Origin: Clostridia bacterium
GTDB lineage: Bacteria > Bacillota > Clostridia > Oscillospirales > Acutalibacteraceae
Assembly: GCA_017554405.1 (NCBI GenBank)
Contig: JAFZIK010000045.1
Span: forward strand, 1 to 36,069
Length of the DNA: 36,069 nt
Direction of reading: 5' to 3'
Part shown: piece by piece, positions 1-36,069 of the stretch
How positions within the stretch are numbered: position 1 is the first letter of the stretch
Layout: each line of letters begins with the position of its first letter
Program-made: the position numbers and the translations under genes
The notes under the pieces: model-generated
The model's input: only the letters and a program-made list of their open reading frames with translations
Told to the model about the DNA's origin: nothing
The model's database searches: none

Positions 1-170
1 TGTCCCATGAGCGGAAACTGCAATAAAAAATAAATCGGGTACAGCACCCGATAGGATAAGGTAAGTCAAAAAAGCACCTCGCATAAGCGAAGTGCTTTTT
101 CATGTATAAGTCAGCCATAATGATACATAAACCATAGAAAGTCAGCCAAAATGATACACGGTTTGACTTA
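1..170. mobile_element. possible end of an IS21-like insertion sequence
   Basis: Two copies of a 19-bp motif (AGTCAGCC-A/T-A followed by AATGATACA) lie in direct orientation at 109-127 and 140-158, 31 bp apart, with one mismatch. Repeated end-proximal sequences of this kind are known for IS21-family termini, which is the reason for the call. On the plus strand an open frame runs from the window edge to a TAA at 31-33; it could be the tail of a transposition gene but is too short to identify. A small hairpin (ATCGGGT/ACCCGAT, 36-55) follows it. No transposase is visible, so the family assignment is an inference. Confidence 0.35.
69..100 (+). terminator. terminator-like hairpin with A/T-tracts
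   Basis: AAAAAGCAC and GTGCTTTTT form the outer stem and a TCGC/GCGA pair the inner stem, with one mismatch and an ATAA loop. A-tract and T-tract flank the stem, so it could work in both directions. It could end transcription of whatever lies left of the window. Confidence 0.6.
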
Positions 171-180
171 ATATATTATT

Positions 181-214
181 ATAACTGCCCTCACTCGAAA
201 GTGAGGACAGTTAT
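181..214 (-). terminator. terminator-like hairpin after the surface-protein gene
   Basis: ATAACTG-x-CCTCAC pairs with GTGAGG-x-CAGTTAT around a TCGAAA loop. It lies 36 bp beyond the stop of the minus-strand surface-protein gene. The run after it on the minus strand is A/T-rich rather than pure T, so efficiency is uncertain. Confidence 0.6.
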
Positions 215-249
215 CTTTTCAGAAAGGTATATGCTTAAAATGCTTTGCC

Positions 250-3200
250 TTATCTGTCAAATACTCTTTTCTTCTTGCCGATGAAGAGAGTCGACGCAAT
301 AGCGCACAGGGAGAGGATCACAAGCACGATCCACAGTCCCATATGGCTGTTGTCGCCGGTTTGCGGAGAAGTGGGATTACCGCTGTTCGCCGCCTTTACC
401 GTAAGATCGGTGTTGACCTCGCCGTTATCAAAGAGAACGGTTACGGTGTGCTCACCAACAGCGATTTTTTCAAGCGTTGCGGGCAGGAGCGTTACAATGG
501 TGCTGCCTTTCTTGACGCTGTAATCTACATCTTTTGTAAGAAGCTTGCCGTCAAGTTTAACGCCTGTGAAGTGGTCAAAGCTGTTGTCCTCGCCGGAATC
601 CTTAACGGTGATGATAACGCCGTCTTCGCCGCCCTTTGTCCACTCATCTTTACCGTTTCCGGAAAGACCGGTTACTTCCTTAACGGTATAATCCGGATCG
701 ATCGTCACTTCGACACAAGAGGGTTTGAAAGCATTGTGGTTATCATCCGCCACGACCTTGTACCATACGTAGTAGGTGCCGGAGTTGGTGGCTGCCGGAA
801 CGTCCTTGCTCCAGCCGTCTTCGGGTGCGGTTTCAGCATCCTTGCCGAGAGCATACTGCATCTCGCCGCCTTTTGCTTCGCCTGTAACGGTTACAAGCGC
901 TTGTTCCTTGCCGTCACAGGTCAGTTTGTTTGCGGTAACGGTAGCAGAAGTAGCATCAGCCTTTGTAATAGTAAAGTCCGCTGTTGCTTCGCCGCCTTTA
1001 TAGTTAGCGGTTTCCGCGATTGTTGCCTTAACGACGTAATTGCCTATTTCGGTAGGTACTGTCTCGCTGTAGAGGCTGCCCTTAACGCCCTGTTTAGCAT
1101 AGGTAAACGTTACCTCGCCGTTTCCAAGGTTGCCTGTAACAACGGGAGTATTCGGTGTATCGCCGTATGCCCAGCCTTCAAGCGTAACTGTCGGGTTGAT
1201 GTCAGCCTTATAAATCTTGAAGTCAACCGTAGCTTCGCCGCCGTTGTAGTTTGCAGTAGCCGCGATTGTTGCCTTAACGGTGTAAGTGCCTGCATCTGTC
1301 GGTACAGTCGCGCTGAAACTATCGCTGCCCTTTGTTGCGTAAGTATAGGTTACTGTGCCGTTACCGCTGTTGCCTGTAACAACAGGAGTTTTAGCTGTTG
1401 CACCGTATGCCCAGCCTTCAAGCGAAACGGTAGGAGTGATATTGGCTTTTGCGATGGGATAACCGACAGAAGCGATGCAGTTGCTTACCGTGATTTTCGC
1501 AAGATAATTTCCCGCATCAGTGGGAGCGGCTGTCAAAGGCTCGTCGCCGTCCGTTTTGTACACACCTTCCTGAATTTTTGCATTCCAATAAACGATGCTG
1601 TCAGCATCCACATTCAGACCTGTTGCATTATTGAAAGCATCAAGTCCGTCAAGCGTAGCCTTTTCACTGCCTGTACCGCCGTAAACATTGAGTTCGGGAG
1701 CAACGATAGTAAGCGTAGGCTTGTTTGCGTTATCGTATCCGGCGGGGCAACCGTCTGTGCAGGTTGCAGTTATTGTCGCACCACTTACAGAATAGGTGAA
1801 GTCGTGGGTGTGAGGCGTGAAATAAACCTTCTTGTAGCTGCTCACATTCTGCCCTGTGGTGCTGATTGCAATAGCCGCCTTGCCCGTCGTTCCTGCCGTG
1901 TCTGTCCAACCGGTACCGGCAACGGCGTTAATCAATTCCTGATCTTCGTTTGAGCCGCCATAAATAGCCCCCAGTTTACCCGTAACAGTTACTGCACTTA
2001 TATCTGATCCGATGGTTACACTATTGATGCCATAATAGCCACTGGATGCGGCATAGACGGTTCCGCCGGTAATGGCAACCCCCCAGGCGTCATTGATCGC
2101 CATATCATCACTCTGTACATTCAGCGTTCCGTTGCCGGTAATCGTCAATGCGGAACCAAATACATAGATACCGTAAACCCGGTCTCCCGTCATTGTCAGG
2201 GAGTTCGTCGTACCCTCTGCCAATTGAATCGTCAACGGGTTAGGGCTGGACATATTATCGTTATAATAAATCGCCGCGTTATTCACGCCGGATTGAATGT
2301 CCGCTCTTGCCGTGCCGCTATTAGTATACCCGTTCAGCGTAAGGGTGTTGGTGTCTGCGTCGAAGCTTGCCACCGGGGTCTCGGCGCCGGTGATGTTCGA
2401 CGCGTTGGCGCTCGTCACCTGCGTGCCGCCGACCCAGAGGGGGTATGCCGTCGAAGCTTCAGCGGAGTAAACGCCCCATTCACCGGTGACGCCAGGATCA
2501 CCAAATACGGGGCTGGTCGAAGTAATGGTATACATATTCTTGCCGTCGGTCGGCAGGGTCAGTTCGGCAGTCTTTACGGCCATATCCTCTATATTGCCGG
2601 AAGCGGAAACTCTTGTGAAAATCAAGTTCTTATAGCCTGCGGGGATTTCGTATGTCCATACATTCTCTTCGTTCGGCGCCTTTTCCATTCTTACGCCGGG
2701 CCAACTGACAGGGGACAAACTGTCAGACCAGTAATACAGACCTGCAGCGGCGGGGCCGTTAGCGTTCCACCAGTCTTGTTCGACCTTCAAGTAAACAGTT
2801 GCCGGCTCGGCTTCAGCCGCAGCGGCGGGCACCGAAAATGTATTCGTTTCAGAATCAAATTCAACCTTGCTTAAATCAAGCTGTAAAGCGGGGCGAACAC
2901 CGTATGTATTCATATTGCCATTGTTGTCAACACTGCCGCTTTCACCGTTTACGAAAAAAACGTAAGAGGAGTACACGGGCGTACGGAGCCACCAATCATT
3001 AGAACATTTGTTGAGAGCTGTCGATAATTTATATGTAGTAATTACTTCATCCTTGCTTAAAAGCCAGAGCTTTGCTCCCGTAACAGTAACATCTTCAAGT
3101 TCAGTAGAAACTATTGCGTCTGCCACATCAGCAAAAGCACCGCCCTCAGCCGTCAAATTGTCCAGATATGATTTAACCATAGATCCGCTGTATACATTGT

Positions 3201-4521
3201 TGCTGTTATCGAACCTGCTTGAACCAATCGTATCCTTCGCAAACAGAGTTACTGTACCCTCTGTTTCGCTTGTGGAGTTATCCTCAATGAGGTACCAGTC
3301 GTAGCCGTTGAATTTGACGACCTTTGCAGCCAGTGCATCTGTGTCGTCATCGGCTGTCGGCACATAGCCTGCATAAGCTGTTGCTGCTGCCGCTGTGCAA
3401 ATGAAAACAGTGTCACCGTCATCAAACCATTCTTGTAAGTCACTGATTGAAGAGGTCGTATTAATATAATCATCGAAATGGTTCGAAAAAACTTCTTTAT
3501 TCTCCCCGCAAGAAAACCACACAATATTCAATTCGCCGGTGTTTGAATAGAAAGCGATATCTGCAATAGAGCCCTCGTTTACATCATCCCAGTTTGCAAG
3601 CATCCATGCCTTCGCTTCTTCAGCTGTGCATGTGCCGATGTTTTCAGCGGTGATTTCGTCAGCACTTGTTACCTTTGTGAAAGACGCAGGCTCTGCGGAA
3701 GCGTAGTGGAGCGCTAAGGTATAAGGATGGCTCTGTGTACCGTTACCGCCGGAAACATAGAAGCCGTCGGGTTCAGGAGTTTCGTCGCCTGCAATCAAAA
3801 ATGCGCCCGTTCCTTCAAAGATAAACCCCCAGCCGTTAAAGTAATCATCATATTCCATTCTATCAAGTTTAAAGGAATCTGTTGCCTGGCCACTTACACC
3901 CGGCATTTGCTCAATATAGTCACCGTCAAGTGTGAGTGTGTCGCCGACTTTGATAACAGTGCCTACCAACGGACCGTCCTCTGCAGGAGCTGCCGGTGTG
4001 CAAATGAAAACAGAGGCACTGGTATCAAACCCTTGTTGTATGTCACTGATTGAAGTGGTCGTATTAATATAATTATCGAAATCGTTATGAAACTCTTCTT
4101 CACTCAAACCGCAATAAAACCACACAACATTCAATTCGCCGGTGTTTGAATAGAAAGCGATTACTGCAGCATAACTATCGGTTACATCATCCCAGTTTGC
4201 AATCGCCCATGACTTCGCGTCTTCAGCTGCGCATGTGCCGATGTTTTCAGCGGTGATCTGGCTTGCGTCGGTTACCTTTGTGAAAGTAATATCATCTTCG
4301 TCACCGCCAAAGGACGCCCCAAATATGTAACCACAGTCAAGGCACTCCCATTCGTTTTCAACGTTTCCAAATGGCTCAACATTCGTACTTCCGCAGCTGG
4401 GGTTAGGGCAAGTGGGGGCCGCAAATGCCGTCAAGCTTATGCCCGAGAAGCACGAGAATACCATCAATAGCGAAAGTAGGGCGCCTATCACCTTTCTGCT
4501 TATTTTTTTGCTTTGTTCCAT
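250..4521 (-). CDS. large secreted, cell-wall-anchored multidomain surface protein
   Basis: Predicted 1423-residue exported protein. The start at 4521 is chosen because an AAGGAGG-type site lies 6-7 bases upstream; the longer frame from 4569 has none. Residues 1-35 are a signal peptide ending in AFA-A. A zinc-ribbon-like Cys pattern (C38, C43, C60, C63) follows. Two about 95-residue repeats (about 80-174 and 281-375) start FTKVT and contain AFYSNTGELN; they define no family I know. About 400-560 resembles DUF6273 (WWLRTP, GVRPAL). About 573-664 resembles a starch-binding CBM26-type module (WPGVRM). About 694-900 looks like a beta-helix or carbohydrate-binding region. About 936-1270 holds MBG-like Ig repeats, two of them starting PTV-S/T-LEGWAYG. 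A further Ig-like module precedes the SPQTG sorting signal at 1385, a membrane helix and KKKR tail. Sortase would link it to peptidoglycan; no sortase gene is in the window. Likely role: adhesion or glycan binding (inference). Confidence 0.9.
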   Translation of the reverse strand: MEQSKKISRKVIGALLSLLMVFSCFSGISLTAFAAPTCPNPSCGSTNVEPFGNVENEWECLDCGYIFGASFGGDEDDITFTKVTDASQITAENIGTCAAEDAKSWAIANWDDVTDSYAAVIAFYSNTGELNVVWFYCGLSEEEFHNDFDNYINTTTSISDIQQGFDTSASVFICTPAAPAEDGPLVGTVIKVGDTLTLDGDYIEQMPGVSGQATDSFKLDRMEYDDYFNGWGFIFEGTGAFLIAGDETPEPDGFYVSGGNGTQSHPYTLALHYASAEPASFTKVTSADEITAENIGTCTAEEAKAWMLANWDDVNEGSIADIAFYSNTGELNIVWFSCGENKEVFSNHFDDYINTTSSISDLQEWFDDGDTVFICTAAAATAYAGYVPTADDDTDALAAKVVKFNGYDWYLIEDNSTSETEGTVTLFAKDTIGSSRFDNSNNVYSGSMVKSYLDNLTAEGGAFADVADAIVSTELEDVTVTGAKLWLLSKDEVITTYKLSTALNKCSNDWWLRTPVYSSYVFFVNGESGSVDNNGNMNTYGVRPALQLDLSKVEFDSETNTFSVPAAAAEAEPATVYLKVEQDWWNANGPAAAGLYYWSDSLSPVSWPGVRMEKAPNEENVWTYEIPAGYKNLIFTRVSASGNIEDMAVKTAELTLPTDGKNMYTITSTSPVFGDPGVTGEWGVYSAEASTAYPLWVGGTQVTSANASNITGAETPVASFDADTNTLTLNGYTNSGTARADIQSGVNNAAIYYNDNMSSPNPLTIQLAEGTTNSLTMTGDRVYGIYVFGSALTITGNGTLNVQSDDMAINDAWGVAITGGTVYAASSGYYGINSVTIGSDISAVTVTGKLGAIYGGSNEDQELINAVAGTGWTDTAGTTGKAAIAISTTGQNVSSYKKVYFTPHTHDFTYSVSGATITATCTDGCPAGYDNANKPTLTIVAPELNVYGGTGSEKATLDGLDAFNNATGLNVDADSIVYWNAKIQEGVYKTDGDEPLTAAPTDAGNYLAKITVSNCIASVGYPIAKANITPTVSLEGWAYGATAKTPVVTGNSGNGTVTYTYATKGSDSFSATVPTDAGTYTVKATIAATANYNGGEATVDFKIYKADINPTVTLEGWAYGDTPNTPVVTGNLGNGEVTFTYAKQGVKGSLYSETVPTEIGNYVVKATIAETANYKGGEATADFTITKADATSATVTANKLTCDGKEQALVTVTGEAKGGEMQYALGKDAETAPEDGWSKDVPAATNSGTYYVWYKVVADDNHNAFKPSCVEVTIDPDYTVKEVTGLSGNGKDEWTKGGEDGVIITVKDSGEDNSFDHFTGVKLDGKLLTKDVDYSVKKGSTIVTLLPATLEKIAVGEHTVTVLFDNGEVNTDLTVKAANSGNPTSPQTGDNSHMGLWIVLVILSLCAIASTLFIGKKKRVFDR

Positions 4522-4555
4522 AAAATTTCCTCCTTGAAACATTATAATATTTTGA

Positions 4556-4723
4556 TTAATTCCAAGCATTTTTTACAAATGCAAAAAGGTACAGCACTCC
4601 CGAATCAAACGGGCGCACCGCACCTGATAATAATTCTGAATTTTCTACAAAAAGGGTGTTGACAAAGGAGCCAAGCGAAATTACGCTCGACTGACTGGCA
4701 AGGATTGTCGCATTCTTCATCAT
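4556..4723 (-). CDS. small hydrophobic ORF (55 aa) in the leader of the surface-protein gene
   Basis: An open frame of 55 codons starts with a tandem ATGATG (4723-4718) just downstream of the minus-strand promoter and ends at TAA 4558-4556, 35 bp before the surface-protein start. AAGGGG lies about 10 bases before the first ATG, a wide but possible ribosome-binding spacing. The peptide begins MMKNATIL, is rich in Leu, Val, Phe and Ser, and has no recognised domain. It could be a leader peptide, a short membrane peptide or chance. Position right behind a strong promoter argues for translation; lack of family evidence argues for caution. Confidence 0.4.
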   Translation of the reverse strand: MMKNATILASQSSVISLGSFVNTLFVENSELLSGAVRPFDSGVLYLFAFVKNAWN

Positions 4724-4763
4724 ATCTGTCAAGCCCCTTTTCTATAACCTACTATATTTTGTT

Positions 4764-4792
4764 ATTATATCATATAACAGACACATTTTCAA
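4764..4792 (-). promoter_or_regulatory. sigma-A promoter of the surface-protein gene
   Basis: On the minus strand TTGAAA (4792-4787), a 17-bp spacer and TATAAT (4769-4764). Predicted transcription start is about 4757, which gives a leader of roughly 235 nt before the 4521 start codon. Confidence 0.75.
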
Positions 4793-4823
4793 GTATAAAA
4801 GGCAAAATTTCTGCAATTAAAAA

Positions 4824-4873
4824 ATCGGGCGTGTGGGCGAATGAAAGTGAAATCGCGGCAAAGCCGCGGTGAA
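4824..4873 (+). repeat. dispersed repeat, copy 1 (start of a GTGAAAT hairpin array)
   Basis: The segment starting ATCGGGCGTGTG, then GAATGAAA, GTGAAAT and a CGCGGC/GCCGCG hairpin reappears at 26087-26142 on the same strand. The loop differs (AAA here, TTT there) while the stem is kept. Here only the first hairpin unit survives. Confidence 0.75.
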
Positions 4874-5076
4874 GAGGACAATATAGTTGGTCTTAATAAT
4901 CTGTCTTTAACGGGATACTCTGCGCCTCTTGCTTTTAAGACCGCCCCGGGCGGTTACAATTACGCAAGCGAGAAATGTCTGCTACTAATGTCTATTATAC
5001 AAATCTTTTGTCTTAACGGGATTTTTTCGGCGGCAACGCCGCCTTCGCGTCGCTTTGCTCCTTGACCACGTCGGCA

Positions 5077-5099
5077 AAAACAGTCCGCCGGACTGTTTT
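5077..5099. repeat. near-perfect palindrome (terminator-like)
   Basis: AAAACAGTCC and GGACTGTTTT form a perfect 10-bp stem around a GCC loop. It could terminate in either direction. It lies next to the outer end of the duplicated tRNA-Ser 3' segment. Confidence 0.6.
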
Positions 5100-5120
5100 C
5101 TTCCGCTTCGCTCCCTCCTT

Positions 5121-5197
5121 GTTCGAATCCCTAACGGCAAAAATCAGAGCCCCCGTTAAGGGGACTCTGATTTTTGGCGGAGAGTTAGGGATTCGCT
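5121..5197 (-). repeat. duplicated tRNA-Ser 3' half, terminator and inverted T-arm
   Basis: Read on the minus strand: the 3' half of the tRNA-Ser T-arm and acceptor through CCA (5197-5176, identical to the functional gene), a terminator hairpin whose stem differs from that of the real gene but still pairs (AATCAGAG/CTCTGATT instead of AATTAA/TTAATT), then an inverted copy of the T-arm (GTTAGGGATTCGAA, 5135-5122). There is no 5' tRNA half, so it cannot make a tRNA. It looks like an attachment-site or element-boundary scar. Confidence 0.8.
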
Positions 5198-5268
5198 ACG
5201 GCGCGACTGTCGCGCCTACACGCCCACGGACTTTGCGACCGTCCACCGGAAGGTCGCAATTTTGCTAT
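5198..5268 (-). repeat. tRNA-associated hairpin repeat, copy 1 (at tRNA-Ser)
   Basis: On the minus strand the core is TTGCGACC, TTCCGGTGGAC, GGTCGCAA, then GTCCGTGGGCGTGTAGG and GGCGCGAC...GTCGCGCC, ending GTAG directly before the tRNA-Ser 3' half. Related copies occur at 10179-10260 and 26008-26076 with different but still complementary stems. Confidence 0.8.
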
Positions 5269-5302
5269 ATCGTTTAATTGTGTTTGTGCGAAGCACACAT
5301 TT

Positions 5303-5336
5303 GTCTGACATCTGAAATCTGACATCTGCCATCTGT
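5303..5336. repeat. short degenerate ATCTG repeat
   Basis: Four to five closely spaced CATCTG/AATCTG units (period about 8 to 9 bp). No function is evident. Confidence 0.4.
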
Positions 5337-5353
5337 TTCGCAAAACCGCCCTT

Positions 5354-5429
5354 TTCGAATCCCTAACGGCCAAAAATTAAAACCCCCGTAAAGGGGGCTT
5401 AATTTTTGGCGGAGAGTTAGGGATTCGAA
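5354..5429 (-). terminator. tRNA-Ser terminator inside a long tRNA 3'-half palindrome
   Basis: After the encoded CCA, the minus strand has AAAAATTAA, CCCCC, loop, GGGGG, TTAATTTTT: a strong rho-independent terminator (about 5370-5407). The palindrome continues outward: the tRNA's own T-arm 3' half (5429-5416) is perfectly complementary over 14 bp to 5354-5367 beyond the terminator, with the acceptor bases GGAGA bulged. Pairing into the T-arm is unusual for a tRNA terminator. Confidence 0.8.
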
Positions 5430-5497
5430 CCCTAGGTCGGCTCGTCACCGACACAGCATTTCGAGTGCTGCACCTTCGACCACTCGGACAACTCTCC
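5407..5497 (-). tRNA. tRNA-Ser (anticodon CGA)
   Basis: Complete cloverleaf on the minus strand. Acceptor GGAGAGT/ACTCTCC, anticodon loop CTCGAAA giving CGA, a long class II variable arm as expected for serine tRNAs, T-arm with TTCGAAT loop, discriminator G and encoded CCA. It reads UCG codons. A consensus promoter lies 28 bp upstream and a terminator directly follows. Confidence 0.97.
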
Positions 5498-5524
5498 GTA
5501 ACGGACAGGTGGTCGTGCCTATGT

Positions 5525-5553
5525 ATTATATAAAATGAGCAGGTAAATGTCAA
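5525..5553 (-). promoter_or_regulatory. consensus promoter of tRNA-Ser
   Basis: TTGACA (5553-5548), 17-bp spacer, TATAAT (5530-5525) on the minus strand: a perfect sigma-A consensus, as expected for a stable RNA gene. Confidence 0.9.
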
Positions 5554-5562
5554 GATAAAAAT

Positions 5563-5589
5563 ACCTGCCCGGCGGTGTTCCGGGCAGGT
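5563..5589 (-). terminator. terminator of the DUF951-prfA-sua5-coaE-aminopeptidase operon
   Basis: ACCTGCCCGG pairs perfectly with CCGGGCAGGT around a 7-base loop, followed on the minus strand by TATTTTTA. It lies 9 bp past the aminopeptidase stop. Confidence 0.9.
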
Positions 5590-5597
5590 CGGTTTAT

Positions 5598-6986
5598 TTA
5601 CTTCATAAATTCATACATCGCGCGGTAGCACATATAAACGTCAAGCTTTGCCGTTACCTCAAACGGTGCGTGCATTGAAAGCACCGGAACGCCCAGATCC
5701 ACCACGTCGGCGCCGAGATTTGCAATGTATTTTGCAACCGTTCCGCCGCCGCCGCCGTCTACCTTACCAAGCTCGCCTGTTTGCCAGATTATTCCGGCTT
5801 TATCAAGCATGGCGCGTATCTTTGCCACAAATTCGGCGCAGGCGTCGTTAGTGCTGTATTTACCGCCGTGACCGGTGTATTTTGTGATTACGGCGCCGCG
5901 GTTAAGGTAACTTGCGTTGCGCTTCTCCTGCGCGTCGGCAAAGGTCGGGTCTACCGCCGCGCTAACGTCGGCGGAAAGGCAGGCGGAATGGCGAAGTGCC
6001 ACCGTTTCATCCGATCCGTCGCAAAGGCAGATATCGTGAATGATATGCGCTAAAAACGCGGAATTAAGCCCTGTGTTTCCGTCGGAGCCGATCTCTTCCT
6101 TATCGGCGAGTATCGCGACCGCCGTTTTTGTCGGCTTTTTGATATCGAGCGCCGCCATAAACTCGCTGTAAGCGCAAACACGGTCGTCCTGACCGTAGGC
6201 GCCTATAAGCGAACGGTCAAAACCGATATCGGTCGCCTTTGCCGCCGGCACCATCTCAAGGTCCGCCGAAAGAAAATCGGTCTCGGTAATGCTGTATTTT
6301 TCATTCAAAAACTTTAAAATATTAAGCTTAACAAGCTCGCTGCCCTCATCGTCCTTAAAAGGCCTGCTGCCTATTAAAACGTTTAATTCCTCGCCGCGCA
6401 CGCCGTCGGCCAAAGTGCGTTTTTCCTGCTCTCTTGCAAGGTGGGGGAGAAGATCGTTTACAACGAACTGCGGCTCATCGGGTCTTTCACCTATCGAAAC
6501 GGTAACAACGCTGCCGTCCTTTTTGGCGAAAACGCCGTGGAGCGCAAGCGGAACGGTGGGCCACTGATACTTCTTTATACCGCCGTAATAGTGGGTCTTG
6601 AAAAACGCCAGCTCGGTATCCTCATAAAGCGGATTGGGCTTAAGGTCAAGGCGCGGTGAATCAATATGCGCGGCGGTTATATTAACGCCGTTTTCCGCCT
6701 TTTCTTTACCGAAAACGGCAAACGCCACCGCTTTGCCGCGATTGCTGAAATAAACCTTATCGCCGCTTTTATATTTCTTTTCGCGTGAAAACGGCTTAAA
6801 GCCCTTTTGCTCCGCAAGAACAACGGCGGCGGCGGTCGCTTCGCGCTCGGTTTTTGCAAGATCAAGGTATTTTTTATACCCTTCGCAAAAATCAAACGCC
6901 TTTTGGACCTCTTCCTCTTTCATTCTTAAAAAAGCGTTTTTATTCTCGTAAAAAAGCTCTTCCTTGATTTTCTTGTAATCGCTCAT
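5598..6986 (-). CDS. M18 family aminopeptidase (zinc metallopeptidase)
   Basis: 462-residue cytosolic M18 (aspartyl aminopeptidase-type) enzyme that removes N-terminal residues from peptides using two metal ions. The metal-binding and catalytic landmarks are visible: TAAHIDSPRLD near residue 100 (His and Asp), ADKEEIGSDGNTG near 300 (the Glu-Glu pair), SADVSAAVDP and a late LSMHAPFEV with the last His. Length fits the bacterial family. The start codon overlaps the coaE stop by one base (TAATG), with GGAGG about 10 bases upstream, so translation is probably coupled. It is the last gene of the operon. Link to the upstream genes is probably co-expression in growth, not a shared pathway. Confidence 0.93.
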   Translation of the reverse strand: MSDYKKIKEELFYENKNAFLRMKEEEVQKAFDFCEGYKKYLDLAKTEREATAAAVVLAEQKGFKPFSREKKYKSGDKVYFSNRGKAVAFAVFGKEKAENGVNITAAHIDSPRLDLKPNPLYEDTELAFFKTHYYGGIKKYQWPTVPLALHGVFAKKDGSVVTVSIGERPDEPQFVVNDLLPHLAREQEKRTLADGVRGEELNVLIGSRPFKDDEGSELVKLNILKFLNEKYSITETDFLSADLEMVPAAKATDIGFDRSLIGAYGQDDRVCAYSEFMAALDIKKPTKTAVAILADKEEIGSDGNTGLNSAFLAHIIHDICLCDGSDETVALRHSACLSADVSAAVDPTFADAQEKRNASYLNRGAVITKYTGHGGKYSTNDACAEFVAKIRAMLDKAGIIWQTGELGKVDGGGGGTVAKYIANLGADVVDLGVPVLSMHAPFEVTAKLDVYMCYRAMYEFMK

Positions 6987-7573
6987 TATCCTATACCTCC
7001 GATTATATCGCTTAAATATATTTTAGCCGATTTTGTGAAATTTGCAATACCGTTATCGTTTTTTAACACGCTATCGGCGTTTTTTACGTAAAATTCATCC
7101 GGTTTTCCGGCGGAAATGCGGGTTTTAGCTTCCCCTTCGGTCAGACCGTCGCGGGCGATGATCCGTTCTTTTCTGATACTTTCCGGGGCAAGCACGGCAA
7201 CCGTTTTATCGCAAACGCCGTCTATCCCGCTTTCAAACAGGGTAGGGGCGTCCAGAAGCACCAGCTTGCCCTTTATCTGCTTTAAAACCTTTTCCTTTAT
7301 AAACGGCAAAACGGTCTTGTTCAAAAGCTCGGTTTTTTCGGGGCTTGAAAAGGCGATAGCCGCAAGCTTTTTGCGGTCAAGCTCGCCGCTTTCTTTAAGT
7401 ATCGCCGCGCCGAAAGCGCCCTTGAGCGCTTCGAGCGCCGGCGAACCTTTTTTTACTGTGGCTCTCGCTACGCGGTCACAGTCGATGACCTTAAAGCCCA
7501 GCTCTCTTGCGCAATCGGCAAAAACGCCCTTGCCGGCGCCTGTGGGTCCCGTAAGTCCTAAAACGTAGCTCAT
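6986..7573 (-). CDS. coaE: dephospho-CoA kinase
   Basis: 195-residue P-loop kinase that phosphorylates the ribose 3'-OH of dephospho-CoA, the last step of coenzyme A synthesis. Seen: Walker A GPTGAGKG near residue 9, IDCDRVAR with the conserved Asp, LDAPTLFESGID (the family's usual PLLFESG region), and a lid with RDGLTEGEAKTRI. The usual family form of the lid motif is less conserved here, but the whole length matches. It overlaps the upstream sua5 by 4 bases (ATGA) and the downstream aminopeptidase by one base, so the cluster is translated as a tight unit. Confidence 0.93.
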   Translation of the reverse strand: MSYVLGLTGPTGAGKGVFADCARELGFKVIDCDRVARATVKKGSPALEALKGAFGAAILKESGELDRKKLAAIAFSSPEKTELLNKTVLPFIKEKVLKQIKGKLVLLDAPTLFESGIDGVCDKTVAVLAPESIRKERIIARDGLTEGEAKTRISAGKPDEFYVKNADSVLKNDNGIANFTKSAKIYLSDIIGGIG

Positions 7574-8592
7574 AATTCTATCACCTTGAACGCGGCGGCG
7601 CGAAGCAGACGGTTGTAAACGGCAAGACCAACGCCGCTTTTATCAGGAGCGTGGATGTAAACGCATTGAGCGTTTAGGGTGTCTACCCGCCTTAGCGCCG
7701 CAAAAAGATTCCTTGCAAGCTCTTTTTTATCGTTTTTTTCGCCGTAGGATAATTTTTTTACCGTAATTTCGGGGAACTCCTCATTAAAGCATAACGCCGC
7801 GCAGTCCCGCTTTGAATTAACAAACCGGATAAAATCGCGGCTGTCTCCCACTACCAGAAACGCCTCGGTCCTCGGTGCGTAATGCTTATAAAGCATACCG
7901 GGGGAGGCGACCGGCTTTCCGCTTTCCGGCTCGGATAAAACCGCCTTGTCTATAATAAGGTCGGGTAAAAACTCCCGCAGCTCTTCGGCTGTAACGGCGC
8001 CCGGTCGCAAAAGGCGCGGCGGCTTTGAAAACAGCGCCACCACGGTAGATTCAACGCCTACCGAGCAATCCTCGCCGCAGAGTATCGCGTCCGCCTTGCC
8101 GTCAAGATCGGCTAAAACGTGGGCGGCGGTCGTGGGGCTCGGCGCGCCCGAAACGTTGGCGGAAGGCGCCGCAAGCGGAATACCCGCGGCTCTTATAATA
8201 TCCCTTGCCGCCGCCGACGCGGGCATACGCACCGCAACGGTATCGAGCCCGGCGGAAACACGCGAAGCCACCGTCTCCTTTTTCTTTAAAACCGCGGTAA
8301 AGGGACCGGGCCAGAACCTTTTTGCCAGCGCCGGTAAGGTCGCGGGGATGTCCTCTGCCACCTCGTTTATCATATCAAGGTCGCTTATGTGAACTATAAG
8401 CGGGTTGTTTTGCGGTCTGCCTTTTGCCTCAAAGACCTTTTTTATGGCGTTGTCGTCAAAGGCGCTCGCGGCAAGACCGTAGACCGTTTCGGTAGGTATG
8501 GCGACTATTCCGCCGCGCCGCAGTATTTCTCCGGCGCGGTCGATGCCCGCCTGCCTGTCACCCGAAAGGATGTCGATTTTTTCAGTTTGCAT
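7570..8592 (-). CDS. sua5: L-threonylcarbamoyladenylate synthase (Sua5/YwlC type)
   Basis: 340-residue long-form enzyme that makes threonylcarbamoyl-AMP from threonine, bicarbonate and ATP for the t6A37 modification of ANN-decoding tRNAs. The N-terminal YrdC domain (about 14-200) shows GGIVAIPTETVYGLAASA, KGRPQNNPLIVHI, and the SANVSG and STVV motifs. The C-terminal Sua5 domain (about 220-340) includes SPGMLYKHYAPR, typical of Sua5 and absent from short TsaC. The start overlaps the prfA stop by one base (TGATG). Proximity of prfA and sua5/ywlC is common in Firmicutes; the release-factor methylase prmC that often joins them is missing here. Confidence 0.95.
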   Translation of the reverse strand: MQTEKIDILSGDRQAGIDRAGEILRRGGIVAIPTETVYGLAASAFDDNAIKKVFEAKGRPQNNPLIVHISDLDMINEVAEDIPATLPALAKRFWPGPFTAVLKKKETVASRVSAGLDTVAVRMPASAAARDIIRAAGIPLAAPSANVSGAPSPTTAAHVLADLDGKADAILCGEDCSVGVESTVVALFSKPPRLLRPGAVTAEELREFLPDLIIDKAVLSEPESGKPVASPGMLYKHYAPRTEAFLVVGDSRDFIRFVNSKRDCAALCFNEEFPEITVKKLSYGEKNDKKELARNLFAALRRVDTLNAQCVYIHAPDKSGVGLAVYNRLLRAAAFKVIEL

Positions 8593-9671
8593 CAGTATTT
8601 ATTCTCCTGAGATTTGAGCGCTTCGGTGCGGTAATAGGTCGTAAGCGCGTCAACTATCTCGTCAATATTCCCGTTAAGTATGCTTTCAAGCTTGTAGAGA
8701 GTCAGTCCTATGCGGTGGTCGGTCACTCGCCCCTGCGGGTAGTTATAGGTGCGTATGCGCTCGCTCCGGTCGCCGGTGCCTACCTGCGCGCGGCGGTCGC
8801 TTGCAACGGCGGCGTCCGCCTTCGCCTTTTCGGCGTCATAAAGCCGGGCGCGAAGAACTTTAAGCGCCTTATCCTTGTTTTTAAACTGGCTTCGCTCGTC
8901 CTGGCACTCGACCACCGTGCCCGTGGGTATGTGAGTAATTCTTATGGCGGAGGAGGTCTTGTTTATGTGCTGACCGCCCGCGCCCGAAGAACGGAAGGTG
9001 TCTATTTTAAGGTCGGCGGGGTTAAGCTCGAATTCAACCTCGTCGGCTTCGGGGAGCACCGCCACCGTTACGGTAGAGGTGTGCACCCGCCCCTGCGTTT
9101 CGGTATCGGGAACGCGCTGAACGCGGTGAACGCCGCTTTCATATTTAAAACGCGAATAGGCACCCGCGCCCTCTATCATAAAGCTTATTTCTTTGTAGCC
9201 GCCAAGCTCGGTCTCGTTGGCGTTTGTTACCTCAACGCTGAAACGGTGGCTTTCGGCATACATTGTATACATCCTGAAAAGACTGCCCGCAAACAGCGCC
9301 GCCTCTTCGCCGCCCGCGCCGCCGCGTATCTCGATAATAACGTTTTTATCGTCGTTCGGGTCTTTGGGCAGCAATAGGAGCTTAAGCTCCTCGGAAACAG
9401 CGGCTATCGTCTGCTTTGCCTCTTTAAGTTCCTCTTCGGCAAGCTCGCGGAAATCCTTTTCGATACCGGGCGTCGCCAGGATCTCCTCCGCCTCGGCCAT
9501 TGCGTTTTGCGCCGCGGTGTATTCGCGGTATTTTTCAACTATCGGCGAAAGCTCGCCGTGTTCTTTTATAAGGCGGGTAAACTGCTCGGTATCGGCAATT
9601 ATCTCAGGCCGCGTAAGCTCTACCGCTATCTGTTCAAAACGGTTTTCAACCGCCGAAAGTTGTTCAAACAT
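8592..9671 (-). CDS. prfA: peptide chain release factor 1
   Basis: 359-residue class I release factor, reading UAA and UAG at the ribosomal A site. Domain 3 carries the peptidyl-tRNA hydrolysis motif [12 protein letters not shown] near residue 230. The codon-recognition tripeptide region reads [14 protein letters not shown], i.e. a PxT tripeptide with Asp in the middle, which marks RF1 rather than the SPF motif of RF2. Length is normal. Its ATG lies inside the last codons of the DUF951 gene (8-bp overlap), with GGAGAAG upstream, so it is probably translationally coupled. Confidence 0.97.
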
Positions 9672-9861
9672 TTTCTTCTCCGTTACCGTTTATGATTTTT
9701 TTAATCGCCTTTTCGGCGGAGCGCCTGTCAAGCATTACCTCTCTGCCGCACTTGGTGCAAAGCAGCTTGAAATCCATGCCGATCCTCGTGATTTTAAAGA
9801 TATCACACCCGCAGGGATGCTGTTTTTTCATCTTTACCGTATCGCCTAAATTTATCTGCAT
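9664..9861 (-). CDS. DUF951 family small zinc-ribbon-like protein
   Basis: 65-residue protein of the DUF951 family: starts [18 protein letters not shown] and carries HPCGC...[11 protein letters not shown], a pattern of cysteines that suggests metal binding. The ATG at 9861 is preferred over an upstream TTG because GGAGG lies 6 bases before it. It is first in the operon behind a good promoter. In Clostridia DUF951 genes often sit near translation or chromosome-maintenance genes; the molecular function is not known to me. Confidence 0.88.
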
Positions 9862-9903
9862 AAGCAACCTCCGCAAAAGGAAAGGTCAAAACCTTTGTGG
9901 AAT

Positions 9904-9932
9904 ATTATATACCATATTTTGCCGCTTGGCAA
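9904..9932 (-). promoter_or_regulatory. promoter of the DUF951-prfA operon
   Basis: Minus strand TTGCCA (9932-9927), 17-bp spacer, TATAAT (9909-9904). It would drive all five genes down to the terminator at 5563. Confidence 0.8.
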
Positions 9933-9981
9933 GTGTTCGGAAACACAACTTGTAAAAAATGATATTTATTGAATTTTTTTG

Positions 9982-10010
9982 TTGACAATGCAATACTATA
10001 ATGATATAAT
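9982..10010 (+). promoter_or_regulatory. consensus promoter of tRNA-Leu
   Basis: TTGACA, 17-bp spacer, TATAAT on the plus strand, 17 bp before the tRNA 5' end. Perfect sigma-A consensus. Confidence 0.92.
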
Positions 10011-10027
10011 AATCGGGCGCCAAAAAT

Positions 10028-10111
10028 GCGAGTGTGCTGGAATAGGCAGACAGGCACGTTTGAGGGGCGTGTGTCCAAGACGTACGGGTTCAAGTCCCGT
10101 CACTCGCACCA
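10028..10111 (+). tRNA. tRNA-Leu (anticodon GAG)
   Basis: Full class II cloverleaf: acceptor GCGAGTG/CACTCGC, anticodon loop TTGAGGG giving GAG, variable arm, T-arm ACGGG-TTCAAGT-CCCGT, discriminator A and encoded CCA. It reads CUC and CUU. Its 3' end (10088-10110) is repeated exactly at 13720-13742 and with one change at 10261-10280, so the gene serves as an integration target. Confidence 0.97.
10088..10110 (+). repeat. attachment-site-like repeat att1 (tRNA-Leu 3' end)
   Basis: The 23 bp from the last G of the T-stem 5' strand to CC of the CCA are identical to 13720-13742. Tyrosine-recombinase elements typically recombine in such tRNA 3' ends. This is the left boundary of the island region. 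Confidence 0.8.
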
Positions 10112-10153
10112 AAATTTCGGGTTTCCGCGTTTGCGGGAGCCCGGAATTTTTAT
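10112..10153 (+). terminator. tRNA-Leu terminator
   Basis: AAATTTCGGG and CCCGGAATTTTT enclose a second CCGC/GCGG stem; T-tract at the end. Directly follows the CCA. Confidence 0.85.
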
Positions 10154-10167
10154 GCCTACAAGAGGGG

Positions 10168-10281
10168 CGGGACTTGAAAAGGACGGTTTGCGAAGCAAAT
10201 CGCAACCTTCCGGTGGACGGTTGCGAAGTCCGTGGGCGTGTAGGCGCGACAGCGCCGTAGCAAGCCCCGTCACTCGCACCA
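10168..10281 (+). repeat. tRNA-associated hairpin repeat, copy 2 (at tRNA-Leu)
   Basis: Begins with an inverted copy of the tRNA-Leu T-arm (CGGGACTTGAA, 10168-10178). Then come AAGGACGGTTTGCGAAGC, the stem CGCAACC/GGTTGCG around TTCCGGTGGAC (10201-10225), GTCCGTGGGCGTGTAGGCGC, and GACAGCGCCGTAG. It ends with the tRNA-Leu T-arm 3' half and CCA (10261-10281). Compared with copy 1 the core loop is identical while both stem strands changed together. Confidence 0.85.
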
Positions 10282-10440
10282 GAAAAAGGACTTGCTGAGG
10301 CAAGTCCTTTTTCAATGATATCCGTTCCTTGTCGGAACGGATGATATATGCTTCGCACATGATATACCCTGCGGGTATGAAATACTTTATGTATTCCTCG
10401 CCAATAGCGAGATATACATAAAGCATTAAGGAACGGATAT
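10262..10440 (+). repeat. long direct repeat A (left flank of the island)
   Basis: About 180 bp containing a tRNA-Leu 3' end, a terminator and part of a hairpin array. It is repeated at 13722-13903 with about ten differences by eye. Recombination between the two would delete 3.46 kb. Confidence 0.9.
10283..10312 (+). terminator. second tRNA-Leu-type terminator (copy A)
   Basis: AAAAAGGACTTGC pairs perfectly with GCAAGTCCTTTTT around TGAG. The same hairpin lies at 13745-13774 after the other tRNA 3'-end copy. Confidence 0.85.
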
Positions 10441-10514
10441 CATATCATGTTTGCGTCCGCAAATATATCATGCTCGCAAAGCGAGTATATCATGCGGCGA
10501 AGCCGTATATCATT
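10315..10514. repeat. hairpin array with ATGATATA/TATATCAT spacers (copy A)
   Basis: Short hairpins with unrelated stems are separated by a constant spacer: ATCCGTTCC/GGAACGGAT, TGC-TTC-GCA, CCC-TGC-GGG, then CTCGC/GCGAG, TTTGC/GCAAA, CTCGC/GCGAG, CGGC/GCCG. The spacer is ATGATATA in the first part and TATATCATG in the second. An outer stem TGATATCCGTTCC/GGAACGGATATCA (10315-10327 and 10430-10442) closes the first part into a branched structure. No coding potential. Confidence 0.8.
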
Positions 10515-10517
10515 AAA

Positions 10518-10560
10518 CCTTCCGTGGGCGTGTAGCAGGGCAGCGCCGTAGCAAGCCCCG
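10518..10560 (+). repeat. truncated tRNA-associated hairpin repeat, copy 4, with att-like end
   Basis: Starts CCTTCCG and jumps directly to TGGGCGTGTAG, missing the second strand of the variable stem, then GGGCAGCGCCGTAG and CAAGCCCCG (10552-10560), the start of the tRNA-Leu T-arm 3' half. The acceptor part is absent. It probably marks the left edge of the island proper. Confidence 0.75.
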
Positions 10561-10571
10561 ATTCTTTTAAT

Positions 10572-10685
10572 ATGGAGGGTACTATCCGGGTGCTCGCAAT
10601 TAAAAAACAAAAAGTATTAGTAGAACTTAAAACATTACTGGGATTATTTTTGGACAGTGGATATGTTAAAAGAGTAAAGGAATGA
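10572..10685 (+). CDS. short ORF (37 aa) of unknown meaning
   Basis: ATG at 10572 and stop at 10683-10685; the peptide begins MEGTIRVLAIKKQK and is Lys/Leu-rich. An internal GTG at 10590 has a GGAGGG about 10 bases upstream. There is no recognised domain. It sits at the left edge of the island and could be a remnant of a longer gene. Evidence for translation is weak. Confidence 0.25.
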   Translation: MEGTIRVLAIKKQKVLVELKTLLGLFLDSGYVKRVKE

Positions 10686-10693
10686 AGAAAAAC

Positions 10694-10723
10694 TTGACAA
10701 CGATTTCTCCAATCATTTACAAT
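10694..10723 (+). promoter_or_regulatory. promoter of the HNH/CoiA-like gene
   Basis: TTGACA, 18-bp spacer, TACAAT; predicted leader about 90 nt to the ATG at 10820. The gene therefore appears to be transcribed alone. Confidence 0.7.
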
Positions 10724-10819
10724 TTATAGCATAAACCGGTGTTAACAGTAGTACGCGCTGTTGAATATTTTTTTGAAACCAGATTGCAAGATCATTGTCG
10801 AAAAGGAGAAGCTTAAAGG

Positions 10820-12490
10820 ATGAATTCTTTAGAATTATTAAATGATTTTGAAAAGGAATTAGTATGCCAATATAAGGGGGAAACATATTCGGTGCGCGAT
10901 AATGGATCAATTCTAAGACATCCCCAAAACCCCCAAAAACTTCGCCCTAAGGATAATAAATGGACTTTTGGTAAATATAGTAAAAAGACTGGGTATGCTG
11001 AAATTGCCGGAGAACGGGTACACAGAATTGTTGCAACTGCTTTTTTGGGCGAAGCCCCTTCTTCACAACATGTTGTCGACCATATTGATACAAATCGCAG
11101 AAATAATCGACCTGAAAATTTGAGATGGGTTACTAAACTTGAGAATATATTGTTAAATCCAATTACAGTTAAAAAGATTGAGCTTTTATGCGGTAGCGTT
11201 GAAGAATTTTTGAAAGACCCTTCTAAACTGCCCGCAAACTCCGGTGATAGGAACTTTGAATGGATGCGGGCAGTAACTAAAGAGGAAGCCGCAGCCAGTT
11301 TAGAGCGAATGTTAAACTGGTCTAAAAAAGACATTGCTATATCCGGCGGATCACTTGGTGAATGGATATATAACAGGGGTTTAACAAGAAGAGAAACAGA
11401 TAGCAAAATACCGGCAAATACAACTTTAAGTGAAGGTTTAGGAGTTGTCAAAAAAGTTACTGAAACACGAAAAAATCAAAGCAAAGCAAAAACGGCAAAA
11501 GATAAAAGCAATCCATTTGATTTCCCACGACCTACAGAATCTGAAAATGTGCGTTTATACAGAACCAGCAGTGAAATTTTTGAACTATTGAAGGCACAAC
11601 TTGATTTAGAAAAAACGATTAGGCTGCCAAATGCCATATTACCCACAGCAGGCAAGGGCATTGTTGTAAGAGAGTCTTGGGATTTTTCTCCCACCAATAT
11701 TGAATACTGTTATCACGGAAAATCCCGAATCCCTAAGTATATAATTATGCGGTGTGAAAATGAGTCCGTTGCGATGTTGATCATAAAGGAAAAACGCAAA
11801 AGCCAAGAAGAAATTGATGAATTAATAAGCAAAGGCTATAATGTATTTGAAATTGATTTGTCATGGGCTAAAAATGGAATTACAGATGCCGAAATGCAAT
11901 ATATTCTTCAAACCGATATTACCAAAAAACAATGGATATATAATGGACAAATTATTGAGGCACAAAAGAAACTGGAACAGATTTGTGAACCTATAACCAG
12001 TTCGGGTGACGGCGTTGCTCATTCTTATTTTGCTTGTCCACTAACTTCAGATAGTGTTCAAGACATAGATTGTTGGTACTGCAATTACAAGATTTACAAT
12101 GAGTCAATATTCAATGGCTATTGCTTTGGAAAATCCGGAGTTCAAACATATCAAGACTTATTGTCGATAACCAATGTCATTAAAGAAGACGAAAAAATTG
12201 TCAGCATTACATATAAAAAAGACGGAAAAGAAATAACAAAAAAATTTGATAAAGAAGTTCAACTGCCAGGGAAAACGCTATTTCAATTATGGAATGAGAA
12301 AACAGGAAACGCATTGACCGCGAATAACATATATAGCGGTTGGTATGTTTTGATTGAAAGTGATCCAAAAGTCTGTTTTGATAATAACGGCTACGTTTTA
12401 GGAAAACTTGGAAGAAACAAACAAGAATTAAAAAACTCAATAGAACGTCAAATATTTGGTTTTAACGATTATTGTTGGGAACTTGCTTAA
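10820..12490 (+). CDS. HNH endonuclease fused to a CoiA-like (PD-(D/E)XK-related) zinc-finger protein
   Basis: 556 residues, no signal peptide. About 15-45 resembles a NUMOD4-type DNA-binding motif (YSVRDNGSIL). About 60-110 is an HNH nuclease core: VHRIVATAF, VDHIDTN (D87, H88), RRNNRPENLRWVT (N96, N100). About 302-349 (RIPKYIIM, VAMLIIKEK, YNVFEIDLSW) resembles the core strands of CoiA-like nucleases of the restriction-endonuclease fold. A zinc-finger-like set follows (H401, C406, C418, C421). The middle and the last 130 residues are unassigned. A near-AAGGAG site and AAAGG lie before the ATG. The gene is visibly more AT-rich than its neighbours and lies in the tRNA-Leu island, so it was probably acquired horizontally. 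HNH proteins of this type are common in phages and mobile DNA. A nuclease role in defence or DNA processing is inference. Confidence 0.8.
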   Translation: MNSLELLNDFEKELVCQYKGETYSVRDNGSILRHPQNPQKLRPKDNKWTFGKYSKKTGYAEIAGERVHRIVATAFLGEAPSSQHVVDHIDTNRRNNRPENLRWVTKLENILLNPITVKKIELLCGSVEEFLKDPSKLPANSGDRNFEWMRAVTKEEAAASLERMLNWSKKDIAISGGSLGEWIYNRGLTRRETDSKIPANTTLSEGLGVVKKVTETRKNQSKAKTAKDKSNPFDFPRPTESENVRLYRTSSEIFELLKAQLDLEKTIRLPNAILPTAGKGIVVRESWDFSPTNIEYCYHGKSRIPKYIIMRCENESVAMLIIKEKRKSQEEIDELISKGYNVFEIDLSWAKNGITDAEMQYILQTDITKKQWIYNGQIIEAQKKLEQICEPITSSGDGVAHSYFACPLTSDSVQDIDCWYCNYKIYNESIFNGYCFGKSGVQTYQDLLSITNVIKEDEKIVSITYKKDGKEITKKFDKEVQLPGKTLFQLWNEKTGNALTANNIYSGWYVLIESDPKVCFDNNGYVLGKLGRNKQELKNSIERQIFGFNDYCWELA

Positions 12491-12501
12491 TATTCATTAT
12501 T

Positions 12502-12627
12502 TTCAATGAAAAGTATTCCAGCGTTCAGATCACTGCCAACGTGTACGCCCACACATACGCCGAAAGTCAGCGAAAAGCCGTCGAAAAACTTGATAATCTT
12601 TTCAATTTGACCGAAGGCATTGTGTGA
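12502..12627 (+). pseudogene. C-terminal remnant of a tyrosine recombinase (integrase)
   Basis: In frame before TGA 12625-12627 the translation runs NEKYSSVQITANVYAHTYAE and then SQRKAVEKLDNLF. This is the very end of a phage-type integrase: the catalytic Tyr followed by x-H, then the C-terminal helix. All upstream domains (other catalytic Arg/His residues, core- and arm-binding domains) are missing; the frame is preceded by the unrelated HNH-gene end. It is therefore a decayed fragment and cannot act by itself. It supports the view that the island arrived by site-specific integration in tRNA-Leu. Confidence 0.75.
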
Positions 12628-12676
12628 CCGTTTTTGCAGATTGCCTCAAAAAAATCATTATTCTTCAATTCTGTTG

Positions 12677-12708
12677 CTCTCCCGGTACTTTTTAGCGGTT
12701 TTGGCACG
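12677..12708 (+). repeat. direct repeat b1 (integrase 3' flank)
   Basis: CTCTCCCGGTACTTTTTAGC plus 12 further bases matches 13599-13630 with three mismatches. The A/T-rich bases just upstream are also similar. The pair brackets the toxin-antitoxin module. Confidence 0.75.
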
Positions 12709-12736
12709 GTCAAGAAATCATCTATTCACAATTTTA

Positions 12737-12772
12737 AAATGCTCATCAGATAAAAATCCGATGAGCATTTTC
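12737..12772 (-). terminator. terminator of the toxin-antitoxin operon (bidirectional)
   Basis: AAAATGCTCATC pairs with GATGAGCATTTT around a loop that itself has a short GA/TC pair; T-tracts flank both sides. It follows the toxin stop by 3 bp. Confidence 0.85.
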
Positions 12773-12774
12773 TT

Positions 12775-13104
12775 TTACAGATTGTTTTTCTCTATTCTCT
12801 TATCTGCCACTTCATAAACTTCATCATCAGCCCTGGCACCTATAACAACTATCATCATTTGCGTTTTGGTTTTAATAAGTTTATAAACAACACGGATTCC
12901 GGCGTCTTTCAATTTGATTTTCAAAAAACCGGTTAATTTGTTGCCGCCTTTATTGCCAAGCGGTTTGCCGTAACCGCCTTCATATATCGGCAAAGGATTT
13001 GTCTGTACTTTCTTGATTGATTTCAAGATCAAAAGCTGTTGACTTCTATCAAATTTTTTTAAATCTTTGACAGCTTCCGGCAAGAATATTAACTCCCAGT
13101 TCAT
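12775..13104 (-). CDS. RelE/ParE-type toxin
   Basis: 109-residue basic protein with the RelE/ParE layout: starts MNWELIFLPEAVKDLKKFDR, central KPLGNKGGNKLTGFLKIKL, then GIRVVYKL and a strand MMIVVIGARADDEVYEVADKR. In RelE-type toxins such proteins cut mRNA in the ribosome A site; ParE members poison gyrase. The sequence (LTG-FLKIKL, RVVYKL) fits the Txe/RelE mRNA interferase side better, but activity cannot be read from sequence. Its ATG overlaps the antitoxin stop (ATGA), the classic coupling of these pairs. Confidence 0.9.
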   Translation of the reverse strand: MNWELIFLPEAVKDLKKFDRSQQLLILKSIKKVQTNPLPIYEGGYGKPLGNKGGNKLTGFLKIKLKDAGIRVVYKLIKTKTQMMIVVIGARADDEVYEVADKRIEKNNL

Positions 13105-13424
13105 TCGATTTCTACCTTTTCAGCATCGGAAATATCATCGGCATTTATTTCCAATTCTTTCAACACATCTGTTTCAGACACGGCATTTGAAGCATCAAAG
13201 TTTTCCATACGCTCGGTCGCAAGAGCGAGAAGGCGGGCATCATTGACTTCATCCATAAGCTTAACATATTCTTCGGGTGAGAGAAGCACACATTCAGCGG
13301 TATTATTTTTCATAACAACTTTTGCGCCGCTTCGTTTTACGTCTTCAAACACCTGTCCCGCAAGTCCGCGGTTGAACATTGAGATAGAAATTGTGTTTGT
13401 TATTGCATTTGTCATATCAGGCAT
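13101..13424 (-). CDS. Phd/YefM-type antitoxin
   Basis: 107 residues. The N-terminal part (SISMFNRGLAGQVFEDVKRSGAKVVMKNNTAECVLLSPEEYVKLMDEV) matches the Phd/YefM fold that binds operator DNA: a short strand, helix, then VVMKNN-ECVLLS-EEY. The acidic C-terminal half would wrap and neutralise the toxin. GGAGG precedes the ATG by 7 bases. Upstream order of antitoxin and overlap with the toxin are typical. It probably represses its own promoter together with the toxin (family knowledge). Confidence 0.9.
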   Translation of the reverse strand: MPDMTNAITNTISISMFNRGLAGQVFEDVKRSGAKVVMKNNTAECVLLSPEEYVKLMDEVNDARLLALATERMENFDASNAVSETDVLKELEINADDISDAEKVEIE

Positions 13425-13451
13425 AATTATACCTCCTTTGATTTCATTAGC

Positions 13452-13480
13452 ATTTTAACATATATCAGCAAATATGTCAA
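13452..13480 (-). promoter_or_regulatory. toxin-antitoxin promoter with operator-like inverted repeat
   Basis: Minus strand TTGACA (13480-13475), 17-bp spacer, TAAAAT (13457-13452). An inverted repeat ACATAT...ATATGT (13459-13478) fills the spacer, where a Phd-type autorepressor would be expected to bind. Confidence 0.75.
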
Positions 13481-13598
13481 TATATAAACTGATAAATATC
13501 GCAGTAATATTATATGCATAATCCCGCAGTTTATACAAAAGCAGTTTGCCGTTCTCGATGATAGCTATGAAAAGAATAATTATTTTTCAAACCGGGTA

Positions 13599-13630
13599 CT
13601 CTCCCGGTACTTTTTAGCAGTTTAAGCACG
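13599..13630 (+). repeat. direct repeat b2 (integrase 3' flank, second copy)
   Basis: Matches 12677-12708 with three mismatches. It lies 90 bp before att4, in the position expected between an integrase stop and an attachment site. Confidence 0.75.
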
Positions 13631-13719
13631 ATGAAATAAATGATTACAATGACTTTTCTGGAAGAAAGTCTTCCCGAAAAGAGAAAGTTAATTTTCCGGT
13701 ATCAAGGACTTCTTATGCT

Positions 13720-13742
13720 GTTCAAGTCCCGTCACTCGCACC
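13720..13742 (+). repeat. attachment-site-like repeat att4 (right end of island)
   Basis: 23 bp identical to the tRNA-Leu 3' end at 10088-10110. It is not preceded by a tRNA 5' half, so it is the displaced tRNA end expected after integration. Confidence 0.85.
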
Positions 13743-13903
13743 GGAAAAAGGACTTGCTGAGGCAAGTCCTTTTTCAATGATATCCGTTCCCTTCGGTCAC
13801 GGATGATATATGCTTCGCACATGATATACCCTTGCGGGTATGAAATACTTTATGTATTCCTCGCCAATAGCGAGATATACACAAAGCATTAAGGAACGGA
13901 TAT
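13722..13903 (+). repeat. long direct repeat B (right flank of the island)
   Basis: Second copy of 10262-10440, with a tRNA 3' end, a perfect 13-bp terminator stem (13745-13774) and the first part of the ATGATATA hairpin array. In this copy the first array hairpin has a changed stem (ATCCGT/ACGGAT) but still pairs. Confidence 0.9.
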
Positions 13904-13928
13904 TATATACATCTAAGTCAAATCGGTA

Positions 13929-14954
13929 TTATCTTTGCACCCTGCCCGAGGCGTTGCCGCCGGCGAGGTTTTCTACCTCTTTTACGCTAACGAGGTTAAA
14001 ATCGTGCTCAACAGTCTGTTTAAGGCAGGATGCCGCGACGGCAAAATCAATAGCTTTCTGATCGTCTGAACCGCCGCAAAGCGAATATATAAGCCCGCCG
14101 CCGAAGGAATCTCCGCCGCCCACGCGGTCTACCATATGTATGCGATAGGTCGGCGAGAAAACGGCGGTTTTGGTTTCGCCGTCATAAAGCATACCCGACC
14201 ATTCGTTATCGCTTGCCGAAATGGAGCCGCGAAGCGTGATAGCCACCTTCTTGAAGTTAAAACGGTCCACAAGCTGCCGCGCAACGCTGATATAACCGTC
14301 GCGGTCAAGCTTGCCGGCGTTTATATCGCTGCCCGCCGCTTCTATGCCGAAAACGTCCTTCGCGTCCTCTTCGTTTGCTATGCACACGTCAATGTATCGC
14401 ATAAGGTTGCCCATGACCAGGCAGGCGTCCTCCCGGCTCCACAGTTTGTTGCGGTAATTAAGATCGCAGGATACCGTGATGCCGCGCTCCTTTGCGGCCT
14501 TGCAGGCGGCAAGGCATATTTCGGGCAGATCTCCGCCTAAAGCGGGGGTTATGCCAGTAAAATGGAACCAATTCGCGTTTTGGAATATGGCGTTCCAGTC
14601 AAATTCATTTGCCTTTGCGGTCGCAATAGCGGAATTTGCGCGGTCGTATATCACCTTTGAGGGGCGCTGTGAAGCGCCTTTTTCGCAAAAATATATGCCG
14701 AGCCGGTCGCCGCCGCGCAGGATATGATCCGTATCAACGCCAAAACGCCGCAAGGCGTTTACGGCGCACTGGCCTATCTCGTGCGCGGGCACCTTTGAAA
14801 CAAAGGCGGCTTGAGCGCCGTAGTTTGCCAGAGAAACGGCAACGTTCGCCTCGGCTCCGGCAAAGGTGATCTCAAATTTATCCGATTGAACAAAGCGGTA
14901 GTATCCCTCGGGATTGAGCCGCATCATAATTTCTCCGAACGTAATAACTTTCAT
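13929..14954 (-). CDS. kdgK: PfkB-family 2-dehydro-3-deoxy-galactonate/gluconate kinase
   Basis: 341-residue ribokinase-like sugar kinase. The start MKVITFGEIMMRLNPEG at 14954 is chosen over an upstream ATG for the GGGAGA site before it and for fit with the family. Signature 1 region GAEANVAVSLANYG and the C-terminal RVGGGDSFGGGLIYSL with the catalytic Asp are clear. KdgK proteins phosphorylate 2-keto-3-deoxygluconate with ATP; next to dgoD the substrate is probably 2-keto-3-deoxygalactonate, so it may do the job of DgoK, which in Escherichia coli belongs to another fold. It is the last gene of the operon. Confidence 0.88.
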   Translation of the reverse strand: MKVITFGEIMMRLNPEGYYRFVQSDKFEITFAGAEANVAVSLANYGAQAAFVSKVPAHEIGQCAVNALRRFGVDTDHILRGGDRLGIYFCEKGASQRPSKVIYDRANSAIATAKANEFDWNAIFQNANWFHFTGITPALGGDLPEICLAACKAAKERGITVSCDLNYRNKLWSREDACLVMGNLMRYIDVCIANEEDAKDVFGIEAAGSDINAGKLDRDGYISVARQLVDRFNFKKVAITLRGSISASDNEWSGMLYDGETKTAVFSPTYRIHMVDRVGGGDSFGGGLIYSLCGGSDDQKAIDFAVAASCLKQTVEHDFNLVSVKEVENLAGGNASGRVQR

Positions 14955-14976
14955 AGTAATCTCTCCCGTAATGTTT

Positions 14977-15810
14977 TTAAGAATATTCTTCAAATTTGCC
15001 CGCTAAAGCTTTGCCCACCTTTGCGGTATAGCAAAGAAGCGGTAAATAAAGTTCATCGGGCAGGGCGTCGAAACTGTGGATTATCTCCATATCGAGCGCG
15101 CCTTCAAATTCCTTATCCGCCAACGCCTTCATTATATTATCCCAGTTATGAACACCCGCGTAGGGTATCCAGTGTCTATCGACCTTACCGTCGGTATCCT
15201 GGATGTGAACGCACTTAAGCATATCCGCTTCCATACCGGAAATGTAATCTTCGGGCGGAATGCCCATAAGCGCGGCGTGACCGGTATCAACGCAGTCGCA
15301 AAAGACCGGCGAATCCAAAAGCCTTATAAAATGCGAAAGCCGGTTAGGGCGCCAGAATATGGAACCGACAAGGTTTTCTATCGCTATCCTAACGCCGCAT
15401 TTTTCGGCGTATGGCTGGAGCGATTTATAAAAATTATAGTTTATATCGAAAAAATCGGCGTTATCGGGGACCTCTATGCTGTGAACAACTATCTGTTTTG
15501 CTCCGAGTATCGCCGCGTATTCGATCGAGCGCACCGTGTCGGCAAATGATTTATCGCGAACGTCGGTTTTTATATCGGGCTTTAAACCGAAAGGAGCGTG
15601 CGCCTGCACGCATAAAAGACCCAGTTTGTCAAGTTCCGCTTTTGTTTTTTGCGCTTTTTTAATATGATCCGTAAGGTCAAAGGCGGCGCCGCTTACGCCC
15701 TCGTTAAAGGAATAATCCACGCCGTCAAACCCTGCGCTCTTTATCATTTCAAGCGCTTTTTCTTCTCCGAATTTTTGCCTTAACGGAAAATTTTCGATGC
15801 TTATTATCAT
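14977..15810 (-). CDS. TIM-barrel sugar isomerase/epimerase-like protein
   Basis: 277-residue member of the AP-endonuclease-2/xylose-isomerase-like TIM-barrel superfamily (IolE/IolI/YcjR-like). Metal ligands can be picked out along the barrel: IVVHSIE, IAIENLVG (Glu), FCDCVDTGHA (Asp, His), VHIQDTDGKVDRHWIPYAG and LDMEI (Glu). It lies between eda and kdgK with tight spacing (4 bp after eda), so it belongs to the operon. Its substrate is not evident: no isomerase is needed between galactonate and pyruvate, so it may feed an alternative uronate, aldonate or keto-sugar into the route (inference). Confidence 0.8.
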   Translation of the reverse strand: MIISIENFPLRQKFGEEKALEMIKSAGFDGVDYSFNEGVSGAAFDLTDHIKKAQKTKAELDKLGLLCVQAHAPFGLKPDIKTDVRDKSFADTVRSIEYAAILGAKQIVVHSIEVPDNADFFDINYNFYKSLQPYAEKCGVRIAIENLVGSIFWRPNRLSHFIRLLDSPVFCDCVDTGHAALMGIPPEDYISGMEADMLKCVHIQDTDGKVDRHWIPYAGVHNWDNIMKALADKEFEGALDMEIIHSFDALPDELYLPLLCYTAKVGKALAGKFEEYS

Positions 15811-15814
15811 ATCA

Positions 15815-16468
15815 TTATCCCTGCGCTTTCAGATTTTTTACAAATATTTTTGCAAGGGCGGTTATTTTATCAAATTCACCGTTTTCTATAAGATCGCGCT
15901 TTATGAGCGAACCGCCAACGCCTACGCCCGCCGCGCCCGCTTTAAGGAAACCGGCGCAGTTTTCGGCGTTAACGCCGCCTACCGCCAAAAGCTTTATGTG
16001 CGAAAGGGGCGCTTTTATCGCCTTTATGTATTCCGCGGCGCCGGCAAGGCAGGGGAAAACCTTTACGAAGTCCGCGCCGGCGGTGTGCGCCTTTTTAATT
16101 TCCGTGGCGGTGTAGGCACCGGGTATCGATACAAGACCGATCTCTACCGTATGCCTTATAACCGCTTCGTCGGCGTCGGGTGAAATGATGAATTCCGCTC
16201 CGGCGGCAGCCGCTATATCCGCCTGCTCTGCCGTGAGCACCGTTCCCGCGCCCGCCGATACTTCTGGCAGTGCGGCTTTAATACTTTTTATGCTTTCGGC
16301 TGTCATATTGAATTTATCCGGGTGCTTTTGGTCAAATGTGACTTCTATAAGCGTTATGCCGCCCGCCGCCAGCGCCTTTGCGGTTTTAACGGCGGCGTCC
16401 GTGTCCAGACCGCGGATGATCGCTATGATCTTGTTTTCTTCGATTTTTTTAATTATCTGCTCTCTCAT
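15815..16468 (-). CDS. eda: KDPG/KDPGal aldolase
   Basis: 217-residue class I aldolase that cleaves 2-keto-3-deoxy-6-phospho-sugar acid to pyruvate and glyceraldehyde 3-phosphate. Landmarks: IIRG near 17, GITLIEVTF with the catalytic Glu42, GAGTVL near 73, FIISPDAD near 93, SIPGAYT near 114 and FVKVFPC with Schiff-base Lys136. The ATG at 16468 has GGAGG upstream; longer versions are not needed. In this operon it probably works on the galacto epimer (the DgoA reaction), but sequence alone does not separate the two specificities. Confidence 0.92.
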   Translation of the reverse strand: MREQIIKKIEENKIIAIIRGLDTDAAVKTAKALAAGGITLIEVTFDQKHPDKFNMTAESIKSIKAALPEVSAGAGTVLTAEQADIAAAAGAEFIISPDADEAVIRHTVEIGLVSIPGAYTATEIKKAHTAGADFVKVFPCLAGAAEYIKAIKAPLSHIKLLAVGGVNAENCAGFLKAGAAGVGVGGSLIKRDLIENGEFDKITALAKIFVKNLKAQG

Positions 16469-16485
16469 ATATAATACCTCCGCTG

Positions 16486-17634
16486 TTACCATTCCGCCAC
16501 AGAGCCGTCGGCATGGCGCCAAACGGGGTTTTTCCAGTTGTGCGGGTTTTTGTTTTCTTCAATTACAAGTTCTTTATTTACCTCAACTCCGAGACCCGGC
16601 AGTTCAGGCAGATCAACAAAACCTTCGGTAAAAGCAAAATCTTCCTTATTATCAACGTAATCGAGAACGCTTTTGCCAACGTTATAATGTATACCTATGC
16701 TCTGCTCCTGTATCACCGCGTTGTAACTTACCGCGTCAACGTTAAGGCAGGCGGCAAGCGCAATGGGACCGAGCGGGCAATGGGGCGCCAGCGCAACGTC
16801 GTAAGCTTCCGCCATGGCTGCGATCTTGCGGACCTCGCTTATGCCTCCGGCGTGGGAGAGATCGGGCTGGATAATATCCACACCGCCGATACTGAGAAGC
16901 CGCTTAAAATCGTATTTTGAAAAGAGCCGCTCGCCGGTTGCTATCGGTATGTTTGATGCCGCCGCGATCTCGGGAAAATATTCCATATGCTCGCAAAGCA
17001 CCGGCTCTTCAATAAACATCGGGTCGAATTCCTCAAGCTTTTTGGCAAGTATCTTTGCCATCGGTTTATGCACTCTGCCGTGAAAATCTATAGCGATACC
17101 GAAGTGTTTGCCGCAGGTCTCCCTTATGGCGGCGACCCGCTCTAAAACGGCGTCGATCTTATCGTAACTGTCTATCATCTGCAGTTCTTCGGTGGCGTTC
17201 ATCTTTACCGCCTTAAAACCGGCGTTCATTTTTTCTTTTGCGGCGCCGGCTACGTCGGATGGGCGGTCGCCGCCTATCCAGGAATAAACCTTCATTTTGT
17301 TCCGGCATCTGCCGCCTAAAAGCTCGTAAACCGGAACGCCTAAAACCTTGCCCTTAATATCCCACAGCGCCTGGTCTATGCCCGATATTGCGCTCATCAG
17401 AACGCCGCCGCCGCGATAAAAACCGGCGCGGTATAACGTTTCCCAAAGCCCCTCGATACAGGAAGGGTCCTGCCCGATAAGGTAATCCCGCATTTCGTTT
17501 ACGCAGGCGAGCACCGCGGCGGCGTGCCCTTCAAGCACCGCTTCGCCCCAGCCTGTAACGCCGGTATCGGTTTCGATCTCAACAAAGCCCCAACGCGGGC
17601 GCACAAAATAGGTGTTTACACTCTTTATCTTCAT
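16486..17634 (-). CDS. dgoD: D-galactonate dehydratase
   Basis: 382 residues, the same length as DgoD of Escherichia coli and alike from end to end as I recall it (start [50 protein letters not shown], end [11 protein letters not shown]). It belongs to the enolase/mandelate racemase superfamily and removes water from D-galactonate to give 2-keto-3-deoxygalactonate. Mg-binding and catalytic residues lie in AIDFHGR (Asp, His), MFIEEPV (Glu), ATGERLFS (Glu) and [10 protein letters not shown] (His). The start at 17634 follows GAGGAG; the longer frame from 17721 runs into the divergent regulator region. First gene of the operon. Confidence 0.96.
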
Positions 17635-17765
17635 TATTGCTCCTCTTTTTAACCGAATTTTCTTGCGTTTATTTGGATCTATGATATAATTATACCGTAA
17701 AATAATGCAATTACTTGCCAATTTTGCTTTATTTTATGTCAATTATTTATATTGGAGGCGGGGCA
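17635..17765. promoter_or_regulatory. divergent control region of dgoD and the AraC gene
   Basis: For the AraC gene, TTGCGT (17663-17668), a 16-bp spacer and TATAAT (17685-17690) form a plausible plus-strand promoter. On the minus strand the overlapping TATAATTATA offers a -10 for dgoD, but nothing resembling a good -35 lies 17-18 bp before it, which would fit activator-dependent expression. A GCAATTACTTGC palindrome (17707-17718) sits at that -35 position and is a candidate binding site. Inference only. Confidence 0.45.
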
Positions 17766-18551
17766 ATGCAGGCAACACTCGGTATCGAACGCGAGCTTGA
17801 AGATAAGCTTAAAATCATCGATTACCACAACGGCAACGGCGATTTTCATTTTCATTCGCAGATCGAGATATGCTTTGTCACCTCAGGCGAGATAGACGCC
17901 CTTGTGAATAATCACCTTCAGCGCCTTAAGGCGGGGGAGTTATCGGTGGCGCTCGGGTATGATACCCACCTTTACACGCCGGTGGGCGATTCGTATTTCA
18001 GCGTTCTTATAATTCCCGCCGATATATCCGAAGATTTTGCGGCTTTCGTCAACAATAAAGCCATAACAAATCCGTTTGTCTGCCAAAGTGCCCTCACCGG
18101 ACGAATAACGAAATGCTTTGATGAAATAAGGGATCATAAGAATAACGCTCTTACGGTAAGGGGAAACGTCTATATGATCTTAGGGCTTATCGCCGAAAAC
18201 GTTGTTTTTGAGGATCGCGCCGCCTACGGCGAAAGCGGGCTGATCTCTGATATCCTTATGTATATCCATAATAATTTTTGCGATGATATATCGCTTGCTT
18301 CGGTGTCACGCCATTTCGGATACAACCCGAGCTATATATCCCATTTATTCAAATCGTGCTTTAATATCGGGATCGCGCGGTATATAACCGTTTTAAGGCT
18401 CAAAAAAGCGGTATCGCTTTTAAAGGGACAAAAGCACGGCGCCGTCTTTTGCGCGTTTGACAGCGGCTTTCGCTCGCTTCGCACCTTTTACAGAGCTTTT
18501 CAAAACGAGTTCGGGTGCTCGCCTAAGGAATACCTTAAAAAGGAAACCTGA
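17766..18551 (+). CDS. AraC-family transcriptional regulator, probably of the galactonate operon
   Basis: 261 residues from the ATG at 17766, which follows GGAGG by 8 bases; earlier ATGs lack a site. N-terminal cupin-like sensor (about 1-130) starts with HFHSQIEICFVTSGEIDALVNNH, the usual sugar-binding arm. The C-terminal two-helix-turn-helix domain (about 165-260) contains ISLASVSRHFGYNPSYISHLFK and FRSLRTFYRAFQNEFGCSPKEYL, with the family signature. Divergent to dgoD with a shared 131-bp control region, so it most likely activates the operon in response to galactonate or an intermediate. Confidence 0.9.
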   Translation: MQATLGIERELEDKLKIIDYHNGNGDFHFHSQIEICFVTSGEIDALVNNHLQRLKAGELSVALGYDTHLYTPVGDSYFSVLIIPADISEDFAAFVNNKAITNPFVCQSALTGRITKCFDEIRDHKNNALTVRGNVYMILGLIAENVVFEDRAAYGESGLISDILMYIHNNFCDDISLASVSRHFGYNPSYISHLFKSCFNIGIARYITVLRLKKAVSLLKGQKHGAVFCAFDSGFRSLRTFYRAFQNEFGCSPKEYLKKET

Positions 18552-18580
18552 CCGCCTGTTTCGGTTCGGGTATAAAATAA

Positions 18581-18603
18581 GACTGCCGCAGGCGGCGGCA
18601 GTC
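18581..18603. terminator. bidirectional terminator-like hairpin
   Basis: GACTGCCGC pairs with GCGGCAGTC. On the minus strand it is followed by TTATTTTATA and ends the small membrane gene; on the plus strand it is followed by only a few Ts after the AraC gene. Confidence 0.7.
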
Positions 18604-18648
18604 TGTTAAACACCTATTTAATATACTGATGCGGCAAAGCGTCTTGTA

Positions 18649-19029
18649 TCAGCAGAAAACCAGAGCTATAATAATGGAAACGGCAAGATATATGAGACCG
18701 AAAAACAGCGAATAATTAAACGTTTCGGACCGCTGTTCATCGCGGTCTTTTTTGTATTCCCCGAATTTCTTGGTGTTTTTATCTATGCTGCGCACAAAAA
18801 CGTATCTCGTTATATCAAAATCACCGAAGCGGGCAAAGGTTGCCACAACTCCCGCCAGTATCAGTATAAGACTGATTATCAGCAGAGTATCTGAAAATAC
18901 CGTAAGCTTATTCTTTTCCGCCGTCAGCGCCTTTATCACCGGATACGCAAGGGTGACCGGTGCGGCGATAAGCATTGTTTTGATTTTTGATTTGTTCAGT
19001 GTTCCGAAAATTTTGTTTAAAAGTTTCAT
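18649..19029 (-). CDS. small membrane protein, DUF3899-like
   Basis: 126 residues with three predicted membrane segments (about 17-35, 46-67 and 105-125) and a charged loop GDFDITRYVFVRSIDKNTKKFGEYKKDRDEQR between the second and third. This layout resembles DUF3899 proteins of Clostridia; the assignment is from memory and tentative. It stands alone between converging and diverging neighbours. No function is known. Confidence 0.65.
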   Translation of the reverse strand: MKLLNKIFGTLNKSKIKTMLIAAPVTLAYPVIKALTAEKNKLTVFSDTLLIISLILILAGVVATFARFGDFDITRYVFVRSIDKNTKKFGEYKKDRDEQRSETFNYSLFFGLIYLAVSIIIALVFC

Positions 19030-19152
19030 AGCATTATTATATGTTACGGGCGGCGTTTTGTCAATCGCAAATGCGTTCGCGCGTGTTTGTGCGATATTGC
19101 CGATTTTTGTTAATAATACGCCCGAAAAAATCCGATTTTCATCACTTTTTTA

Positions 19153-19181
19153 TTGACATACGGAAGGTTTTGGTATAAAAT
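19153..19181 (+). promoter_or_regulatory. promoter of the oligopeptide transporter operon
   Basis: TTGACA, 17-bp spacer, TAAAAT (inside TATAAAAT), about 65 nt before the oppA ATG. Expected to drive oppABCDF. Confidence 0.8.
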
Positions 19182-19249
19182 AATGTAGATTCCATAAGAC
19201 CGAGGCTTCTGGGATCCGATTATTTCGATCATCGAAAGGAGAAAAAATT

Positions 19250-21211
19250 ATGAAAAGAATTCTCTCGGTTATCCTTGCGGTTCTTTTGTGTGCAATTTGC
19301 TTATGCTCATGCGGTAATAATCAGCAGCAGCAACAGGCCGCTTTGGAGACAACATATTCAATGATTGATACCTTTGATATCACAACATTGGATTATGTTT
19401 TCAACAACAAGTCTTCTAACGGAGACTACACCTGCAACTTCATCGAAGGTCTTCTTACTCAGGACAATCACGGCAAACTTATTGCCGGTATGGCTGAGAA
19501 ATGGGAAGCCAATGAGGATGCAAGTGTTTGGACGTTCACCATTCGCAACAATGCCAACTGGGTAACCAGCGAAGGCGAAGTTTATGCGCAGGTAACAGCT
19601 GAAGATTTCGTTACCGGCCTTAAGCACGCAGCTGATTCTCAGTCCGAGACCCTCTCCCTTGTTGAAGACCTTATCGTAGGCCTTAAGGCTTACTGCGAAG
19701 GTTCCGGCGCTTGGGAAGACGTAGGCATCAAAGCCGAAGGCAACGTTCTTACCTATACCCTTACTCAGCCCTGCGGTTATTTTGACGGTATGACCACCTA
19801 TTCCATCCTTTACCCGATCAATGCAGAGTTCCTTGAGTCCAAGGGCGACAAGTTCGGTGCTGTAGAGCCCGCCGGCATTCTTTACAACGGATGCTACATT
19901 CTCACTTCCATAGTTTCCAACCAGGAAGTTAAGTTCGACAAGAACGAGAATTACTATGACAAGGACAACGTATTTGTTGAACACGTTAAGGTAACCTTCA
20001 CCAACGGTGAAGACCCCGCTCAGGCGTTCAATATGTTCACCAAGGGCGAAGTTACCCAGGCTGCCATCAACTCCAGCCTCCCCGATGTTGTTGAAGTTGC
20101 TGACAGAGATTACAAAGACAATCAGTATAAGTCGATGACGACCGCTACCACTTACTGGGGCGCTTTCAACTTCGACCGTCAGAGCTATGCTCTTTACAAC
20201 AATCCGTCTATCAAGACAACTGATAAGACCGATGCTCAGAAAGCCGACACCAAGGCGGCTATCCTCAACAAGAACTTCCGTCTCGCGGTTTATGCCGCAT
20301 ATTCGACCAAGGCCACCCAGGCTATAACCAAGGGTGAAGACAGAGCTCTTGACGCGGCAAGAAACACTCTTGTTCCTTATACCTTCGCTTCCAAGAGCGA
20401 CGGCACCGCTTACGGCGCCCTCGTAACCAAGTATCTCGAAGAGCTTGAGCCCGCTTTCGCAGGTATCGATCTTAACGACGGTCAGGACGCATGGTATAGC
20501 GTTGATAAGGCAAAGGCGTTTGCCGAAGCAGCAAAGACCGAGCTTGGCGATTCCGTAAAAGAATGGCCGGTTCACCTTGATTATCCTGTTCTCTCCACCA
20601 ACGAGAACAACAAGAACGCCGCTCTTGCTATGAAGAAGAGCATTGAAGACGCTATAGGCGATTACGTTAAAGTTAACCTCGTTATGTTTGACGATAAGGC
20701 CGATTATTACAGCGCTTTCTATACCGTTCCTACAGGTAAGGATAACTCCATCGACTTCGCGTTCAGCGCAGGCTGGGGCCCGGACTACGGCGATCCGCTC
20801 ACCTATATCAACTGCTACAATGCTGAAAACGGCGATATGCTTGCATATTCCGGCATCAACCTTAAGGCAGAAGGTCAGTCCGCTTCCAACGTTGCGGCTC
20901 TTGAAGCTATAGGTCTTATGGATGTTCTCGATCAGCTCAAAGCGGCTGCCACTTTAAGCGGCGACGCCCGTGTTGATGCTTTCGCGAAGATCGAAGCCAC
21001 CCTTCTTGCCAACGGTATAATCAGACCGTTTACCACCTCCGGTGCCAACCTCCTTGTTTCCAAGGTTGTTCCGTTCTCGGCAGGTTACGGTCTCTACGGT
21101 CAGGCATCCTATAACGTAGTTCCTTACTTCAAGTATATGAAGGTTCAGAAGGACGTTGTTACCACTGCTGACTATAATGCGGCAAAGGAAAAATGGTTAA
21201 AGGGTGAATAA
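19250..21211 (+). CDS. oppA: oligopeptide ABC transporter substrate-binding lipoprotein
   Basis: 653 residues, SBP_bac_5 (cluster C) family. The signal peptide ends with lipobox LCSC, so Cys21 would be lipid-modified and hold the protein on the outer face of the membrane. Family landmarks: IDTFDITTLDYVF near 40, VWTFTIRNNANWVTSEG and VTAEDFVTGLKH, and AFSAGWGPDYGDPLTYIN near 505, the usual conserved WxPDYxDP region. AAAGGAG precedes the ATG. Codon use differs from neighbours: Lys is mostly AAG and Asn AAC, Phe TTC, which suggests very high expression. It is first in the operon and separated from oppB by a stem-loop. Confidence 0.93.
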   Translation: MKRILSVILAVLLCAICLCSCGNNQQQQQAALETTYSMIDTFDITTLDYVFNNKSSNGDYTCNFIEGLLTQDNHGKLIAGMAEKWEANEDASVWTFTIRNNANWVTSEGEVYAQVTAEDFVTGLKHAADSQSETLSLVEDLIVGLKAYCEGSGAWEDVGIKAEGNVLTYTLTQPCGYFDGMTTYSILYPINAEFLESKGDKFGAVEPAGILYNGCYILTSIVSNQEVKFDKNENYYDKDNVFVEHVKVTFTNGEDPAQAFNMFTKGEVTQAAINSSLPDVVEVADRDYKDNQYKSMTTATTYWGAFNFDRQSYALYNNPSIKTTDKTDAQKADTKAAILNKNFRLAVYAAYSTKATQAITKGEDRALDAARNTLVPYTFASKSDGTAYGALVTKYLEELEPAFAGIDLNDGQDAWYSVDKAKAFAEAAKTELGDSVKEWPVHLDYPVLSTNENNKNAALAMKKSIEDAIGDYVKVNLVMFDDKADYYSAFYTVPTGKDNSIDFAFSAGWGPDYGDPLTYINCYNAENGDMLAYSGINLKAEGQSASNVAALEAIGLMDVLDQLKAAATLSGDARVDAFAKIEATLLANGIIRPFTTSGANLLVSKVVPFSAGYGLYGQASYNVVPYFKYMKVQKDVVTTADYNAAKEKWLKGE

Positions 21212-21249
21212 TCAGGTTTTGAATTTACCTGCATTTTGTTAATCTATTA

Positions 21250-21297
21250 AGACAAGGCGAGAATCGGAAGACCTGTTCTTCCGACTCTCGCTGGTCT
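21250..21297 (+). promoter_or_regulatory. intercistronic stem-loop between oppA and oppB
   Basis: GCGAGA-x-TCGGAAG pairs with CTTCCGA-x-TCTCGC (21257-21291), extended by AGAC/GTCT outside. There is no T-tract, so it is more likely an mRNA-stabilising or partial attenuating structure that raises binding protein over permease levels (inference from similar operons). Confidence 0.7.
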
Positions 21298-21313
21298 AAT
21301 TAAGGAGATCATT

Positions 21314-22813
21314 ATGAAAAAGGGTTACATACTTTTGCGATTATTAAGATCGCTGATATCCCTGTTTATAATAATAGTGATCGTTTTTGTTATGGTGTAT
21401 GCCCTTATCCCGCGCGAAAACGTTTTTTCTGAGGATGAGACCTTCCGTAAGCTCGGCGGCAAGCCGGATCAGAGAACAGAGTATAAATATTCAACGTGGG
21501 AAAAACTCGGCTACATTGATTACGTTACAATTTCGGATTACTGCGTGGAGCTTTACGGCCAGGCGGATGAAAGGGTAGAGAAAGCTCTTTCGCCCGATTC
21601 GCCCGAGTCGGCTCAGTTCTGTGAAAAATACAGGAACGAAGGATATACCATCGAAACCTTTACGGGCAGCGGGCGGTATTATGCGTATAAGGACGTTCCT
21701 TTGGCCAAGCGTTTAATCTCTTGGTTCTCTAATATTATTAAGATCGATCATCCGTGGGCTGTGCAGGATAGCAACAACCCCGATCTTCCGCGCTATATCA
21801 AGTTCGGAACAACGCCTACCGGAGGACTTGCCCTGATAGGCAGCGGAACCGTTTATAAGTATCCGATCTATACCGATACTAACTTCCCTTATATCCACCA
21901 GAACATCATCAAACTCAACTTCGGCGAATCCTATCCCACCTTCCAGGGGCAGGACGTTATGGACGTTATATTCCAGTCCCAGGGTGAAGAGGTAAAAAGA
22001 GAGGTTAAGTTTGAGACCGGTTATCAGATGAATTCGGCTATCATATTCGGCACACTCAAATATAAATATAAAACCGATAGGCTGGATTCCAATAAATTCG
22101 TAGATAATTACGCAGATTATCAAACAAAGAAAAGCCAGCCCTCGATGATAGGGACCTCCTTCATTATGGGTGTTATTGCTCTTGTGCTTGCATATCTTAT
22201 CGGTCTGCCGATGGGCGTTGCAATGGCAAGGAATAAGGAAAAGCTTGTTGATAAGCTGGGTATGGTATATATAATCTTCATTATCGCCGTTCCTTCGCTG
22301 GCTTATATTTATCTGTTCAGATTCCTCGGAACTACCCTGTTCGGCCTGCCTTCGGTATTCACTGTTTACGGCTCGTCCGATATCCGTTCATGGATACTTC
22401 CGGCGGTCTCGCTTGCTCTGCCCTCCATTTCTTCTCTTATGCTTTGGATGAGAAGATACGTTGTGGACCAGATGAACTCTGATTACGTTAAATTTGCAAA
22501 GGCAAAGGGACTGAGCAAAAGAGAAATATTCAACAATCATATTTTCAAAAACGCGGTCATTCCGATAGCCCACGGTATTCCGGCGGCGCTTGCCGTTTGT
22601 ATAACGGGCGCCATAATAACCGAATCGGTCTATTCCGTTGGCGGTATGGGTAAAATGATCCCGGAATCTATCAGCAAGTATAACAACTCGATGATAGTGG
22701 CGCTCGTGTTTATGTTCTCGGGCATTTCGGTTTTGTCTGTTCTGCTCGGCGATATCATCCTTACCAAGGTTGATCCGAGAATTTCTCTCAGTGAGAAGGC
22801 GGGGAGGTCATAA
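21314..22813 (+). CDS. oppB: oligopeptide ABC transporter permease (OppB type) with large extracytoplasmic insert
   Basis: 499 residues, far longer than the usual 300-340. Residues 10-31 are the first membrane helix. About 33-272 form a soluble, charged segment outside the membrane, and about 278-495 the normal five-helix permease domain. The ATPase-contact EAA loop is visible as YVKFAKAKGLSKREIFNNHIFKNA (about 393-416). End of the gene overlaps oppC by one base (TAATG). The insert may contact the binding protein or peptide; this is inference. Confidence 0.92.
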   Translation: MKKGYILLRLLRSLISLFIIIVIVFVMVYALIPRENVFSEDETFRKLGGKPDQRTEYKYSTWEKLGYIDYVTISDYCVELYGQADERVEKALSPDSPESAQFCEKYRNEGYTIETFTGSGRYYAYKDVPLAKRLISWFSNIIKIDHPWAVQDSNNPDLPRYIKFGTTPTGGLALIGSGTVYKYPIYTDTNFPYIHQNIIKLNFGESYPTFQGQDVMDVIFQSQGEEVKREVKFETGYQMNSAIIFGTLKYKYKTDRLDSNKFVDNYADYQTKKSQPSMIGTSFIMGVIALVLAYLIGLPMGVAMARNKEKLVDKLGMVYIIFIIAVPSLAYIYLFRFLGTTLFGLPSVFTVYGSSDIRSWILPAVSLALPSISSLMLWMRRYVVDQMNSDYVKFAKAKGLSKREIFNNHIFKNAVIPIAHGIPAALAVCITGAIITESVYSVGGMGKMIPESISKYNNSMIVALVFMFSGISVLSVLLGDIILTKVDPRISLSEKAGRS

Positions 22814-23829
22814 TGAATTACTTTAAGAAGCATATGTTTGATAAATTCAGCCTCAGCCGTGACGATTTCGGGAAGGCGCCGGAAGAGATTACCGAAGAAG
22901 CCGCCGATATAAACGAGGACGAGCTCTTTGAGTTTGCCGAATTTGATGAGAAAAAATCGGAGATCATCGCCGCGCCGCGTTATTCTTACTGGAAATCGGT
23001 TTGGAAAACCTTTATAAGCAGCAAGTTTACAGTATTTGTAGCTATATTCGTTATACTTATCGTTCTGTTCTCCTTTATATATCCTAAGTTTTCGGATTAC
23101 GACCCCATGAACGCAAAGCACATCAACGATGCAAGCCATAAATATCTGCGTCCTTCACTCGAGCATATTTTCGGAACCGATAATATCGGCGAAGAGGTGT
23201 TCGACGTGGTATGGGCGGGCGCCCGCAACTCGCTTATCATCAGTCTTTCGGCTACGGCTATCGATATGATAATAGGCATAATCGTAGGCGCGATATGGGG
23301 CTTTTCCAAAAAAATGGATAAGTGGATGATCGAGATCTACAACGTTATTGCAAACGTGCCCTTCCTGCTTCTTGCGATGATCCTTTCCTACGTTCTCGGC
23401 GCAGGCTTCGGTCCGCTGATACTTACCATGACGGTCACCGAATGGATATTCGTTGCCTATTTCATCCGAACGCAGGTAATGATAATAAGAGACCGCGAAT
23501 ACAATCTCGCTTCCAAGTGCTTAGGGACAAGCAGCGGCGTAATGATAGTAAAGAACATTCTGCCGTATATGATATCGATAATTATGACCTATATATCAAG
23601 GCAGGTCCCGATGCTTATCTCCTATGAGGTTTTCCTTTCTTATATGGGACTCGGTCTCGGAACGCAGTATGCCTCGTTGGGGCGCACGATCTCGAGCTAT
23701 AAGTCTTATATGATGGGATATCCGCACCTGTTCTGGATACCCGTTGCGGTTCTCGCCATCATATCGATTTCTCTGTATATAGTGGGACAGAAGCTGGCTG
23801 ACGCCGCCGATCCCCGCACGCACAGATAG
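22813..23829 (+). CDS. oppC: oligopeptide ABC transporter permease (OppC type)
   Basis: 338 residues. A cytosolic N-terminal acidic extension (about 1-60) precedes a first membrane helix (about 72-97), then the OppC family motif HIFGTDNIGEEVFDVVWAGARNSL. The transmembrane domain carries the EAA loop (EYNLASKCLGTSSGVMIVKNILPYM) and ends KLADAADPRTHR, a typical OppC C-terminus. Together with OppB it forms the membrane channel. Starts on the oppB stop, so it is translationally coupled. Confidence 0.94.
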   Translation: MNYFKKHMFDKFSLSRDDFGKAPEEITEEAADINEDELFEFAEFDEKKSEIIAAPRYSYWKSVWKTFISSKFTVFVAIFVILIVLFSFIYPKFSDYDPMNAKHINDASHKYLRPSLEHIFGTDNIGEEVFDVVWAGARNSLIISLSATAIDMIIGIIVGAIWGFSKKMDKWMIEIYNVIANVPFLLLAMILSYVLGAGFGPLILTMTVTEWIFVAYFIRTQVMIIRDREYNLASKCLGTSSGVMIVKNILPYMISIIMTYISRQVPMLISYEVFLSYMGLGLGTQYASLGRTISSYKSYMMGYPHLFWIPVAVLAIISISLYIVGQKLADAADPRTHR

Positions 23830-23841
23830 GGGGTGGGTATT

Positions 23842-24915
23842 GTGGCTGATAAGAATATTATCCTGTCCGTAAAGGACGTTGAGGTAAAATTCCGCGTTCG
23901 CGAGCACTATCTTACCGCGATCAGGAACGTTTCGCTCGATCTTTACGAGGGCGAGACCTTCGCTATCGTTGGCGAATCGGGAAGCGGAAAATCGGTATTC
24001 ACCAAGACCTTTACCGGTATGCTTGAATCAAACGGCGCGATAACCAACGGTTCTATCCTTTTCCACGATACGGACCTTGCCACGCTTAAATCCGATAAGG
24101 AATGGGAAGGCATACGCGGCGCCAAGATATCCACGGTTTTCCAGGATCCTATGACCTCGCTCAACCCTATAAAAACCATAGGTTCTCAGATAGTTGAGGT
24201 AATCGAAAAGCACCAGGGTATATCGAAGGCGGAAGCAAAGAAACAGGCGATCAGTATGATGACGCGCGTCGGCATCCCCGATGCCGAAAGCCGCTTCGAT
24301 GAATACCCGTTCCAGTATTCCGGCGGTATGCGCCAGAGGATAGTTATCGCTATCGCGCTATCCTGCCACCCCGAGATACTTATCTGCGATGAGCCTACAA
24401 CGGCGCTTGACGTTACCATTCAGGCGCAGATCATAAAGCTTATACGCGATCTTCAAAAGGAGCTCGGCTTTACCACCGTATATATCACGCACGATCTCGG
24501 CGTTGTTGCCAAGGTGGCGGATAGAGTAGGCGTTATGTATGGCGGTCAGATCATCGAATACGGAACGGTTGAAGAAATATTCTACGATCCGAAACATCCG
24601 TATACCTGGGCGCTGCTTTCCTCTTTGCCGCAGCTTGGTATTAAAGGCGAGGATCTGTATTATATTACCGGAACTCCGCCCTCGTTATTCAATAAGATAA
24701 TCGGCGATTCCTTTGCGCCCAGAAACGCAAAGGCGATGAAGATCGATTTTGCAAAAGAACCGCCCTTCTTCAAGATCACGGATACCCATTACGCCAAAAC
24801 GTGGTTGCTTGATCCGCGTGCTCCGAAGCTTGAAAAGCCCGAAGCGATCAAGGATCTTCACGAGAAGATATCGAAAATGACCGGAAAGGGAGGAGCATTC
24901 TATGTCGATGAATAA
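23842..24915 (+). CDS. oppD: oligopeptide ABC transporter ATP-binding protein (OppD type)
   Basis: 357-residue ATPase. Walker A GESGSGKS near residue 45, Q-loop [14 protein letters not shown] signature YSGGMRQR, Walker [14 protein letters not shown], and switch His in ITHDLGVV. The C-terminal oligopeptide-transporter extension is present ([10 protein letters not shown]) but the usual Cys cluster is missing, so an Fe-S or Cys-dependent feature is unlikely. I place the start at the second GTG (23842) because AGGGGG precedes it at proper distance; the first GTG (23833) abuts that site. The end overlaps oppF by 14 bp. Confidence 0.93.
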
Positions 24916-25870
24916 CGAACGCGAAGTGATCCTTTCGGTCAAACACGTAGACGTTACGTTCGGTGATAACAAGAAAAAGCCGTTCAAGGCGGTCAAGGAC
25001 GCAAATTTTGATATCTACCGCGGCGAGACCTTCGCGCTGGTGGGTGAATCCGGAAGCGGAAAAACCACGCTTGGGCGCGCGATCATAAGGATAAATTCCT
25101 GCTCCGCCGGCGAGATAATCTTTGATGGCGAACGCATTTCCGGCAAGATATCACGTCAGCAGGATAGGAGCGTTATAAGAAATATTCAGATGATATTCCA
25201 GGATCCTGCCGCCTCGCTCAATGAGCGCGCCACGATCGAATACTGCGTTTCAGAAGGACTATACAATTTCCATTTGTATAAGAACGAGCAGGATAGGATC
25301 GCAAAGGTAGATAAGGCACTTGAGGACGTGGGACTTCTTCCCGAGCATAAATCAAGATATCCGCATGAGTTTTCCGGTGGTCAGCGCCAGCGTGTGGGTA
25401 TTGCCCGCGCGATGATAATGGAGCCGAAATTCATCATTGCCGATGAACCCATTTCCGCTCTGGACGTTTCTATCAGGGCGCAGGTCCTTAACCTTATGAA
25501 TAAGCTCAAAAAGGAAAAGAACCTCACCTATCTGTTTATCGCGCATGACCTTTCGGTCGTTCGGTTTATTGCCGACCGTATCGCGGTCATCCACCTCGGA
25601 AGAATAGTAGAGATAGCGGAATCCGAAGTTCTCTTCAAATATCCGGTGCATCCGTATACCGTTTCATTGCTGAGCGCCGTTCCTATGCCCGATCCGATCA
25701 TCGAAAAGCAGAGGGAACCGATCGTTTACACAAAAGAAGAAGACGATCCGAACGCGGCGCCCCGCGAGATGCGCGAGATACGTCCGGGGCATTTTGTATA
25801 TGCCAACGATGAGGATATGAAGATCTATCTTGACCGTCTCGAAAAAATGGAGGCATTCCACGGCGAATAA
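24902..25870 (+). CDS. oppF: oligopeptide ABC transporter ATP-binding protein (OppF type)
   Basis: 322-residue ATPase. Walker [11 protein letters not shown]-loop [16 protein letters not shown], signature [15 protein letters not shown], Walker [14 protein letters not shown], switch His in IAHDLSVV. The GGGAGGAG site lies 7 bases before the ATG at 24902, inside oppD. It should form the ATPase heterodimer with OppD. Last gene before a strong terminator. Confidence 0.94.
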
Positions 25871-25890
25871 GTGGTTTGATGCTATAAGTA

Positions 25891-25924
25891 AATCCCCCGG
25901 GTCCCATAAGGGATCCGGGGGATT
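25891..25924 (+). terminator. terminator of the opp operon
   Basis: AATCCCCCGG pairs with CCGGGGGATT, and an inner GTCCC/GGGAT stem closes the ATAA loop; a T-run follows. 20 bp past the oppF stop. Confidence 0.9.
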
Positions 25925-26007
25925 TTGCAAACCGTTCTTTTGATACTTTCTTACCAAAAATACAACCGCCCCAAGGAGAAAGCAAAAAACAATGGTAAAT
26001 GAGGATC

Positions 26008-26076
26008 GCCCGGCGCAACGCGCCGGCACGCACGCGGGCTAACCGAACGTCCGCCGGAAGTTCGGCATTTTGCTTT
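26008..26076 (-). repeat. tRNA-associated hairpin repeat, copy 3 (at tRNA-Ala)
   Basis: On the minus strand: GCAAAATGCCGAAC, TTCCGGCGGAC, GTTCGG, then GCGTGCGTGCCGGCGCG...CGCGCCGG and CGATCCTC. The stem is CCGAAC/GTTCGG rather than GCGACC/GGTCGC (copy 1) or CGCAACC/GGTTGCG (copy 2), while TTCCGG-x-GGAC is kept. The last 8 bases equal the T-arm 3' half of the neighbouring tRNA-Ala (TTCGATCCTC). Confidence 0.75.
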
Positions 26077-26086
26077 TAAAAAAAGA

Positions 26087-26292
26087 ATCGGGCGTGTGCA
26101 CGAATGAAAACAAAAGTGAAATCGCGGCTTTGCCGCGGTGAAATCTTCGGGCAAAGCCCTTAGGTGAAATCGAAGTCTTCGACTTCGGTGAAATTAAATC
26201 CGTCCTACACCCCGCGAAGCGGGATTTCACCGCCGGAGGCGATTTCACCCACCGTAGGTGGATTTCACCCGTCCGCAAGGACGGATTTAGTT
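26087..26292. repeat. hairpin array with GTGAAAT/ATTTCAC spacers
   Basis: GTGAAAT occurs at 26116, 26138, 26164 and 26188; its reverse complement ATTTCAC at 26224, 26242 and 26262. Between them lie perfect hairpins with unrelated stems: CGCGGC/GCCGCG, GGGC/GCCC, CGAAGTC/GACTTCG, CCCGC/GCGGG, CGCC/GGCG, CCACC/GGTGG, CCGTCC/GGACGG. AAATCCGTCC (26195-26204) also pairs with GGACGGATTT (26279-26288), closing a multibranched structure. The first unit matches 4824-4873. Confidence 0.85.
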
Positions 26293-26293
26293 G

Positions 26294-26332
26294 AAAAGAC
26301 TCATCTTTTTGTAGACAAAAGATGAGTCTTTT
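26294..26332 (-). terminator. tRNA-Ala terminator
   Basis: A perfect 16-bp stem AAAAGACTCATCTTTT/AAAAGATGAGTCTTTT directly after the tRNA CCA on the minus strand. Confidence 0.9.
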
Positions 26333-26333
26333 C

Positions 26334-26409
26334 TGGTGGAGACGGAGAGGATCGAACTCTTGACCTCCTGAATGCCATTCAGGCGCTCTCCCAGCTGAGC
26401 TACGCCCCC
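26334..26409 (-). tRNA. tRNA-Ala (anticodon GGC)
   Basis: 76-nt cloverleaf on the minus strand: acceptor GGGGGCG with two G-U pairs to CGTCTCC, D-arm GCTCAGCTGGGAGAGC, anticodon loop ATGGCAT giving GGC, T-arm AGAGTTCGATCCTCT, discriminator A and encoded CCA. Reads GCC and GCU. Confidence 0.97.
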
Positions 26410-26420
26410 GAGCGAGTTAT

Positions 26421-26449
26421 ATAATAACACATAAATCTAAAAAAGGCAA
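26421..26449 (-). promoter_or_regulatory. promoter of tRNA-Ala
   Basis: Minus strand TTGCCT (26449-26444), 17-bp spacer, TATTAT (26426-26421), 11 bp before the tRNA 5' end. Confidence 0.75.
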
Positions 26450-26478
26450 TAAAAATTTTTAAAATTATCACATTTTTA

Positions 26479-26508
26479 TTGACATAAACGGGTTGTTTGG
26501 GTTATAAT
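26479..26508 (+). promoter_or_regulatory. promoter of rpmH-rnpA
   Basis: TTGACA, 18-bp spacer, TATAAT on the plus strand, 77 bp before rpmH. No DnaA-box cluster (TTATCCACA-type) is seen between here and tRNA-Ala. Confidence 0.85.
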
Positions 26509-26584
26509 CACATATTGATAGGTTATATATGTTGGAAAGTATCGCTATTTGTGATTTTCCGACTCTGCAAGGAGGTTAAATATA

Positions 26585-26719
26585 ATGAAACGAACATACC
26601 AGCCTAAAAAGATCCACCGTAAAAAGGAACACGGATTCTTAAAGAGAATGGCAACTTCAAACGGCAGAAAGGTTCTTGCTCGCAGGAGGGCAAAAGGAAG
26701 AAAGCAGTTAACCTACTAA
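26585..26719 (+). CDS. rpmH: 50S ribosomal protein L34
   Basis: 44 residues: starts [18 protein letters not shown] and continues [21 protein letters not shown], the nearly invariant L34 sequence. AAGGAGG lies 8 bases before the ATG. A small basic protein of the large ribosomal subunit. First gene of the rpmH-rnpA-yidD-yidC-jag cluster, followed by a hairpin that could lower readthrough into rnpA. Confidence 0.98.
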
Positions 26720-26727
26720 ACTTTCGT

Positions 26728-26752
26728 AAGCCACACAAGTGTGGCTTTTCCT
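26728..26752 (+). terminator. terminator/attenuator between rpmH and rnpA
   Basis: AAGCCACAC pairs with GTGTGGCTT around AA, followed by TTCCTTTT. Since rnpA has no separate clear promoter, partial readthrough is likely, giving more L34 than RNase P protein (inference). Confidence 0.75.
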
Positions 26753-26780
26753 TTTATATGCCTTATAAAAGGAGAACTCT

Positions 26781-27119
26781 ATGAAACGGAACGATAAACT
26801 AAAGCAGAACTGGGAATTCCGCCGCCTGTATACGCGCGGCAAGTGTATCTCTGCACCGGCGTTTGTTCTTTATTACGCAAAGGGCAAAGCGGGCAGGGTG
26901 CGGCTCGGTATTACGGCGGGCAAAAAGATCGGCACCGCGGTCTCGCGCAACCGTGCAAAGCGGGTAATAACCGCGGCGTTCGATGCGATCTTGCCGGATA
27001 TAAAAAAAGGCTACGATTTTGTTGCCGTGGCGCGCGGGCGCACACCATTTTTTAAGAGCACGCGTGTGGCGGAAATGCTTTACGGTCTGCTTCGGGATAA
27101 CGGGTTGATAGATTTATGA
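26781..27119 (+). CDS. rnpA: ribonuclease P protein component
   Basis: 112 residues, the basic cofactor of the RNase P ribozyme that matures tRNA 5' ends. The family signature [17 protein letters not shown] is at about 52-68, and the N-terminal part has the usual [11 protein letters not shown] and FVLYYAKG strand. AAGGAG precedes the ATG. It overlaps yidD by 4 bases (ATGA). Confidence 0.97.
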
Positions 27120-27358
27120 AAAATCCGGTTTCATTCGTTTTAACGGGCATCATAAAACTATACCGCAAGCTGATATCCCCGCTTAAACTGCCGAGCTGCA
27201 GGTTTACCCCTACCTGCTCGCAGTATGCGATCGAGGCGATAGAGGTCCACGGCGCTTTCAAGGGGAGTTTTCTCGCAATCCGCAGGATTCTGCGCTGCAA
27301 CCCCTTTTGCAAAGGCGGTTACGATCCGGTCCCGCCCAAAAAAACAAAAAACAGATAA
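27116..27358 (+). CDS. yidD: membrane protein insertion efficiency factor YidD
   Basis: 80 residues: [12 protein letters not shown] near 13, then [24 protein letters not shown] and the late [13 protein letters not shown], the full YidD pattern with conserved cysteines. An amphipathic, membrane-associated helper of YidC. Located between rnpA and yidC as in most bacteria. Confidence 0.97.
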
Positions 27359-27381
27359 AAACCCACGGGATGGTGTGATAT

Positions 27382-28350
27382 ATGTTTGATTTTATAAATG
27401 TGCCGTTCGGTTATATTTTAAGGTTTTTTGCGCAGATCTTTAACGGCAATTTTGCCGCTTCGGTTTTTGCGTTTACTTTGCTTATAAACGTTATTCTTAT
27501 ACCGCTCAGCATTAAAAGCCAGAAATCCTCGGTTTCACAGATGCGCGTAAAACCGAAGCTTGATGAGCTTAAAAAGAAATACGGCGATGACCGCCGCAGG
27601 ATGGCTGAAGAACAGCAAAAGCTCTATCAGGAAGAGGGTATATCGTTTGCGGGCGGTTGTTTGCCGCTTATTGTAAGAATGGTATTGCTGCTCAGCATTT
27701 ACTGGCTTATTCTGTCGCCGCTCACCTATATGGCGGGGGCGGAAAAGGCAACGGTCGAAAACGTTACCAATCATATGTCCGCCGAGTCAAACTCTAAAAA
27801 CAGCAATCAACTGCGGTTGGTGAAGGTTATTATTGAGGATATAAACGGCGATGAAAACGCGGTGAAAAACGCCTTTACCGATGAAAACTTTGATAGCGTC
27901 AAGGATGATTATAACTACGTTAAGGAAAAGTATAAAGAAGCGAATATCAACTTTGATCTTTTCGGTATAGATTTGACCTCGACCCCGAACTTTTCCTTTG
28001 ATATTTTCAATAAATTCGAGTGGGTATGGCTGCTGCCGATATCGGCGTTTTTAGCCCAAATGCTCACAAGCGTTGTATCGATGAGGATAAACAAGCGTAT
28101 AAACCCGGATGCCCCCACTATGGCGGGTATGCTGCTTATTATGCCTGTAATATCGCTGTTTATCGGTTTCAACTTCCCCGGCGGCGTATGCTTCTATTGG
28201 ATATGCTCATCTCTTATCGGCGGAGCCATCCAGTCGTGCGTTCAGGTATTTTACGGACCGCACAGGCTCCTGGCGCGCGAGCGTGAAAAAGAGCTTTCAA
28301 AGGTGTGCGATTTTGAGAACGGCCAGCGCAAAAAGTTTGAAACCGAATAA
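27382..28350 (+). CDS. yidC: membrane protein insertase YidC/Oxa1 (SpoIIIJ type)
   Basis: 322 residues with the five-helix YidC core. First helix about 20-40; the hydrophilic hairpin VKPKLDELKKKYGDDRRRMAEEQQKLYQEEGI (about 55-86); further helices about 95-115, 217-235, 250-268 and 275-292. The conserved Arg in the membrane groove is probably R99 (LPLIVRMVLLL). A long extracytoplasmic stretch (about 120-210) separates helices 2 and 3. Unlike Bacillus forms I see no lipobox. It inserts membrane proteins alone or with Sec. Confidence 0.95.
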   Translation: MFDFINVPFGYILRFFAQIFNGNFAASVFAFTLLINVILIPLSIKSQKSSVSQMRVKPKLDELKKKYGDDRRRMAEEQQKLYQEEGISFAGGCLPLIVRMVLLLSIYWLILSPLTYMAGAEKATVENVTNHMSAESNSKNSNQLRLVKVIIEDINGDENAVKNAFTDENFDSVKDDYNYVKEKYKEANINFDLFGIDLTSTPNFSFDIFNKFEWVWLLPISAFLAQMLTSVVSMRINKRINPDAPTMAGMLLIMPVISLFIGFNFPGGVCFYWICSSLIGGAIQSCVQVFYGPHRLLAREREKELSKVCDFENGQRKKFETE

Positions 28351-28376
28351 CATATTATTTTTAAGGAGGACTTTTC

Positions 28377-29327
28377 TTGATTAAGGAAGCAGTGGGCTTC
28401 GGCGAAACGGTAGATGCAGCTAAAGAAGACGCTATGCTTGCACTCGGCGCTACTGCCGAGGATGACGTTCAGATCGAGATTCTCGAAATGCCCAAGAAAA
28501 AGGTGCTTGGGATGTTCGGCGGTTCCCGCGCAAAGGTGCGCGTTTTTATAGAACTGCCCGATAAAATTGAAAAAGCACAGCCGAAGACCCGGAAAGAAAA
28601 CAAAAAGAAAGAAAAAAATCAACCAAAGGCAGAACCCAAAAAAGAAGAACAGAAAAAAAGCGAACAAGACAAACCGGCGGAAAAACCGGCCGAGCCGGAA
28701 TACGGTCCCGCGGTGGAAGCGGATAAGATCCCGGCTGATTCAAAGGCGGGCAAAGCAGTTGCCTATTTAAAGGGCGTTCTCGCAGGCTTCGGTTACGAAA
28801 ACTTTGCCGTGACCGTAGCCGAAAAAGAAAACGGAGCGCTTATTTCGCTTGAGGGCGAGGACCTCGGCGTTATTATCGGCAGGCGCGGCGAAACGCTTGA
28901 GGCGCTGCAGACCCTCGTTTCCCTTGCGGCAAACAAGGGCGGCGGATTCTATAGGGTAAGCATCAATATCGGCGATTACCGCGAAAAGCGCGAGCAGGCG
29001 CTTAAAGCTCTTGCCGAAAAGATCGCCGCTCAGGTGCTTTCTACCGGCAGAAACCGCGTGCTCGAGCCGATGAGCCCGTATGAGCGAAGGATAATCCACA
29101 CCGCCATTCAGCAGGTAAATGGCGTTACGTCCGATTCCGTAGGCGAAGGCGAAAACCGCCGCGTTGTGATACACCAGGAGGGCAAAAGGTTTGATGCCGA
29201 GCGTTCAGGCAGGCGTCCCCGCGGCAGAGGGCGCGAACGCAGGCCTTCAAACACCGTGACCGCGGCGCCTACCCGTGAACCGATGAAGGATAGCGACGTT
29301 CCGCTTTACGGCAAAATCGAAAAATAA
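28377..29327 (+). CDS. jag: Jag/KhpB RNA-binding protein
   Basis: 316 residues starting with TTG behind AAGGAGGA. The Jag-N domain (about 1-52) contains KEAVGFGETVDAAKEDAMLALGA and KKKVLGMFGG. A lysine/glutamate-rich linker follows (about 60-105). The KH domain (about 125-205) has IIGRRGETLEALQTL, and the R3H domain (about 205-265) has EPMSPYERRIIHTAIQ. An Arg-rich tail ends the protein. Jag/KhpB binds RNA and affects cell-envelope growth in several Firmicutes. Last gene of the cluster. Confidence 0.95.
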   Translation: MIKEAVGFGETVDAAKEDAMLALGATAEDDVQIEILEMPKKKVLGMFGGSRAKVRVFIELPDKIEKAQPKTRKENKKKEKNQPKAEPKKEEQKKSEQDKPAEKPAEPEYGPAVEADKIPADSKAGKAVAYLKGVLAGFGYENFAVTVAEKENGALISLEGEDLGVIIGRRGETLEALQTLVSLAANKGGGFYRVSINIGDYREKREQALKALAEKIAAQVLSTGRNRVLEPMSPYERRIIHTAIQQVNGVTSDSVGEGENRRVVIHQEGKRFDAERSGRRPRGRGRERRPSNTVTAAPTREPMKDSDVPLYGKIEK

Positions 29328-29333
29328 ACGTGT

Positions 29334-29365
29334 TACCGGGCATCACACGATGCCCGGTATTTTTA
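29334..29365 (+). terminator. terminator after jag
   Basis: TACCGGGCATC pairs with GATGCCCGGTA around ACAC, then TTTTTAT. Confidence 0.92.
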
Positions 29366-29387
29366 TATGCCCGTTGATACAAATTTC

Positions 29388-29416
29388 TTGACCGCGTGGC
29401 AATAATCCGATATAAT
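29388..29416 (+). promoter_or_regulatory. promoter of the LRR-dockerin gene
   Basis: TTGACC, 17-bp spacer, TATAAT; about 28 bp before the ATG. Confidence 0.85.
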
Positions 29417-29444
29417 AACAGTATACAAAGATGAGAGGTGCAGT

Positions 29445-30617
29445 ATGAGAAAAATCTTCAAAACGCTTTCATTCGCGTTATCGGTAATGATCGCCGCAAG
29501 CTGTTTTTCCTTGTTCGGCGCGGTTATCAGCGCGGAGCAGAGCGATATTTTTATATACAGAGTTGAAGGCGACGTCTCGGTTTTAACGGGACTTGACAGC
29601 GCCGCTTCGGGCGATATAGTGGTTCCCGATACGCTTGGCGGCAAAGAGGTTGTTATGGTGGACGGTGCTTTTAATTTCAACAGCAAAGTGACCTCTGTTG
29701 TTTTACCTGACGATATAGAGGTAATAACCAAAGAATCATTCGCGTATTGCACTAACCTCAAAAGCATTAAGTTGCCGGAGAACCTCAAAAAAATCGGCGA
29801 GGCGGCGTTTTCGGGCTGCACTTCGCTTACCGGGGTAGTTATGCCCGACAGCGTTACCGAGATAGGCGAGTATGCTTTTGCCTGGTGTGAGAAAATGACT
29901 TCGGTCACGCTTTCAGAGAATTTAACGTGGATAAGCAGAGGCGCCTTCTCGGGGTGTCTGCAGCTTGCCGATATATCTATGCCCGAGAAGGTAAGCTACA
30001 TTGGGCAGGACGCCTTTTCGGATACGGCTTATTGCAGCAACGAAAGCAACTGGGATAACAACGTTCTTTATGTCGGGAAACATCTTTTGAAGGCAAGGAC
30101 GGGGCTTTCCGGTCGCTGTGAGGTGAGAAGCGATACAAAGTCGATCACCGATTATGCTTTCAGCGGTTGCACTATGCTTAAAGAGCTTGTAATATATTTG
30201 CCGACGAAAAGAATAGGTCAGAGCATTGCGTTTAATTGCACAAGTCTCACCGATATATATTATGCCGGCACCGTTGCCGACAGGAAAAAGATGATAATCG
30301 GCAAAAGCAACAGCAGTTTTACCGATAGACCCACCTGGCACTATGAGTATGATCCGGACGTTAAGGAATACGCGCCCGGCGATATAAACGGCGATGAACT
30401 TGTGAACAACAAGGATGCTTTGCGGCTTTTCAAATACCTTTCCGATTGGGGCGTTGAAGTGCAGGCGGACGTGCTTGACGTGAACGGCGATACGGTAGTA
30501 AATAATAAGGACCTGACGCGCCTGTTTCAATATCTTTCCGGTTGGGATGTCAAAATATATTCAAAGAATATTTGCCCTTATGAAGGCGGGGACTACGGCC
30601 CGGTGATCGGCTTTTGA
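29445..30617 (+). CDS. secreted BspA-type leucine-rich-repeat protein with a dockerin domain
   Basis: 390 residues. Signal peptide about 1-29 (ending GAVISA). Five or six BspA-type leucine-rich repeats (about 50-290), with units such as VTEIGEYAFAWCEKMTSVTL and ITDYAFSGCTMLKELVI. A type I dockerin-like domain follows (about 308-365): GDINGDELVNNKDALRLFKYL and LDVNGDTVVNNKDLTRLFQYL, both with the Asp/Asn pattern of calcium-binding loops. A short tail ends the protein. Dockerins bind cohesins, so it may join a cellulosome-like complex or a scaffold on the cell; no cohesin is in the window. Single-gene unit with its own promoter and terminator. Confidence 0.92.
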   Translation: MRKIFKTLSFALSVMIAASCFSLFGAVISAEQSDIFIYRVEGDVSVLTGLDSAASGDIVVPDTLGGKEVVMVDGAFNFNSKVTSVVLPDDIEVITKESFAYCTNLKSIKLPENLKKIGEAAFSGCTSLTGVVMPDSVTEIGEYAFAWCEKMTSVTLSENLTWISRGAFSGCLQLADISMPEKVSYIGQDAFSDTAYCSNESNWDNNVLYVGKHLLKARTGLSGRCEVRSDTKSITDYAFSGCTMLKELVIYLPTKRIGQSIAFNCTSLTDIYYAGTVADRKKMIIGKSNSSFTDRPTWHYEYDPDVKEYAPGDINGDELVNNKDALRLFKYLSDWGVEVQADVLDVNGDTVVNNKDLTRLFQYLSGWDVKIYSKNICPYEGGDYGPVIGF

Positions 30618-30632
30618 TCAAGAAACTTTACG

Positions 30633-30675
30633 CGATCCGGCGCATTTCTGTGCGAAATGCGCCGGATCGTTTTAT
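30633..30675 (+). terminator. terminator of the LRR-dockerin gene
   Basis: A 16-bp perfect stem CGATCCGGCGCATTTC/GAAATGCGCCGGATCG with a 5-base loop, then TTTTATT. Confidence 0.93.
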
Positions 30676-30682
30676 TATGTCC

Positions 30683-30711
30683 TTGAATGTCGTATAAAAC
30701 CTCCGTAATAT
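30683..30711 (+). promoter_or_regulatory. possible promoter of the collagen-repeat protein gene
   Basis: TTGAAT, 17-bp spacer, TAATAT. The -10 box is only fair. Confidence 0.5.
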
Positions 30712-30744
30712 ACTCACGGCTGTGCAAAGCAGGGAGGTGAAAAT

Positions 30745-32082
<1,338 letters not shown>

Positions 32083-32095
32083 TAACCTTTATGAC

Positions 32096-32131
32096 AGTGT
32101 ATCTTCAGACAGAAGATACACTATCTTTTTT
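32096..32131 (+). terminator. terminator after the collagen-repeat gene
   Basis: AGTGTATCTTC pairs with GAAGATACACT around AGACA, then a run of Ts. Confidence 0.92.
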
Positions 32132-32133
32132 GG

Positions 32134-32162
32134 TTGACTACCTTTTTGCTTTGTGGTATACT
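32134..32162 (+). promoter_or_regulatory. promoter of the capG operon
   Basis: TTGACT, 17-bp spacer, TATACT, immediately after the preceding terminator; it would drive the three sugar-nucleotide genes. Confidence 0.8.
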
Positions 32163-32223
32163 TTATAAGTAATATTATGCTTTAATGACAGTGGGCATAA
32201 AAAAAGAAATGGAGAACGCGGAT

Positions 32224-33393
32224 ATGTTTGATAACGTTAAATGGAAAGATAACGGAAAACTTAAACTGATGATAATAGTGGGCACACGCCCCGAAATAAT
32301 ACGGCTCGCGGCTGTTATAAACAAGTGCCGTAAGTATTTTGATACCATTCTTGTCCATACCGGTCAGAATTACGATTATACGCTTAACGGCGTGTTTTTT
32401 AAGGATCTTAAACTTGCCGACCCCGACGTTTATCTTGATGCGGTAGGCAAAGACCTCGGCGAAACGATGGGAAACATAATAGCAAAATCCTATGAACTTA
32501 TGGCGCAGGTGAAACCCGAGGGCGTGCTTGTGCTCGGCGATACCAACAGTTGCCTTTCGGTAATAGGAGCGAAGCGGCTTCATATACCGATCTTCCATAT
32601 GGAAGCCGGCAACCGCTGCAAGGATGAATGCCTGCCCGAGGAGACCAACCGCAGGATAGTTGATATAATATCCGACGTAAACCTTGCCTACAGTGAGCAC
32701 GCGCGGCGCTATCTTGCAGAGTGCGGTCTGCCCAAAGAGCGCACCTACGTTACCGGTTCGCCTATGGCGGAGGTGCTGAGCGCCAACCTCGAGGAGATCG
32801 AAAACAGCGACGTTCACGCGCGCCTCGGGCTTCAGAAAGGTAAGTATATACTTCTTTCGGCGCACAGGGAAGAGAATATCGACACCGAAAAGAACTTTTT
32901 ATCGCTTTTCGGCGCTATAAACAAAATGGCGCAAAAATACGATATGCCGGTGCTTTATTCCTGCCATCCGCGTTCCAAAAAACGGCTTGAGGCAACCGGT
33001 TTCAAACTCGATCCCCGCGTTGTGATGCATGAGCCGCTCGGCTTCCACGATTATAACTGCCTGCAGATGAACGCCTTTTGCGTTGTGTCGGACAGCGGCA
33101 CTCTGCCCGAAGAAAGCAGTTTCTTTACTTCGATCGGCAAACCGTTCCCGGCGGTTTGTATAAGAACTTCCACCGAGCGCCCCGAGGCGCTTGATAAAGC
33201 GTGCTTCATAATATCCGGCATTGATGAAACGGGGCTTTTGCAGTCGGTCGATACCGCGGTGGAGATGAACAAAAACGGCGATATCGGTATACCCGTTCCG
33301 GTTTACACCGATTGCAACGTTTCGACCAAGGTGGTTAAGATAATTCAATCCTATGTAGGAATAGTTAATAAAATGGTTTGGAGAAAATCATAA
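32224..33393 (+). CDS. capG: UDP-N-acetylglucosamine 2-epimerase family, CapG/FnlC/WbjD type
   Basis: 389 residues from the ATG at 32224 (GGAG 9 bases upstream; the start MFDNVKWKDNGKLKLMIIVG fits this subgroup as I recall it). An earlier in-frame ATG at 32185 lacks a site. GT-B fold epimerase with GTRPEIIRL near the N-terminus, TGQNYDY, GDTNSCLS, MEAGNRCKDECLPEETNRRI, SAHREENID and SDSGTLPEESSFF. The CapG/FnlC subgroup converts UDP-N-acetyl-6-deoxy-L-talosamine to UDP-N-acetyl-L-fucosamine. With capF two genes downstream, the pathway assignment is better supported than by sequence alone. Confidence 0.88.
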   Translation: MFDNVKWKDNGKLKLMIIVGTRPEIIRLAAVINKCRKYFDTILVHTGQNYDYTLNGVFFKDLKLADPDVYLDAVGKDLGETMGNIIAKSYELMAQVKPEGVLVLGDTNSCLSVIGAKRLHIPIFHMEAGNRCKDECLPEETNRRIVDIISDVNLAYSEHARRYLAECGLPKERTYVTGSPMAEVLSANLEEIENSDVHARLGLQKGKYILLSAHREENIDTEKNFLSLFGAINKMAQKYDMPVLYSCHPRSKKRLEATGFKLDPRVVMHEPLGFHDYNCLQMNAFCVVSDSGTLPEESSFFTSIGKPFPAVCIRTSTERPEALDKACFIISGIDETGLLQSVDTAVEMNKNGDIGIPVPVYTDCNVSTKVVKIIQSYVGIVNKMVWRKS

Positions 33394-33406
33394 AATCGGA
33401 GGATAT

Positions 33407-34546
33407 ATGAATACGGTTGATCGTTTGACCGCCCTTATTCGCAATGCGGTTACAGGCGAAAGCATTGATATTTCGGATGATTTTGACGCCGCTTTTGCCG
33501 CTGTTATTAAAACCGCCCGCAGGCACGAGATAGCTCATCTCGCGGCGTGGGCTATGCTTAATAACGGTCTTATTAAGGATGAAAACAACCGCAAAACCGC
33601 CGAAAAAATAGTTTATGAGGCCTCTTACAGAGATACTAAAAACAACCACGCATACGAACTGGCGTGCGATATTTTAAGCGGCGCGGGGATACAGTATATC
33701 CCGCTTAAAGGGATAGTGCTTAAAAAGTTGTATCCCGAAAGCTGGATGCGCTCAAGCTGCGACGTTGATATCCTTGTTCATAAGGCGGATTTCAAGCACG
33801 CGGTCTCGCTGTTTTGCGACCGCGGCTTTGAACTTGACGGCGATATGAATTTTCACGACGTTTCGCTTTTGTATGACGACAGTAATCTCGAGCTGCATTT
33901 CAGCATCTGCGAGAATATGAAAAATATAGATTTTGTGCTTAAAAAGGTCTGGGAAAACGCTGCCCCGGCCGGTGAGAATGTGTATTTTGAAACGAATGAT
34001 TTTTTTGCTTTTCACCATATAGCGCATATGTCGTATCACTTCCTCGCGGGCGGCTGCGGGATAAGACCGTTTCTTGATATATGGATAATGCGCCGCAATG
34101 ATTTCTTTGATGAAAGCAAGGTCGCCGAACTTTGCAAAACCGCAAAAATTTATGATTTTTATAGCACCGTTATGCACCTTACCAAGGTTTGGTTCGATGG
34201 CGCCGAGCATACGGAGCTTACAAGAAAACTCGAGAAATACACCTTAACCGGCGGCGCCTACGGATACTTCCCGAACAACGCGGCGGCGTATACCGTCCGC
34301 AACGGCGGAAAGGTTAAGTATCTGCTTACCCTCGCCTTCCCGCCCTATAGAAATATGAAGGCGTTGTATCCCGTTCTCAACCGCTTTCCGCCGCTTTTGC
34401 CGTTCTGTTACGTTTACAGGGTTTTTCAAAAAACGCTGGGCGGCAACAGCAAAAACGCTCATAAAAAATACGATATAATAAAAGAGCAGGACAGCGCCTT
34501 CATAAAGGAAGTAGCATCTTTGATTAAGGAACTCAAACTTGATTGA
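33407..34546 (+). CDS. uncharacterised nucleotidyltransferase-family protein (NTP_transf_5-like)
   Basis: 379 residues. A nucleotidyltransferase-fold core is visible as YIPLKGIVLKKLYPESWMRSSCDVDILVHK (about 97-126), with the DVDILV acidic pair, followed by LELHFSI. The second half is rich in aromatic residues and has HHIAHMSYHFLAGGCGIRPFLDIWIM, typical of PF14907 proteins. Such genes occur in polysaccharide clusters, but no reaction is established to my knowledge. GGAGG precedes the ATG. It lies 13 bp after capG and 15 bp before capF, so it is in the operon; a role in modifying or transferring a glycan building block is inference. Confidence 0.8.
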   Translation: MNTVDRLTALIRNAVTGESIDISDDFDAAFAAVIKTARRHEIAHLAAWAMLNNGLIKDENNRKTAEKIVYEASYRDTKNNHAYELACDILSGAGIQYIPLKGIVLKKLYPESWMRSSCDVDILVHKADFKHAVSLFCDRGFELDGDMNFHDVSLLYDDSNLELHFSICENMKNIDFVLKKVWENAAPAGENVYFETNDFFAFHHIAHMSYHFLAGGCGIRPFLDIWIMRRNDFFDESKVAELCKTAKIYDFYSTVMHLTKVWFDGAEHTELTRKLEKYTLTGGAYGYFPNNAAAYTVRNGGKVKYLLTLAFPPYRNMKALYPVLNRFPPLLPFCYVYRVFQKTLGGNSKNAHKKYDIIKEQDSAFIKEVASLIKELKLD

Positions 34547-34561
34547 TATAAGGAGAATGTT

Positions 34562-35761
34562 ATGAAAATACTTGTCACCGGTGCCAAAGGGTTCGTTGGC
34601 AAAAATTTGATAGAAAATTTAAAGAACATCCGCGATAAAAAGAACAATACAAGACCCGGTATCGCGATAGAGGAGATCTTTGAATACGATATCGACGGAA
34701 CGCCCGAACAGCTTGATCGGTATTGCGCAAATGCCGACTTTGTGTTCAATCTCGCCGGCGTTAACCGCCCCGAAAATCCCGAGGATTTCAAAAAGGGTAA
34801 TTTCGGTTTTGCTTCGACCCTTCTTGATACCCTTAAAAAGCACGGCAACAAGGCGCCGGTAATGCTTTCCTCCTCCGTTCAGGCTACCCTTGAGGGGCGT
34901 TTCGGCACATCCGAATACGGGCTTTCAAAAAAAGCGGGCGAGGATCTGTTCTTTGAATACGGCAGGGATAACGGCGTTAAGGTATTGGTTTACCGTTTCC
35001 CGAATCTCGCCGGCAAATGGGTCAGACCCAACTACAACAGCGCGGTAGGCACCTTTTGCAACAACATCGCGAACGATCTGCCGATAACGGTGAACGATCC
35101 GAGCGTTGAACTCGAGCTTTTGTTTATCGACGACCTTGTGGAAGAGATGCTCGATGCGCTCGAGGGCAAGGAGCACCGCTGCGAGTTTGAGGGCGTCCGC
35201 GCCGTGCCGTGCGAAAACGGTAGGTTTTGCGTGGCGCCTGTGACCCATAAGGCAACGCTCGGCTACATCGTGGAGTGCTTAAAGAGATTCCGCGATCAGC
35301 CGCAAACACTCGTTATGCCCGAAATACCGGCAGGCAGTTTTGAAAAGAAACTTTATTCGATGTATCTTTCGTATCTGCCCGAGAGCAAGACCGCTTTTCC
35401 GCTTAAGATGAACGTAGACCCGCGCGGCAGTTTTACCGAGCTTTTAAAGACCGAAAAGTGCGGTCAGTTCTCGGTAAACATTTCAAAGCCGGGTATCACC
35501 AAGGGTCAGCATTGGCATAATTCTAAGTGGGAATTTTTTATAGTAGTTTCGGGTCACGGTCTTATCGAGGAGCGCAAAATAGGCACCGATGAGGTGCGCC
35601 GCTTTGAGGTAAGCGGTGAAGAAATAACGGCGGTGCATATGCTGCCGGGATTTACGCATAACATAATCAACCTTTCGGATACCGAAGACCTCGTAACGCT
35701 TATGTGGGCAAACGAGCAGTTTGACCCCGCGCGTCCCGACACCTTCAGAGAAGACGTATAA
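34562..35761 (+). CDS. capF: UDP-2-acetamido-2,6-dideoxy-L-hexose reductase, CapF/FnlB/WbjC type
   Basis: 399 residues, bifunctional layout. The N-terminal short-chain dehydrogenase domain (about 1-250) has the cofactor loop VTGAKGFVGKNL, NLAGVNRP and the active-site set SSS...YGLSK. The C-terminal cupin (about 265-395) has GQHWHNSKWEFFIVVSG with metal-binding His and VHMLPGFTHNIINLS. CapF-type enzymes reduce the 4-keto-6-deoxy intermediate made by CapE/FnlA to UDP-N-acetyl-6-deoxy-L-talosamine. AAGGAG precedes the ATG. Followed by a GC hairpin and a repeat element rather than another sugar gene. Confidence 0.93.
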   Translation: MKILVTGAKGFVGKNLIENLKNIRDKKNNTRPGIAIEEIFEYDIDGTPEQLDRYCANADFVFNLAGVNRPENPEDFKKGNFGFASTLLDTLKKHGNKAPVMLSSSVQATLEGRFGTSEYGLSKKAGEDLFFEYGRDNGVKVLVYRFPNLAGKWVRPNYNSAVGTFCNNIANDLPITVNDPSVELELLFIDDLVEEMLDALEGKEHRCEFEGVRAVPCENGRFCVAPVTHKATLGYIVECLKRFRDQPQTLVMPEIPAGSFEKKLYSMYLSYLPESKTAFPLKMNVDPRGSFTELLKTEKCGQFSVNISKPGITKGQHWHNSKWEFFIVVSGHGLIEERKIGTDEVRRFEVSGEEITAVHMLPGFTHNIINLSDTEDLVTLMWANEQFDPARPDTFREDV

Positions 35762-35789
35762 ACCCCGATTTTTTTCAAAGCGCCCGCAA

Positions 35790-36067
35790 GGGCGCGCTCA
35801 TATAGGGAGTTTTAGTCTGAAAACGCGCCTTTTGGCAAATAACTTCTTTAAAAATGGCCGACATACGTCAAGTATGCCGGTCATTTTGTGCATTGTTCTT
35901 TACTCAAAATTCGCAGTTTTCAGATGCGGCGCAGTTTTGTGTGTAGCAAAAATCTGCTGAGGCGAAGCGAAGAATCGAAGGTATACTGACGTATATCAAG
36001 ATTTTTCGCAAGTCGTTAAGCGATTTTTGCCACCCAAAACCTAAATAATCCCTATGTGAGCGCGCCC
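35790..36067. mobile_element. noncoding element with 19-bp terminal inverted repeats (MITE-like)
   Basis: The left end (35790-35808) begins GGGCGCGCTCA-T-ATAGGGA and the right end (36049-36067) is its reverse complement with one mismatch, giving a 278-bp unit. No ORF of note is inside. The interior folds back: TCTGAAAAC (35816-35824) with GTTTTCAGA (35916-35924), and ATACGTCA...GCC (35864-35879) with GGTATACTGACGTAT (35980-35994). A third hairpin is CCGACATAC/GTATGCCGG with its flanks AAAATG/CATTTT. The GCGCCC/GGGCGC hairpin at 35780-35795 spans its left edge and may serve as a poor terminator for capF. Confidence 0.75.
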
Positions 36068-36069
36068 AA

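Follow-up and report, generated by a model that had tools for sequence, protein, structure and literature searches.

The tRNA-Ser(CGA), tRNA-Leu(GAG) and tRNA-Ala(GGC) genes of a Clostridia bacterium (GCA_017554405.1, genome G000) are each followed by the same repeat, and each copy ends in a matching T-arm tail of its own tRNA, as the initial annotation of this DNA had claimed. The copies belong to a family of folded units whose tags follow the neighbouring tRNA. Our tentative reading, which we hold as quite possible rather than probable, is that they are small insertion units, most of them without genes, that address the T-arms of tRNA and tmRNA genes and carry a folded recombination site. 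The window analysed here comprises 36,069 nt (contig JAFZIK010000045.1, positions 1-36,069). No description of such units was found in the titles and abstracts of the open-access papers surveyed.

Anatomy of the units

Along the tRNA strand, the observed order is tRNA tail, terminator-like hairpin, inverted tail copy (hereafter the anti), AAAA or AACA, core, GTAG or a variant of it, direct tail copy and another terminator. We define the tail as the 21 nt from T-loop C56 to CCA; the anti usually copies 8-15 nt of the neighbouring tRNA's tail, starting from C56. In the core, P2 (GGRC/GYCC) encloses hairpins P3 and P4 and is followed by single-stranded GTGGGCGTGTA and then by hairpin P5, and the anti paired with the direct tail forms P1, which closes the whole unit. 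Covariance-model matches are about 90-190 nt long. The features of the window are collected in Table 1.

Table 1. Unit features in the window, by tRNA locus.
Feature	Position	Strand	Evidence
tRNA-Ser(CGA)	5407..5497	-	ARAGORN; tail = 5407-5427
Anti of tRNA-Ser tail, 12 nt exact	5356..5367	-	Sequence
Ser core, long form, insertion in P3	5196..5355	-	R1 match 5183-5370, 98.7 bits
Direct copy of tRNA-Ser tail, 21/21 nt	5175..5195	-	Sequence
Tandem second unit, different (type 2) core	5013..5135	-	R2 match 5013-5138, 31.4 bits, E 1.6e-4
tRNA-Leu(GAG)	10028..10111	+	ARAGORN, sequence; tail C56 to CCA = 10091-10111
Terminator-like hairpin between tRNA and unit	10112..10152	+	Sequence, folding
Anti of tRNA-Leu tail, 9 nt exact	10168..10176	+	Sequence
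Branched core (P2 enclosing P3 and P4, then P5), GTAG end	10177..10260	+	R1 model
Direct copy of tRNA-Leu tail, 20/21 nt	10261..10281	+	Sequence
Second terminator, then Gut-1-like hairpin array	10282..10314	+	Sequence; Gut-1 match 10313-10388
Right-part remnant of second unit, Leu tag CAAGCCCC at 10552-10559	10516..10559	+	Core-only blastn
tRNA-Ala(GGC)	26334..26409	-	ARAGORN
Gut-1 RNA match in hairpin array between tRNA-Ala and remnant	26219..26293	-	Rfam match
Right-part unit remnant, tag CGATCCTC at 26001-26008	26001..26097	-	R1, 32.9 bits

The Ser tag, quoted at first as 8 nt and placed about 2 nt off, proved real and extends over the whole tail from C56 to CCA. The Leu tag stood as described, and the 8-nt Ala match is likewise genuine, lying in a decayed unit about 6 nt from where it had been placed. 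The anti at the left end, the terminator between tRNA and unit, the type 2 unit behind tRNA-Ser and the remnant with a Leu tag go beyond that annotation. The covariance model R1 was built from 11 units of G000, among them the Leu unit, which it matches at 10162-10273 with 123.6 bits. In the type 2 unit the anti occupies 5124-5135, and a degenerate direct copy, AATCCCGTTAA, lies at 5013-5023.

The second-unit remnant behind tRNA-Leu stands beyond a hairpin array resembling Gut-1 RNA (RF01706), and behind tRNA-Ala a terminator and such an array occupy the place of the left part that is present in genomes G067 and G064. Gut-1 RNA is found behind the same tRNAs as the units but is a separate hairpin array that can occupy the place of a unit's left part, and no tail copies were seen alongside it in the loci read. 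These arrays begin right behind the tRNA terminator (10313-10516 and 26098-26300 in the window, and locus L018); at all three loci the array occupies the place expected for the left part of the unit, and the right part lies behind it.

A blastn search of G000 returned 12 matches. Eleven are core copies, nine of them located 3' of a tRNA on their own contig and two at contig edges. The 3' side was read for 33 of the 34 tRNA matches, all except C37:10-82, which runs off its contig. Units or remnants were seen by eye at 14 genes: four Ser, Leu GAG, Gly CCC and TCC, Arg ACG and TCT, Pro GGG, Ala CGC and GGC, His and Tyr (the Ser TGA unit, divided between two contigs, was assigned by sequence). A core fragment lies behind tRNA-Glu, and one contig-edge unit (L003) has the same tail as the tmRNA units of G064. 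Most remaining tRNAs of the genome have a terminator and, beyond it, either a Gut-1-like array of hairpins, some unrelated gene or an island.

Tags follow the neighbouring tRNA

A second search of the fetched loci with R1, at E up to 0.1, gave two sets of 70 hits, one from 56 sources and one from 60, and thus 140 in total; sources were picked for holding hits, L029, L057, L071 and L072 were excluded as repeats or overlaps, and contig-end split or double hits were kept. A same-strand ARAGORN tRNA lies upstream of 113 of the 140. A 21-nt upstream tail was readable for 112, of which 91 start 30-60 nt past the tRNA; the remaining 21, many being later units of arrays, begin 141-886 nt away. The far tag is identical to the tail of its own tRNA over 21 of 21 nt in 40 of 107 cases (permuted mean 1.0, maximum 6 in 10,000 permutations) and the anti over 12 nt in 30 of 112 (permuted mean 1.3, maximum 8), the permutations taking hits as independent while some are orthologous or lie within one array. 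At least 19 nt of the far tag are identical in 53 of 107. Chance is an unlikely cause of this matching. The check suggested for the three window copies, a covariance model run on relatives with a table of tag against tRNA, thus came out positive, and the proposal of an element family tied to T-arms, with a tag that follows the neighbour, is borne out.

Because the R1 model itself includes tails, we also report blastn with tail-free cores over 40 genomes. It found 33 places. Comparison by eye showed 32 of them to be R1 hits; the remaining one is a remnant with the Leu tag. Among the 27 hits without an ARAGORN tRNA, 20 loci with one hit each were inspected. Four lie behind a tmRNA gene (L031, L058, L062 and L113), and 12 have at most 207 nt of upstream contig, including L038 (207 nt) and L095 (166 nt), both without a whole tRNA there. 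In L091 the tRNA is masked, L074 and L132 lie behind tRNA remnants, and L056 has neither tRNA, tmRNA, remnant nor contig edge and a tag unlike a tRNA tail. A scattered REP-like repeat was rejected within the genus, where hits are nearly always behind tRNA or tmRNA genes, in line with the earlier opinion that this is not a random REP sequence.

In 50 of 107 units the anti matches the tail on the tRNA side over a longer stretch than it matches the far one; the reverse holds in 2, and both agree equally in 55. It may therefore be something other than pairing with the far copy that maintains the anti. This bias fits either insertion as a single block or template-switching correction.

The core covaries as a folded strand

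Changes on both sides were observed in 20 of 34 pairs over 13 aligned units, and none of 500 shuffles of this alignment reached any of the five observed values. The alignment of 70 hits, which was fitted to the model, holds 506 double-change cells against 149.7 in shuffles; the number of pairs with a double change was reached by one of 500 shuffles, pairing in P2 to P4 is 96-98%, and P1 is paired in 85.6% of cells, with double changes in 9 of 12 pairs. When four sequences were folded singly, GlyTCC preferred other pairs within P1 in both runs, and Tyr did so in the RNA run. On the tRNA-sense strand, G-U outnumbers A-C in P4 (29 against 5 cells) and in P3 (7 against 2). These counts bear at most on which strand folds, and they favour the tRNA-sense strand, whether as RNA or as DNA, clearly in P4 and weakly outside it.

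The same G-U excess in P4 and P3, together with the compensatory changes, would suit a functional RNA produced by read-through from the tRNA promoter, in which the tRNA-like tail might serve processing or regulation and the copies would be kept by selection. It also agrees with this that no Rfam family reached the gathering threshold in the core, where the window and part of the unit-bearing loci gave sub-threshold, chance-like matches only. We nevertheless regard such an RNA as unlikely, for P2 (4 against 4) and P5 (9 against 8) show hardly any difference between G-U and A-C, presence is patchy and many far tails are decayed. Moreover, the gap of 36-57 nt between CCA and anti contains a terminator-like hairpin in each of the 91 units that lie close to a tRNA; all of these gaps fold at -8 kcal/mol or below, and 86 have a T run. 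Because this terminator-filled spacer leaves little room for a promoter of the unit's own, we favour a role of the unit in DNA rather than RNA.

Distribution, arrays and mosaics

Within the genus, R1 gave 114 matches in 28 of 61 genomes, the 61 being a sample from a larger group; within the order it matched 12 of 245 genomes, including G000 and G067. The R2 model matched 15 of 391 genomes of the class (including G000, G067 and G177) and 3 of 299 in the phylum, namely G000 and two genomes of one genus. A same-strand tRNA or a visible tRNA tail lies upstream at 13 of 18 such distant loci, whose cores differ widely. Neither was seen at the other five (L334 and L345, both of G344, and L341, L342 and L343), which is evidence against strict tRNA specificity far from the genus. 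In G344 about 1.4 kb separate the two family units; by eye, this interval holds a sugar-isomerase-like gene region, and no tRNA was recognised there.

Phages and plasmids gave no blastn match to the Leu unit. Viral contigs held 34 stretches with a 16-base core pattern, the best model match among them reaching only E 0.25. On genome contigs this pattern was too loose, with at least 118 stretches, and the 80 listed come mostly from other phyla; of 13 of these 80 put through the model, five matched (L179, L182, L187, L203 and L237), all except L203 apparently from genomes already searched.

Units form arrays at 18 loci, many with a start-to-start spacing of 150-175 bp. In the core tree (88 columns, 99 rows, many open forks), a clade with support 98 unites cores at six tRNAs in five genomes: Pro (a label assigned from the tail), Arg CCG, Ala CGC, Thr CGT, Leu GAG and Gly TCC (a unit cut by a contig end). 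As raw counts, labels change 54 times for tRNA and 61 times for genome.

Some units combine tails of two tRNAs. Sixteen rows were flagged, most of them ambiguous, with source tails allowed from any genome. In the clearest cases, the SerGGA units of G000 and G064 carry a SerCGA anti, the SerCGA units of G027 and G123 SerGGA-like antis, and the AlaCGC unit of G064 an AlaGGC anti; SerGCT of G000 has a SerCGA-type far tail. By eye, the split SerTGA unit of G000, which stood outside the mosaic test, has a SerGGA anti. The foreign part in mosaics is the anti only or the far tail only. Simple cassette recombination at the T-loop would place the donor's tail on the recipient tRNA, and the mosaics speak against it. 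A single rule of exact 21-nt target-site duplication was likewise set aside; it fits the SerGGA-type mosaic and fails to fit all loci.

From the patchiness, the mosaics and the mixed core phylogeny we infer that the units move, empty and occupied tRNA loci having been compared between species with one genome each; an excised form was not seen. A terminator-linked structure could also have spread without any recombinase, by gene conversion or template switching through shared tails. Quasi-palindrome correction is a process that could then keep the anti matched: the tail-terminator-anti stretch is a near palindrome, the anti follows the tRNA-side copy, and the clearest mosaic transfers are between isoacceptors with a common C56-C63 and CCA end. 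On the other hand, correction would have to be slow, given that G000 and G064 share the SerGGA mosaic; one supported clade includes cores at tRNAs whose tails differ, and gene-bearing units exist. We judge spread of this kind to be improbable.

Gene-bearing units

Units that enclose genes are rare (L055, L327, L314 and L375). In G066, a PF05635 four-helix-bundle gene and a GNAT gene stand between tRNA-Gln(CTG) and the anti, after which come core and far tail; behind the same tRNA in G011 lie a four-helix-bundle gene, a second ORF without a Pfam match, anti, core and a short far tail. In G016, tRNA-Gly(TCC) precedes a hairpin array, a four-helix-bundle gene, a further ORF with a sub-threshold transglutaminase-like match, an anti and a cut core.

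At tRNA-Arg(CCG) of G011 (L375), about 4 kb separate tRNA and unit. This stretch contains an opposite-strand transposase-like ORF that looks IS3-like by eye, together with an AAA_21/AAA_15 ATPase of 445 aa and a DUF4276 protein of 203 aa. Among PADLOC models this pair matches HEC-01A (E 1e-31) and HEC-01B (E 4e-6) best, although many others match the ATPase too, and by these similarities the two resemble a candidate anti-phage-like system. The ATPase and DUF4276/RloB-like pair lies at 10295-12233 of L375, in a tRNA-anchored stretch. At tRNA-Arg(CCG) of G004, terminator and unit come directly after CCA. Both G011 and G071 have a similar terminator and a unit with a different core at a greater distance; the extra DNA begins right after CCA, and its terminal 21 nt are not a copy of the tRNA-Arg(CCG) tail. 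We take this to mean that DNA is acquired at a constant position at the 3' end of tRNAs, where the unit remains as a marker.

PF05635 genes were also seen by eye shortly behind tRNA genes in 17 of 30 fetched PF05635 loci (L305, L306, L308, L310, L312-L316, L318-L320, L322, L324, L326, L327 and L329), several with an intervening Gut-1-like array; in L310 the gene lies behind RNase P RNA. In L326, about 1.75 kb with a four-helix-bundle gene lie behind tRNA-Leu(CAA) between direct repeats of acceptor end and terminator.

Candidate enzymes and known systems

No recombinase was found linked to units in the loci read, and no integrase-like ORF was seen in the gene-bearing L055, L327 and L314. Where hits start 30-60 nt from the tRNA (91 of 112), there is no room for an integrase gene between. 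Tyrosine recombinases (PF00589, IntI and Xer pooled) occur in all 23 genomes searched, with or without R1 hits. The Y1 transposase (PF01797) gave no match in four of ten unit-bearing genomes (G064, G002, G020 and G071, with completeness of 94, 90, 86 and 84%, respectively) and three matches of 30-36 bits in G000. The reverse transcriptase family RVT_1 (PF00078) gave no match in seven (G000, G067, G064, G012, G002, G020 and G048) of ten unit-bearing genomes, all incomplete drafts, and one or two in each of G071, G004 and G011. By presence and absence, none of the three fits as motor. The initial annotation had offered either targeting of T-arms or an RNA-mediated process; the former agrees with our results, and the latter gains no support from the RVT_1 counts or from the terminator between tRNA and unit, though a reverse transcriptase might act in trans or have since been lost.

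A regenerated tDNA with a displaced fragment is a known signature of tyrosine-integrase islands (PMC4383910). The units might accordingly be scars or non-autonomous relatives of such islands, their tails being attL and attR and the core a conserved attP region. Islands and units both target tmRNA, and integrase genes adjoin tRNA-Leu(CAG) and tRNA-Arg(CCT) in G000. We consider this origin unlikely: the core covaries as a folded single strand, which a double-stranded attP does not need, the inverted tail is left without a role, hits occur at 23 tRNA anticodon kinds, and G067 combines 16 R1 hits with three PF00589 matches. Like tDNA islands, the units have their site in the 3' part of tRNA or tmRNA genes, accompany a regenerated gene with a displaced fragment of the same tDNA and form tandem arrays; unlike them, they are about 90-190 nt long and usually gene-free, have an inverted tail and a covarying core, and show no integrase between gene and fragment. 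Islander requires an integrase gene and filters on length (PMC4383910), so such units would escape its listing.

The units share with integron cassettes the order of direct, inverted, folded-core and direct arms, as well as arrays and occasional genes, and imperfect inverted arms close a folded site. They differ in being tRNA-anchored, in having tRNA tails as arms, in that no linked integrase was found and in that most bodies contain only a terminator. Integron attC sites carry RYYYAAC and GTTRRRY boxes; by eye, unit junctions show no attC core-site sequence and instead GTAG|CGAA, CGGG|CGAA or similar. REP sequences have GTAG beside a hairpin, and the units, which are likewise short structured repeats, often have cores ending in this way. 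In contrast to REP and REPIN elements, they stand behind tRNA or tmRNA genes (nearly always, in the genus) and have target-following tags, and no Y1 transposase was found in four of ten genomes. The intervening sequences of 23S rRNA with their PF05635 protein are structured inserts at structural RNA genes, as are the units, some of which contain PF05635 genes; the units, however, lie behind rather than within the mature RNA, and most lack a PF05635 gene.

With no linked integrase found and no attC core sequence, the units belong neither to tDNA islands nor to integron cassettes. They are a new variant of tDNA-addressed insertion, and possibly a class of their own.

A possible insertion mechanism

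If the units are insertion units as we propose, anti and direct tail would pair and close the core into a folded site laid out like an integron attC. The folded strand would be the substrate, and some recombinase would presumably act in trans. Insertion would leave a second tail copy at the far end of the unit, and the tRNA would stay whole, because a complete tail and terminator stand beside it. Repeated insertion or duplication could then produce arrays. The terminator is also repeated in L335, L355, L098 and L326; given this and the non-tail end at tRNA-Arg(CCG), we claim no single insertion rule.

A bolder reading, which we find doubtful, is that of self-addressing mobile DNA, whose insertion site would fold from the core and from arms copied off the target tRNA; each move would then re-template the tag, and genes, including defence-like ones, would be captured into tRNA-anchored arrays, integron-like without an integron integrase. 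If the units do move, some clostridial tRNA genes would be anchors of a gene-capture system overlooked, by its very design, by an island finder that demands an integrase gene (PMC4383910), and the question arises how an element of about 150 bp gains matching forward and inverted copies of the local tRNA tail. Even if immobile, a covarying structure whose closing stem tracks its neighbour is a natural experiment in target-derived sequence.

Other inserts at tRNA tails

Inserts with tRNA tails and a different core were seen in L006, L035, L305, L015 (tRNA-Thr TGT) and L341; all of these except L015 have GGGTACTG and CGGTCG in common, and in L305 the core, of a different class, is flanked by an inverted and a direct tRNA tail. 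In L034 and L082 a further short element (GCGGCAAAGTGCCGC ... GTCTA) lies directly past the far CCA, and in L034 it is followed by another copy of the acceptor end.
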